From contig CM067369.1 in the NCBI GenBank assembly GCA_034401795.1, forward strand, positions 87,694,506 through 87,758,505: DNA of 64,000 nt, given 5' to 3'. Origin of the DNA: Chaetoderma sp. LZ-2023a. Its lineage: Eukaryota; Mollusca; Caudofoveata; Chaetodermatida; Chaetodermatidae. The notes under the pieces were generated by a model, which worked only from the letters and a program-made list of their open reading frames with translations, ran no database searches and was not told the origin of the DNA. This document shows, piece by piece, positions 1-64,000 of this stretch. A program made the translations under genes and the position numbers. The number at the start of each line of letters is the position of its first letter. Position 1 is the stretch's first letter.

Positions 1-151
1 ATAACCTTTTAATGGTCGTCAGGATTGGTCAAGAAAATTGATTTCTTTGATTAGTGAATGTTCATTTGCAAGCATAATGTTTTAGAAAGTTTTCCACTGG
101 AGTGGCTCAGGGCTCAGTTATCAAGCCAGTCTTTTCAGTGGTAAATTTTCA
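1..151 (+). repeat. Family A hairpin MITE, 5' end cut by window
   Basis: Starts with a TAACCTTTTAATGGTC-like terminus, then the family A landmarks: a 'tccatttgca'-like box, CCACTGGAGTGGCTC and the inverted arm ending AGTGGTAAATTTTC. The right outer arm is missing. It abuts the family E element that follows. Confidence 0.6.
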
Positions 152-155
152 ACCA

Positions 156-1335
156 GTAATGTGGTTGCAATGCAACCATGAAGCTTGACTACAACTTTAC
201 AATGACCTATGAAGCTTGACTACAAACATAAAATAAAGCCTACTGCCCTAGGATCATTCCATCCAAGTTTCACTGAAATTGGGCCACTAATTAAGGACTA
301 GTATTTTAAACAATTCTCGAAAATTAGAAAAAAGTACAAATGGCCACCAAAAAATTTACCAAACAAAATTCTGAATAGACGTTCTAGAGCCTACCTACCA
401 CTATAGAATGCTTCCAGCCAAAGTTGGATAAAATCCACCAAGTGGTTATGGAGGAGATGCATTTTGACAATTTTTATATATATTTTATAAATTTAAATTA
501 TTGATTTTCACAAAAAAAATCAATCAATTAAAATTCTGAATAAATCTTCTGGCGCCTATCGCTATCAAGCCAGCGAGTGTTGAAATCTGTCAAGCGGTTT
601 GGAGTAGCGTTTTGACAATTTCCGGTAAATTTTTCATAAAATCTAGTTTTCACAAAAAAACTTGACCAATCAAAATTCTGTATACAGGTTCTGAAGCCTA
701 GCCCCGTATGGTCCTTCCAGCCAAAGTAAGTTGAAATTTGCCAAACAGTTAATGAGGAGTAGTGTCTTGACAATTTTTGGTAAATTTTTCATAAAATCTA
801 AGATTTGCGCACAAAAAATTTACCCATCAAAATTCTGCATATAAGTTCTAACACATAGTGTCCTTCTGCCAGGAAGCAGTTAATGAGTAGTGTTTTTAAA
901 CAAAAGTTGACGGATGAACAGTGGACGAGATGTTTGACATTTTCACTCCAATGCCATTGTGTGATATCGTGTCATTATAAGATCATTTGCCCAAGTTAAA
1001 TGGGTCTAGTACATTAACTTTCACCAAATATGGGATATAAACAGACAAATTGAGCCAAACAGAAAATGTTAACTTTAGTTGAAAAAAACCAAGGTTTTTG
1101 CCAAGATCAGTGACCTTGACCATTGATCCCAAGGTCATTGTGTGATGCCATGTCATTATAAGGAAGCATATGACCAAGTTTGGGTCCAGTATGATTAACC
1201 AAACATGAGATATTTAAATAGAAAAGTGGAGCTAAACGCAAATTCGACTATGATGACGACGCCACCATCACCGCTACCGCCGGATGACGTGCAGGATAAT
1301 ACAATAGCTCGTTTTACTTCATAAAGTCGAGCTAA
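156..1335 (+). repeat. Family E composite tandem-monomer element, copy 1
   Basis: The left end (GTGGTTGCAATGCAACC, then AAGCTTGACT) recurs at 8750. The interior has imperfect ~150 bp monomers marked by 'gaccaatcaaaattctg' and 'gttctgaagcc' (about 240-900), the type also seen at 45600-47250. One 'gtccagtatgattaacc' monomer follows (950-1210). The right end is a GCC-rich block (CGCTACCGCCGGATGAC), a hairpin with stem AGCTCG/CGAGCT (from 1306) and terminal CTAA (1332-1335). No coding capacity was seen. The architecture resembles non-autonomous Helitron/Helentron-like or bivalve 'pearl'-type elements; that assignment is an inference. Confidence 0.55.
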
Positions 1336-1408
1336 AAATAGTCATCTCTTGACCTGCAAACTGACATTCCCCAAAACGACAGACGGTTTGTGCCTGCCAT
1401 ATCAATCA

Positions 1409-1613
1409 TTAACCCAGTAACACTTTCACCGACAAATTCCCTGTATCGCAATCTCGGGGCAAACAAACAGGAAAGCTGTTGAACATTTTGAAATTAATAT
1501 GACTGCAACAACTTCCAGTCATGCCAGTTATATTAATTTTGAGATATTTAACAGAAAATGCCAGATATCGTAAACGATTTACTTTTTCAGGGATTTGTTG
1601 GTGAAAGGGTTAA
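1409..1613 (+). mobile_element. Family C piggyBac-like hairpin MITE
   Basis: Bounded by TTAA on both sides (1409-1412, 1610-1613). Termini are CTTTCACCGACAAATTCCCT on the left and its inverted match GGGATTTGTTGGTGAAAGGG on the right. The centre holds the hairpin arms AACATTTTGAAATTAATATG and the inverted copy. TTAA target sites with CCC-starting termini are the signature of the piggyBac superfamily; no transposase is present. Confidence 0.65.
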
Positions 1614-1818
1614 TAGTCAAGCCAGCCAAAAGAGGTCTTTGCTGTGGTCTTGAGAAATATCCATTTGTAGGCCAAGACCATTTTTGAAAACTGGCTACTG
1701 GAATGACTAGCTCGAATGATGGATAAATTAAAAAAAGTCTTCTCTAGGCTTGTAAGTTGATATTAATTAAGGAAACATTTCAATTTCCTTAACAAATTTT
1801 AACCATTTAAAGTGTTAA
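1610..1818 (+). mobile_element. Family A hairpin MITE (degenerate)
   Basis: Shares its left TTAA (1610-1613) with the family C copy and its right TTAA (1815-1818) with the next family A copy. The arms 'aagccagccaaaagaggtc' and 'tccatttgtaggccaagac' are recognisable, but the central hairpin has decayed. Confidence 0.55.
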
Positions 1819-2051
1819 CCCTTTAATGGTCAAGCTGGCCAAAAGCAGCCTCTGCAGTGGTCTTGAAGAATATCCATTTGCAGGCCAAGGAAGACAGTTT
1901 TTGAAAATTTACCACTGGAATGACTGGCTCGATAACCGAGCCAGTCATTCCAGTGATAAATTTCCCAAAATTCTTCTCTTGGCCTGCAAATGGACATTTA
2001 ATAAACAGATACCTTGATTTTCTTGACCAAATTTGATCATTAAAGGGTTAA
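1815..2051 (+). mobile_element. Family A hairpin MITE, complete
   Basis: Complete copy from TTAACCCTTTAATGGTC to ATTAAAGGGTTAA. The core CCACTGGAATGACTGGCTCG is followed after a few bases by its near-perfect reverse complement. The flanking 'tccatttgcaggccaagg' and 'ttggcctgcaaatggac' boxes are also inverted. About 237 bp; no gene. The short frame at 1826-2017 is a by-product of the palindrome. Confidence 0.75.
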
Positions 2052-2104
2052 AAAAATAATACATTGTAGGTGTAGATACACATGCAATATAAAAACACCT
2101 TGAG

Positions 2105-5100
2105 TATGATGGTTATAATTGTCTGGGTATGATCTATGATGGTTATGATCTATGATGGGTATGATCTATGATGGGTATGATCTATGATGGTTATGATCTA
2201 TGATGGTTATGATCTATGATGGTTATGATCTATGATGGTTATGATCTATGATGGTTATGATCTATGATGGTTATGATCTATGATGGGTATGATCTATGAT
2301 GGTTATGATCTATGATGGGTATGATCTATGATGGTTATGATCTATGATGGTTATGATCTATGATGGTTATGATCTATGATGGTTATGATCTATGATGGGT
2401 ATGATCTATGATGGTTATGATCTATGATGGGTATGATCTATGATGGGTATGATCTATGATGGTTATGATCTATGATGGTTATGATCTATGATGGGTATGA
2501 TCTATGATGGTTATGATCTATGATGGTTATGATCTATGATGGTTATGATCTATGATGGTTATGATCTATGATGGGTATGATCTATGATGGTTATGATCTA
2601 TGATGGTTATGATCTATGATGGGTATGATCTATGATGGTTATGATCTATGATGGTTATGATCTATGATGGTTATGATCTATGATGGTTATGATCTATGAT
2701 GGTTATGATCTATGATGGTTATGATCTATGATGGTTATGATCTATGATGGGTATGATCTATGATGGTTATGATCTATGATGGTTATGATCTATGATGGTT
2801 ATGATCTATGATGGTTATGATCTATGATGGTTATGATCTATGATGGTTATGATCTATGATGGTTATGATCTATGATGGGTATGATCTATGATGGTTATGA
2901 TCTATGATGGTTATGATCTATGATGGTTATGATCTATGATGGTTATGATCTATGATGGTTATGATCTATGATGGTTATGATCTATGATGGGTATGATCTA
3001 TGATGGGTATGATCTATGATGGTTATGATCTATGATGGTTATGATCTATGATGGGTATGATCTATGATGGTTATGATCTATGATGGTTATGATCTATGAT
3101 GGTTATGATCTATGATGGTTATGATCTATGATGGTTATGATCTATGATGGTTATGATCTATGATGGTTATGATCTATGATGGTTATGATCTATGATGGTT
3201 ATGATCTATGATGGTTATGATCTATGATGGTTATGATCTATGATGGGTATGATCTATGATGGTTATGATCTATGATGGTTATGATCTATGATGGTTATGA
3301 TCTATGATGGTTATGATCTATGATGGTTATGATCTATGATGGTTATGATCTATGATGGTTATGATCTATGATGGTTATGATCTATGATGGTTATGATCTA
3401 TGATGGTTATGATCTATGATGGGTATGATCTATGATGGGTATGATCTATGATGGTTATGATCTATGATGGTTATGATCTATGATGGTTATGATCTATGAT
3501 GGTTATGATCTATGATGGATATGATCTATGATGGTTATGATCTATGATGGGTATGATCTATGACGGTTATGATCTATGATGGTTATGACCTATGATGGGT
3601 ATAATTGTCTGGGTATGATCTATGATGGATATGATCTATGATGGTTATGATCTATGATGGTTATGATCTATGATGGTTATGATCTATGATGGGTATGATC
3701 TATGATGGTTATGATCTATGATGGTTATGATCTATGATGGGTATGATCTATGATGGGTATGATCTATGACGGTTATTATCAATGGTGGGTATGATCTATG
3801 ATGGTTATGATCTATGATGGTTATGATCTATGATGGTTATGATCTATGATGGTTATGATCTATGGTGGGTATGATCTATGATGGTTATGATCTATGATGG
3901 TTATGATCTATGATGGTCATGATCTATGATGGGTATGATCTATGACGGTTATGATCTATGATGGTTATGATCTATGATGGTTATGATCTATGATGGTTAT
4001 GATCTATGATGGTTATGATCTATGATGGGTATGATCTATGATGGTTATGATCTATGATGGTTATGATCTATGATGGTTTATGATCTATGATGGGTATGAT
4101 CTATGATGGGTATGATCTATGATGGTTATGATCTATGATGGTTATAACTGTCTGGGTATGATCTATGATGGTTATGATCTATGATGGGTATGATCTATGA
4201 TGGTTATGAGCGTCTGGGTATGATCTATGATGGATATGATCTATGATGGTTATGATCTATGATGGTTATGATCTATGATGGTTATGATCTATGATGGGTA
4301 TGATCTATGATGGTTATGATCTATGATGGTTATGATCTATGATGGTTATGATCTATGATGGGTATGATCTATGATGGTTATGATCTATGATGGTTATGAT
4401 CTATGATGGTTATGATCTATGATGGTTATGATCTATGATGGTTATGATCTATGATGGTTATGATCTATGATGGTTATGATCTATGATGGGTATGATCTAT
4501 GATGGTTATGATCTATGATGGTTATGATCTATGATGGTTATGATCTATGATGGTATGATCTATGATGGTTATGATCTATGATGGTTATGATCTATGATGG
4601 TTATGATCTATGATGGATATGATCTATGATGGTTATGATCTATGATGGTTATGATCTATGATGGTTATGATCTATGATGGTTATGATCTATGATGGTTAT
4701 GATCTATGATGGTTATGATCTATGATGGTTATGATCTATGATGGTTATGATCTATGATGGTTATGATCTATGATGGTTATGATCTATGATGGGTATGATC
4801 TATGATGGTTATGATCTATGATGGTTATGATCTATGATGGTTATGATCTATGATGGTTATGATCTATGATGGTTATGATCTATGATGGTTATGATCTATG
4901 ATGGTTATGATCTATGATGGGTATGATCTATGATGGTTATGATCTATGATGGTTATGATCTATGATGGTTATGATCTATGATGGTTATGATCTATGATGG
5001 TTATGATCTATGATGGTTATGATCTATGATGGTTATGATCTATGATGGTTATGATCTATGATGGTTATGATCTATGATGGTTATGATCTATGATGGTTAT

Positions 5101-8100
5101 GATCTATGATGGTTATGATCTATGATGGTTATGATCTATGATGGATATGATCTATGATGGTTATGATCTATGATGGTTATGATCTATGATGGTTATGATC
5201 TATGATGGTTATGATCTATGATGGTTATGATCTATGATGGTTATGATCTATGATGGGTATGATCTATGATGGTTATGATCTATGATGGTTATGATCTATG
5301 ATCTATGATGGTTATGATCTATGATGGTTATGATCTATGATGGTTATGATCTATGATGGTTATGATCTATGACGGTTATGATCTATGACGGTTATGATCT
5401 ATGATGGTTATGATCTATGATGGGTATGATCTATGATGGTTATGATCTATGATGGGTATGATCTATGATGGTTATGATCTATGATGGTTATGATCTATGA
5501 TGGTTATGATCTATGATGGATATGATCTATGATGGTTATGATCTATGATGGTTATGATCTATGATGGGTATGATCTATGACGGTTATGATCTATGATGGT
5601 TATGACCTATGATGGGTATAATTGTCTGGGTATGATCTATGATGGATATGATCTATGATGGTTATGATCTATGATGGTTATGATCTATGATGGTTATGAT
5701 CTATGATGGGTATGATCTATGATGGTTATGATCTATGATGGTTATGATCTATGATGGGTATGATCTATGATGGGTATGATCTATGACGGTTATTATCAAT
5801 GGTGGGTATGATCCATGATGGTTATGATCTATGTTGGTTATGATCTATGATGGTTATGATCCATGATGGTTATGATCTATGGTGGGTATGATCTATGATG
5901 GTTATGATCTATGATGGTTATGATCTATGATGGTCATGATCTATGATGGGTATGATCTATGACGGTTATGATCTATGATGGTTATGATCTATGATGGTTA
6001 TGATCTATGATGGTTATGATCTATGACGGTTATGATCTATGACGGTTATGAGCATCTGGGTCTGATCTATGATGGGTATGATCTATGATGGTTATGATCT
6101 ATGATGGTTATGATCTATGATGGTTATGATCTATGATGGTTATGATCTATGATGGTTATGATCTATGATGGGTATGATCTATGACGGTTATGATCTATGA
6201 CGGTTATGATCTATGATGGTTATGACCTATGATGGGTATAATTGTCTGGGTATGATCTATGATGGCTATGATCTATGATGGTTATAACTGTCTGGGTATG
6301 ATCTATGATGGTTATGATCTATGATGGGTATGATCTATGATGGTTATGAGCGTCTGGGTATGATCTATGATGGATATGATCTATGATGGTTATGATCTAT
6401 GATGGTTATGATCTATGATGGTTATGATCTATGATGGGTATGATCTATGATGGTTATGATCTATGATGGTTATGATCTATGATGGTTATGATCTATGATG
6501 GGTATGATCTATGACGGTTATGATCGATGACGGTTATGATCTATGATGGTTATGATCTATGATGGGTATAATTGTCTGGGTATGATCTATGATGGTTATG
6601 ATCTATGATGGTTATAACTGTCTGGGTATGATCTATGATGGTTATGATCTATGATGGGTATGATCTATGATGGTTATGAGCGTCTGGGTATGATCTATGA
6701 TGGATATGATCTATGATGGTTATGATCTATGATGGATATGATTTATGGTGGGTATGATCTATGATGGTTATGATCTATGATGGTTATGATCTATGATGGT
6801 TATGATCTATGATGGTTATGATCCATGATGGTTATGATCCATGATGGTTATGATCCATGATGGTTATGATCCCTGATGGTTATGATCCATGATGGTTATG
6901 ATCTATGATGGATATAATTTATGATGGATATGATCTATGATGGTTATGATCTATGATGGTTATGATCTATGATGGTTATGATCTATGATGGTTATGATCT
7001 ATGATGGTTATGATCTATGATGGTTATGATCTATGATGGTTATGATCCATGATGGTTATGATCCATGATGGTTATGATCCATGATGGTTATGATCCATGA
7101 TGGTTATGATCCCTGATGGTTATGATCCATGATGGTTATGATCTATGATGGTTATGATCTATGATGGTTATGAGCGTCTGGGTATGATCTATGATGGATA
7201 TGATCTATGATGGTTATGATCTATGATGGATATGATCTATGGTGGGTATGATCCATGATGGTTATGATCTATGATGGTTATGATCTATGGTGGGTATGAT
7301 CCATGATGGTTATGATCTATGATAGTTATATGTGTCTGGGTATGATCTATGGTGGGTATGATCCATGATGGTTATGATCTATGATAGTTATATGTGTCTG
7401 GGTATGATCTATGATGGTTATGATCCATGATGGTTATGATCCATGATGGTTATGATCCATGATGGTTATGATCCATGATGGTTATGATCCATGATGGTTA
7501 TGATCTATGATGGTTATGATCTATGATGGTTATGATCTATGATGGATATGATCTATGATGGTTATGATCTATGATGGATATGATTTATGATGGATATGAT
7601 CTATGGTGGGTATGATCCATGATGGTTATGATCTATGATGGTTATGATCTATGATGGTTATGATCTATGATGGTTATGATCCATGATGGTTATGATCCAT
7701 GATGGTTATGACCCATGATGGTTATGATCCCTGATGGTTATGATCCCTGATGGTTATGATCCATGATGGTTATGATCTATGATGGTTATGATCTATGATG
7801 GTTATGATCTATGATGGATATGATCTATGATGGTTATGATCTATGATGGATATGATTTATGATGGATATGATCTATGGTGGGTATGATCTATGATGGTTA
7901 TGATCTATGATGGATATGATCTATGATGGTTATGATCTATGATGGATATGATTTATGATGGATATGATCTATGATGGATATGATCTATGGTGGGTATGAT
8001 CCATGATGGTTATGATCCATGATGGTTATGATCCATGATGGTTATGATCCCTGATGGTTATGATCCATGATGGTTATGATCTATGATGGTTATGATCTAT

Positions 8101-8425
8101 GATGGTTATGAGCGTCTGGGTATGATCTATGATGGATATGATCTATGATGGTTATGATCTATGATGGTTATGATCTATGATGGTTATGATCTATGATGGT
8201 TATGATCCATGATGGTTATGATCCATGATGGTTATGATCCATGATGGTTATGATCTATGATGGTTATGATCTATGATGGATATGATCTATGGTGGGTATG
8301 ATCTATGATGGTTATGATCTATGATGGTTATGATCTATGATGGTTATGATCTATGATGGGTATGATCTATGATGGCTATGATCTATGATTGGTATGATCT
8401 ATGATGGCTATGATTGTCTGGGAGG
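2105..8425. repeat. 6.3 kb minisatellite, 16 bp unit
   Basis: Roughly 395 near-identical copies of GGTTATGATCTATGAT. Common variants are GGGTATGAT, GGATATGAT, GATCCATGAT and GACGG. Irregular spacers of the type 'ataattgtctggg', 'taactgtctggg' and 'tgagcgtctggg' recur and mark higher-order blocks. Because 16 is not a multiple of 3, every frame soon meets a TGA or TAA, so it is not coding. The right third (from about 6720) is richer in GATCCATGAT variants, which suggests local homogenisation. Confidence 0.95.
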
Positions 8426-8477
8426 TAAAACTCCGAGAAATTCACCCTGCCAATCAAAATACATGTATTTCTATCAG

Positions 8478-8548
8478 TGGTTGAATTGACTGAAGAAATG
8501 AAATCATTTTTTATGCGCATGTTGCTGGAGGAAGATGACAAGATATGA
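8478..8548 (+). CDS. Possible terminal exon, plus strand
   Basis: The acceptor-like sequence ACATGTATTTCTATCAG precedes an open frame of 22 codons ending in TGA, with an acidic, helical-looking reading (VELTEEMKSFFMRMLLEEDD). Any upstream exons would lie beyond the 16 bp array or outside the window. I see no canonical AATAAA close downstream. No homologue is recognised, and a chance open stretch is quite possible. Confidence 0.25.
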
Positions 8549-9630
8549 AGTTCATTGATGTTACTAATATTATCATGTACGTAAAAGCATGTTGCATGAC
8601 ATATAGTGTCCATGCAGGTTTTTAGAAAGCATTTTATTGAATCAAACATAATTTAAATATTTTGGATGAATAACTCGTAAAAAAAATACTGGTAGAGAAA
8701 ATGTATCCTGTTTCATTAACTAGACATGCTATCCAAGACATTTTAAGCAAATGTGGTTGCAATGCAAACATGAAGCTCGACTTTATGACAAATTATGAAG
8801 TTTGACTTCAAATATAAAATACATAAAGAAGGCATTTTGATGTTTTGACGCCAAAGAATATTGTCTCATCCCCTCTCATTAGCGTGTGTCCAAGTTTGTG
8901 TGCATTATGATATGAACTGCTAAGCCGAGGTAAAAGCAAAATGTTATTGTTGAGGAGACCCTCGAGTTTTGTCATTATCACACTGACCTTCAACTTTTGA
9001 TGCCATGGCGATTGTCTCATCTCATTATAAGGAAGGACTGGTTCAAATTTGCGCTCTGTATGCTTAACCAAACATGAGATATAAACTGCTACGTTCAGCT
9101 AAACGCATAATGTTAGTGTCAAAATGTTAGTGTTGGAGAAAATGTTAGTGTTGGAGAAAAGGTCAGTGATCTCTGACCTTTTGACTACAATGTGTCATAC
9201 ATGTCACTTCTCATTATAAAAAAGCATTGTGTCCAACTTTGAGTCCAATATGATTAAGCCAGTTTTTACCAATGCCACAAAAAAATTGACCGAGAAGGCC
9301 TTTTGAACCCAACTAAATCATTGTCTGATACCATTTAATTATAAGAAAGGATGTGTCCAAGGTTGGGTCCAGTATATTTAATCAAATATGAGATATGAAC
9401 TGCTATGTTCAGCGAAATGCAAAATGTTAATATTGAAAAAACAATGTGTTTAGAATATGTCACAGTGACCTTGAACTTGACTTCTTGACACCAGGCTCAT
9501 AGCGCTGTGCTCTCATTAAAGACGCATGTGTTCAAGTTTGGGTCCAGTATGATTAACAAAAGATGAGATACGAACTGCTAATTTGAGCTACCGGTAAATG
9601 GAAAATGTTATTGTTGAAAGGTTTTTACCA

Positions 9631-9645
9631 AGGTCACAATGACCT
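9631..9645. promoter_or_regulatory. IR3 nuclear-receptor palindrome AGGTCAcaaTGACCT
   Basis: Perfect inverted repeat of AGGTCA with a 3 bp spacer, the estrogen-response-element consensus, inside a family E monomer. Occupancy and function are unknown. Confidence 0.45.
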
Positions 9646-10073
9646 TGTCATTTGACCTTTTGTTCTACGATAGCCTGTCAGCATAAGGAAGGTGTCCAGG
9701 TTTGGTTCAAGTATGATTAACCAAAGATGAAATATGAACTGCTCAGTTGAGCTAAACAGAAAATGAGGTGTCATATTCACAACAAAATGTGTGAAAATTT
9801 AATTGTTTAAATTGTGTACTTTTAGTATGCAATTTTGAGTTTTATTTTCCAGCATTTTGCTGTGAATATGCACATTTAATATTGGAAAAACTTCACAATA
9901 ACCTTGCCCTTTGACCTTTTGACCCTTAGGTCAGTGTGTGATGCCCTCTGAATATAGAAGGAAGCATATGTCCAAGTTTGGGTCCCGTATGATTAACCAA
10001 AGATAAGATATGAACTGCTAAGTTGAGATAAACAGAAAATTTTAATGTTGAAAAAACCCCAGGACATTTACCA

Positions 10074-10088
10074 AGGTCACAGTGACCT
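10074..10088. promoter_or_regulatory. IR3 nuclear-receptor palindrome AGGTCAcagTGACCT
   Basis: A second perfect AGGTCA-n3-TGACCT palindrome, at the same position in the next-but-one family E monomer. A weaker version (GTCACAGTGACCT) lies near 9460-9472. Confidence 0.45.
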
Positions 10089-10309
10089 TGCCATTTACCT
10101 TTTTGATCCCAAAGTTGATTAGTGTGTGATGTTCTGTCATTATAAGGAAGCGTGTGTAAGAGTTAGGTTTCAGTCTGATTAACCAAGCATAAGATATAAA
10201 CTCATAAGTTGAGTTAAAGACAAATTGGACGCGGACGTTGATGCCGCCGCTGCTGGATGCCACGGAGGATATCACAATAGCTTGTTTAACTTCGTAAAGT
10301 TGAACTAAC

Positions 10310-10850
10310 AATAATACCATTAAATTTTGATTTGTAATGGATTTGACTGAGACAATTAAGGAATTTCTCCATGAGTGGGTCGGCCAATTTAGTATAAATA
10401 TGACTCACATAGCAATGTAAGCTGCAGGTAACGAGATGCAGGGGTGAATGAATGCACGGGCGAACACACTGAAAAATAACAACATCGAAAATATGTCGCA
10501 AAATATACAACACAAATGAAAAGATATACAACACGCACAAAAACACAATCATGCATCTTGAATACATAACGCTCAACAGGAACAATTTCACGATTTTCAC
10601 CTGTAAACACTAGGTATGCTAAAGCATAATAATAGCACATACATGTACATACAGTTCATTTATTTATTTATTTATAATTTATTTATTTATTACAGAAAAT
10701 TTCATGGACAGTGACAAACATTAAAATATCTTTTTAATTTATTTTGAAACTAGAATAAATTTTATTTGAAAAGCTATAGATGTTACTGCCTTACATGTAA
10801 CTCCGCATCCTGAATTTCCGCAGACATTTTCCGTGGGTTTTAAATCTGGA
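10310..10850. other. Unassigned AT-rich spacer
   Basis: Overlapping short minus-strand frames at 10389-10640 and a TTTATTTATTTATT run near 10655-10690. A possible acceptor reading (GTGTTTACAG, minus strand, near 10600) exists but its frame cannot be linked to other exons. Nothing firm. Confidence 0.3.
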
Positions 10851-10854
10851 TCTG

Positions 10855-10948
10855 CTGAATATTTTGAAAACAATTTGACTGAAGGTTCTTTGTGGCTAAG
10901 CCACAAACAACTTTCAGTCAAACGGTTTTCAAAATATTGCTGATTGAA
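10855..10948 (+). repeat. Family B/C-type central hairpin, degenerate
   Basis: GAATATTTTGAAAACAATTT ... GGCTAAGCC ... TTTTCAAAATATTGC forms an imperfect palindrome of the type found in families B and C. Confidence 0.5.
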
Positions 10949-11104
10949 ATTATTGTCTGGTAACTTTCAGCAGTCAGACTGGATTCATCCATTTCCACAC
11001 AGAACAACAAATCCAAGCGATATTTTAGCCAAAAATCGGGTAAATACTTGGTTTTATTTCAGCCGACATTTTTATTGGAAAGAACTTGTTGGCTGGTGTT
11101 ACAC

Positions 11105-11835
11105 ATGCGCTATATCTTTGCTAGTGATTCATTGCTAATGATTTGTTGCTAGTAATTTGTTGCCAGTGATTCGTTGCTAGTAATTTGTTGCTAGTAATTT
11201 GTCAGTGATGTGTTGCTAATTTGTTGCCAGTGATTTGTTGCCAGTGATTTGTTGCTAGTAATTTGTTGCCAGTGATTTGTTGCTAGTAATTTGTCAGTGA
11301 TTTGTTGCTAATTTGTTACTAGTAATTTGTTGCCAGTGATTTGTTGCTAGTAATTTGTTGCTAGTAGTTTATTACTAGTGATTTGTTGCTAGTGATTTGT
11401 TGCCAGTGATTGGTTGCTAGTAATTTGTTGCCCGTGATTCGCTGCTAGTAATTCATTGATAGTAATTTGTTGCCTGTGATTCGTTGCTAGTAATTCATTG
11501 CTAGTAATTTGTTGCCAGTGATTTGTTGCTAGTAATTTGTTGCCAGTAATTTGTTGCTAGTAATTTGTTACTAGTAATTTGTTGCTAGTGATTTGTTGCT
11601 AGTGATTTGTTGCCACTGATTTGTTGCCAGTAATTTGTTGCCAGTAATTTGTTGCTAGTAATTTGTTACTAGTAATTTGTTGCTAGTGATTTGTTGCTAG
11701 TGTTTGTTACTAGTAATAAGTTGCTAGTAATTTGTTGCTGGTAATTTATTGCTATTGATTCATTGCTAGTAATTTGCTGAAAGTAATTTGTTGCTATAGT
11801 GATTTGTTGCTAGTAATTTGTTGCTAGTGATCTGT
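11105..11835. repeat. 14 bp minisatellite
   Basis: About 50 copies of a 14 bp unit alternating between TTGCTAGTAATTTG and TTGCCAGTGATTTG forms, with occasional deletions. CTAGTAA and CCAGTGA variants are interspersed rather than blocked. Non-coding. Confidence 0.9.
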
Positions 11836-12115
11836 TTTCCCGTCTGTCACCGACTAAATATATCCATTGTCTCCATCTACAATAAAATTGACTTAATGTT
11901 TCACAGGAATCACAGCTTATTTTATTCATGAATGGAGACTATATTATTCGTCTACAATTTGAGGTCCATAGAGACAGATGATAGAGACTGAGAACAGATA
12001 CATTTAATACACATGTGGAATCCAGACTTCAAAGTTAAGTTCATTTTATATTCAACACCTTGCTTGTACTTGTATGGAAAATTATGGAAGCTTCCAAAAA
12101 AAATCATATGAATAT
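11836..12115. other. Unassigned spacer
   Basis: AT-rich sequence between the 14 bp array and a family A MITE. No exon, repeat or RNA signal that I can support. Confidence 0.3.
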
Positions 12116-12332
12116 TTAATGGTTTAATGACCAAAATTTGTCAATAAATTTTAAACATTGACTTTTTGAATCTCCATTTTGCAGGCCAAGAGAACACACT
12201 TTTTTTTATTGTACTGTAATGACTTATCGGGCCGGTCATTCACAAAAATGGTCTTCTTTTGGCTTGTAAATGGACATTCCTCAAGTCCAATCCAAAGGCC
12301 GGTTTTAGCCGGTTTGACCATTAACGGGTTAA
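12116..12332 (-). mobile_element. Family A hairpin MITE, reversed and degenerate
   Basis: Left TTAATGGTTTAATGACC, right GACCATTAACGGGTTAA, with 'ttgcaggccaagagaac' and 'ttggcttgtaaatggac' arms. The central hairpin is shortened (GACTTATCGGGCCGGTCATT). Confidence 0.6.
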
Positions 12333-12479
12333 TAAATTGCAAATTATTTATTTATCTGGTTTGCATACACAGGTAGCTGAAAAGAATCATTTCTCTTTCG
12401 ATTTAAAATTCAAAATTCGGTTAAAATAAAGATGTCACAAAAATTAGAATGCGCAGTAAAACGGGCAATTGTAATGAAG

Positions 12480-13935
12480 ATGTGACCATGGTCGACCATG
12501 ATTTTTCGCCTCAACTGACCGTGGTCCCAGTGAGCCCATAAACATGGTCAGGTGGCCATGTTATCGTGGCCGTACATGGTCATTGCAGTGTTATCCTATT
12601 GGCAATGAAATCATGGCCAATTCATGGTCGGATCTGACATTTTAGACATTTTTAGTCCCATCCTTGACCAATTGATATATCATGGTTGACCATGGTCACT
12701 TAAAATTTTCACTGTTATCCCTATTCACCTGCCTGACAATCAGTTCATGGTCAGATCTGATACGATCTGTTAATTTTCCTCAAGTCGCTATATCATGGTC
12801 GACCATCATGTTATTGGAGAATTTCAATGTTATCCTATTGACAGTGATATCATGGTCAGTTCATGGTCAGATATGTCAGCAATATTTTGAAGAATTATCA
12901 ATGTCCCTCATTGACCATGATATATCATAGTCGACCATGGTTACTGGAGAATTGTATTCCTACTGACAGCGATATCGTGGTCTGCTTTGTTACTCAATAT
13001 CTACAAGACCAATTCTTGAACTTAAGGTCCTAAAATATCCCTAATTTACTGCTCTTGAATATTTTCTGGAACAACTGAAGAACAGTTCTTAAACCTTAAA
13101 GTTCTTAAAATGCCCCTTTGAAAACTGTTTTTGAACATTTTCAGGAACAATTATTTGACCATGGTCGACCATGTTTTGACCATGGTCAGTGTAATTTAAT
13201 AACGGAGACAACTCTTTCACTGAAAACAAGTGTCATTTTGCATTTAAAGTCTTAATTATCCTATTGCACATAAATTATGTAAGCATCATTAATTACATTT
13301 ACATGTATGACATTTGAATGACTTTATTTCAAACAATGCCATTTAGTTAACCATTCCAAAATTTTCGGCTCTTACATATTTAGAAAGTTTGATCATTATT
13401 TTATATCTATGCAACCCTTCGGGGAAGCACCTCTCAGAGTGAGTCATGGCCCAAATACATCTAGGTGTGAGCGGCCAATAAACCAACTAACCTACCTACC
13501 ATTTTATATCTTCATGACTATTATCATAGCTTGTGACAATGCTTACAATGTTGTAATCGCTTTTCGACCTTTTGGCCAAGACCAAAGTAGTACAATCTGG
13601 TAGGCTGTACAGTCTAAGCACAGTACACTTTTGAGGTGGAGCTGGATTGCTGACCAATGTTCAAATATGCATGATAAATGGCACCAACCGTCAGACCATG
13701 GCTGAGCATGGTCTGACCATGCAGGTTAAATGTTACCACAGTCAGACCATGGCCTGTTTGACCATGGTCTGTCGCTGACCATCAAACATGGTTTTATCAT
13801 GGTCATGAGGAATTTTATTAATCAAGGTCAACCATGGTCTGACTGTGGTGCCATTTAACCTGCATGCTCAATGGTCTTTCATGGTCAAACCATGGTTTGA
13901 CATTAGTCAAACCATGATTTGACCATGGTTAGGAA
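12480..13935. repeat. Region dense in GACCATGGTC palindromes
   Basis: More than twenty copies of CATGGTC, GACCATG or the full palindromes GACCATGGTC and CATGGTCGACCATG, at irregular spacing and in both orientations. The spacers differ, so this is not a simple tandem array. The flanking halves (12480-12980 and 13670-13935) are rough inverted counterparts, which suggests a degenerate inverted-repeat element with a less affected centre. The centre contains a SINE-like patch. No coding evidence. Confidence 0.6.
13405..13500 (+). repeat. SINE-like or retroposon tail fragment
   Basis: GC-richer patch in AT-rich DNA ('cttcggggaagcacctctca', 'aggtgtgagcggcc') that ends in an ACCAACTAACCTACCTACC repetitive tail. 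It resembles the 3' end of a short retroposon. No target duplication was found; low confidence. Confidence 0.3.
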
Positions 13936-13939
13936 AATA

Positions 13940-14350
13940 GGGGTGGGGGCAGTTAAACATTTTATTTATAATAAATTTAGGAACACCAGGCACAGGCCAG
14001 TTGTCTTATGATATGCCACAAGATGGTGGCTCCTTAAGACAGGTGGTCATAGTGACCTGTATTCAGTTACCACCTGTCTTTAGTGGCCATGTATTGATAT
14101 CAGATCCATCACCAGGCGGTCGCTCAAGACAGGTTTATTAGTACTAACCGCTAGTATATAATGCTTTTACACATGGAAGGATATCTTAAAATCCATTATG
14201 TCAAGAACTGAATAGGTATAGCGCAGTAAGAATCTATCAATGTCACTAAGTTCAAACTCATTACCAGTAATAATAATTGATGATTGTCTGATGCTTAAAA
14301 TACATATACATTTTCTGTGCTACATGGTATTAGAACGGACATGCTATCTG
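13940..14350. other. Unassigned, with AAGACAGGT motifs
   Basis: Contains 'ccttaagacaggtggtca', 'accacctgtcttta' and 'gctcaagacaggtt' in mixed orientation (about 14030-14135), perhaps a decayed inverted-repeat element. No gene signal. Confidence 0.3.
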
Positions 14351-14356
14351 GACATT

Positions 14357-14545
14357 TTAACCCTTTTATGCTCAAGACGCTTAAAGAATATAAAACATCA
14401 TATCTAGTGAATGTCCATTTGCAGGTCAAGAAGACAATTTTCTATACTTTCTCACTAGAATGACTGTTTCGAGTATCGAATCAAGCATTCCAGTGATAAA
14501 GTCTCAAAAATGGCCTCTTAGCCTGCAAACGGAAATTTGGCAAAA
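14357..14545 (+). mobile_element. Family A hairpin MITE, 3' end lost
   Basis: TTAACCCTTTTATGCTCAAG start, 'tgtccatttgcaggtcaag' box, hairpin GAATGACTGTTTCGAGTATC and its partner. Truncated where the family D element begins. Confidence 0.6.
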
Positions 14546-14550
14546 AAACC

Positions 14551-14925
14551 AACAGACCCCCCCTTTAGTGGGTTGGTCTGTAGTTTTATTAACCACTATA
14601 AAAACATACTTACCGTTCAATCACTACTTGCTAAATCAAATTATCTGCATTTAGCTACCAGAATAAGATTTTTATGCTCGCTTACATTCTCCCTTATGCC
14701 TTTATCATCACCATGCATACCCGTAACCAGGCTACTGGTAAGGTAATCACCAGCATAAGCCCCACTATAGACTGGCACCAGTCTGTACTCACTCCTTGGT
14801 GCCATATATCCTGACTAGATTCTCAAATCATTACCCAGCGGGGTGGCTGAGGCCGGGTCGTAGTGATTGAACGGTAAGTATGTTTTTATAGTGGTTAATA
14901 AAACTACAGACCAACCAACTAAATG
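14551..14925. mobile_element. Family D large inverted-repeat element, copy 1
   Basis: Outer arms are inverted copies of each other: 'ggttggtctgtagttttatt' then 'catacttaccgttcaatca' on the left, and 'tgattgaacggtaagtatg' then 'aataaaactacagaccaac' on the right. The interior has 'taaccaggctactggtaagg' and 'gactggcaccagtctgtac'. The C/G homopolymer at the ends (CCCCCC, GGGGGGGGG) is part of the arms. No gene; relatives at 29508 and 47560. Confidence 0.65.
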
Positions 14926-15299
14926 GGGGGGGGGGGTGGGGTCTGTTGGGGGTTGTTATTACACACAAAAAAAATCTTGACCGTTCAATCACTACTTGCT
15001 AAACCCGTAGATTTGGTCAGTGCCCTACTGTGAACCCATGGTGGGTGGAGATTTGAGAATCCATAAGCAAGGATAAAAATCAAACAAAACTTAACCAAAT
15101 GTTAATAACATAACATAATGGTGCATCTTAATTAATCACACAGTGATTATCAAACAAGGATTTCCTTAAACTTAAAGAAATAAATAAAAACCAAAGAAAG
15201 ACGCTTACCATTTCACGCAGACGAGCAGTCTTAACAAAATGGTGGTGTGCTTGATAAATGGTCTTAAGCCTTTTTAGATAGAATCAAGACATATCCAAA

Positions 15300-15835
15300 A
15301 AGGGTGCCGCTGCACTCTGATTTTTAAATAAAAAGGAGGTAAAAGTAGACTCTGATTTCCATCCTCCTAGTGAGCCAGCGAAAAGCGAAAGAGGAAGCCC
15401 TTCCTCTAACTTCATGAGCTTAAATGTGAGAAAGAATAATATGATCAGAAGAAGCAATCTTAAAACACCGGTCTCACAAATTTATCTGGCAATAGAGGCC
15501 TTAGAGACTGGACTGACTACCTCCTCCCCATACAAAACCCAGAAAATGGATGGATTGGATCTCTTAAAATCAGTACGACACTTGAAAACTTTTAAAGCTC
15601 TGACAGGACACCAAAGTCTGTCAGACAGTGAAAAGGAAGTTAAAGATTTTAAAATAATTGGCTTAGCTGAGTGATGGTTAGATTGAGATTTTGATCAAAA
15701 ATCCCTTCTAGGATATAAGACTAGACCATCCCCAGATTTAAAAACCTGTTCTTCTCGGTGGAAAAAGCATGAAAATTTTGGATCGTCTTCTAGCAGAAGC
15801 AGATGCAACCCAAACAAGAATTCCGCGGAATTAAA
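15300..15835 (-). pseudogene. DIRS tyrosine recombinase, C-terminal catalytic part
   Basis: Continuation of the recombinase beyond the inserted repeat. Visible on the minus strand are the first arginine box VASASARRRSKI (RRR codons at 15783-15791), the DIRS-typical CPVRAL (15593-15610) followed by RT...R, and the HxxR motif as AHEVR (HEVR codons 15405-15416) followed by ASSFAF. The pieces sit in different frames, so at least three frameshifts and several stops are present. The nucleophilic tyrosine at the C-terminus is not clear. These motifs are those of DIRS and Ngaro recombinases, which resolve circular cDNA into the genome. Non-functional. Confidence 0.75.
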
Positions 15836-15867
15836 TGTCTCGCCTGTCCCCTGCTTATCAGTTACCT

Positions 15868-15880
15868 TGACCTTTGACCT
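15868..15880 (-). promoter_or_regulatory. DR1 nuclear-receptor motif, first of a series
   Basis: Perfect AGGTCA-A-AGGTCA on the minus strand (TGACCTTTGACCT as written). Perfect copies recur at 16040-16052, 16157-16169 and 16669-16681. One-mismatch forms are at 16823-16835 and in the monomers near 17003, 17183, 17361 and 17568. DR1 is the consensus for RXR, HNF4 and COUP-TF-type receptors. Function here is untested. Confidence 0.5.
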
Positions 15881-16034
15881 TCTGCCCTCAATGTTATCAT
15901 GCTGCTTCCTAACATTATAGGTAACCAGGTTTCCAAGTTGTAATAGCCTTAACCAATGCTGAAATATAAGCGGAAAAGTCTTTGCTAAACGCAAAAACTT
16001 AATGTTGAAATAGCAGTTATATATCAAGGTCAGT

Positions 16035-16268
16035 GACCATGACCTTTGACCTTGTGATCCCAACATCATCATGTTGCATCCTATCATTATAGGTAACAGT
16101 GTATCCAAGATGCAATAGGCTTAACCAATCCTGAAATATAAGCCGAGACGTGACCATGACCTTTGACCTTGTGATCCCAACATCATCATGTTGCATCCTA
16201 TCATTATAGGTAACAGTGTATCCAAGATGCAATAGGCTTAACCAATCCTGAAATATAAGCCGAGACGT
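16035..16268 (+). repeat. Near-perfect 117 bp tandem duplication
   Basis: The segment from 'gaccatgacctttgacc' through 'aatcctgaaatataagccg' occurs twice at an offset of 117 bp with no differences that I can see. This indicates recent duplication inside the older, diverged monomer array. Confidence 0.8.
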
Positions 16269-17942
16269 TTTGCTAAACGCAAAAACTTAATGTTGAAAAA
16301 GCAGAGTTCTGTATCAAAGTCACAGTGATATTGATCTTTGACCTTCTGACACCAACATCATCATGCTGCTTCCTAACATTATAGGTAACCATGTATCCAA
16401 GTTTAGTTGCAATAGTCTTAACCAATCCTGCAATATAAGCTGAAAAGCTTTGCTAAATGCAAAAACTTAATGTTGAAATAGCACAGTTCTATATTTGACT
16501 TTGTGATCCAAATATCATCCTGCTGCATCCTATCATTATCGGTAACCATGCATCCAGGTTTACTTGCAATAGGCTTACCCAATCCTGAAATAAAAGCTGA
16601 GAGGTTTTGCTACACGCAAAAACTTAATGTTGAAAAAGCAGAGTTCTGTATCAAGGTCACAGTGATATTGACCTTTGACCTTTTGACCCCAACATCATCA
16701 TGTTGCATCCTATCAATATAGGTAACCATGTATCCAATTGGATCAGGCATTGCTGAGATATAAGACAATAACCTCTGTTTAGCGCAAAAACTTAAAGTAA
16801 AATATTAACAAAGATTATACTGTGACCTTTGACCCCATAACCTTGACATCATGACCGGTTTATCAGTGGGCTGCTTCCATTCAATGTATATCACCATGTA
16901 TCCAAGTTTGGTTCGAATTGAATCAGGCATTGCTGAGATATAAGGCAATAACTTTTGTTTAATGCAAAAACTTAACGTAAAATAATAACAAAGATTATAC
17001 CATGACCTTTGACCCCCATAACCGTGACCGCATGATGTCTGCATCAGCATGCTGTTTCCTTTTGATGTATATCACCATGTACCCAAGTTTGGTTCCAATT
17101 GGATCAGGCATTGCTGAGATATAAGGCAATAACCTTTTTTTAATACAAAAACTTACCGTAAAATATTAACAAAGATTATACTGTGACCTTTGACCCTACA
17201 ACCGTAACCTTATGATGTCTGCATCAGCATGCTGCTTCCGTTAAATGTAAATCACCATGTACCCAAGTTTGGTTCCAATTGGATCAGGAATTGTTGAGAT
17301 GTAAGACAATAACTTTTGTCTAATGCAAAAACTTAACGTAATATTAACAAAGATTAAACCATGACCTTTGACCACACACCCTTGAACGTATGATGCAGGA
17401 CACCCTTGAACGCATGATGCCTGCATCAGCATGCTGCTTACTTTCGATGTATATCTCAATGTATCCAAGTTTGGTTCCAATTGGATTAGGCATTGCTGAG
17501 ATATAAGACAATAACTTTTGTTTAACGCAAAATCTTAACATAAAATATTAACAAAGATTATACTGTGACCTTTGACCCCATAACCTTGACGTCATGACTG
17601 CTTTATTGGTGGGCTGCTTCCAGTCAATGTATATCACTATATACCCAAATTTGGTTCCAATTGGATCAGGCATTGCTGAGATATAAGGCAATAACTTGTT
17701 TAACGCAAAAACTTAACATAAAATATTAACAAAGATTATAATGTAACCTTTGCCCCCTGTAACCTTGACCTCATGGCCTTTTCATCGGTGGGCTGCTTCC
17801 TTTTTGATGTATATTACCATGCACCCAAGTTTGGTTCCAATTGGATCAGGCATTGCTGAGATATAAACGTAACTTAAAAGTTTACGCCGCCGCCGCCGGA
17901 AAAGTGATACCTATGTCTCGATCCTGCTTCGCAGGCGAGACA

Positions 17943-18250
17943 AAAACGGACTTAAAGTTACAAGGTTCATGCTAATAGAAGAGAAAGGTTCAAAGTGATG
18001 GCCTGTCAAAAACCTGAAGAACCAGAGCCAGATTCCAGGAGGGCAAAGGTTTAGCTATTGGAGGACGAATATTGCATAAACCTCTAATGAAACCATAACA
18101 AACCTTTGTATCTTTAACATCAGCATTCAACAGACAAAGAAGCGATGATGCCAAAGAAAATCTATAACCTCTTACAGTGTTAGCAGACAAAAATAAGGAG
18201 TCAAAGAGATAAGATAAAATATCTAACACTTGGGAAAATGAAAATAGGAT
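17943..18250 (-). pseudogene. DIRS tyrosine recombinase, N-terminal core-binding part
   Basis: Minus-strand frame open from about 18290 (WRLSS...) through SANTVRGYR (18161-18187), PPIAKPLPSWNLALVL and FEPFSSIS, as in the SAM-like N-terminal domain of DIRS recombinases. It stops at the inserted repeat element at 17942. The catalytic half resumes at 15835, so the insertion splits one ancestral gene. Confidence 0.75.
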
Positions 18251-18270
18251 CTGTCGCAGAAATTTAAATC

Positions 18271-19560
18271 TCAGGGATCGAACAGACGAAAGTCTCCAAA
18301 GAAACCGACTGTAAATTCCTGAGACTGACTACACGTGTCCCTTACTTGAGACAGAAGGGCCGGGGAGACTGGACGAAGACTAGGTAAGACTACCCGGAAA
18401 TTGAGGAAATCTACAACCCAGATCCACTTTGGCCAAAAGGGAGCTATCAGAAGAACTTCTAAGATCTGATCCCTGACCTTCCTCAAGAAGAAATCAGGAA
18501 TGTTGGAGGAGACGCATAATCTAGCATTCCTAACAAGGACTGAAACAGGGCGTCCACCGCCAAAGCCTGATTGTCTGGAAAAGTGGGCATTCAAGAGGAA
18601 ATCCTGACATTCAGACAATTCGCAAGAAAATCTACGTGGGAACGATCTCTAAGGTTGAAAATTGCTTAGACAACCGACCTCTTAACTGCCACTCTGTCCA
18701 GGAAATCCCAGACCGTTCCCCTGAGGAGAAAACTTGACCAAAGGAACACCCAACAGAATCAGAAACGATCCTTCCAATAAACTAGAAGGGGAAATAGGTT
18801 TCTCTGATTGGAATCTGAAGGTAATAGAGTGAACCAACTGAAGCCACAAGGACATTAAGTACATTGGAAAAGTCTTCTCATCAGCGCCTCCCTTGGAATG
18901 ATACTCTTGACTCTGACCATCAATCCTATCACCCTGAAAAAGCAATTACCTCTGACCATGGATAAGGAAGACAGAAAGTCCATTCCTACTAAGATGGCTT
19001 CCACTCTTAGGTCAACAGGGAAAAAACAAGACCCCAAGCTAGATAGAATAAAAACATCTAGGTGGGGGAAAAGCAGAGCGGGAATTAAACTAGACTTCTA
19101 GAGATTTAAAATCCAACCTAGGCTGCATGCCAGGCTGCAGATCTCTGGAATGATACTGATAGAATTAATAAAAACTCTGCTTGAACTAGCCAATCGTCTA
19201 TATAAAAGTGAAGGGGAATAGAATGACAGTAAAATATTCCCGCCACGGCTAACCCTAGACGAGTGAAGAAAAAAGGGGGCCGTGGACAGAACGAAGAGCA
19301 ATGCTCGAAAAGCCATACCCAACATAGGAGAATGAATCTCAAGAACTGAAGGCACGAAGGGTGGATGAGAACATGTAGAAAGACGTCCTAAATCTCTATG
19401 GAAGAGAACCACAAGCCCGGATTCAGACCGGCGATAATCTGAGATATGGCCTCCATCTAGATATTTGGAGATAAGATAAGAAGAATTAACCTCTTCATAT
19501 GATGATCGGACACCATCCACCCAACTTCTTGGGGCTCCCTAGTGGAACGTCTTCTAAGGC
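18271..19560 (-). pseudogene. DIRS reverse transcriptase/RNase H remnant
   Basis: Reading the minus strand from 19560 down: degenerate RT with FVLSTAPFF followed by FYIDDWLVQA (YIDD codons 19193-19204, the catalytic Y-x-D-D), then an RNase H-like region with KGGADEKTF (around 18880-18900). Next is the C-terminal block with VLLIAPFWPKWIW (within 18271-18618), typical of DIRS RT/RNase H proteins. Each block lies in a different frame, and none opens with a credible start. Relationship to DIRS rather than gypsy or copia rests on the LIAPFWP block and the adjoining recombinase. Dead copy. Confidence 0.7.
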
Positions 19561-19569
19561 CTTCTTAGA

Positions 19570-20510
19570 ATCATCTACCCCAACTCATCCTCTAGGACTC
19601 CCATCTTCACTGGGAAGGAAGGAAACTGAGTCCACCTAGAAAGGAAGGACAGAGGATGAAAAATCCATGAAGGTGCGAAAAAAACCCAGTGAGGATCTAC
19701 ATGTATGATCCAGGGGACCCTCCTACTAGCACATTGGGAGAAAAGGGGAGCACCAACGGATCCAAAGGCAATGGAAGAGGAAGGGATAAAATAGGAAAAA
19801 GAGAAAGGGATAGGCCTACCCAGGCTACAACCATCCCTTCAGACTCTTACTCTGAAACCTTTAAAGGCACGACCTCTATGACTAGATCAAGGTCCACAGA
19901 AAAAAGACTAGCCCTTCTCACCTAAGGAGTGGGCTGCCGGACTTGGGATCTAGAACAATGATCAAAAAAGGAATCAGATCGCTCTTCCTCCTCCTCAGAT
20001 CGGACTTTAGAACCTGAAGACAGAGAAGAATTGGTAAATATCCTAGAAGGATAAGCGCCAAACTCATCAGGCCTAAGACTCTTCCTCAATGGAAAGATTA
20101 AAAAGGACTTTTAACAGAAGAGTAGTCTCTCTACACAGAAGGCTTCAAAACAAAAATATGAACTCGAAGATCCCTTGGCGGATCTAAGACTAACATCGAG
20201 GCCAAAGGGAGGAACTGATATAAGAATACTCCTAAGCATAATCAAAATATTAACATCGGATGGCTTTCTAGGTCTTCTCTTAGAGGCAACAAAGCCTAAT
20301 AAACTACAAACTGAGTTCAATGAGCTTCTAAAGACAGAGGCTAGAGAATTTCTAAGAACCTCAGAAGGGACTCTGATCACCTCTCTCCAGCGCCTAAAGA
20401 ATATCTTCTGAAATAAGAGCTAGAAAAATGGCGAGATGTAATCTGTGCCTTACATACAGATTCCCAACTAAAAAGATCCGAAGAGGACTCGACCGTAGCG
20501 AAATCCTTCA
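19570..20510 (-). other. Probable DIRS upstream (gag-side) sequence
   Basis: Between the RT remnant and the upstream repeats. The minus-strand frame at 20111-20380 is open for 89 codons and serine-rich. The position would fit a DIRS gag-like ORF, but I see no diagnostic motif. Confidence 0.3.
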
Positions 20511-20519
20511 AACTAGAAA

Positions 20520-21580
20520 TAGACCGAAAGAACACTAGAACAAGAAAAAGGGACAGACGAGAAAAAACTCATCCTGAAGAGGAAGCGAGAAAGACAAGAA
20601 GCTATCCATTGATGAGCTGAGGGCCAATCATCCGAAGCCCTGATTGGGTAAAACCTCCTCAGCTCCCTGCCCTCTACTGATCCAGGAATAGAATCTAGAG
20701 ACAACAGAAAAGACTAGCGGAAACAGAAGAGTGATTGAGCGAGGAATCCCAGATTACAGAAAACAAAGAGAACACTAAGCCAGAGACAACAAATAGAAAA
20801 CTATTTTCTGAGAAATAAAAACAGACACAATTGTATCTAGATGAACAAAGATGAAGAAGAAGTGGAAGAATAAGAAAGAAGAGAATTAGAAGGAACAGAG
20901 GAAGAAAAAGAAGATGAAAAAAGAAAAGGTGATACGAAGAAGCAAGACTAGGATAAACAGAAGAAGGAAAGTGGGAAAGCCAGCAAAGGATAGCCAAAGA
21001 ATGAGAAAGAGCGAAAACTAGGAGAACAAGAAAAGGGACAGAAGAGAAAAAACTCATCCTAAAGGGGAAGAGAGAGACAAGAAGCTATCCATTGATGGGC
21101 CGGGGACCACTCATCCGAAGAGGCCCTGATCGGGTAAAACCTCCTCAGATCCCTGACCTCGATGGATCCAGGAATAGAATCTAGAGAGAATAGAAAAGAC
21201 TAGCGGAAAAAGAAGAGTGATTGAGCGAGGAATTACAGATTTCAGAAAACAAATAGAAGACTAAAGCAGAGACAACAAATCGAAATCTAGATTTTTAGAA
21301 AGAAAAACAGACACAATAGGATATAAAAGAACAAAGGTGAAGAAGAAGTGGAAGAATAAGAAGGAATAGAAGAATATGAAAGAACAGAGGAGGAAAAAGA
21401 AGATGAAAAAAGAAGACATGATACGTAGAAACAAGACTAGTATAGGCAGAAAAAGGATAGGCAGAAAAAGGAAAGAGTGAAAGAGTGGAACCCCCGAGAA
21501 GGAGGGATAGCCAAAGAATAAGAGAGAAGATTGGGAAAACAAGACTAAAGAAAATTTTGAGCAGACATAGCATAAAAGAA
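20520..21580. repeat. ~485 bp tandem duplication, purine-rich plus strand
   Basis: Two diverged copies (about 20520-21005 and 21005-21580). Shared landmarks are offset by 483-486 bp: 'aagaagctatccattgatg', 'acctcctcag', 'gaacaaag' and 'gaagaagaagtggaagaat'. Long GAAGAA and AGAAAA stretches give hydrophobic Phe/Leu/Ser frames on the minus strand that are compositional, not genes. Confidence 0.7.
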
Positions 21581-21739
21581 AAGTAGGAAGAATAGCGCGA
21601 AACAGATTGAGTCAGAACTAAGGAATTATTATTAGAAGAATCTGAACGATCAGGCGATTCATAACCATATGCTCGAAAATAACTCCCGGAAAGAGAATCA
21701 CTAAAAACTGATAAACCGGAAATGGAATTAGGATACTTA

Positions 21740-22760
21740 GCCGGCTCTAACAGACCCAGACAGCGCCTCTCAACCCAGAAGTGAAAGCACTACTACCGGA
21801 AAGATACAATGAAACTGGAACCGGAATCTAACAGACCCGGAAAAGTACCTCTCCTACCGGAAGTGGACGCACTACTACCAGAAACAGATACAACAAAACC
21901 GGACCTTGAAAAGGAAGTAGGATGCGTAGCAGGATCTAACAGACCCGGAAAAGCACCTCTCCTACCGGAAGCAGATACATACGCGGAAACGGAAAAACTG
22001 GAACCGGAAATTGAAGACGGAAGCTTGACCGGATCTAACCAACCCGGAAAGCACCTTGCAAACTGGAAGCAGAAATACTACTACCGGAAACTGAAGCGAA
22101 ATAACTGGAAATAGATAACAGATGGTTGACCAGATCCAATAGACCCTGAAAAGCACCTCTCAAACCGAAAGCAGAAAAACTACTACCGGAAACGGATGTG
22201 GAAATAACCAGAACCAGAAAATGATAAGATGCTTGGCCAGATCCAACAGACCCGGCAAATCATCTCTCCTACCGGAAGCAGATACACTACCACCGGAAAC
22301 GGATGCAGAAATAACCGGAACCGGAAATTGATAACAGATGCTTGGCCAGATATAACACACCCGAAAAAGCACTACTCATACCGGAATCAGATACACTACT
22401 ACCGGAAAAGGAAGCGGAACAAACCGGAACCGGAAATTGATAACAGATGCTTGGCCGGATATAACAGACCCGAAAAAGCACTACTCATACCGGAAGTAGA
22501 TACACTACTACCGGAAACGGAAACGGAACAAACCGGAACCGGAAATTGAAAACTGATGCTTGGCCAGATCGAACAGACCTGGAAAATCATCTCTCCTACC
22601 GGAAGCAGATACACTACTACCGGAAACGGAAGTGGAACAAACCGGAACCGGAAATTGATAACAGATGCTTGGCCAGATCTAACAGACCCGGAAAATCATC
22701 TCTACTACCAGAAGCAGATACACTACTACAGGAAACGGAAGTGAAAAAAACACGGAAATA
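21740..22760. repeat. 109 bp minisatellite rich in CCGGAA
   Basis: About nine units. The last five are spaced exactly 109 bp apart (landmark GCTTGGCC at 22231, 22340, 22449, 22558, 22667). Each unit carries 'aacagacccggaaaa', 'taccggaagcagatacact' and several CCGGAA boxes. 109 is not a multiple of 3, and frames such as 21809-22114 break between units, so coding is unlikely. Lies in the upstream part of the DIRS relic. Confidence 0.8.
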
Positions 22761-23230
22761 GAGGACATCCGCTCATCTAGAGAATTATGTAAAAACATAC
22801 TTAATAAGAGATCTCTAAATATGGTAATCCGCTAAAGAAACAAAACCTCCATACAAGAGACAGAGTAACGGATTTGAAAATCTCACTGAAAGACCAAGAA
22901 TTTCACGAAGTTTCACAAGATATTTTTATGTAGGCACTAATATACTGAGCCAAAAAAGTTTAGCAACAGTGAAGTTTGGTTTGTTGTATTAAAACTATGC
23001 GTCCATTTATAACCAAATTTGCAGGCATGTTTCGTCAATGTAATGTCTCGCTGATCATGAAGAAATGCAAATTATTTCTTGCATTTCTCGGCCGCACGCT
23101 TACTGCGTGTGAAAATGCATTTTTCATGCACTGGCCCACATTGGCGGGTAGCGAAGGCAAAAATTCACCATATTGCAAAAGCAGATAGCGAACGTTAACA
23201 GAAAACGCTTAAAAGTTTACCTTACGAAAC

Positions 23231-24058
23231 ATGGGCCGCCGCCCAGGGCTACCCGAAAATCAGCGCCATAAAGGAATGGGAAGACTCGCTGCTGGGCAGA
23301 GCGCTCGCGCTGTTGCTCGACATTTTAATGTTCACGCCTCAACCATTTCCCGTCTCCACCAACGTGAGCAGGAAACTGGACATGTTAATGACCGACCACA
23401 ATCTGGCAGACAGAGAGCAACAACACCATGAGAAGACCGTTACTTATTGACGTCATCACGACGTCACAGGTTTGAGACTGCGCCGTGGCTGTCCCGTAAT
23501 TTGCACACCGCTACCGGCACTACAGTGCATGCACAAACTGTGTGAAACAGACTCCATGATGCTGGACTGCATGCGACCCGTCGTCCACTTGTTGCTGTTC
23601 CGCTTACCGAGCGTCACATCGAGAATCGGCTTGCATGGGCAAGAACGCATCAGCGATGGCGTGCTCAACAATGGAGCCACGTTTTGTTCAGTGATGAGTC
23701 GAGGTTTTGTGTGGATGTGGCGGATGGTAGGCAATGGGTTTGGCGATGTTTAGGAGAATGGTATGATGCAGCCAACATCATTCAGCACGACAAATTCGGT
23801 AGCAGCAGTGTCATGGTGTGGGCTGGAATCCATGAAAATGGCAAAACAGATCTTATTGTGATTCGCGGAAATTTAATGGCTCAACGTTACTGTGAAGAAG
23901 TTGTCTCCCCTGTTGTCATCCCTTTTATGCAGCATCATGCAGACTATGTTCCAGCAAGACAACGCCCGTCCTCATTCAGCTGGGGTCACCAGTGATTGCC
24001 TTGAGGCTAACAACGTTCCGGTGTTGGACTGGCCAGCGCGATCACCGGACCTTTCTCC
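23231..24058 (+). pseudogene. Tc1-like transposase, N-terminal and catalytic core
   Basis: Starts MGRRPGLPENQR. The paired-like helix-turn-helix is visible as GMGRLAAGQSARAVARHF and STISRLHQR. A TGA at 23429 and frameshifts follow. The first catalytic Asp is in FSDESRF (codon 23693-23695). The frame then shifts before the second Asp, in FQQDNARPHS (codon 23958-23960). The reading reaches WPARSPDLSP and is cut by the hAT insertion at 24059. From the second Asp to the glutamate in the downstream piece there are 34 residues, the Tc1 DD34E spacing. Cut-and-paste transposase, dead in this copy. Confidence 0.85.
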
Positions 24059-24185
24059 CAGGGTTGGCAAGTTTTGGACACTAGTGGTTTAAACCGCGGT
24101 TTAAACCATGGTTTAAACCGTCCGCCCAAAATAGGTTTTGGACACCTTAAATTGTCCAAAACTGTCCAAAACCTAAAATATTGGT
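24059..24185. promoter_or_regulatory. hAT left terminal and subterminal repeats
   Basis: After the TIR come GGTTTAAACCGCGGTTTAAA, further TTTAAACC copies, and TTTTGGACA and TGTCCAAAAC repeats in both orientations. Their counterparts fill 28590-28713. In hAT elements such subterminal repeats are transposase binding sites; that role is inferred here. Confidence 0.55.
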
Positions 24186-24855
24186 ATAAAAAATATTTTT
24201 CTGAAATGTAATTTTCTTAAAACAACTATATAGCATTTAGACACATACAGGTACATGTACATATTGATGGATGGTTATCTACATGTATTTTTGGATACTT
24301 TATTGCTATATAATAATAATAATAATCTAAAAGGACACATATGATTTCAATAAATTAGGAGTCTTATTTGCTTCTTTCTATAATCCATGGGTTAATTTTT
24401 TTCAACTTTTGTTTGTCTTAAATGTTTTAACTCTGTATATTTCGACCAGTTGTGTTAAACCCACAGAAACCCTATTTAATCAATAATGTAAACATATTAG
24501 ACTACCTATGTACAGCTAGATGTTTATATTATTGAGAACTGTCTCTGTGTCTAAATCTATTTCTTGCAAAATGTTCATGGCCTATGGAAGAATCTTAAAC
24601 TCATAGAGAAAATATAGTCTGCTAAGATGTTGTTTCAACAATTAACTGATGACCCTTGCTCTCTAAGGCTATTTTAGAATGCACTACTCAGTACACACAT
24701 TAGCTATGTTTACATAAGATCTTATGCAAATTTGGGATTAAGGCATTAAGCTGATAAAATATAAATTAGATTCTTCATGTTTTCATCTATCCTCAGTTAA
24801 TGCTAGATATCAATTAGACAATTAGTAAAAAGATATCCTTGTGCTACATTAATCT

Positions 24856-25146
24856 TTGAATTATTCTGTTGTCCTGAATATTTATGTGTTGATGGTATTT
24901 GAAATAGTTATTATGTATTTCAAAGGTGGTAGGCCTAAGGATCCAATTTGGAAGCACTTTTTGGAAGTTAAGATTAATGGCAAACAAATGGCTAAGTGTA
25001 GAGAGTGTGAGTACACAGTTGTCAACAAGGTAGCAAGGATGAAAATACACTATGAGAAGCATGAGAAGTCTACTGAAAGTCCTGTTGAACAGGCTGATAC
25101 AGACAGTGCAGACACACATATCAGTAAAGACATCAAGATTTTGAAG
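24856..25146 (+). CDS. hAT transposase exon 1: BED zinc finger
   Basis: 97 codons ending exactly at a donor (TTGAAG|GTAAAT). A BED-type zinc finger runs from GGRPKDPIWKHF (residue 24 of the open frame) through CREC (C48, C51) to HYEKH (H65, H69), the DNA-binding domain of hAT transposases. The first ~20 residues are hydrophobic and may be non-coding, so the start is uncertain: it may be M13, M20 or an upstream exon. The exon ends in phase 0, matching exon 2. Confidence 0.75.
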
Positions 25147-25370
25147 GTAAATAAAATTAATGCTTAACCCCTTGCCCTCTAATGTCAATAATTAAAAATT
25201 CTATATTTTATTGTGACTATACCAAGGAAACTGGTTTTCATTTTTCAACAATTTTGTTGGGCGATGACAAATTTGTTGAAAATAAAAAACAGTTTATCTT
25301 TTAATTTTATTTGAAAAATGTTTTTTGTTGACATTGGAGTGCTAGGAGTCCAATATATCTAATACATCCC

Positions 25371-25540
25371 TTAACCCTTTCACCGATGAATTCCTCAGCT
25401 ATCATTTTCAAGGACACTATGCGGGAAAACTGCAGAATATTTTGAAACTAATTTGACTGGAAAACAAATTTACTCGTGAAATGACTGCCGCTTTTACTAA
25501 GCCAGTCATTTCAGTGAAAAATTTCCAAAGATTTGTGCTA
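25371..25540 (+). repeat. Family C/A chimeric hairpin remnant
   Basis: TTAACCCTTTCACCGATGAA start and AATATTTTGAAACTAATTTG arm, then a family A-like hairpin GAAATGACTG ... CAGTCATTTC. The right terminus is not recognisable. Confidence 0.5.
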
Positions 25541-25683
25541 AGTTGTGTTTAAAAGTCATAATGTACAATGTAGGTAAGGTTACTATAAACTGTAATTGTC
25601 TTGGCCGCATACGGGTTATCAACAGGATGTCTCACCTTTAGTTCAGATACCTGAGTTAATTATTCTCTTTGCCATGCTAGTAA

Positions 25684-26354
25684 GGCTGCGTTTCCACAGA
25701 ACCTCACGCCTCACGGCTCACGCCTCACGTCTCACCCCTCACATCTCACGCCTCACGGTTCACGTTTCACGTCCGTTTCCATTAACAGGTTCACGTTTCA
25801 TTTCGGACTACGTTTTTGTAGCAAGAAGATGGATTCTTCTGACGAAGAAACGTTCGCACTAATGCTACTGTTAAAATGCCAGCAACGGAAACGAAAACAA
25901 AAATTAAATAAGCGTTCCATGTGGTGTCGTGAGCATTATTTATTACGCCTATATAGTAAAATCTACACGAAGGTCCACCTCTATATAAAGGCCACTTTTG
26001 CTAATTCCCGAGTCCATTGCAACACTACATTCGAACCTCGATACAAAGACCACCTGACCATAAAGGTGTATTTTTATATGCCGACATAAGTAAAATATGA
26101 AATTACCTGTATCAGGACAAAGATTTTAAATGATCTCTATACAGGCTTTACTACGGTTTCACCTCATGTTTAATGAACATGTACATTCATTGACTCGGGC
26201 GTGAGGCATGAATCGAAAGTTAACGTGACATGAGTCGGCCTATGGAAACCGCCGTATTGGTGTTCGTATGTTTATTTCTCCGTTCACGTGTGGGACGTGA
26301 GGCGTGAAGCGTGAAGCGTGAGGCGTGAGGCGTGAGGTTCTGTGGAAACGCAGC
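25684..26354 (+). mobile_element. Deleted PIF/Harbinger element
   Basis: Perfect terminal inverted repeats GGCTGCGTTTCCACAGAACC and its reverse complement, flanked by TAA on both sides (25681-25683 and 26355-26357), the 3 bp TWA target duplication of PIF/Harbinger elements. Inside each end are repeated ~10 bp CTCACGCCTCACG-type units, inverted between the two ends. The interior keeps what looks like the start of a Harbinger protein (MDSSDEETFALMLLLK at 25829, then RSMWCREH), but the catalytic region is absent. Non-autonomous. Confidence 0.75.
25829..25930 (+). pseudogene. Harbinger transposase N-terminal fragment
   Basis: MDSSDEETFALMLLLK followed by a basic stretch (QQRKRKQKLNKR) and SMWCREHYLLR resembles the usual acidic-then-basic start of PIF/Harbinger nucleases. 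The similarity is lost after about 35 residues and no DDE motif follows, so this is a deletion remnant. Confidence 0.5.
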
Positions 26355-26896
26355 CTAATAGAGCCAGGTCTGATAATCTCTGATAACCACAATCACATGC
26401 TGATCTTTACAATTCAATGGTATAGGTGGCTTAAGATTAGAAATAAAACACAATGATCTGCTTAACCCTATACTTTCTGCAACCCAGGGTTTTCAGAAAT
26501 ACTCTTGCCTGAATACCTTTACTACAGTAATATTATGAAAACAATTTGGCATAGCACACTAACACCCTTCAGATAGACTGATGCAAACAGTCAAACTAAT
26601 ATTCAGCAAGTCCCAAAGTTTTGAAAATAAATAAAAACATGCATTTATTTGACAGAAGGGTGGTCTATCTTTAACTCTATCCATTCCAAATTTTAAATGT
26701 ATTGAATTATGACATAAAATTAATTACTTTTGAAAATTCAACATAGGAATGACTGATTTTGTTGCAATGCCAGTCATTTCAATGTAAATTTTTAAAAAGA
26801 TTATCATATCTTGTCCCCAAATGGCTTGGACCAGGTAGGGTGTATATCTACATTTGGCTTATATAGCGCATGTAATATCCCTTTTCTTTGTTTCAG

Positions 26897-28423
26897 CTGG
26901 ACAAACCATCAGCTGCACCATGCACAAAGCGACTAAGAGAAGAATTGCCATCACAATCAGCACCACCCTCACCAACCTGTCCAGTTCAATTCTCAATTCA
27001 ACCCGATCTGAGCCGACATTGTATCACTACCACCTCAGCGATGAAGTCAGCAATAGATATAGAAGTCGCGAGGTTGTTTTATGCTTGTAACCTTCCATTT
27101 TCAATGGCTGAACATCCGCAGTTCATAAAAGTTGTTAGTATGCTACGCCCAGGATATAAACCCCCTTCACGTAAACTGATTGGTGGAAAGCTTCTAGATG
27201 CTGTGCATGATCAGGTGACAGAAGATATGAAGGTGATTCTTGATGGCAAGACAGCAACATTAGTGGAGGATGGGTGGAGTAACATTCACAATGAACCTAT
27301 CATAGCATCCTGCTTGCAAGTAGAAGGAAAGAGCTCCTTCCTAAACAGCTTTGACACTGGTTCTATGACTAAAAGTGCTGAAAACTGCAAGGTGAAGTGT
27401 CAAGAGACAATACAATATGCTAAGACAAAATACAACTGTACAGTTAAGAGCATTGTCACAGATAATGCAAAGAACATGGAAAAAATGTGTGATGGTTTGA
27501 AGGCTGATGACAATGATCTTATTGTCTATGGCTGTTCTGCACACTGGCTAAACTTACTAGGGCAAGACATAACACCGGATACGCTAATTAAGCATGTAGT
27601 TGAGATTCAAAAATATTTCAGGAATCACCACAAGCCACTATCCTGGCTCTCGGAATGTATTGGTAGTGTTAAGCCACAGCTTCCTTGTGACACTAGATGG
27701 AAGAGTCAACTCGTGTGTATTGACTCCTTCATTCACAACCATCCACATTTCATGAAAATTGTACAAGACCATGAAGGAGAAATAGATAATTCTATTGTCA
27801 AGAAGATAATGGACTTTAACCTGTTTAGAAATGCAAGAGACGTAACCGAACAACTTCGGCCAATTTCAATAGCAATTGACACATGTCAGAGTGACACATC
27901 AACACTAGCCGATGCATGCCATGTTTGGCTTGAATTACTAAACAACACTCTGCTAGAACCACACAAGAAAACTCTGTTAGCAAGTTTCAGCAAGGCAATC
28001 CTGCCAGAGCATCTTGTCGCATACACATTACATCCAAAGTTTCAAGGCGAGATGCTGGTAGGAAAACAGTTTGAAGAAGTGAACAATTGGATAATAGCTA
28101 AGAACCCTAGCTTTATAGCAACATTTATTGCATACCAGGCTAAAAGCAGCCCATTTCCTGCATCATATTTCTGTGATGCTGCAGTTCAAGTGCCTTCAGT
28201 GACATGGTGGAAGGCCTTGAAAACACTAGGTGTGCCAGGTGATTTTATTGATATGGCTATTCAGCTGCTTGAAGCACCAGCATCATCAGCATCGATTGAG
28301 AGAATTTTTAGCAATTTTAGCTATATCCACACTAAAATCTGTAATAGGCTTGGAGTAGAGAAAGCGTCAAAGCTAGTGTTTTGCTACAGGATGTTGAGAG
28401 GGCTGTCTGATTTGGACTACTAA
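26897..28423 (+). CDS. hAT transposase exon 2: catalytic and dimerisation domains
   Basis: 508 codons without interruption, starting LDKPSAAPCTKR right after the acceptor TTTGTTTCAG and ending SDLDY-stop. In the open frame that begins at 26888, hAT landmarks are: LVEDGWSN (first catalytic Asp, residue 128, in a DUF659-like block), VTDNAKNM (second Asp, 192), CSAHWLNL (the CxxH of the hAT insertion, 216-219), TRW (269-271) and SSASIERIF (catalytic Glu, 471). The last lies in the C-terminal dimerisation region ending RNRL-like CNRLGVEKASKLV. With exon 1 the protein would be about 605 residues, normal for the family. All three catalytic acids are present and no stop is seen, so it may be active or only recently silenced. 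Confidence 0.9.
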   Translation: MDKPSAAPCTKRLREELPSQSAPPSPTCPVQFSIQPDLSRHCITTTSAMKSAIDIEVARLFYACNLPFSMAEHPQFIKVVSMLRPGYKPPSRKLIGGKLLDAVHDQVTEDMKVILDGKTATLVEDGWSNIHNEPIIASCLQVEGKSSFLNSFDTGSMTKSAENCKVKCQETIQYAKTKYNCTVKSIVTDNAKNMEKMCDGLKADDNDLIVYGCSAHWLNLLGQDITPDTLIKHVVEIQKYFRNHHKPLSWLSECIGSVKPQLPCDTRWKSQLVCIDSFIHNHPHFMKIVQDHEGEIDNSIVKKIMDFNLFRNARDVTEQLRPISIAIDTCQSDTSTLADACHVWLELLNNTLLEPHKKTLLASFSKAILPEHLVAYTLHPKFQGEMLVGKQFEEVNNWIIAKNPSFIATFIAYQAKSSPFPASYFCDAAVQVPSVTWWKALKTLGVPGDFIDMAIQLLEAPASSASIERIFSNFSYIHTKICNRLGVEKASKLVFCYRMLRGLSDLDY

Positions 28424-28589
28424 TTAAACCTAATTAAGCCTTTTAAGTTTTAATTGTATGTATTTGATAAAAATGTAATAATAACTCATATAATAAATGG
28501 ATTTGTTTAATATAGTGCTTTTGATGCAATCTCTGATTTCTTGTTATTTTTTAATAGGATTATGATGCATAAGAGTATGGTGATATGTA

Positions 28590-28715
28590 CAACATAGTTT
28601 TGGACAATTTTGGACAGTTTTGGACTGGTTTAAACCATTTAAGACAGGTTTTAGACAGGTTTTGGACAATGTCTGCTCAAAGTTAGTTTTGGACTGTCCA
28701 AAACCCAACCCTGCA
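28590..28715. promoter_or_regulatory. hAT right subterminal and terminal repeats
   Basis: Five TTTTGGAC or TTTTAGAC copies and a GGTTTAAACC before the terminal GTCCAAAACCCAACCCTG, mirroring the left end. Confidence 0.55.
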
Positions 28716-28924
28716 GTGTCTCCTAGATCGAACACGTGTGGGACATTCTTGGTCGTATGGTGCGTGAGAACCATCCACATCTTCACAACATGCGGCAGCT
28801 GGAAGCTGCACTGCTCCAGGAATGGGATGCGATTCCTCTTCGTGACATCAAGTGCTTAATTCGAAGCATGAGAAAGCGATGTCCGGCAGTGGTTAATGCG
28901 CGCGGAGGTCACAAGCGGTATTGA
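28716..28924 (+). pseudogene. Tc1-like transposase, C-terminal part
   Basis: Resumes with IEHVWDILGRMVRE (catalytic Glu codon 28730-28732), then LEAALLQEWDAIP and LIRSMRKRCPAVVNARGGH and a stop at 28922, the normal Tc1 C-terminus. A 2 bp frame offset exists just before the glutamate even after subtracting the hAT insert. This piece and 23231-24058 were one gene before the insertion. Confidence 0.85.
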
Positions 28925-29134
28925 CAGCTCAGTGTCATTATTTAAATGTACCCTTCCGTTGAATGATGCCGTGTTAAAGGCGCGATGCTAGCATTACAGT
29001 AACAAGAGACTGTTGTTCAAATTGGAAAATGACCTATCAATTAAATAATATATTTGGATCAATTTATTGTTTTTGTTAAATAACATTTATACAGTAATAT
29101 TCTGAGTGTTGCTAAACTTGTTTGGTTCAGTATA

Positions 29135-29505
29135 GAATAAATAAGCGAGTGCTAAGGGCTTTTATTTTAAAGCATGGTTTGATTTATCATAGTAAAATAG
29201 GCATGGATTGTAATATCTCAAAAACGGGAATAATTGACACGAAAACCGGTAACTCATAAACCAGAGTTAAAAAAAACCCAAAACGCCACGAAGTATACAA
29301 TAGACATATTAGGGAGAATAGTTTATTACAGACATGATTCCTGTATCAGAAACTCTTAAATATGTAGCTGAACTTCAGCGCAAAGCTATAAAAACCTAAG
29401 CTGGATAGCAGGCCGACTGTTCTGCTTGCAGAATATTTGAAAAGTGCATCTGTTTCCTATTTGGGATCCGTTGCGCATGCGCGGGCGCGCTTAGTGACAG
29501 GCGTC
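29135..29505. other. Unassigned spacer
   Basis: Unique-looking sequence. A 20-codon plus-strand frame at 29331-29395 (MIPVSETLKYVAELQRK) follows a weak acceptor, but I cannot link it to other exons. A GCGCATGCGCGGGCGCGC patch lies at about 29471-29490. Confidence 0.3.
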
Positions 29506-29507
29506 AC

Positions 29508-29720
29508 CAAGGAGTGAGTACAGACTGGTGCCAGTCTATACTGAGCCTTATGCTGGGGGTTACCTTACCAGTAGCCTGGTTACGGGTATGCATGGTGATG
29601 ATAAAGGCATAAGGGAGTATGTAAGCGAGCCTAAAAATCTTATTCTGGTAGCTAAATGCAGATAATTTGATTCAGCAAGTAGTGATTGAATGGTCAAGAT
29701 GTTTTTGTGGTGTAATAACA
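29508..29720 (-). mobile_element. Family D element, single arm
   Basis: Carries 'gagtgagtacagactggtg', 'accagtagcctggttacgg', 'aaggcataagggag' and 'agcaagtagtgattgaatgg', the family D right arm, ending GTGGTGTAATAACAACCTG. The other arm is absent. Confidence 0.6.
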
Positions 29721-31080
29721 ACCTGACTGCAGTTGTGTTTCTGACCGGCTAAGTGACCACTACAAGTACTTTAAAAGTAGTCAGATTACCACTTACTACG
29801 CTAGTTGTGTGCCTTCACCAATGACCTCCGACCACATATTGTATGATACATGTATATATGATCAGAACAGATAAATTATAATTTTTTAATAAATAAAATG
29901 GCCTAAATTTTATATTTAAAATGTTTCTTCTTAGTACATATAGGTCAGAAAATAAACATGTGACCTGACATATACAGTGCATTTGCACATGGACGATAAA
30001 CATCAGTAATCTTAAGAACATATTGAATACATTAATCATAACTTATTATTTTCAAATGTACAATGATTGATGAAATGTGCATTCTTTCCATTACGCAATC
30101 CACTTAAGCTTTCTCAAAGCGATAATCCATTGCAGAAAAGCTCACAAATGAATAATGAGTCTGCAGCTGAGACATTCTTTCTACGTTACAATGTTTTCCA
30201 ACATCAGTGTAGATGAACACCTCAAACCACAGATGGAACGCGTTGGATAGAGAACATATTTTTTCGACAGAGGATATATTTTATCGCAGAGTGAATATTT
30301 TTTCTTGTATTGTTTTGAAAACAAACACTCACACATCAAAGCTGAAGCTAACTCTGGACAAAAAACATCTCTAATGTAGCGAAAATCGAAACGTTGGCCA
30401 GAAAAACAACAAACTGAAATCGTCAGAATAATGGATCGTTGAAACGACTTAAATGCTTGTACCTCATACCCGACTTCCATGAATAATCAATAATTCAGCT
30501 TCTTAATACAAATGATCGACTAATGTCATGAACAAATTATCATATTACTATACTTACATTGTTGCCTATATCAATTTGATAGCATAATAATCCTTGTTTT
30601 AACTTTAACTTTGAGCCTTTTTTCACGACTGTACAACACTCATATTAAATATCACCCAGACATTATCAGATATGTTTTGATGATTGAAAGAACGAAGGAA
30701 AAAAATGAAAAATGTTGAAATTTGCGAAAACTTAAATTGTTAATAAAATATTAATCAGGACTGAACCATCATAGGCATGCAACAAATTCTTGTCTAAGTC
30801 CATTGTACAGTACAAGTACTTCAAGTTAATGCAATCAAGTAGTTGTATAAGATATTCTCAATTACATCCAAGATGCTGTCACAGAAATGAACAAATCACC
30901 ACAACCAAATTTGTTGGTGAACATTGGTCCATGACTCAATATGATGACTTTCACAATGGACATGGACGACTGGTTAATTAAATTTTCATAGAAGACTTAC
31001 GACAGGCATAAATTACGGTAAGCAAGAAAAGAGGAGCACAAAACACAAGATATGACGGTGATTTTGAGATCATTATAATA
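29721..31080. other. Mostly unassigned; weak exon candidates on minus strand
   Basis: On the minus strand an acceptor-like ...GACGATTTCAG precedes 81 open bases (about 30327-30407, reading SGQRFDFRYIRDVFCPEL) ending at GTGAGTGTT. A second acceptor-like site near 30178 opens a short frame that ends in a stop. Their phase does not join cleanly to the exon at 31086-31169, so I leave them as candidates. Confidence 0.25.
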
Positions 31081-31085
31081 CTCAC

Positions 31086-31169
31086 GGCACTGCATACACC
31101 ATCCAGCTCACAATTCTCAAGGTACTTTGTGCCTTTCTTTGACCGTATGCTATTGCGCCAGCTACGTGT
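31086..31169 (-). CDS. Gene Y, candidate exon 2
   Basis: 84 open bases between a strong acceptor (minus strand TGTATTATTTTCCCCAG) and donor (GCC|GTGAGTATT). Phase 0 at both ends, so it joins in frame to the candidate first exon at 37820-37906. It reads TRSWRNSIRSKKGTKYLE then NCELDGVCSA. The basic, charged composition looks like real protein. I do not recognise the family. Further exons toward lower coordinates are expected but not identified. Confidence 0.5.
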
Positions 31170-31306
31170 CTGGGGAAAATAATACAGAAATATGACCGTT
31201 ATTAATTATTATTGATAACAATGCTCGGTCGCAATGACTCAGTTTAAAAATAATGATTTTACTACAATGTTTAAACATGATTCACACTTAATGTGATAAA
31301 CTACAT

Positions 31307-31545
31307 CTAAACCCTTTATGGTCAAGCTGGCCAAAAATGACCTCTGCAAAGGTCTTGAGGAATGTCCATTTGCAGACCAAGAGAACACATTTTGAAAATT
31401 TACAACTGGAGTGGAATGACTGGCTCGATAACCGAGCTAGTCATTATTTATAGTGGTAAATTTACAAAGATCATCTTCACTTAATCTGCAAATGGACATT
31501 AAAAATGTAAATTTTCTGGTAAAATCTTTACCACTAAAGGGGTAA
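31307..31545 (+). mobile_element. Family A hairpin MITE, complete
   Basis: CTAAACCCTTTATGGTCAAG to ACTAAAGGGGTAA. The hairpin GACTGGCTCGATAACCGAGC is intact in the middle but the distal arm is partly mutated. Confidence 0.65.
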
Positions 31546-31830
31546 TGGTCAACAATGGTCAGCTTGACATTTATGCTTAACCAGTAATCCTAAAATTTTA
31601 TCACAATTTCAATTTTCCCATATAAGATGTCCATTTGCTGACCAAGAGATTATCTTTCTAAATTTATCCCTGGAATGACTGACCAAAAATGGCTTCTGGA
31701 GTTGTCTTGAGAAATCTACACACATCGACCAAAAGAAGACTATAAATTTCTGAACATTTTTAACCGAATCAGTTAGTCCGGCGTTAATTTTCCAAATAAA
31801 ACCTTTCGATCTTTAGTACCTTAAACATGT
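31546..31830 (-). repeat. Family A remnants, two fused and decayed
   Basis: Contains 'atgtccatttgctgaccaag', 'ctggaatgactgac' and 'aaaaatggcttctggag' without a complete hairpin. Probably a deleted or recombined copy. Confidence 0.45.
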
Positions 31831-31880
31831 TTCGCAGAGTTAAAAACACCTTTTCAAAAAGGAATTTTATTGATTGGTTT

Positions 31881-31972
31881 TGAGGTCGTGTTCTCACTAG
31901 AGTTAATCAGGACTAACGCCATACCTCTGTCTTGGTTATGCCGATTAAGTCTCTAGTGAGAACACAGCCTTA
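31881..31972. mobile_element. Short hairpin MITE
   Basis: AGGTCGTGTTCTCACTAGAG on the left and CTCTAGTGAGAACACAGCCT on the right are inverted copies with two mismatches. Inner TTAATC and GATTAA also pair. About 92 bp in all, with a loop region. Unrelated to families A-D. Confidence 0.65.
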
Positions 31973-31974
31973 GA

Positions 31975-32740
31975 ATACCAACCTAATTCCAGATACTAAT
32001 ATGTATTGGAATATTTGATAGAATTTTACTATCAGACAGATTTCTTAATAGCAAATTAAAAAAACAATATTAAGTATTCATAATTAATTCATAACATAGT
32101 ATTTTAAAATTTTGATAGAATTTTAATTAACCATCTATCTTAAATCCTATTTTAATTAAGGTAGCACCAGCATTTCATCATAGATTTTAAAGATAAATTT
32201 CAGGTTTTCTCACTGATTAATTAGTATACCACATGATTTTTAATAGATTTATTATTTTATGCTAATGTTCTGCGCTTTTAGAGCAATAGCAATATTGTAT
32301 TTAGCACATTATAAATTCTTGTAAATTATTATTATATAATTATTATATTTTATCTGCAAATGGACTTTTTCTAAGATAAATTGAAGTCTTATTGAACAAA
32401 TTTTAGGATTAATAAAGTTTTAATATACTAGCGATTGAAAGAAACACACATTTGGATGGAAGAATTTGTTAGGCTCAGAGTAGTTTCCGGTAAATAGTCA
32501 GATATGTTCAACATGTATGAGATGGCACCGTTCACTTTAGAGAGGGCTTCTGTTTGGTTCATAGAGGATTTGGTTTTGTGGAAGTTTCACTGTATGCGAT
32601 CAGGAGAAAGTTAGTCAATTTCCTTGCACGTCTCTATATATATGCGCAGACTTGCAGATCTAGATTGGTATATATATATATATTTTTTTGCAGATCTAGA
32701 TTGGTAGTTCACTACTTTGTGGTAAGCATCAATCCTTTCT
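31975..32740. other. AT-rich spacer
   Basis: Very AT-rich; short ATATATAT runs near 32635-32680 and a duplicated GCAGATCTAGATTGGTA (about 32655 and 32691). No gene signal. Confidence 0.35.
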
Positions 32741-32749
32741 TTAAGCAAT

Positions 32750-33109
32750 GAGGCCACCCTTAAAAGATTTTTTCGTTGTCCTCTGCTGACCCTGGTGGTT
32801 GGAGTAGGGTAGGTAAGTAGGGAAATTCTTTTTTTTTTACCTGCTGAAATATAACAGTACAGAATTGAATTTAAAGAACAAAACTTGAAGGTTTTTATTT
32901 GAACTTGAAACAGAAACTATAAAGCAAACAGTTTCTAAAGGTTATCTGAGCCCATTTTGATGAAAGGAGTTAATTCAATCTCCCATTATGAATTTACATA
33001 AAAAAAATTTAAATAATTCTTCACAGGAAACTAGAAAAAGATTTTGAGTCTACAGGTTTTTTTAGGGTCAGTCGGGAGAGGACAACCAAACTATTATTTA
33101 AGGATGGCC
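32750..33109. mobile_element. Inverted-repeat element, ~360 bp
   Basis: AGGCCACCCTTAAAAGATTT followed by TTGTCCTCTGCTGACCC on the left corresponds to the inverse of GGGTCAGTCGGGAGAGGACA and TTTAAGGATGGCCT on the right: about 45 bp of imperfect terminal inverted repeat. The interior is AT-rich with no coding frame. Superfamily not assigned. Confidence 0.6.
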
Positions 33110-33330
33110 TGACATGAGTGAAGCTTAAGTTACAAATTCTTTTACCCATTTCATGCTGCAGACCTCGCATTGAAACTGTCGCTGCATGTCTGCAACCACT
33201 TATAGACAAATTAGGTACAATCTTTATTGAGCACCACACATTTAATTGTACATCATAAAGACTTGCTTATGCCATTGACATAATTGATAGGGTTGAAACA
33301 GATATTTGCCTTTAGCATTTTGTCTTATTA

Positions 33331-33525
33331 TTAATCTCAATTTTCTCATTGAAAATGTCTATTTGCAGGCCAAGAGAACTATTTTTCAAAATTTACCACT
33401 GGAATGACTGGCTCGATAATCGAGCCAGTCATTCCAGTAGTAATTTTTTAACCCAAAAATCTTTGTCTGCAAATGGACATTTCTTAGGAGCAAGTCAGAA
33501 GCCGTTTTGGTCAGCTGGTGTGTTG
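33331..33525 (-). mobile_element. Family A hairpin MITE
   Basis: TTAATCTCAATTTTCTCATT start, intact hairpin GACTGGCTCGATAATCGAGC, then 'tctgcaaatggacatttct' and 'aagccgttttggtcagc'. The right terminus is eroded. A second, badly decayed copy continues to about 33720. Confidence 0.6.
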
Positions 33526-33739
33526 CGTAAAACTCAAACAATCCTGACTAACATCCATATGTAGACCACGATAACAACATATTGATCAGAAAACCTAATA
33601 CTACTAAATATATTTTCCAAAATAATCTTTTGGTTTGCAAACGGACAATTCCTACATGGGATTAAATGACTATTTTCTTATCCAATCTTGGCCAGGAAAT
33701 GATTAACCGTTTAACGGTCAAGATTGGTCAAGAGAATGG

Positions 33740-34125
33740 AGGAGTCCTGTCTTAGCTACGGCTATGCCCTTCCCATCTCTAGCTAAGTTCCACCCATGTT
33801 TTGCCAATGCTGGGATAAATTGATCATTGCACTCTGAATCTCAATTTCGAGAAAACCATATGCAGGTACGGTAAGTTGTTGAACATTTTGAAACTAATTT
33901 GACTGGGTGCTAGGCAGCAACCACGACCAGTCAAATTAGTTTCAAAATATTCAACAGAATGTTTATTTAACATAGTAGACATACAATTCAAACAACACCG
34001 CTTAGTCTGTCATCAATTAAGCGTTCGTGACAAACTTATCTACATTGTCCATGACGTAATTGATTTACATCAGCCTACATGTGACGTAGTTGATTATGAT
34101 GTCATACGATTGACTGAGAAACTGA
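33740..34125 (+). mobile_element. Family B hairpin element, copy 1
   Basis: 'ctagctaagttccaccca' arm, then the central palindrome AACATTTTGAAACTAATTTG ... CAAATTAGTTTCAAAATATT, then 'acatacaattc', 'gtctgtcatcaattaagcg' and a CRE-like ATGACGTAATTG arm. Same order as the copies at 51540 and 53695. Confidence 0.6.
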
Positions 34126-34139
34126 AATCCTCAATTGAG

Positions 34140-34260
34140 ATTTTGTTTAGCGATTGTACACTTGCAGGTCAAGAACTATTTTGACAATTTACCACTGGAA
34201 TAACTGTTTATATCTTATCATGCTGTGAGTCACTGATTCCAGTTGTAAATATATTTTTTG
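34140..34260 (+). repeat. Family A remnant
   Basis: 'cttgcaggtcaagaacta' and 'ttaccactggaataactg', then a mutated hairpin; followed by a G-rich run (34264-34290). Confidence 0.45.
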
Positions 34261-34586
34261 AGAGGGGGAGGGGGGGCTGGGGGGGGGGAGACATCACACT
34301 CATGATTCCAAATCTTTCTCTGTTGGGTCAGCAGCCAACTCCTGGATATGTGGCAGCCACTATTGAATAGATACACTGTTATAGTGTATATAACCTGTGT
34401 TAAACAGAAGACATTTATAACCTTGACAGCTCGTGTAATAGAAAGAGAATGAAAAATAAGACAAAACCCATTCTTAACATTTATTAACATCTTTTGCCAA
34501 AATAATGACAATGATAATTTGGAAGATTTCAGAACCATCACCATTGTAAGTGTGATAATTATTGAGACACTTGACCTGACAACCCT

Positions 34587-34808
34587 GTAACCCTTTAACG
34601 CTCGTATCAGCCAAAAACTGCTTCTGGTCGTGAGAAATGTCCAATTGCAGATCAAGAAGAGTATTTTTGAAAATTTACCACAGGAATGACTGGCTCGATA
34701 ACTGAGCCAGTCATTGCAGTGGTACATTTTCAAAAATACTCTTCTCTTGGTCTGCAAATGGACATTTTTGAGAAAATTTTAATTTTCTTGAACAGGTTAA
34801 AGGGTTAA
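34587..34808 (+). mobile_element. Family A hairpin MITE, complete
   Basis: GTAACCCTTTAACGCTCGTA to AGGTTAAAGGGTTAA. Nearly perfect hairpin CCACAGGAATGACTGGCTCG / CGAGCCAGTCATTGCAGTGG (inner loop ATAACTGAG). Complete arm boxes. Confidence 0.75.
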
Positions 34809-34884
34809 GAAAGATGTGTTCTACAAAAGATTATGGTCATCATGCTATGTCAGGCGTCACATTATTGAAGATGTATGAATGCTA

Positions 34885-35116
34885 TTAAGCCTGTAATGGT
34901 CACTTGACCAAAAAAAGTGCTTCTACAGTCGTCTTGAGAAATGTCCATTTGTAAACAAAGATTATTTTTGAAAATTTACTACTGGAATGACTGGCTCAAT
35001 AACCGAGCCAGTCATTCCAGTGGTAAATTTTCAAGAATAGTCTTCTCTTGGTCTGCAAATGGACATTTTCTACGAGGAAATTTTCTTGAACAAATTTGAG
35101 GATCATCAAGGGTTGG
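34885..35116 (+). mobile_element. Family A hairpin MITE
   Basis: TTAAGCCTGTAATGGTCAC start, perfect core TGGAATGACTGGCTCAATAA and partner, 'ttggtctgcaaatggacat' arm, ends GGGTTGG (TTAA mutated to TTGG). Confidence 0.7.
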
Positions 35117-35360
35117 TCAGACTTGGTCGGAAAAGTGCTTCCACAGTGGTCTTGAGAAATGTCCAGTGGCAAAACAAGAATCTGTAACTACCTTATTTTT
35201 TATCAAATTTACAAGTGGAATCAAAACTGGCTTGATAACCGAGCGAGTCATTCAAGCGGCAAATTTTCAAACACCACCTCCTCTAGGCATGCAAATGGAC
35301 ACTAATTTCTACGAGTAAATTTCGATTCTCTTGACCAGATTTTAGAATTAAAGTGATAAA
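35113..35360 (+). mobile_element. Family A hairpin MITE, degenerate
   Basis: Begins in the terminus of the previous copy ('ggtcagacttggtcgg'). Has 'tggtcttgagaaatgtcca', a mutated hairpin around 35215-35265 and 'ttgaccagattttagaatta' at the end. Confidence 0.55.
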
Positions 35361-36620
35361 GTGATATGATAAAACAGTATTTAACATCACGACATCAGAT
35401 GTTTAAATTTAAAGGCATTCAAATTAGTTTAAATTTATTAAAATTTCTGTTACTGATCAATGCATGAATCTCTCTGGTTTGAAATAATTAAATAAATATA
35501 TGCTGCTGCCACGGGCTTTAATATTACAGAGACTAACAGTTACATGTGGTCAGAGGGCTAAAAGTTACTCTGTTGACATTACTCTTTAACAATACAAGTA
35601 AATCTCAAAGTGTCTGCCTACTTACCGCATATATGTTTTCAAAGCAAATATTAGAGACATGATATAAAATAGTTTATTTCACAGAATGTAGACTAGCTGA
35701 TGTTTATGCATTCACCCTTTACAAAGAGGGGACATATTAAAAGGATTTTGTAATTTATTCCCGTGTCTAATGTCAAAAGAGTATTAACTTCATACTTTTT
35801 TTTAATTTTATCTGAATGGCTCGTTTTTTGAAGTTTTTCTTCTCTGTAAGTGAGAAAAAAATTCTGAAGGTTTTTAGATACTGGTACACATTTAATTCAG
35901 GAAACCTGTTTAAATATATGAAAGTAGAATGTGCAGATCACGTTTTCACCAACATTGATGTTCTGCACTATTACTTGTACCCTCAAAACATACCCTCAGC
36001 ACCGCCCTCAGGGTGGCACAGCCTAATCTAAATGTACTCTCACTAATCCACAATCTTATGAGTATCTCACTCAAACAATTTAGTTAAATTCAGCCATCTT
36101 TGACACTCATCCAGTCCCCAACCACCTGTCCCCCTCCCAACATCCACACCGTGAGGGCGGAGCGTAATGTACAGATTTCCTCACAATGCTCATACTCACA
36201 TGAGTAACACACATAGTAAATTTGGTTGGCTTTGTGTCCGTGGCACCCCTCCCCCACCCTCCATGTTGAACCTTACTCTTGCTTAAATTCTGCCAACTTT
36301 CACTTTCTGGGCCTTTGTCATGCAGTCTGCAACGATATACATGGTAACAAAAAAAAAAAAAATTGGATTTAATGCCAACAAATGGTTTTGAAGGAAATAG
36401 CCAGATGGAGAGATGGACAGACGGGCCGAGGCAAGTCCAATATAATCTACATTTTTTTCAAATTGCATGCGGTTAACCAGTAGCTCCTGCCAGGAAATGG
36501 TCTGTGCAGTTGTGCGACAGTGTGCGTGCATGCAGTAAAATATTTTCAAAAATTGTATTCTCTTTCCTTATAAATAGACATTCAATAGTCATATATTTAA
36601 ATTTTCTTGATCAAATTTTA
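35361..36620. other. Mostly unassigned intron sequence
   Basis: A 71-codon plus-strand frame at 35816-36031 (MARFLKFFFS, later ECADHVFTNIDVLHYYLYP) has no acceptor or partner exon and is not called. Pyrimidine-rich tracts at 36110-36140 and 36240-36260. No clear repeat family. Confidence 0.3.
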
Positions 36621-36623
36621 CTA

Positions 36624-37150
36624 TTAACCCTTTAGCACTCAATTGGCCTGTAGGTGGGGCTTAGAATACACCTTCCATATCCTCTGCATGTCGTAAGAGG
36701 CGACTAAAGGAGGTAAGGGTGAGGTAACCCTGACAGAAACCTCCAGTGCTGAAGACGGAGGTTCCACACCGCACAGGCGCACTCTAATAAACCATGGATC
36801 CACGCACTTAACGCTTATGATCATGTCGATAGTCACTTACAGGACTGGCGGTATGATCAGCGAACGAAAAGAAGAAGAAGCACTCGAACTGTTTCAAGAA
36901 AACTTAATTTTCTCATAGAAAATGTCCATTTGCAGACCAAGAGATGACTATTTTTGAAAATGTATCACTGGAATGACTGGCTCAGTTATCGAGCCAGTCA
37001 ATCCAGTGGTAAATTATCAAAAATAGTCTTATCGAGCCAGTCATTCCGGTGGTAAATTATCAAAAATAGTCTTCTCTTGGTCTGCAAATGGGCATTTCCC
37101 AAGACTACTGCAAAAGCCATTTTTGTCTGATATTAGGGTTAAAGGGCTAA
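36624..37150 (-). mobile_element. Family A hairpin MITE with internal SINE-like insertion
   Basis: TTAACCCTTTAGCACTCAAT start, then interrupted by 36646-36879, resuming CACTCGAACTGTTTCAAGAA and the normal arm. The central region also has a 43 bp tandem duplication of the distal hairpin arm (TCGAGCCAGTCAATCCAGTG and its copy about 43-50 bp later). Ends TTAAAGGGCTAA. Confidence 0.7.
36646..36879 (+). mobile_element. SINE-like retroposon insertion
   Basis: 234 bp, GC-richer than its surroundings, flanked by an 11-12 bp imperfect duplication of the target (GCACTCAATTG, 36635-36645; GCACTCGAACTG, 36880-36891). It ends in a GAA-repeat tail (AAAAGAAGAAGAA). Contains 'catgtcgtaagaggcgacta', which I believe recurs in short retroposons of marine invertebrates. 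No clear tRNA A/B boxes. Class assignment is an inference from the flanking duplication and the tail. Confidence 0.6.
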
Positions 37151-37159
37151 AGCAGGTCT

Positions 37160-37560
37160 AGCTTGAAACTGCCTTATTGAATTCCACCCAGAGGGATCTA
37201 TTTCTAGCTTAATGCCACACCCATTTCTAGCTATATGTCAGCTCCACACCACACACGTATTGAAATCAATTTGAAACTTTGAAACGTAAATTCGCAGAAT
37301 CTAAATTTCAAAGTAACTAACTGCACAGATAAACTATTGAATATTTTGAGACTAATTTGATTGAGGGCTGGTTGCTGCCTATGTAAATTTAGTTTCAAAA
37401 TATTCAACACTGACGGCAAGATGTTTATCATAAAGTCGGAAGTTCATCAAAGACATACAATTCGCATACAGTAGTTAGTGAGAGACATATCAATTTTTGT
37501 GATGGAGCTATACATCATCTTGATTGTGACTGCAGCAGCTACCTAGTTATGTAATTTATT
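37160..37560 (+). mobile_element. Family B hairpin element, copy 2 (degenerate)
   Basis: 'ctatttctagcttaatgcc' arm, central AATATTTTGAGACTAATTTG ... TTTAGTTTCAAAATATTC, then 'agacatacaattcgcatac' and 'tacatcatcttgattgtga'. Confidence 0.55.
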
Positions 37561-37819
37561 ACAACGCCAGATACATGTACTTGAGTGACACACCAGATCC
37601 CTCCATTATGTGTGAAAATGTGTCGATTATTTTGTCATATATTGAAAATCGGAATGTCTGCATTATTTCGGAGCATGACAAAAGTTGGCACTGGAATCCT
37701 GCTGTATAGCCACAATCTATTTCTTGTGTTAAAGTTTGAACCAAATGGTACAGGTAGTTTCAGAAATATCTATATATCAAGAATTTGATTAGATTATGAG
37801 ATCCGTCCATGTATTTTAC

Positions 37820-37906
37820 CTGAATCAAGGCCAAAGTCTGGAAATCCACTAAGTCTTTCACACTAAGATCTTTTGTTGTGTTTTTATCCACGTCGCTAGA
37901 CACCAT
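37820..37906 (-). CDS. Gene Y, candidate first coding exon
   Basis: Minus-strand ATG at 37904-37906 in a strong Kozak context (TTAACCATGG), 29 codons, ending ATTCAG|GTAAAATAC. It reads MVSSDVDKNTTKDLSVKDLV then DFQTLALIQ. An in-frame upstream ATG exists at 37919-37921 in a poorer context. Phase 0 at the donor joins to 31086-31169, giving a 6.65 kb intron filled with MITEs. Product not recognised; acidic and basic residues alternate and there is no signal peptide. Confidence 0.5.
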
Positions 37907-37984
37907 GGTTAACGCGAGCATGGTGTGCTGGTGGTTGTTGTTGTTATTGTTCTTTACACATTTCTTAATAACTCTGGTTTGTAT

Positions 37985-38410
37985 TTGGAGTGATCTTCTC
38001 CAAACTTAAATGGAAGCTTGTCTTTTGGGGTCCCAAAGACGTATGCCAATTTTGGACTCAAAATCTAATATACAACCGCAGCAACTTTCAGCAACATTAT
38101 TTTCAAAAGGACATTTTTCAATATTTGGCTGGTTCTAATGAAGGGATTTTCTCCAAACTTGGGTGGAAGCTTGCCTTTGGGGTACCAAAGACGCATGCCA
38201 ATGTTGGAGCTAAGATCTACAACGCAACAGCTTTCAGCAATATTGTTTTCAAAATTGTCATTTTTCAATAACGCCGGTTCTACTGGAGGGATCATCTCTA
38301 AACTTGGGTGGAAGCTGGCCAAGGGGTTCCGAAGACATATGACAATACTGAGGTCAAAACTTAAAATTCAACAGCAACGGCTTTCAGCAACATTGTTTTC
38401 AAAATAGACA
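37985..38410 (+). repeat. ~150 bp tandem repeat, three units
   Basis: Landmark 'tccaaacttgggtggaag' recurs with starts near 37998, 38151 and 38296. Each unit continues with 'ccaaagacgcatgccaat', 'caacagctttcagcaa' and 'ttgttttcaaaattg'. Lies just upstream of the gene Y start. Confidence 0.75.
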
Positions 38411-38930
38411 CTTGACCTCACGGTAGACCGAGGGTATTGGACAGATTTGTCCTTGTTTTAGATAAAGCTCGGGACACACAGATATGAAGACAATACCATG
38501 TTTGGCTCTTACCCTGTGATGGTAATAAAATAGAACAAACCCTCTTTAAATCCTGTTATCCTAGTTATACATGTATGTACATGGACGTGTACCCAGGTTC
38601 AGCGATGCATGACCGCATTAATGAATGAATGCTAATATCTACACATCTATATATCACCCTTAATATAACATACAAATCCTTCATGCATGTAAACAAGTCT
38701 AAGGCATTAACAACAAAAGCACTTATTAAACACACTTATACCTACAATTTATAACTATGAAATTAAATCAGGCTGGTTGTTGTAAAACACATATCCGTTT
38801 CATTCATTGAAATTTTCTACACCCAGAGGCACTCAGTTTGGCTTTAAATGAACACAATTTTTTCACGCATGCATGAACTACTCTTGGAACTCTTCCAGGT
38901 GTAAATATTGTCATAGATGAGCTCACATCT
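38411..38930. other. Intergenic spacer between gene X and gene Y
   Basis: Unique-looking AT-rich sequence separating the inferred 3' end of gene X from the start of gene Y. Any gene Y promoter would be here or in the tandem repeat; no TATA box placement was convincing. Confidence 0.35.
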
Positions 38931-38950
38931 TATGATATTACAAGTATATC

Positions 38951-38956
38951 TTTATT
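38951..38956 (-). terminator. Gene X polyadenylation signal
   Basis: AATAAA on the minus strand (TTTATT as written), the first canonical signal after the gene X stop codon and just beyond the GAT/ATC tract. Confidence 0.5.
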
Positions 38957-38994
38957 TATAATCAGGCAATTCATGAGTGTGCTGTAACCACTGG

Positions 38995-39183
38995 TGCAGA
39001 ATGGTGGATTTGGGATGATGATGATGATTGTGATGGTGATGAACATGATGACGATGATGATGATGTTGACGATGATGATGATGATGATGATGATGACTAT
39101 GCCGATGATGGTGATGCCGATGATGATGATGGTGATGCCGATGATGATGATGATGATGGTGATGCCGTCAATGATGGTGATGC

Positions 39184-39215
<32 letters not shown>

Positions 39216-39633
39216 CTGATGCTGATGCCGATGATGATGCTGATGATGGCGATGCCGATGATGATGATGCTGATGATGATGCCGATGCCAATGATGGCGA
39301 TGCCGATGATGATGATGATGATGGTGATGCCGTCAAAGATGGTGATGCGGATGATGATGATGATGGTGATGCTGATGATGATGATAATGGTGATGCCGAT
39401 GATGATGATGGTGATGCCAATGATGATGATGATAGTGATGATGATGATGCCGATGACTGTTGATGCCAATGCTGATGATGATGATGCCGATGATGATGAT
39501 GCCGATAATGGTGATGATGATGATGCTGATGATGGTGATGATGACATTGACGACGATGATGATGATGTTGGCGGCGGTGATGACGGCGACGACAGATGAT
39601 GATGATGATGATGATGATAATGACGACGACGAC

Positions 39634-39671
<38 letters not shown>

Positions 39672-40148
39672 CGATGACGACGATGATGGTGATACTGATG
39701 ATGATGATAATGCTGATGATGATGCCGATGATGATGATGGTGATGTCGATGATGATGATGCTGATGATGCCGATGATGATGGTGATGCCGATGATGATGA
39801 TGGTGATGCCGATGATGATGGTGGTGATGTCGATGATGATGATGGTGGTGATGTCGATGATGATGCCGATGATAATGATGATGATGCTGATGATGTCGAT
39901 GATGATGATGATGATGCTGGTGATGTCGATGATAATGATGATGATGCTGGTGATGTCGATGATAATGATGATGATGCTGGTGATGTTGATGATGATGATG
40001 ATGATGATGATGGTGATGTCAATGATGATGATGCTGGTGATGTCGATGATAATGATGATGATGCTGGTGATGTTGATGATGATGGTGGTGGATGTCGATG
40101 ATGATGATGCTGATGATGGTGATGTTGATAATGATGATGATGATGATT
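38995..40148. repeat. 1.15 kb (GAT)n trinucleotide tract in gene X 3' UTR
   Basis: Nearly continuous GAT with GCC, GGT, GCT and GTC interruptions, giving local 12-24 bp periodicities (for example the block 'gatgatgatgctggtgat' repeated at 39905-40070). Long open frames on both strands (poly-Met, poly-Asp, poly-Ser, Ile) are expected from a trinucleotide repeat and are not genes. On the minus strand it begins two bases after the inferred gene X stop, so it would be transcribed as an AUC-rich 3' UTR. Confidence 0.85.
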
Positions 40149-40149
40149 T

Positions 40150-40221
40150 TCAGCTACATGCAATCAGTTTTTCTTCAACCTTCTCCACTGTCTTGTCCAG
40201 TGTGAGCGTCCTGCGCAGCTC
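40150..40221 (-). CDS. Gene X, terminal exon
   Basis: Acceptor CACGCCAATCTTCAG then 23 codons and TGA (stop at 40150-40152), reading ELRRTLTLDKTVEKVEEKLI then ACS. Phase 0 acceptor joins the exon at 41032-41072. Charged, helical C-terminus. Followed directly by the repeat tract and AATAAA. Confidence 0.6.
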   Translation of the reverse strand, partial: ELRRTLTLDKTVEKVEEKLIACS

Positions 40222-40399
40222 CTGAAGATTGGCGTGCAAACATTAAAGTTGAACAGTCATGCTAAAATAACCAAAGCTTAACCCGTAACACCTTAGTAAC
40301 CTATGCTATTGTACTCTCCATAAATTTCCGTTTTCACTGCTCAACAGTTCTGAGCCGCTATAAAAAGATTGACTCTGTACAGAGAGCAATCAATTCATG

Positions 40400-40525
40400 A
40401 ATCCATTTCCTCACTCAATCATATGACATCATAATCAACTATGCGACGTGTATGCTGACGTCATAATCATGACATCATGAATGATTCGATTAGCCCCATC
40501 TTTAACGCTTAATAGTCTGACACCT
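40400..40525 (-). repeat. Family B half element
   Basis: Arm with 'atatgacatcataatcaact', 'gctgacgtcataatca', 'gacatcatgaatgattc' and 'tttaacgcttaatagtctga'; perfect TGACGTCA at 40456-40463. Central hairpin missing; intron of gene X. Confidence 0.55.
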
Positions 40526-41031
40526 TGTATGGATTGCGTGTTTTGTGCATTTGGTAGGTCAGCGCTTACTCACCACAGTGCAGCAATATGCAGAGGTGTC
40601 GCATGCCTTGCTTAGCTTCCATGCACTCACACCAACACTTACCGGCTGACTCCATGCTCTAGGTGTTTGAGCGAATCTTTTTATAATGTGCTAGGAATGT
40701 TAGACAGGTCTTGTTTAAAGTACCAATATCTGGTATTCAGGACTCAATTATCAAAATTTTACTACAACTACATATTATCCTAAAACATTTTGAAAAAAGG
40801 CCATGATGTAGGAATCATTTCCATTAATCTAGCCATCCATCTCTCCATCCATCTGGCCCTAAGAAGTCTTTTGTCGGAATTCAACCAAATTTGTTATGCG
40901 AGTTACCATAATTATGATCGTGGATTCCGAAAAAAAATATCTAAGTAGGCCAAAACATCACAATTCGTGAAAGAGTGGGTGGGGATTTGCAATGTCGTAC
41001 CATCGACTGTGCATCCACGCTGAAAATTTAC

Positions 41032-41072
41032 CTCATTCTGAACTTCATGGGGAGAAAATGCAGAACATTGAC
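41032..41072 (-). CDS. Gene X, penultimate exon (41 bp)
   Basis: Small exon between acceptor GCTTTGTGGTCAAAAG and donor AATGAG|GTAAAT. Starts with two bases that complete a Gly codon with the exon at 48349-48435, then QCSAFSPHEVQNE, ending in phase 0. The other two frames give a stop or the wrong phase. Confidence 0.5.
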
Positions 41073-41154
41073 CTTTTGACCACAAAGCACAAAATCAAGT
41101 GGAACCTGCATGTGCGAAAAATCCATTCACTAAGTCTCTAGCAATATACGGATA

Positions 41155-41305
41155 CATTTCTATTTATGTCCCGCCTATTTCTAGCTAAGTCCCGCCCACT
41201 TTTCAAGTGTGTTGAAATCAATTTATATATTACGGTAGGCTGTTCAATTGCCATGACTGAGTTAATTGTGACATCAGCCTACATGTGACAATTGATTACG
41301 ACCCA
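41155..41305 (+). repeat. Family B element, centre deleted
   Basis: 'cctatttctagctaagtccc' then 'gctgttcaattgcc' then 'gtgacatcagcctacatgtg': both arms present, hairpin lost. Confidence 0.5.
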
Positions 41306-41619
41306 AGACACTTGAGCGACAGATTAGATCCCGCTATTGCTTGGGAGTGTACATAAGACCGCATGAACAGATGAATAATCTAAAAACTCAATAATTAGAC
41401 AAAGAGAATGAGAGACATAGGATCTAGAAATAATAAATTTGTTTATCAACCAAATTTGCAGTCTCCAACAGTTAAAGAACTCAAAACAAACAAATTTACA
41501 CAGCACAGCTAATAAATAATTATATTAACAAGCTTGCCAGCACTAAGTGTTTACTATAAACAATCAATACTATAGACACATATGTACACAGAATGAGATC
41601 CACAACGTACATGTAAAGT

Positions 41620-41740
41620 GATAAAACCTTGTTGAGTACCGGTATTCTGAAAAAAGATTTGACTGAATCCTTTTGCTGTCTCAGGCAGCAGCAACATTAA
41701 GCTAAGATTGAATTCAAAATATTCATGCCTCATGTTAATT
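41620..41740 (+). repeat. Family B/C hairpin remnant
   Basis: 'gatttgactgaatcctt', 'gctgtctcaggcagcagca' and 'attcaaaatattca' form a weak palindrome. Confidence 0.45.
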
Positions 41741-43055
41741 TAAACACATGATTTTTTTATTTAGAATTCATGATAAAATGGATTATGAAGAATAATGTGG
41801 CTCTACAAGTTATTTACAATGTCCGTCTCTGTTGTTTTTTTACAAAGGTAGATTTTTTCTCATTATTTTGACAAGCTTCATTAGTTCCCTCATTCGGAAA
41901 CTCTGTCACTGGTCAAGTCGGGTAATTATTTATATACTCAAGGAAATGTTGTATATTTGTTTAGCATTGTGTGTACAAACATCTAGTTCTAGAGTAAGCC
42001 AGCGAATCTCAACTCACTGTGCCAAATAATACCGCCTCAACTTCCAAGACTAACAACACTGTAGTAGAGCGTATGTGTATATTAATATTGTATTTCATTT
42101 CAACATAGACTTGGAAAACAACGTTGATAGAATCTTGCTAAGCTCTGTGGGTGACAGATTTTACTCAGATTTTCCGGATTTCTATCAGATCAAACCCAAA
42201 GTTGTTTAATCCTTGTGCGTCGTCACACCCTTTTTGGTGTTCAAATTTTAGCCAAATCGGACCAGTAGTTTCCAAGATATTCACAGATCTAGAATTTGAT
42301 CCGATCTGGATCTCATGGTTCTTTTATGCAGGCAGATAACTACCAAGGTCTAGAAATGCTTTTGCATGGCAAGTTCCTTCAGTGTGTTAAAATCTGAGCC
42401 AAGGCGAATTTGTAGTTTTTAGATAAAGCCTGAAATAAGCTTTTCTGACTGACTGACTGATTGACTGGCTGACTCAGAGGCATGATGGTTTATTGAGCTG
42501 CTAAAAACCAACATAAACTGTTCACTACTAACAAGTTAAAAATGTTGGCAAATATTTAATGTTCTAAATCTTAACAAGATTAACACAAATTTAAATGGCA
42601 AGGAGCACATTAATGAGATCAGATTATTAAAGAACATTTCAAAACTTCAACGGCAATTTTATAACTTAAGGATATGACCGCCCTTCAAATACCAACCAAA
42701 GGGTGAATCGAATATCACTATCTTCTACTATGTCAAGACTCAACCCTTAGAAATACACCCGTCAAGTTTTATCGAGACCGTGTATGGAATCGATTTTTAG
42801 TAGCGACTATCTCAAGTCGGTCAGTCTGTCTGTAAAATATTTAACATTTCTCACAAAGCTGTCTAAGTCATCTCAACAGGGTGTTAACCATGTCATAAGG
42901 TAAGTAGGTCAAATCACATGATCCAAGTTATGACCTCATTTTAAAACCCAGTCAATGATTATCTAGTAATTATGTAGACATATAGGTGATTGCTGTACTT
43001 GCTTAGTTAACGCTCTGGTTAGAGTTAGATACATGTACATGTAAGTAATTCACCT
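41741..43055. other. Gene X intron, unassigned
   Basis: No repeat family recognised. A 20-base open stretch at about 42880-42899, bounded by a CAG acceptor and GTAAGTAGG on the plus strand, is too short to call. Confidence 0.35.
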
Positions 43056-43059
43056 TTCC

Positions 43060-43480
43060 AGAGTATCCATCTACGATCTGACATCATATGACATCATAAT
43101 TAACTAAGTGACGTGTATGCCGACGTCATAATCATAACGTCATGAATGATTCCATATCGCCCGTCTTTAACGCTTAATAGTCCGACACGCTGTATGAATT
43201 GTATGTCTTTGCTATTTAATAAACATGCTGTTGAATATTTTGAAACTAATTTGACTGGGCGCTGTTGCTGCCATAGACAGCAACAGCACGCAGTCAAGTT
43301 AATTTCAAAATATTCAACAGCTTACATGTATAGTTTTCTGGAAATTGATAGTCAGGGAGTTCAAAGATCGCTCGATCTCAACACTGACGTGGTGTGGGTG
43401 GAGGTTACACTGAGATGGGCGGGGCTTAGCAAAAACTGGAAAGGTCCATTGTTGTACATGTATATATAGCTAAGAATAAT
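43060..43480 (-). mobile_element. Family B hairpin element, copy 3 (near complete)
   Basis: Reverse of the 53695 copy: CRE-like arm (CGACGTCA at about 43121), 'tttaacgcttaatagtccg', central palindrome with GCGCTGTTGCTGCC and GGCAGCAACAGC-type arms, 'ggaaattgatagtcaggga' and 'gatgggcggggcttagc'. Confidence 0.65.
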
Positions 43481-43574
43481 ATAATTGAACAATGACAAGA
43501 TTGGTCGCATTAACGCTTTAAGTCATCATTTTAGGTCGAAATTGCTCATTCGACACCATAGGTAACTAGTTAGC

Positions 43575-43855
43575 GGACCTATATAGGCAATAGTTTAATC
43601 TAGTTTATCGATCAATCATACTGTCATAATCAACATCACATGTAGGCTGATGTCATAATCAATTACGTCATGAATGACATAATTATTAAGTCTATCATAA
43701 AGACTTAATAGTTCATCAAGTTGTATTATTAAATAAAAACTATGTTGAATATTTTGAAACTAATTTAACTGGGCGCTGTTGCTGCCATACATGTAGCAAC
43801 AGCACCCAGTTAAATTAGTTTCAAAACATTCAACTGCTGTTAAAACTGGATTCAT
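43575..43855 (-). mobile_element. Family B hairpin element, copy 4
   Basis: Arm 'cataatcaacatcacatgta', then the palindrome AATATTTTGAAACTAATTTA, GCGCTGTTGCTGCC and the inverted copies ending TTAGTTTCAAAACATTCAAC. Confidence 0.65.
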
Positions 43856-44710
43856 TCATTGGTGTACTTTTCAGTCATGAAAGACTAATGGCCATGCCGC
43901 TAGGCTACTACACATACATGACATACCACACCATGCAGGAACCTGAATCTGCTGAGCAGCTTTCCTCTCCGCCACACATGTCAATTGAGCAAGAAGATAG
44001 TATTAATTGATGTCATATAATAGTAATATATCAGTAATGCATGCCCTCATACATGTCATATCTCAACATCATGAAAGCTTCAGACTGTACTGATACAATA
44101 TGCCTGGGCATTTTAGGTTAAGATGGCCCTGCTAGGCAAGGCCTAGAGAGCATGAGGACCTAACTCAGATGCTGTAATTGTTGTCGCGTTACATGTTACA
44201 GTGTTCATGTAACTCTTGATGTAAACCACTTCACGATTATCGCCTTATCATCCTGAATAATGGTACAATTGTTGTTTTCTTTTCCGCTAACTGCCACTTT
44301 CCACAATGCTCGTTTTGGCGATGCCCTTTACACCAGAATGGTGTGATGACAAGTTTCTGTCAGTGCATTTGCTCAGCTGCTGATAATGTATTTGCCATGC
44401 ACACGATACTGACAGGTAACGATTATTCTAGCCGCAGTTTTTACCCCCCCTAATGAACTATTAGGATATCTCATAACTCACAGTTTTAGACACTACAGGT
44501 GGGATGTTTACGTTGAAAACATTAGACAAATTTCGGAAAAAAGATACATAAGAGTAGTTTATAACGCCTTGAATTGGTTCGCATTTTTATTCTTATACAT
44601 GTAAATGAGGATCAAATCCTCCATGACCTCTGAAAGGCAAATCTCATGTCTTAGGAGATTCTTCAACTGTTGTCAAAAGGCAAAATAAAATGTCTGACCT
44701 AAACACATTC
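43856..44710. other. Gene X intron, unassigned
   Basis: Unique-looking sequence without recognisable exon, repeat or RNA. Confidence 0.35.
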
Positions 44711-44713
44711 ACA

Positions 44714-44958
44714 TTAACCCTTTAACCATTGAATTTGTTCAAGAAAATTTTAATTTTCTCATAGAAAATGTCCATTTGCAGACCAATAGAAAAGAATTTT
44801 TGAAAATTTACCACTGGAATGACCGGCTCTGTTATCGAGCCAGTCATTCCAGTGATAAATTTTCTAAATAGCCTTATCTTGGGATGCAAATGGACATTTT
44901 CTAAAACTGCGAGACCACTGTAGAGGACGTTTTTGGCTGATGATGGTTAAAGGGTTAA
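44714..44958 (-). mobile_element. Family A hairpin MITE, complete
   Basis: TTAACCCTTTAACCATTGAA to GGTTAAAGGGTTAA with a near-perfect core (CACTGGAATGACCGGCTCTG and partner). TTAA at both ends; the right TTAA (44955-44958) is shared with the next copy. Confidence 0.75.
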
Positions 44959-45140
44959 TGATTTAGGTAATAAACACTTTTCCAAGGTAAGATCTAATTG
45001 CAGGCCAAGAAAACTTCTGGAAAATTTACCACTGGATTCTGGAATGAGTGGTTCAGTTGGTTATCAGGCCACACATTCTAATTGTAAATTTTCAAGACTA
45101 CACGTATTTCTCTTGGCCTGTACATTCCCCAAAACCATGT
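44955..45140 (+). mobile_element. Family A hairpin MITE, 3' truncated
   Basis: Starts at the shared TTAA; 'attgcaggccaagaaaac', a degenerate hairpin around 45040-45085 and 'ctcttggcctgtacattcc'. Confidence 0.55.
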
Positions 45141-45469
45141 ACTGTATAGCTGGGAATAGCGGGTTTATTCAAACTCCGCAGAGCGCTTGGATACTCAAGA
45201 ATATCCAACTGGGAAGAGGGATGTTAGATTGGCCAGGTTAGATGGAGAGTTTTGAGAATAGTTACTCATGGACAACAATTTATTTGTGAAGTTCATAGAA
45301 CCGTGAAAAGTGCTACTGATAAATGACACATCTTTAGCACAAGTTTGTTTACTGCATAAAAAAAAATATGAAGATTCAGTCAAGATAAGAAGTTTCTATG
45401 ATATTCACTGGATCATGAATATTAAGTCACGATGCCCACAGGAAGATTTCTAACAGGTTTGATATAAAT

Positions 45470-47332
45470 CTATCCAGAGACAAGAGTCCCAAGGGCATGT
45501 GCACTCACTTGGCCCATCAGCCAATCAAATTTCTTAAGACTTTATATAAGGTCAGAATGTTTGGTTACTCTTAGAGTGGTCAAAATTATTCCAGTATTTA
45601 AGTCTTTTAACCAATTTTCTGGACATCTCAGATGGCCATCGAAAGAATGACCATTCAAATTTCTGCATAGAATTTTTAAGGCCACCATGTTAGGGTTGTT
45701 CCAACCAAGTTAAGTCGAATTTAGCCCAAAGGTTAATGGTCTTTGAAGAAATTTCATGGACATTTTAGGATATCTAGGATGGCCGCCTAAAAGATTGACT
45801 CATCAAATTTGTCGTTAGAAGTCTTGAAGCTTTCTAGAATAGGATCATTGCACCCAAGTTTTGTTGAAATTATGCCAGCAGGTAAGGAGCAGCGCTTTAA
45901 AGGAAAGTAAAAGGGAATGGCCTAATGTTTTGCTGATTGGTAACCTCTTATAGTAACAAGATGTCTGCCAGGAGAAATTGACCAATCAAAATCATACATA
46001 CAAGTTCTGAAGCGTACCTGCCTATGGCCCTTCCGGCTGCATTTGGTAGAAATTGGCTGTAAATGTTCAATGAGAAGTATGCTTTTAACAGATTTTTCGG
46101 AAAATGCAAGATGTCCGGCGAAAAAATTTACCAATCAAAATTCTGTATACAAGTTCAGAAGCGTTCCAAGTGCTCTAGTATCCTTCCAGCCATGTCTGGT
46201 TAAAATTGTCCAAGCAGTTTAAATGAGAAGTGTCTTAAATGATTTCACACAATTTTATTCGGAAAATTCAAGATGCCAGCCAAAAAAATTGACCAATCAA
46301 AGTTTTGTATACAAGTTCTGAACCATATAAGGCTAGGGCCATTCTATCAGATTTTGCTTGAAATAGCCTTCTAAATAATTTCCAAAAAATTTCGGAAAAT
46401 CCAAGTTGCCACCAGAATCCCACTAAATTCTCCATGTCAATCCAAGAGGCCCAAGGGCCTATGACGCTCACCTGGACCATTAGCGTTCGAACCATTTGCA
46501 TTTAAATAGACATGATGGATAATTTTTGAAAAAATCCAAGATGGCCACCAAAGAAATTGACCAATCAAGATTTTTTTTTAATATGTTGAAGTGTACCGTC
46601 ATAGCCCAACCACCATAGGATCATTCCAACCAAGTTTCCTTGAAATTGGGCTAGTAATTAAGGAATAACGTTTTAAATGGTTCAGGAAAATTTTTAACAA
46701 ATCCAAGCCACAAAATCGGCCAACCAAAATTCTAGTAAATAGAAGTTCTAGAGCCTACAACTATAGAATCCTTCCTATCAAACTTGGATAAAATCCACCA
46801 AGCGATTGAGGAGATGTGCTTTGACAATTTCCAGTAATTTTTCATAAAATCAGATTTTCACCCAAAAACTTGACCAAGCAGAATTTTTTAAATACATTCT
46901 GAAGCAGACAATGCTAGTGCCATTCTAGCCAAATTTTGTTGAAATCTGTAAAGCAGTTAAGGTGAAATGTTTTGGCAATTTCTAGTAACTTTTTCATCAA
47001 ATCTAAGATTTTCACCAAAAAAAATCAACCAATGAAAATTTTGAAGGTTCTGGAGCTTACCCCGATATTGTTGAAATCTTTCAACTGGTTAAGGATGAGT
47101 GCCATTTTGACAATTTCCAGTAAATTTTTTATAAAATCTAAGATTTTCACCAAGTTCTGAAGCCTACACAAATAGGGTTGTTCCCGCCAAATTTGGTTCA
47201 GATCCGTCAAGCAGTTAATGAGGAGTAGCGTTTTAAAGGAAAGGTTGACGGCAGGACACTGGATGAATGGACGGATGGATGAATGTTCACCATGGCATAA
47301 GCTCACCATGCCATTATGGCTAGGTGGGCTAA
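45470..47332 (+). repeat. Family E composite tandem-monomer element, copy 3
   Basis: About eleven imperfect ~155 bp monomers with 'gaccaatcaaaattctg', 'acaagttctgaagc', 'ttgttgaaat', 'aagcagttaa' and 'atttttcataaaatc', the type in the left part of the 156-1335 copy. Left end 'gcactcacttggcccatca'. Right end 'ggatggatgaatgttcacc', a hairpin with AGCTCACC pairing with GGTGGGCT, and terminal CTAA (47329-47332). Non-coding. Confidence 0.65.
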
Positions 47333-47554
47333 TAAATATTTAGGAGTTGACAATTTTTAAAATTATTTGACTAAGATAATGCATAATTAAAATTTACTTA
47401 AAGGCAGGAAACGTTGTCAGAATTCTCTTCTAAGTATATTGATCATGTGACCCGGTCGATAATAATTACCATTGTACATATGAGGTTTAGGATGCGTCAA
47501 AGAAAGCTGGATTTTTATTTGAGCAAGTGGGCATCAATATGCCTTACATAGTAA

Positions 47555-47992
47555 TGAAAAAACCCCACAGAACCCCCTTTGCGGGTTGGTCTGTTGTTTT
47601 ATTAACCACTATAAAAGCATACTTACCGTTCAATCACTACATGTACTTGCTAAATCAATTATCTGCATTTAGCTACCAGAATAAGATTTCTATGCTTGCA
47701 TACACTCCTCCCCATGCCTATTCCTATAAATATGGACCCTTAACCAGGCTACTGGTTAGGTCCATCTCCAGTATGGAGTGAGTACAGACTGGTGCAAAGT
47801 CTATATTAGTTAATATACTGGAGATGGACCTAGCCAGTAGCCTGGTTGAGGATCCACATTTATAGGAATAGGCATGGGGAGGAGTGTATGCAAGCATAAA
47901 AATCTTATTCTGGTAGATAATTGATTTAGCAAGTAGTGATTGAATGGTAATCGATGTTTTTGTTGTGTAATAACAACCTGGCTTGATTCAGT
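47555..47992. mobile_element. Family D large inverted-repeat element, complete
   Basis: About 438 bp, almost wholly palindromic. Left arm 'ggtctgttgttttattaacc', 'acttaccgttcaatcacta', 'ataagatttctatgcttgca', 'ccaggctactggttagg'. Right arm 'ctagccagtagcctggttg', 'tgcaagcataaaaatcttat', 'agcaagtagtgattgaatgg'. The loop holds 'gtgagtacagactggtgc'. No coding frame; termini not precisely resolved. Confidence 0.7.
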
Positions 47993-48340
47993 GTTTTGAT
48001 AGCTACCTATTGATGGTTTGATGAATATTTACCCATGCCATAACAGACCATTGTCAAAATATTATATTGTGAGTACACCACAAATGGATTCATATTTTAT
48101 TCTCTCGATAAAGTACACGCTTTTCAGACTTGGAGAACATGAAATTTTTTTAATTAAAAACTTTTTTTTGCTTTATTGTATAGTAAAAATCACGATACCA
48201 AAACAGTTTAATTGATGATAAATTCGAACTAGGGAAAATAATTTCATACAATTGAAGTTTTTTTGCTATTTCAAAAAGAACTCACGACTTTGAAGTGCTG
48301 AAAGCTAGCTAGGGTTATTCGTAAAACACAATGCTACATA
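47993..48340. other. Gene X intron, unassigned
   Basis: AT-rich; nothing recognisable. Confidence 0.35.
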
Positions 48341-48348
48341 TCACTTAC

Positions 48349-48435
48349 CAAACTTAAAGCAATATAGACTACTTAACCAGTCTAACATTTTAGATACAAA
48401 TTCATCAACCTCATCTTTTCTCTCATCCTTTTTAT
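48349..48435 (-). CDS. Gene X exon (87 bp)
   Basis: Acceptor GGTGCTTTGTCAG and donor TTTG|GTAAGTGATA flank an open stretch reading KKDERKDEVDEFVSKMLDWL then SSLYCFKF. Starts with two bases of a split codon and ends with one (G), which with the next exon gives Gly. The acidic-then-aromatic composition is strongly protein-like. Family not recognised. Confidence 0.6.
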
Positions 48436-48686
48436 CTGACAAAGCACCATCAGACCAGATTAGACAGTTGGATAATGCATTAAATGATCGACACACACCA
48501 GGGCTTGATTGGCAAATTCATACGTGTAACAAATAACTATTGAATACATGTAGGGGTATATACAGAACCTTAAAGAAAATGGTGTCCATGTACCCTAATT
48601 TGTCAACCATCAACCACATGGATCAGATTCACTACTAGCTTCTAAACTGTGAGGAGTATAAATAAGCTATATTTCTGTTTATTTAC

Positions 48687-48720
48687 TAGTATACAGTTGC
48701 AAGATAATGACGTCTTCCAG
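48687..48720 (-). CDS. Gene X, candidate 34 bp exon
   Basis: Acceptor-like CAATAGCTGCTCAG and donor ACTA|GTAAAT. Reads LEDVIILQLYT in the only phase that fits both neighbours (phase 0 in, one base out, making Asn with 48435). The acceptor is pyrimidine-poor, so confidence is modest. A family A MITE begins only 25 bp upstream of this acceptor. Confidence 0.4.
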
Positions 48721-48744
48721 CTGAGCAGCTATTGCGTTCGAGAC

Positions 48745-48967
48745 TTAATCGTTTCACCCTCATATCAGCCAAAAATGGCTTCTACAGTGGCCTTGAGAAA
48801 TGCCCAAGAGAAGACTAGTTTTGAAAATTTACCACTGGAATGACTGGCTCGATAAACGAGCCAATCATTCCAGTGGTACATTTTCAAAAAGAGTATTCTC
48901 TTGGTCTGCAAATGGACATTTTCTATGAGAAAATTTTCTTGAAAAAATTTGATGGTTAAAGGGGTAA
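48745..48967 (+). mobile_element. Family A hairpin MITE
   Basis: CTTAATCGTTTCACCCTCAT start (TTAA 48745-48748), perfect core CCACTGGAATGACTGGCTCG with loop ATAAA, and 'ttggtctgcaaatggacat' arm. Part of the left arm is deleted ('gaaatgcccaagagaag'). Ends GGTTAAAGGGGTAA. Confidence 0.7.
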
Positions 48968-49225
48968 CACACACATACACATGTACATATTTCACTCTGG
49001 CCATGATCCAAGGAAGTTAATAATGTTAGGATATAAGAAAATATACACCTGCCATTTATATGAAGCTGAAAGTAACATTTCATGTTTTTATGATCCTATT
49101 AATGATTAGCGTTATTAGGTGCCAGGGGAAGTAACTGTATATTTACGTTATAGAGATTATATTATAAATTTTCGAAAATTGTCTTCGTCAGCAAATGGAC
49201 ATTTCTCTAGACCACTGAAGTAGCC

Positions 49226-49281
49226 GTTTTCAATTATAGAATAATTCGGTACCGTATATATATTATTCTATAATTGAAAAC
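49226..49281. repeat. Perfect 20 bp inverted repeat with 16 bp loop
   Basis: GTTTTCAATTATAGAATAAT (49226-49245) and its exact reverse complement (49262-49281). Sits inside a truncated family A remnant (49160-49225: 'gtcagcaaatggacatttct'). Confidence 0.7.
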
Positions 49282-49400
49282 CCTTCACTGATAATGATGA
49301 CCAATATGAGTAGAATGCTTTCAAAAATATAGCTAAAGTAGGTGCATTTAACAAGTATCCCACATCAGACTGTACCCGAGTGCTAATCCAACGTAACATT

Positions 49401-49605
49401 TTAACCATTGGTTCGGCTAAAAACGGCTTCTTCAGTGGTCTTGAGAAATGTCCATTTGCAGACGAAGACAATTTTTGAAAATTTACCACTGAAATGACTG
49501 TCTCGACTGAGCCAGTTATTCCAGTGTTAAATTTGAAAAAATAGTCTTCTTTTGGCCTGCATATGGACATTTTCTAATGATAACATTGAAAGTTTCTTAA
49601 ACAAA
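49401..49605 (+). mobile_element. Family A hairpin MITE
   Basis: TTAACCATTGGTTCGGCTAA start; complete arm boxes; shortened hairpin (GACTGTCTCGACTGAGCCAG). A further remnant follows at 49720-49832. Confidence 0.6.
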
Positions 49606-49719
49606 CGCTGCAGTCTGTCAAATCGTTTTACAATTTTGGCAAAGTTGCATGCTTATGATATCTCATGACTACTAAGTCTGTCTGCCGGTCAAATTTTTTT
49701 GACATATTTTTTGTAAAGC

Positions 49720-49910
49720 TGCCTGTATAGCATCCAAGAACACAAATTTTTAAAAAGTTGCCACTGAAATATATGGCCCGGTTATCGTTGTGAATTTTCA
49801 AAAATTGTCTTCTCTTGGCCTGCAATGGAGTGAAGTGTTCGTGGAACTTAGCTAGAGGTCGGCGGGGCATGGCTAAAATTGGAAAGGTCCATTGCTGTCC
49901 AGAGATTTTA
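49720..49910. repeat. Family A and family B remnants
   Basis: 'aaaattgtcttctcttggcc' (family A) followed by 'gtggaacttagctagaggtc' and 'gctaaaattggaaaggtcca' (family B arm). Confidence 0.45.
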
Positions 49911-50204
49911 ACCACACACCCCTCAACCTCCCCCCCCCCCAACCCCCCATATTCAGTACACCCCCGCTGTCAATAGCATATATTCTATCGCCATGTAGCA
50001 CTTTAGTAAATCTCCCACATATACCACTTCAAAACCGCTAACTTCAATATTTTCACCAATTTCTCAACATGACATCCTTCCTGACTTCCTGTGAGTTAAT
50101 CGCTTCTTCTTGTTCTATAATGGGAGGTCAGGTGCATTTATAACTGCATATAAAAACATGTACATAAAACATAAATGCCATCTAGTCCGCTTATGCGCAC
50201 AGTG

Positions 50205-50595
50205 GACCTTTACAAGTTTATCCATCCATCATATGACGTCATAATTAACTACGTGACGTGTAGGATGACATAATAATTATGACAATATCATGACATCATG
50301 AATGATTCAAAATAGTCCATCTTTAGCGCTTAATCGACCCATTGTATGAATTGTATGTCTTTACCATTTAATAAATATTCTGTTGAATATTTTGAAACTA
50401 ATTTGACTGGATGCTGTTGCTGCCCAGCACCCAGTCAAATTAGTTTCAAAATATTTAACAGCTCACCTCTATAGTTTTCTGGAAATTGATAGTCAGGTAG
50501 TTCAGAGATCGATCCAAACATTGACGGTGTGGGTGGAGCGTAGATAGATGGGTGGGGCATAGTTAAAATTGGAACGGTTCGTTGTTTAACTTGTT
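50205..50595 (-). mobile_element. Family B hairpin element, copy 5
   Basis: CRE arm with perfect TGACGTCA at 50234-50241, 'ctttagcgcttaatcgac', palindrome AATATTTTGAAACTAATTTG, GGATGCTGTTGCTGCC / AGCACCCAGTC, and the 'gtgggtggagcgtagataga' arm. Confidence 0.65.
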
Positions 50596-50604
50596 TTAAT
50601 GATT

Positions 50605-51140
50605 TTAATCAATGGCAGTCAAGTTGAGCAAAAATTCCTTCTGCACTCAAGGCCATAATTGCGAAATGTTAATGCAAATGCATGCCAAAAGAATACTGTT
50701 TGTGCAAATGTACTACTGGAATTCGCTGACTCAATAATTTAACCATGCCGTTATGTGTACTCAGGGAAGAATTTCACAAATAATAAGGAAAAATTAGTTA
50801 CCTCTCCGGGATGTAAAAATTGTTTGAGTGTAGCTTTCATGACCATCTCGGTCACTTCTTCAGCACTAACTGACAGTTGCTGGCAACGTCACTCTGGTCA
50901 GTTCTTGTGGAGTCATGTGACAGCATGGACTGGTAGACTGCTGGTATACGGTATCCCTCATCATTTTTACATTCCGGAGAGGTAACTAATTTTTCCTTAC
51001 TATGAATCATCCTGGGATCGGGAACAACTTTTTCGGAAATAAATTTCACAACTGTTTTTCGTCTACAAATGGACATGACTCTTTGTACATGTATCTATTT
51101 ATCTCTTTATTTTACCTGACCAATTTTGCCCAGTAGAGTT
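50605..51140 (+). mobile_element. Family A MITE split by an inverted-repeat insertion
   Basis: TTAATCAATGGCAGTCAAGT start and the left half of family A to about 50760; the right half ('tcgtctacaaatggacatga') resumes near 51050. Between them lies the element at 50785-50998. Confidence 0.5.
50785..50998. mobile_element. Inverted-repeat element, 214 bp
   Basis: 35 bp terminal inverted repeats with one mismatch: AAGGAAAAATTAGTTACCTC (50785 on) and the inverse GAGGTAACTAATTTTTCCTT (to 50998). The internal sequence is GC-richer and non-repetitive. Unrelated to families A-D; superfamily unknown. Confidence 0.65.
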
Positions 51141-51535
51141 AAAATCGCATACGTTTTTTGGACTATTTTTCATATTTTGGGGTGAAAATTCTTAATTGGC
51201 CTTCATTGTCTGTAGTCAACTTAATTCAATGAATTTATTAAATTGTTTTAAGGCATATAATATGAATCATTTTTATGAATTATTCGTCAACTTTACAGTT
51301 TTGTACAATGAAGCTTTACAAAAGCAGCTTACACAATGCAAAACGTGACAGATGTATGTGTTACTCTGTTGATAATGATAACTGGATTTAAAAGGTGATA
51401 CCTGGTTTTCAAAATTAAACTTTGTTATTTTTCTTTAATGCGCCTCATGAATAAGTTATGATCACGCTCAATCTCAATATCAAATGATCATCACTTGTTC
51501 TTGCAAATGGAAGGTCAATTCAAGAACAGCATTCA
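51141..51535. other. Gene X intron, unassigned
   Basis: AT-rich, no feature supported. Confidence 0.35.
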
Positions 51536-51539
51536 TGCT

Positions 51540-51905
51540 GATGCACTTTTCCAGTTTTAGCTATCACCCGCCCATCTCTAGCTAAGCTCCACCCATGATT
51601 TTCCCGGGTTGGGATCAATCAACTGCCCGACTATCAATTTCCAAAAAACTTAATACAATTAAGCTGTTGAATATTTTGAAAGTAGTTTGACTGGGTGCTG
51701 TTGGTGCTGATGGCAGCAACGGTGCCCAGTCAAATTTGTTTCAAAACGGTGATTCAACAGCATATTTAAATAGTAAAGACATACAATTTCATACAGCAAC
51801 GATAATAGTCCGTCATCAATTAAGCGGTCGTGATGAACTTATGTACATCATTCATGACGTCATTGATTAGTCAGTCATCCCACAAATATGTCAAGTTGTT
51901 CATTA
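51540..51905 (+). mobile_element. Family B hairpin element, copy 6
   Basis: 'ctatcacccgcccatctcta', central AATATTTTGAAAGTAGTTTG, GGTGCTGTTGGTGC and inverted partners, then 'gtccgtcatcaattaagcgg' and perfect TGACGTCA at 51855-51862. Confidence 0.65.
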
Positions 51906-52359
51906 TTACATCATACACGTATGATATGATTGATGGATAAATTGGGGAGGTCAATTCAAGAGCGGCATTCACTCACAATTGCCCTGTACTGGTACAATGC
52001 CAGCAGCACTTCAATTTACACATTCACCAATCACCACTATAATGATGACAATCTGAGATTAATGAACAATTTTCTCATCTTAAATAGATATTTGATTGCT
52101 TCTCAATCAGTGTGTACATCCAGGTGTGAAAGCCATGCAGGTAAACAAGCCAGACTACAGAGTACAATAATCGATGCTTACGTCACTAAATAGCAATAGC
52201 AGGGTCGACTGACATTCCAGCTTTTCTGATTTTTTACTTTCTTACAGACCTGAATTCTGGCCTATCGCTTTCAAAGGGTTAAAATGTTCTATTTTACACT
52301 CTGTTACATGGATACAGGTTTACACCCAATTTCACAGCTATATCCAAGGTTACATCCAA

Positions 52360-52720
52360 TTTCAGAGCCTACTGTAATGTGGGATTTAGTTCAGAATTAA
52401 GTTCATCCTCTGGGGCAGTAAAATTGCAATTTCAAAATGGCAAGATATATATATATGACCTACAGATCATAAATTACGTAATTGCATATGCAACCAGTCA
52501 CATCCAAAACCAAAAAAAATTTACTTTTGAAAATCTTGAACATAATTGGAATGGAAAATGTTTCCAAAACAAAATAAAATTTACTTTTGAAAATCTTGAA
52601 CATAATTGGAATGGAAGTCTGGTAAGGCAGCAGTGTCTTTCAGTCCAATTATGTTCAAAAGATTTAACAGAACATATTTTACATGTTCAAAATTGTATTA
52701 ACACATAATTACTGTTTTTG
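52360..52720 (+). repeat. Hairpin with internal 59 bp duplication (family C-like)
   Basis: 'aaaatttacttttgaaaatc' then 'ttgaacataattggaatgga' occurs twice in direct repeat (about 52517-52556 and 52576-52615). The second copy pairs with the inverse 'tccaattatgttcaaaaga' across 'ggcagcagtg'. A similar palindrome is at 58600. Confidence 0.55.
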
Positions 52721-53007
52721 CGTTGGGAACCGGTTAACCTATTTATGAGCCTTACTGTATATTTACAAGAAATGAATGAAAACGGCTTATGTAAAAATCT
52801 TGGAAGATTCTTCTTCGTTCATGACGACGACATGATAGAGAAATCGTGAGTGACTGAGTGTTTAGAACGTTAAATACACTAACGAAGTGAAACTGTAAAC
52901 AAGCCAAATTACTAAATTCACAGTTTATTCTGGTGAGCCATGGAAAGGTCTGTGGTCGTAAATTCTTCAGCTCACTTGAACACTACATGTAGATTGTAGA
53001 TGCTTAC

Positions 53008-53087
53008 CTCGAGGCCAAGACTTAAATGAGTATGCATGTTATGATATACATGTAAAAGCTTGTGAGCATATTGCAACAAACATGTAT
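53008..53087 (-). CDS. Gene X exon (80 bp)
   Basis: Acceptor TGTGTCCTGAAATTAGTACAG and donor CTCGAG|GTAAGC. The only open frame reads TCLLQYAHKLLHVYHNMHTH then LSLGLE. Two-base entry, phase 0 exit, matching the neighbours at 55356 and 48720. The amphipathic helix-like, His-rich sequence looks real. Family not recognised. Confidence 0.55.
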
Positions 53088-53099
53088 CTGTACTAATTT

Positions 53100-53690
53100 C
53101 AGGACACAAAATTTAGTGAAAACATCCTATATATAAATACGTATAAATGGTGGGAATCGATAATTTATGTGACTCCATATGTAAATTTGTTTGCATCAAA
53201 TTCTGTGGCTTTAAATTAGTACAGCTATATATATGTAGTACAATGTATCATCATGGCAATCTTTGGCAAAGATGATGGCTGAGGTATACAACTATTATTA
53301 ATTATTCTGATAACCTTTTTCGATACAGAGTATTATGCAAAATTAAGTTTCAACAATATAATGACACGAATTGTACAGTACCGGTACATTAGTACTTATA
53401 TAGTAAGCTCAATTCATAATTCTAGAGAACTTTAAGCAAGATCATGGGTGGGTGGGTGAGTTGCGGTGTTTGTGAGAGTGGAGGTTGCCCACCTGCAGGA
53501 TTCACCCTGCTATTATTGTGGAAAATCTTTGTTTTTGTGCTGTCAGAATCATGTTGCTGAACGGATGCTGTACATATAATGTCGAATGATCCTCATATTC
53601 ATATAGGACTTGACACCTTTCTCCTGACCTGCATTTTGATTCTCAGGAAATTCAGGTTTCAAAGTTAATTTAAATTGATTCCATCACTGC
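53100..53690. other. Gene X intron, unassigned
   Basis: No element recognised. Confidence 0.35.
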
Positions 53691-53694
53691 ATAA

Positions 53695-54165
53695 AAGGTG
53701 GGCGGGGCTTAGCTAGAAAGGGGCGGGGTATAGCTTGAAATGGACCCCCCAATGGACCTTTCCATTTTTAGCTATGCCCCGCCCATCACTAGCTATTCCC
53801 CGCCCATCACTAGCTAAGGTCCACCCACCCACACCTCGCCGTGTTTGGATTGATCGATCCACGAATGCCCTAGCTATCAATTTCCTGAAAACTATACAGG
53901 GAAGCTGTTGAATATTTTGTAACTAATTAGACTGGGCGCTGTTGCTGCCATAGGCAGCAACAGCGCCCAGTCAAATTAGTTTCAAAATATTCAACAGAAT
54001 ATTTATTAAATAGTAAAAGCAAACAATTTGTACAACAGCCCATAGACCGTCATCAAATATGCGTTCGTGACGTACTTATCGACGTCATTCATTATGATGT
54101 CATTGTACACACCACGCAGTTCATTATGACGTCATATGATGGGTGGGTACTCTGGAAAGGTGAAT
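53695..54165 (+). mobile_element. Family B hairpin element, best copy
   Basis: Most complete copy. GC-rich arm 'gggcggggcttagctagaaa' with its own inverted partner 'ctagctattccccgcccatc', 'agctatcaatttcctgaaaa', then the hairpin with GGGCGCTGTTGCTGCCATAG / CTATGGCAGCAACAGCGCCC-type arms, 'tagaccgtcatcaaatatgc' and CRE boxes (CGACGTCA near 54080, TGACGTCA at 54127-54134). No gene, no clear TSD. Confidence 0.7.
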
Positions 54166-54190
54166 TGGAACTGGTTCCAAAGTATGTCAT

Positions 54191-54387
54191 TTAACCTTTT
54201 AAACCATTAATGGTCAAAGTTGGTTAGGAAAATCACAATGTTTTCTTATTGAATGTCCATTTGCAGCCGCCAAGACAGGACTATTTTTGGGGAAAAGAAA
54301 AATAGTCTTCTCTAGGCCTGCAAATGGGCATTCCTCAAGACTACTGAACAGGCCGGGTTTTTTGCTGGCTCGACCATAAAAGGCTAA
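54191..54387 (+). mobile_element. Family A hairpin MITE, hairpin shortened
   Basis: TTAACCTTTTAAACCATTAA start, 'tgtccatttgcagccgcc', 'gactatttttgg' and inverted 'aaaaatagtcttctctagg'; the distal hairpin is lost. Right end CTAACCC overlaps the next copy. Confidence 0.6.
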
Positions 54388-54610
54388 CCCTTAAATTTGT
54401 TCAAGAAAATTTCAATTTTCTCATAGAAAATGTCCATTTCCAGACCAAGTCAGGGCCATTTTTGAAAATTTACCACTGGAATGGCTGGGTCAGTTATCGT
54501 CATCAGTCATTCCAGTTGGTATATCCTCAAAAATAGCCTTGACTTGGTCTGCAAATGGACATTTCTCCAGAAGCAGTTTTTGTCTGTATTCTTGAGTTTT
54601 GAAGGGTTAA
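54384..54610 (-). mobile_element. Family A hairpin MITE
   Basis: CTAACCCTTAAATTTGTTCA start, nearly complete; core CCACTGGAATGGCTGGGTCA; ends GAAGGGTTAA (TTAA 54607-54610). Confidence 0.65.
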
Positions 54611-54626
54611 AGCAGCCATTACACAA

Positions 54627-54960
54627 ATGTTGACAGCACATAATCTTGGATGGATTCTCAGGCAAAAAGATATTAGCCTCATTCTAACTTACATAAAGCT
54701 CACCATACACTGTACGGCAGCGAAAATAATAACCTTAGCAATCATCATGGCTGTGGTGGTGAGAGAGGCGCCAGAGGAAAATGTGTTTTATGTACGCAAA
54801 CATGCATGTTACAAATTCGCCTGTTGTATCTGCAATGTGGTTAGCAAAGAATGTAACACACCTGCTAATATTGCTGGCCCTCCTGTTCAGAGTGCTACCT
54901 CTTTTCACACATATATATATATAGATGTCCATTCTCAGCCCACGATTTATCCAGCTTAGC
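54627..54960 (+). other. Open frame of uncertain status, 110 codons
   Basis: Open plus-strand frame in unique sequence, with a cysteine-rich middle (HACYKFACCICNVVSKEC). It has no splice or promoter context and would lie antisense in an intron of gene X. I do not call it a gene. Confidence 0.2.
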
Positions 54961-54962
54961 CA

Positions 54963-55176
54963 TTAACCCTAAAAATGGCTTCTGCAGTGGTCTTGAGAGA
55001 TGTTCATTTGCAGATCAAGAAGACTTTTTTAAAAAATTTACCACAGGAATGACTGGCTCGATAACCGAGCCAGCCATTCCAGTGGTAAATTTTCAAACAT
55101 AGGCTTCGCTTGGTCTCCAAATGGATATTTTCAATGCGAAAATTTTATCGAACAAATTTGAGTGTCAAAGGGTTAA
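54963..55176 (+). mobile_element. Family A hairpin MITE, complete
   Basis: TTAACCCTAAAAATGGCTTC to TGTCAAAGGGTTAA; core GGAATGACTGGCTCGATAAC with inverted partner. Confidence 0.75.
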
Positions 55177-55212
55177 GCAGTTAATAGGTATTGGTATCTG
55201 TAATGAATTTAC

Positions 55213-55356
55213 TAACTGCTACTACATGTATACTGACTGGGAGAGTGAACACATTTTCAGACTTCTTGAAGTCCCTATTACATCTTCTTTCTTTTTGACT
55301 GACATGTAAATAAGGTATCTCAGCATGCCCCAGGCCAATGTTCAGGAGAGGATCCA
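55213..55356 (-). CDS. Gene X exon (144 bp; alternative end 55234)
   Basis: Acceptor GGGTCAATATACAG, then a split codon and DPLLNIGLGHAEIPYLHVSQ, KERRCNRDFKKSENVFTLPV. Two donors keep phase: GTCA|GTATAC (55234) and GTTA|GTAAAT (55213); both leave one base, fitting the exon at 53087. The acceptor lies 8 bp from the end of a family A MITE whose terminus supplies most of the upstream tract. Confidence 0.5.
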
Positions 55357-55363
55357 CTGTATA

Positions 55364-55600
55364 TTGACCCTTTAACACTCATATAAGCAAAAAATGGCTT
55401 CTGCAGCGGTCTCGACAAATGTCCATTTGCAGACAAAAAGAAGACTATTTTTTAAAGTTTACCACTGGAATGACTGGCTCAATAACTGAGCCAGTCATTC
55501 CAGTGGTAAATTTTCAAAAGTAGTCTTCTCTTGGGCTGAAAATGGATATTTTCTATGAGAAAATTACAATTTCTTGAACAAATTCGAGGGATAGTGTTAA
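55364..55600 (+). mobile_element. Family A hairpin MITE, complete
   Basis: TTGACCCTTTAACACTCATA to ATAGTGTTAA; perfect core hairpin CCACTGGAATGACTGGCTCA / TGAGCCAGTCATTCCAGTGG. Confidence 0.75.
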
Positions 55601-56400
55601 AAACAGTCAGGTGCCAGATGCTTAATGGCATAATTTAGTTTCCAGAAAATGCATTAAAAGCGATAACATAAATTCACACAATTATTTATTTTACTAACCA
55701 CCAATTGTACCAAAAAGTACATGCATAAAGTACATTATACATTAGAACGTTCTGAGAAGAATTTGAGTAAGATTACATGTAGGTCATTGATACATGTAGC
55801 ATATGCAAACAAAGGCTTTTAGTCACTTGACTGACATGACTGATGGTAGCAAAAGTGACATAAATGGAGTTATAAGCATTCTAGATGCTTCTGGACCAAA
55901 TAAACATCAGTGAATACATGAAGTGTTTTATCCCCTCATAAAACAACCCTACCATCTGACCACTGGCCAAAGAACAAAATAGTACAGTGTTACTGGACAA
56001 ATTGGAAGCTTAGAAACATGACCGACATAGAAAGTAAGCATTGGAAAGAGATGCACACGAGAAGATCGATGGATGCCCATGGCGACTGAATCAGAAAACT
56101 ACACTGTGGTTTCATAATTCTGGGAAACAATTACAGGACAAAAAGATGGATGGAAATGTTGGCATCATTAACAATTCTTGCAAGACTATCAGGCCCCCCC
56201 CCCCCCACCCACCCCCACCCCCATGCCAACCCTCTCTCCCATCACCCCAGGTACCCTTTTAGAGAAGAATAAAGTAGTAATACTACTAATTGGAAGCAAA
56301 TAGAATAACTTAACATTCAACTGTCCATCCATATTTACATACAGAAACGTAGGAAATGCCCTCTAAGAGCATCTAGATTTCTCAGGCATACTGTCCGGTC
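55601..56400. other. Gene X intron, unassigned
   Basis: Contains a C-rich run (56192-56222). No exon or repeat recognised. Confidence 0.35.
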
Positions 56401-56408
56401 TGGGCTGC

Positions 56409-56545
56409 TTAACCAAAACAGCTTCTGCAGAAGTCTTGGAGTGTCTATTTGCAGGCAAAGAAGAATATTCCTTCTAAATTTATCCCATTAAAATGAACAT
56501 TCAAAAAACGAATAGTGATATTTTAAACAATAGTGAACACTTAAA
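56409..56545 (+). repeat. Family A remnant
   Basis: TTAACCAAAACAGCTTCTGC and 'gtctatttgcaggcaaag'; hairpin lost. Confidence 0.45.
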
Positions 56546-57391
56546 GGGCTTTACTCTATATAGATTTATTAATTAATAGCAAAATGCTTGACAGACAAAT
56601 CAAGATCCTGCACAATAATTGCCTGTTGCCAAACTTATGAACCGTTGTTATCCATATGAACTGCTGCCAGATGCGCCTCGAACTGATAATTTTATACACT
56701 TGTAGAGCGTGTAACAACGTATCTCGAGATGAATCTCTTGATAAATACATCTAGTGCTATGTTAAGATGAAACGCTTGACATATCGGATCTGATGTTCAA
56801 CAAATCAGTGATTATTGTACAACATGCTCACCAGCGAGTGCAAAATGCTGGAGCAGACACAATACATTCTATGATGAGTGCTACATGTACAACACATCTT
56901 CTGCATAACTGGGAATGGCAAAAATGTGCGCAGAAATTGTTGAGTGCTCAAAGATCAGGTATACATTTATAATCAGCATAAATCTGATCATCTAGTGAAA
57001 ACCAAAGACTGGAGTTAAACCAGGCTACCTAGCCAGAAATTGAAATTAGGGTGTCCACAAATAATGAGTTTCAGGCCAAGGGCCCTTGAAATTTGACATT
57101 TTTCAAATTTCCAGAATAAATTGGTAACGTTCTGATTAATTTTAGCTCTGTCTTTAGTATTTTTTAGGCTTTTCTACCCATCTAGTTTTTTTTACCCGTC
57201 CAAAAGGCAGGTGGATGGGTCTGGCTAACAGCCTGAGTCAAACCTTCTTCATTAGTTTACAGTACCTGGGGTTTTTTTGTTTTATACATGTACATGTCAA
57301 TGGCTGCAAGCATTACACAGGAGCAAAGGTGTGTTTAAATATATACATTATTTACTAGACACTTATATTGAATCTGTTAGTCTTATCTTAC

Positions 57392-57424
57392 ATAAGGAAT
57401 CACCATTTGAAGCCAACTTATAAG
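57392..57424 (-). CDS. Gene X, candidate 33 bp exon
   Basis: Strong acceptor TTTTCTGTGTTTTGCCCTGATAG and strong donor CCTTAT|GTAAGATAAG. In the phase required by both neighbours it reads YKLASNGDSL with split codons at each end (2 in, 1 out). Confidence 0.5.
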
Positions 57425-57509
57425 CTATCAGGGCAAAACACAGAAAACATCAATAATGGTTATCTAGTACAGTCGAATGCAATTAATTCTCTTACCAATT
57501 CTGCCATCA

Positions 57510-58085
57510 TATTATTACTCACTCCGCCAAAGGCAGATGTGAATATTGCTACCCATTGGTACTCTCAGTTTGTCTGTTTGTCTCTCTGTTTGGTTGGCTG
57601 TCTGTCTGTTTATCTGAGCCATATGATCTATGAGGTAAAATCATCAAATTAGGCACCTACATGTACATGTAGTCATGAATATTACAAGGGTTGGTGGATA
57701 GAAATTTTAGTTTGAGATTAAAAGGTCAAACATCAAGGTAATGGGGTCACATACCAGAATACACATTTTTGTTGATAACTCTGTAATTATGCAAGAAGGT
57801 AGAATCACCATTTCAGTAACTTACCGGTACATTCATCTGGTGGTTATCTAGAATAAAAATCTAGATTCAGGTCAAATGTTGTCAAGGTCATGGGTCACAT
57901 AGTGCATACCAGAATACACATTGATTTTTGTTGATAACTAATTAACTATACAATTCAAGATTAGGTAGAATCACCAAAATCTGTAACATACATTCATATT
58001 GCGGTTGGCCTATTGAGAATCAAAACTAAGATTTTGGTCAAAAGTTCAATTGGTGCGGTCACAGAGTCACTTTCTGTATTATCAA
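57510..58085 (+). repeat. ~150 bp tandem repeat after a TGTCTGTTTGTCTC-rich leader
   Basis: Leader 'actccgccaaaggcagatg' and 'gtctgtttgtctctctg', a repeat start I believe is common in marine invertebrate genomes. Then about three units with 'ccagaatacacatttttgtt', 'gataactctgtaatta', 'gtagaatcaccat', 'acattcatctggtgg' and 'aggtcatgggtcac'. Confidence 0.55.
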
Positions 58086-58095
58086 AAGTGAGTGC

Positions 58096-58222
58096 CTAAC
58101 CCTTCAACACTCATATCAGCCAAAAATGGCTTATACAGTGGTCTTGTGAAATGTCAATTTGCAGACCAAGAGAAGACTATTTTTGAAAATTTAGTGCTGG
58201 ATTGACTGGCTCGATAACCGAT
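58096..58222 (+). repeat. Family A half element
   Basis: CTAACCCTTCAACACTCATA through GACTGGCTCGATAACCGA, cut exactly at the hairpin apex; only one arm remains. Confidence 0.6.
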
Positions 58223-58263
58223 ATATTAATGGCGCTTCCAGTCCATGGTGTAACGTGGCGTAT

Positions 58264-58476
58264 TTAACCCTTTCACTGACAAATCCCTGAAAAAGTATAT
58301 TCTTTATCATATAAAGCTTATCCAGTTGAATATTTTGAAATCAATTTTACTGGAAGCCGTTGCTGCCGAAGGCAGCACTGTCTTCCAGGCAAATTAATTT
58401 CAAAATATTCAACAGTTTTGCTGTACACATTAACGTTGCAAATAACATATTGGGAATTCATCGGTGAAAGGGTTAA
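58264..58476 (+). mobile_element. Family C piggyBac-like hairpin MITE, complete
   Basis: TTAA at 58264-58267 and 58473-58476. TIRs TTAACCCTTTCACTGACAAA and its inverse ending TCGGTGAAAGGGTTAA. Central hairpin AATATTTTGAAATCAATTTT with GTTGCTGCCGAAGGCAGC at the apex. 213 bp. Confidence 0.75.
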
Positions 58477-58599
58477 GATGAGATCAGTTCTATAAGGTTT
58501 ATGGATTGGAGTTTGATTGTGTATATACATCAAATAACACAATCATAAAATGAAGAGCGGATACTGATGTGAAAAAAGTAAAAACGTACAAGGTACTCT

Positions 58600-58695
58600 T
58601 AAATATTTCGAACATAACTGAATTGGAAGAATTGCTGCCTAAGTCAGCCATAACCAATTATGTTCAACACATTCACCAGAACATTTCTTACCAGC
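58600..58695 (+). repeat. Family C-like palindrome
   Basis: 'cgaacataactgaattgg', 'attgctgcctaagtcagc' and 'ccaattatgttcaacac' pair imperfectly; resembles 52540-52660. Confidence 0.45.
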
Positions 58696-58817
58696 TACTG
58701 TTGCAACATGTTTCTGTTTTGGAAACATGTCAACTTATTTATGAGTCGTAATCGTGAGTGACGAAATACTGTGCATGTATGTTTTAATCACCGCTGTGTA
58801 ACTCATCCATAAACTCC

Positions 58818-59015
58818 ACACCCTTTAACCCTCGAATTTGTTCCCAATTTTTTTTAAATTTTCTCAAAGAAAATGTTCATTTGAAGACCAAGACAAGGTT
58901 ATTTTTTGGAGATTTACCACTAGAATGACTGGTTCGGTTATCGTAAATTTTCAAATGGACATTTCTCAAGACCCCAGCAGAGGGCATTTTTCGCTGATGT
59001 GAGTGTTGCAGCATT
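58818..59015 (-). mobile_element. Family A hairpin MITE, hairpin reduced
   Basis: CCCTTTAACCCTCGAATTTG start; arm boxes present; hairpin distal arm missing ('ggttcggttatcgtaaattt'). Confidence 0.55.
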
Positions 59016-59202
59016 AAATAGATGTTACACTCATGTATCGGTAATTCAGTATACATATAATTCATTTTTATTATGGCATTTAGCACAGAACTGCATATTA
59101 TAAAGCATACACAGTCTTGGATATAGCCTATTAAACTGATCTCTGATCTGGAGCTCTCTAATCAGAAGTGACAGTGACACAAGCATACTGCCCAACTGTT
59201 AC

Positions 59203-59232
59203 CTGTGACATTACCCCCGGGATCCCCTCTAG
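59203..59232 (-). CDS. Gene X, candidate 30 bp exon
   Basis: Acceptor TCGATATTTATAG and strong donor TCACAG|GTAACAGT. In the phase linking to 57424 it reads RGDPGGNVT with split codons at both ends. Microexon, so modest confidence alone; the support is the donor and phase continuity. Confidence 0.4.
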
Positions 59233-59450
59233 CTATAAATATCGATATCAGACCAACTAGTAGCTGCTATACTTTGAGTGCAAGAAAAGCATGCTAAAAT
59301 CACGTAAAATGCATTAAAACTTAATACTGATTAACACAAATCCATTACCGTATCAACCACGTCATCATCTTCACATCTTCACATCGGAAACTGACTGATT
59401 TCTTAGCCTGTACCATATGCGTGTAAATCAGCATGCTAATGGCTTCAACT

Positions 59451-59661
59451 TTAACACTTACCACTTTGACGTCAAAATTTTTTATTTCAAATTAACTTCA
59501 AATATAATTAGCTGGTGTTCATTTTTCTATAAATTTGGTGGAAGATGGTGCTGTCGTAGACAGCAACATCGTCTACCAAAATTGTTGAAAAATGTACCCC
59601 AGTTTCGTTGCAATTGGCATGGTAAAAGACAGAATATTGACATCAGAGTGGTAAGGGTTAA
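59451..59661 (+). mobile_element. Family C variant hairpin MITE
   Basis: TTAACACTTACCACTTTGAC on the left and the inverse GTGGTAAGGGTTAA on the right (TTAA 59658-59661). Central hairpin GATGGTGCTGTCGTAGACAG. The left arm holds a perfect TGACGTCA (59467-59474). Right TTAA shared with the next family A copy. Confidence 0.65.
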
Positions 59662-59850
59662 CCCTTTAACACTCATATCAGCCAAAAATGCCTTCTACCG
59701 TGATCTTGGGATTTAATGTCCATTTGCAGACCAAGAGAAGAATTTTTGAAAATTTACCAATGGAATGACTTCAGTGGTAAATTTTCAAAAATACTCTTCT
59801 TTTGGTCTGCAAAAGGACATTTTTTATGAGAAAAGTATCAACAAGCCCAT
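59658..59850 (+). mobile_element. Family A MITE lacking hairpin apex
   Basis: TTAACCCTTTAACACTCATA start; arms complete, but the GACTGGCTCG palindrome has collapsed to a direct join ('ggaatgacttcagtgg'). Confidence 0.6.
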
Positions 59851-60795
59851 ATTGCCCAAGTATTATTAACATTTACACTAAAAGCAACTCAGATATCCAT
59901 GCCTAAGTACTTCATCGCGCTGACATTCACAAATAATTATTGATAATGCCACCAGGTGATGCTAGGAGTCACAGACCAAAAGATATCTATAAGCACTGTG
60001 TCAACTGCAGACTGGCATCTATTCGTACTCAGCACCATTTCATTTGACAGTCACCCCACATCAGCATCCACCCATGACCCACTACTAGACTGCTTTATAA
60101 TTATCAGGCCACAAAAATACATGTTCCTGCGGTCCAGAACTACTTTTTACCGAAGGGCAACCAAATTTTAACACACTGGTTGCGTTGTGGAATACCCTAA
60201 GTAATTTTATATTCCCTGGGTGCAACTATGCAGGACACACCACCACCACCCACCCCCCCACCCCCCCACCCGAGAATATATAATTTTTCTAATTTTCAAG
60301 CCCTGATTATTATTCAATATGTAGATCCCATCTAGCCAGATGACCTTTGTAATGTAATCTAAATCTTGAAGTACAAATACATGGAGGCATATAATTCTAC
60401 TATTTGTCTAAAGAGAAATTACAGCCGGCATTTCATGCAGGCTTGCAGGGTCATTAAATGGTGGGTTGTCATGTACTTTCACATATCTATTCATTTAAGA
60501 AATAGCGACTACATGTACTTTCAGCAAACCCATTTCCAGGACCAAGAGACAGTCTTCCCAACAATTATACTCTTTTAAATGTCATGCTGGTAATGCTCCC
60601 CAGATGTGTAGAGCCAAATAAACAAAGATGTTTGGGTAAAAAACCCCAAAGTGCTGAACACTTCAGAGATAAGTCATGGATCAAATCATGTACATAGACT
60701 GATGCCAATTACTATACCACAAACCCAACACTGAGGAGAAATACAAACAAGAATGAAGATCAGAGATTGTTAATTTATCACTATCAATAACAACC
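59851..60795. other. Gene X intron, mostly unassigned
   Basis: A CACCACCACCCACCCCCC run at about 60238-60272. A strong minus-strand acceptor TTTGTATTTCTCCTCAG near 60740 opens an 18-base stretch that could be a further microexon (phase fits), but its donor GTAATT is weak. Confidence 0.3.
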
Positions 60796-60796
60796 A

Positions 60797-60960
60797 TAAA
60801 CCCTTTCATGGCGCAGAACTGCCAAAAACTGTCTCTGCAGTGGTCTTGAGGAGCATCCATGTGCAGGCCAAGACTTGGGGAAACGTTCCACTGCACACAT
60901 GCTGGCAATATTGGATTGATAAACATGCCAGTCATTCAAATGGTCAATTTTCTCCTGCGA
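60797..60960 (+). repeat. Family A remnant
   Basis: AAACCCTTTCATGGCGCAGA, 'tctctgcagtggtcttgagg' and 'atgtgcaggccaagacttg'; hairpin mutated. Confidence 0.5.
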
Positions 60961-60961
60961 T

Positions 60962-61135
60962 GGAAGCGGTGGTACTTCAACAAGGGAATTTAAGCAGTGG
61001 TGCCACCGAGTGGGAAGTGGTGGTCCTTTGAGAGGAAAGCGGTGGTACTTCAACAAGGGAATTTAAGCAGTGGTGCCACCGAGGGGGAAGTGGTGGTGCT
61101 TTGAGAGGAAAGCGATGCTACTGCAACATGGCCAT
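60962..61135 (+). repeat. 73 bp tandem repeat, 2.3 units
   Basis: 'agcggtggtacttcaacaag' starts at 60965 and 61038, with a partial copy at 61111. Contains GTGGTGCCACCGAG. A stray piece ('caccgagtgggaagtggtgg') reappears at 61390. Confidence 0.8.
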
Positions 61136-61141
61136 AGGAAT

Positions 61142-61381
61142 CTAACCCTGTAATGGTCAAGCCGGCCTACAACCCCTCTGCAGTATTCTTGAGGAATGTC
61201 CATCTGCAGGTAAAGAGGATAGTATTTTTAAAGATTTACCACTGGAATGGCTGGCTCGATAATCGAGCCAGTCATTCTAGTGCTTAATTTTCAAAAATAC
61301 TCTTCTATTTATCTGTAGATGGACATTAAATAAGGAAATATTTTAATTTTCTTGGTCAAATTTGACAAGTAAAGGCTTTAA
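61142..61381 (+). mobile_element. Family A hairpin MITE, complete
   Basis: CTAACCCTGTAATGGTCAAG to AAAGGCTTTAA; core TGGAATGGCTGGCTCGATAA. It interrupts the 73 bp repeat region. Confidence 0.7.
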
Positions 61382-61751
61382 GGGACAGTGTCACCGAGTG
61401 GGAAGTGGTGGTCCTCAGCCCCCTCCCCCACCCCACGTTCAGAGTTAAACAGTGGTAGTAACTTATCAGAAATGACTACACCACTTCTCAGCTGCTTCTC
61501 TTCAAGGTTTCAAATGCTAAGCAGCAACCTATAGTTGGCATACAGGTTGAAGAAATAATTAAGCATGATAATAAAGGTCTTTTGGCATGATAATTCAAAG
61601 CTTATATAGATAGTAGAAAGGTGAAACCCTATCAATATACAGACGCTGCTTGTAAATTTGATGATATCTATTACACCTGTAATTCTGTTTATAAACCACA
61701 ATCAGTACTTAAGATAGCTAACACACCTGACAAAGCAATTAACACTATATA

Positions 61752-61992
61752 TTAACCCTTTAACACTTAAATTTCCTCCGGAAAATTTCAATTTTCTCAT
61801 AAAAAATGTTCATTTGCAGACCAAGAGAAGACTATTTTAGAAAATTTACCACTGGAATGACTAACTCGGTTATCGAGCCAGTCATTCCAGTGATAGATTT
61901 TTTTTAAATAATCTTCTCTTAGTCTTGAAATGGACATTTCTCAAAACCACTACAGAAGCCATTTTTGCCTGATATGAGTGTTAAAAGGTTAA
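61752..61992 (-). mobile_element. Family A hairpin MITE, complete
   Basis: TTAACCCTTTAACACTTAAA to AGTGTTAAAAGGTTAA, near-perfect hairpin; TTAA at both ends. Confidence 0.75.
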
Positions 61993-62079
61993 TGCTAAGA
62001 TTGTCAGGACTGAGGAGAAAAGTAATTTTCAAATGAAGAATTGCAAGGAGTAATTGTTTCGGTTACAAGGTAAGTCAAA

Positions 62080-62155
62080 TATTCTTCACTTATAGGACAT
62101 GTACCTGCAAACGGACATTTCTCACGATATTAAGCTAAACAGGTAATGGGTAAAG
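62080..62155 (-). repeat. Family A arm remnant
   Basis: 'acctgcaaacggacatttct' and 'aacaggtaatgggtaa' only. Confidence 0.4.
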
Positions 62156-62311
62156 TCTGTATGCAGAACCAATTGTTGGTCAGTTCAGTTCTCAAAGGTT
62201 TAAAGAAATTTTGTAAGGCTGACATCACACAAACCATAGGTAAAACCCCAAAGTTATTGGATAGTAATAATTCTATTGCGGTTCCATCATGAAAGTCAGA
62301 CTCAGGCTCAC

Positions 62312-62429
62312 TCTTGTAAAGATAAACATGGGTTCTATTGCCCTGAAGATAGACATTAATGGGCTGTTTATGATAGCTGGGACTATCTGTCTGGAACCCT
62401 ACACCTGATAACAAGACACTGACATGATG
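62312..62429 (-). CDS. Gene X, most upstream exon seen
   Basis: Acceptor GTAGAAATGTTTGCAG, phase 0 entry, reading HHVSVLLSGVGFQTDSPSYH then KQPINVYLQGNRTHVYLYK. The donor AAGA|GTGAGC at 62312 leaves one base and links in frame to 59232. The frame stays open beyond it (SEPESDFHDGTAIELLL...) to about 62165, so a longer version ending at ATG|GTTTGT (62235) is possible, but that phase does not fit the next exon. No ATG start; earlier exons must lie at higher coordinates. Confidence 0.5.
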
Positions 62430-62504
62430 CTGCAAACATTTCTACAATGCACCATCTGGCATTCTGCTGGATAATAGCCATAGATAATGCTTTCTCATAT
62501 AGTC

Positions 62505-62748
62505 TTAACCATTTAATGGTCACGCTGGCCAACACCGGCCTCTGCAGTGGTGTTGAGTAATCCGGTTGCAGGCCAAGAGAAGAGTTTTTGAAAATTTATC
62601 ACTGAAATGACTGGCTCGATAAACGAGCCAGTCATTCCAGTGGTAAATTTTCAAAAAGAGTCTTCTCTTGACCTGCAATAAGCTGCAAATGTACATTAAG
62701 CAAAAAATTTAGATTTTCTTAACAATTCTTCACCATTGATAGTGTTAA
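62505..62748 (+). mobile_element. Family A hairpin MITE, complete
   Basis: TTAACCATTTAATGGTCACG to ATAGTGTTAA; perfect core GAAATGACTGGCTCGATAAA with partner; TTAA at both ends. Confidence 0.75.
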
Positions 62749-63250
62749 TAGCAAATATTAAAATACTTCAAAACGTCAATTACATTACTAAGTTTGGAAG
62801 TAAATGTTTAGATTATGGGTGCACGCGTACATATATACATGCACGCGCGCGAAGACATCCAACCCTAGATAACATCACCAAAGACTAACACCCCCCCCCC
62901 AGCTTTGCACCCCCTGTACTCATGCATTCAGGGTTTATACCCTAATACACAGTTTGAAAGTCTATGCTTTTCCAGACCTAATTTAGCAATTTCCAGAACC
63001 ATTTTCTGATGTCTCCAATCAGCGCAAATTTCAAAATTGCACAATTGTACAGCAACTATCTATTTTATGCACTGAGTGCGAACCACAATTGACAAGATTG
63101 CAATTTTTTCGAAGCTATAATACAAAGTACCTGCTTTTCTGTACTGGAAATGAGTTTCTTAAAATTCCATATTTTTTCAGCCTTCATAACTTGTGTTCAA
63201 ACCCTGTACAATCTACCTACATGTATTAGATGAGGCTAGATCAAGTTCCT
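62749..63250. other. Unassigned spacer
   Basis: CACCCCCCCCCC run at about 62890 and GCACGCGCGCG at 62841. No gene signal. Confidence 0.35.
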
Positions 63251-63253
63251 TGC

Positions 63254-63443
63254 TTAACCCTTTAATGGTCAAGGCCCATAAGACAATTTTTGAAAATTTT
63301 CCACTGGAATGACTGGCTCAATTATCGAGCCAGTTATTCATGTGGTAAATTATCAAAAATTGTCTTATCTTAACCTGTAAATGGTCATTCCTAAAGACAA
63401 CTGCAGAGGCTGGTTTTGGCCGGTGTGACCATTAACGGGTTAA
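63254..63443 (-). mobile_element. Family A hairpin MITE
   Basis: TTAACCCTTTAATGGTCAAG to GACCATTAACGGGTTAA. The left outer arm is deleted, and the central hairpin GGAATGACTGGCTCAATTAT is retained. Confidence 0.7.
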
Positions 63444-63660
63444 TAAGAAAAAAACATGTAGGCAGCAACGGCTTACATCAACGTGCACACTGCTTCAGAA
63501 ATTCAAACCATAAGCTAGGCTTGCGCGATTATGTGATTAAATCGAAAATCGTGACTATGTTTTAAATCGTGAATTTATAAAAAATTAAAAATTAAATAAT
63601 CGAGAATAATTTCTATTGCATAAAATACATGTATTTCAAATCCTAGCAGTTAATAACTCG

Positions 63661-63795
63661 TTAACGCTTTAACACTCATATCAGCCAAAAACAGCTTCCA
63701 GTGGAAATTTCAAAAATAGCCTCGTGGTCTGCAAATAGACATTTTCGTTGAGAAAATTGAAATTTTCTTGACCATATTTGAGAGCTAAAGGGTTA
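63661..63795 (+). mobile_element. Family A MITE, hairpin deleted
   Basis: TTAACGCTTTAACACTCATA to GCTAAAGGGTTAA with outer arms only (135 bp). Confidence 0.6.
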
Positions 63796-63951
63796 AGCTA
63801 ATCTCAGTTGGAGATGTATTTCCTATAGATGACACAATTCATTTTATCATTCTAAACATTTAAAATTTAATTCCTTCAAAGGAGAGAAGTGTAAGTACCC
63901 GTAAGTTCTTGTACATAAAAGCATTCTGTATCTACATGGCTTTAACCTTTT

Positions 63952-64000
63952 AACCCGCAAACTTATTCAAGATAATTTCAATTTTCTCATAGAAAACGTA
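63952..64000 (-). repeat. Family A MITE, cut by window end
   Basis: TTAACCTTTTAACCCGCAAA and 'aatttcaattttctcatag' arm, continuing beyond the window. Confidence 0.6.

Follow-up and report, generated by a model that had tools for sequence, protein, structure and literature searches.

A nest of DNA transposons three levels deep has been identified at positions 22941-29134 of a 64,000-nucleotide stretch of the genome of Chaetoderma sp. LZ-2023a, referred to below as the window. This nest is very probably an ordinary stack of class II (cut-and-paste) elements, in which a hAT element lies within a Tc1 element and a Harbinger-like element lies within the intron of the hAT gene. It has been delineated by boundaries, ends, reading frames, splice signals and domain matches. 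All three elements of the original prediction were located where it had placed them and their superfamily assignments are upheld, those of Tc1 and hAT by ends and gene and that of the Harbinger-like element by ends and TAA only. The nesting is thus supported; the further claim, that position settles the relative ages, goes too far and is taken up in the last section.

Nested class II elements are expected, and the Tc1, hAT and Harbinger-like elements are members of known superfamilies. In one survey of analysed mollusc genomes, which ranks class II superfamilies by transposase signature, TcMar comes first, hAT second and PIF-Harbinger fifth (PMC10294476). In the 64,000-nt window blastn found no further copy of the Tc1, the hAT or the Harbinger-like element. 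An Rfam scan gave nothing reaching the gathering score and an ARAGORN scan for tRNAs gave none.

The Tc1 element and its divided transposase gene

The outermost element is comprised of the following features.

22941-29134: Tc1 element with TA flanks and terminal repeats matching at 26 of 28 bp
22941-22968, plus strand: left terminal inverted repeat, with TA at 22941-22942, complementary at 26 of 28 positions to 29107-29134
29107-29134, minus strand: right terminal inverted repeat, with TA at 29133-29134
23231-24058, plus strand: 5' part of a decayed Tc1 transposase gene, with the N-terminal helix-turn-helix and the first and second catalytic D
28714-28924, plus strand: right flank of the hAT element and the remaining, 3' portion of the Tc1 transposase gene (IEHVWD to the stop)

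The TA target duplication (at 22941 and 29133) and the inverted terminal repeats are those of a Tc1 element, as had been predicted. The left part of the gene matches the Pfam family HTH_38 (E 3.6e-7). Its stretch FQQDNARPHS...LDWPARSPDLS(P) gave a match to the Sleeping Beauty transposase (E 9e-6), in a query whose last codon was completed by the first base of the hAT element. The end point of this match was set aside as evidence, the query itself being cut at the insertion point. Two in-frame TGA codons (23429-23431 and 23543-23545) and a frameshift near 23940-23953 interrupt the left part. To the right of the hAT element an in-frame TAG (28724-28726) is followed by IEHVWD, with the codon of the catalytic E at 28730-28732, and the frame continues to a stop that ends at 28924. 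A count by eye that allows for one proline codon spanning the insertion gives 34 residues between the second D and the E, the spacing of DD34E transposases.

Against Pfam DDE_3 the trimmed left piece by itself reaches 12.3 bits, and the left and right pieces joined through XX score 21.3 bits (profile positions 86-138), which is below the cut-off of 28.6; the left piece joined through XX to the reversed right piece gives no match to this family. Because the score rises on joining and is lost when the right piece is reversed, both pieces most likely belong to a single transposase gene, in line with the prediction of a single divided DD34E transposase. By itself the right half matches no Pfam family and shows no meaningful similarity to a solved structure, a weak match to a tagged Mdm2 construct having been rejected as evidence. 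In the viral and prokaryote collections, where close relatives only are reachable, no relative of this half was confirmed and 10 pattern matches failed.

This element shares with Tc1 (DD34E) members of the IS630-Tc1-mariner group the TA flanks, the helix-turn-helix N-terminus, the DD34E spacing and the SPDLS(P)-IEH motif, and it is alike in size, about 1.5 kb without the hAT element. Unlike known Tc1 elements it is decayed, with two TGA codons and a frameshift left of the hAT element and a TAG beside it, it is split by the hAT element, and its terminal repeats are just about 28 bp long. The hAT element is inserted shortly upstream of the codon of the catalytic glutamate, the third catalytic residue. 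This insertion suffices by itself to destroy the transposase, and the Tc1 gene may or may not have been broken before it.

The hAT element and its insertion site

The element that divides the Tc1 gene has the following organisation.

24059-28713, plus strand: hAT element within the Tc1 transposase gene, with CAGGGTTGG ends, subterminal GTTTTGGACA motifs and GGTTTAAACC palindromes
24913-25146, plus strand: hAT transposase exon 1, BED zinc finger (zf-BED), with a GT donor at 25147
25147-26896, plus strand: putative phase 0 intron, from splice signals and the open joined frame, containing several repeat pieces
26897-28423, plus strand: hAT transposase exon 2, DUF659 and hAT dimerisation region, preceded by a TTTCAG acceptor

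The sequence CAGGGTTGG is present at both ends of the element and absent from the remaining window. The two 130-bp ends together carry 10 exact copies of TTTTGGAC, and the remainder of the window has 3; the expectation for the ends is a mean of 0.003 with a maximum of 1 (300 simulations of the ends). Within the window the GGTTTAAACC palindromes are confined to the hAT ends. Allowing up to 2 mismatches, GTTTTGGACA has 11 sites in the two ends, 7 of them exact and 4 with one mismatch. Short CAGGG-type inverted ends with subterminal repeats are thus present as in hAT elements, and the CAGGG-ended hAT element predicted between the Tc1 halves is recovered with both its ends. The pattern of these ends had no match in the viral and prokaryote collections, where close relatives only are reachable.

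Exon 1 encodes a zf-BED domain (E 2.6e-4; 21.4 bits, above the cut-off of 20.6), and an alternative in-frame ATG upstream, at 24892, is possible. In exon 2, DUF659 is matched above the Pfam cut-off (E 4.5e-13). The dimerisation region, Dimer_Tnp_hAT, is matched below it (E 0.0025; 18.0 bits against 21.4) and has the Hermes transposase as its best solved relative (E 4.6e-4); the BED finger and this region together place the gene among hAT transposases. The exons join in phase 0 to give 586 codons without lesion, and the hAT element is, as predicted, the sole element of the nest with an apparently intact gene; it looks autonomous and may be active. Exon 2 gave no confirmed relative in the viral and prokaryote collections, where close relatives only are reachable, and 7 pattern matches failed.

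The left-end subterminal repeats of Hermes are known to be bound by its BED domains, and Hermes insertion gives 8-bp duplications (PMC10368747). By analogy, the BED exon and the subterminal motifs suggest that this element works in the same mode. Its transposase would be comprised of a BED finger for the subterminal repeats, a central DUF659 region and a dimerisation domain. It shares with Hermes-type hAT elements the CAGGG ends, the subterminal repeats, the N-terminal BED finger and a C-terminal region matching the Hermes transposase. It differs from them in the central DUF659 match, in the long putative intron after the BED exon and in having no clean 8-bp duplication at its present site.

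An exact 8-bp target duplication, which belongs to hAT insertions and was implied by the original prediction, is absent. The left flank ends in CTTTCTCC and the right flank is CA followed by GTGTCTCC, i.e. CAGTGTCTCC. Abutting flanks match at 4 of 8 positions, which 2769 of 20000 random pairs equal or better. Among offsets 0-5 the best is 2 nt, where 6 of 8 positions match, and 857 of 20000 random pairs are as good. The assignment to hAT is therefore made from the ends and the gene, and the insertion itself is described as irregular. TCTCC, a part of the Tc1 reading frame, is found on both sides, which still favours a duplication altered at or after hAT insertion.

The imperfect, offset duplication, together with the frame offset and the in-frame TAG adjoining the right hAT end, would also be explained if the Tc1 halves came from different copies united at the hAT element by ectopic recombination or repair, a history that accounts for the lack of a clean duplication. 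We consider it improbable, as the halves meet within one codon region and the Tc1 element has outer ends that pair well (26 of 28). An assembly or polishing error at the right hAT/Tc1 junction has the irregularity of the junction as the one observation in its favour; the hAT motifs extend up to this point and, from 28727, the Tc1 frame stays open, and such an error is scarcely credible.

The extent of decay after insertion has been gauged from simulated neutral change of the hAT frame. With an indel ratio of 0.1 the frame stays intact in 47 of 400 simulations at 1% substitution and in 2 of 400 at 2%; with a ratio of 0.2 it stays intact in 1 of 400 at 2%. Without indels the corresponding numbers are 204 of 400 at 1% and 102 of 400 at 2%. 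Since simulated frames with indels seldom survive, much decay after the insertion is unlikely if the frame is unselected, and this is in small tension with the imperfect duplication.

Repeats within the putative hAT intron

The intron of the hAT gene contains, besides the Harbinger-like element, four other pieces of dispersed repeats, two of them old-looking. The predicted nest of three elements is accordingly borne out for those three and is an undercount of what the intron holds.

25159-25266, plus strand: part of a further repeat, 71% identical to 59666-59567
25370-25466, plus strand: one arm of a dispersed repeat family with a TTAACCCTTT end, 78.8% identical over 99 bp to 58477-58379, with matches to others
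25442-25560, plus strand: diverged copy of a palindromic repeat family, with a core at 25469 that scores 39/53 to the consensus
25684-26355, strand unassigned: non-autonomous PIF/Harbinger-like element of 672 bp, with TAA at 25681-25683 and 26356-26358
26725-26824, plus strand: second diverged copy of the palindromic family, with a core at 26737 that scores 34/53

The intron would thus have collected several non-autonomous elements, of which the PIF/Harbinger-like one is the best preserved. From their location within the intron we infer that these repeats would be spliced out, so that the hAT transposase would stay readable.

The ends of the Harbinger-like element are GGCTGCGTTTCC, and its terminal repeats are perfect over 32 bp and then decay, the 67-nt arms being 90% complementary. 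The TAA on both sides fits the 3-bp TWA target duplication of PIF/Harbinger, and the prediction of a TAA-flanked element with perfect terminal inverted repeats inside the hAT intron is confirmed. Autonomous PIF/Harbinger relatives encode a DDE transposase and a Myb-like ORF1. In the present element a frame of 86 codons (25829-26089) matched no family in Pfam, and its weak matches to unrelated proteins of solved structure, none of them meaningful, were rejected as evidence. We take the start of this frame to resemble the N-termini of animal Harbinger transposases. The PIF/Harbinger assignment itself is made from the ends and the TAA only, and is put forward as probable on that footing. The element shares with Tourist-like non-autonomous PIF/Harbinger elements the TAA on both sides, the perfect terminal repeats and the absence of a recognisable transposase of its own. 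Unlike them it has long repeat-rich ends with CCTCACG units, and no coding match to the superfamily was obtained. PIF/Harbinger insertion gives rise to 3-bp duplications, and the non-autonomous relatives of these elements are mobilised by two proteins, ORF1 and the transposase (PMC2836001).

Cores of the palindromic family, 53 bp long, are dispersed across the window (1-64000), mostly in 33000-64000, and some lie between TAACCCTT and AAGGGTTA ends, for example at 34674 and 44807. A consensus derived from 14 copies outside the hAT element was used in an ungapped scan at a threshold of at least 33/53. It gave 21 matches, the maximum in simulated sequence being 29 (three runs, one strand). The 19 matches outside the intron comprise 13 that score 48-51/53 and 6 that score 33-42/53, in a scan where copies bearing indels score low or are missed, as is the one near 49482. 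In a gapped search the two intron copies are 74% and 68% identical, and several of the copies outside, though few, have comparably low identity. A ranking in which the intron copies were the lowest 2 of 16 and seemed the most decayed of all was given less weight, the set having been chosen by likeness to them. As the consensus search found more low-scoring copies outside, the claim is limited to their being among the more diverged.

CpG content and the order of insertion

The observed/expected ratio of CpG is 0.95 in the Tc1 element, 0.27 in the hAT element without the Harbinger-like insert and 1.33 in the Harbinger-like element. The contrast of a mask drawn on the nest is 0.78, and none of 907 masks of the same form slid along the window equals it (maximum 0.38), the slid masks being overlapping, at 50-base steps, with tandem arrays included. 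This supports the element boundaries independently. Family history, and not the succession of insertions, is what the CpG content reflects, because the middle element is the poorest in CpG. As an age clock CpG was rejected, for it ranks the hAT element as the oldest though this element necessarily entered a pre-existing Tc1 element. The contrast is a warning against the use of CpG decay as a clock across families.

The window has several tandem arrays. At 2105-8414 there is a strongly GC-skewed 16-bp satellite (TATGATGGTTATGATC), present in about 396 copies that match at 92%. The region 16033-17866 has tandem repeats that overlap one another and whose periods range from 117 to 382 bp; several of them contain TGACCTTTGACC. 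A CCGGAA-rich 109-bp tandem repeat at 21820-22757 stops about 180 bp short of the left end of the Tc1 element, and at 39014-40147 there is an array of about 377 GAT units, which is degenerate.

The low CpG in exons, introns and ends of the hAT element raises another reading, namely that its gene is under selection at this locus as a long-resident, domesticated transposase within its own ends. The insertion would then be old, with introns that aged along with their repeats and CpGs that were lost. The intact frame of 586 codons, the imperfect target duplication and the diverged repeats within the intron would all be accommodated, and the finding, if true, would be of a transposase caught en route to domestication. 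Very little credence is given to it here. The subterminal GTTTTGGACA motifs have barely decayed (7 exact and 4 with one mismatch, of 11), as in a recently mobile element, and the surrounding Tc1 element shows no CpG depletion (0.95).

Nested insertions are an established guide to relative age (PMC2836289). In the present nest the order that the original prediction read from position holds in so far as the hAT element came after the Tc1 element and the Harbinger-like element after the hAT element. It does not hold for the Harbinger-like insertion relative to the landing of the hAT element in Tc1, which position alone does not date, because a mobile element can take its inserts along when it moves.

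The ordinary stack may accordingly be refined, with no opposition to it, by an order that we favour slightly. The intron repeats, possibly with the Harbinger-like element, would have joined the hAT lineage before its landing in Tc1 and been carried in, so that the nest would hold a copy of an already loaded hAT element. The intron palindromic copies are 26% and 36% off the consensus, whereas 13 of the 19 other matches score 48-51/53, and an unselected hAT frame seldom survives 2% substitution with indels (2/400 and 1/400); therefore these copies look older than the landing of the hAT element. Against this, the 6 low matches among the other 19 (33-42/53) show that the intron copies are not unique, subgroups within the family could mimic age, and without indels as many as 102 of 400 simulated frames survive 2%. 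The Harbinger-like element, with its perfect 32-bp ends and high CpG, may itself be recent.

The nest is a readable case of class II elements stacking in a eukaryotic genome. It also shows a limit of dating by position, since inserts may ride with the mobile element that contains them.
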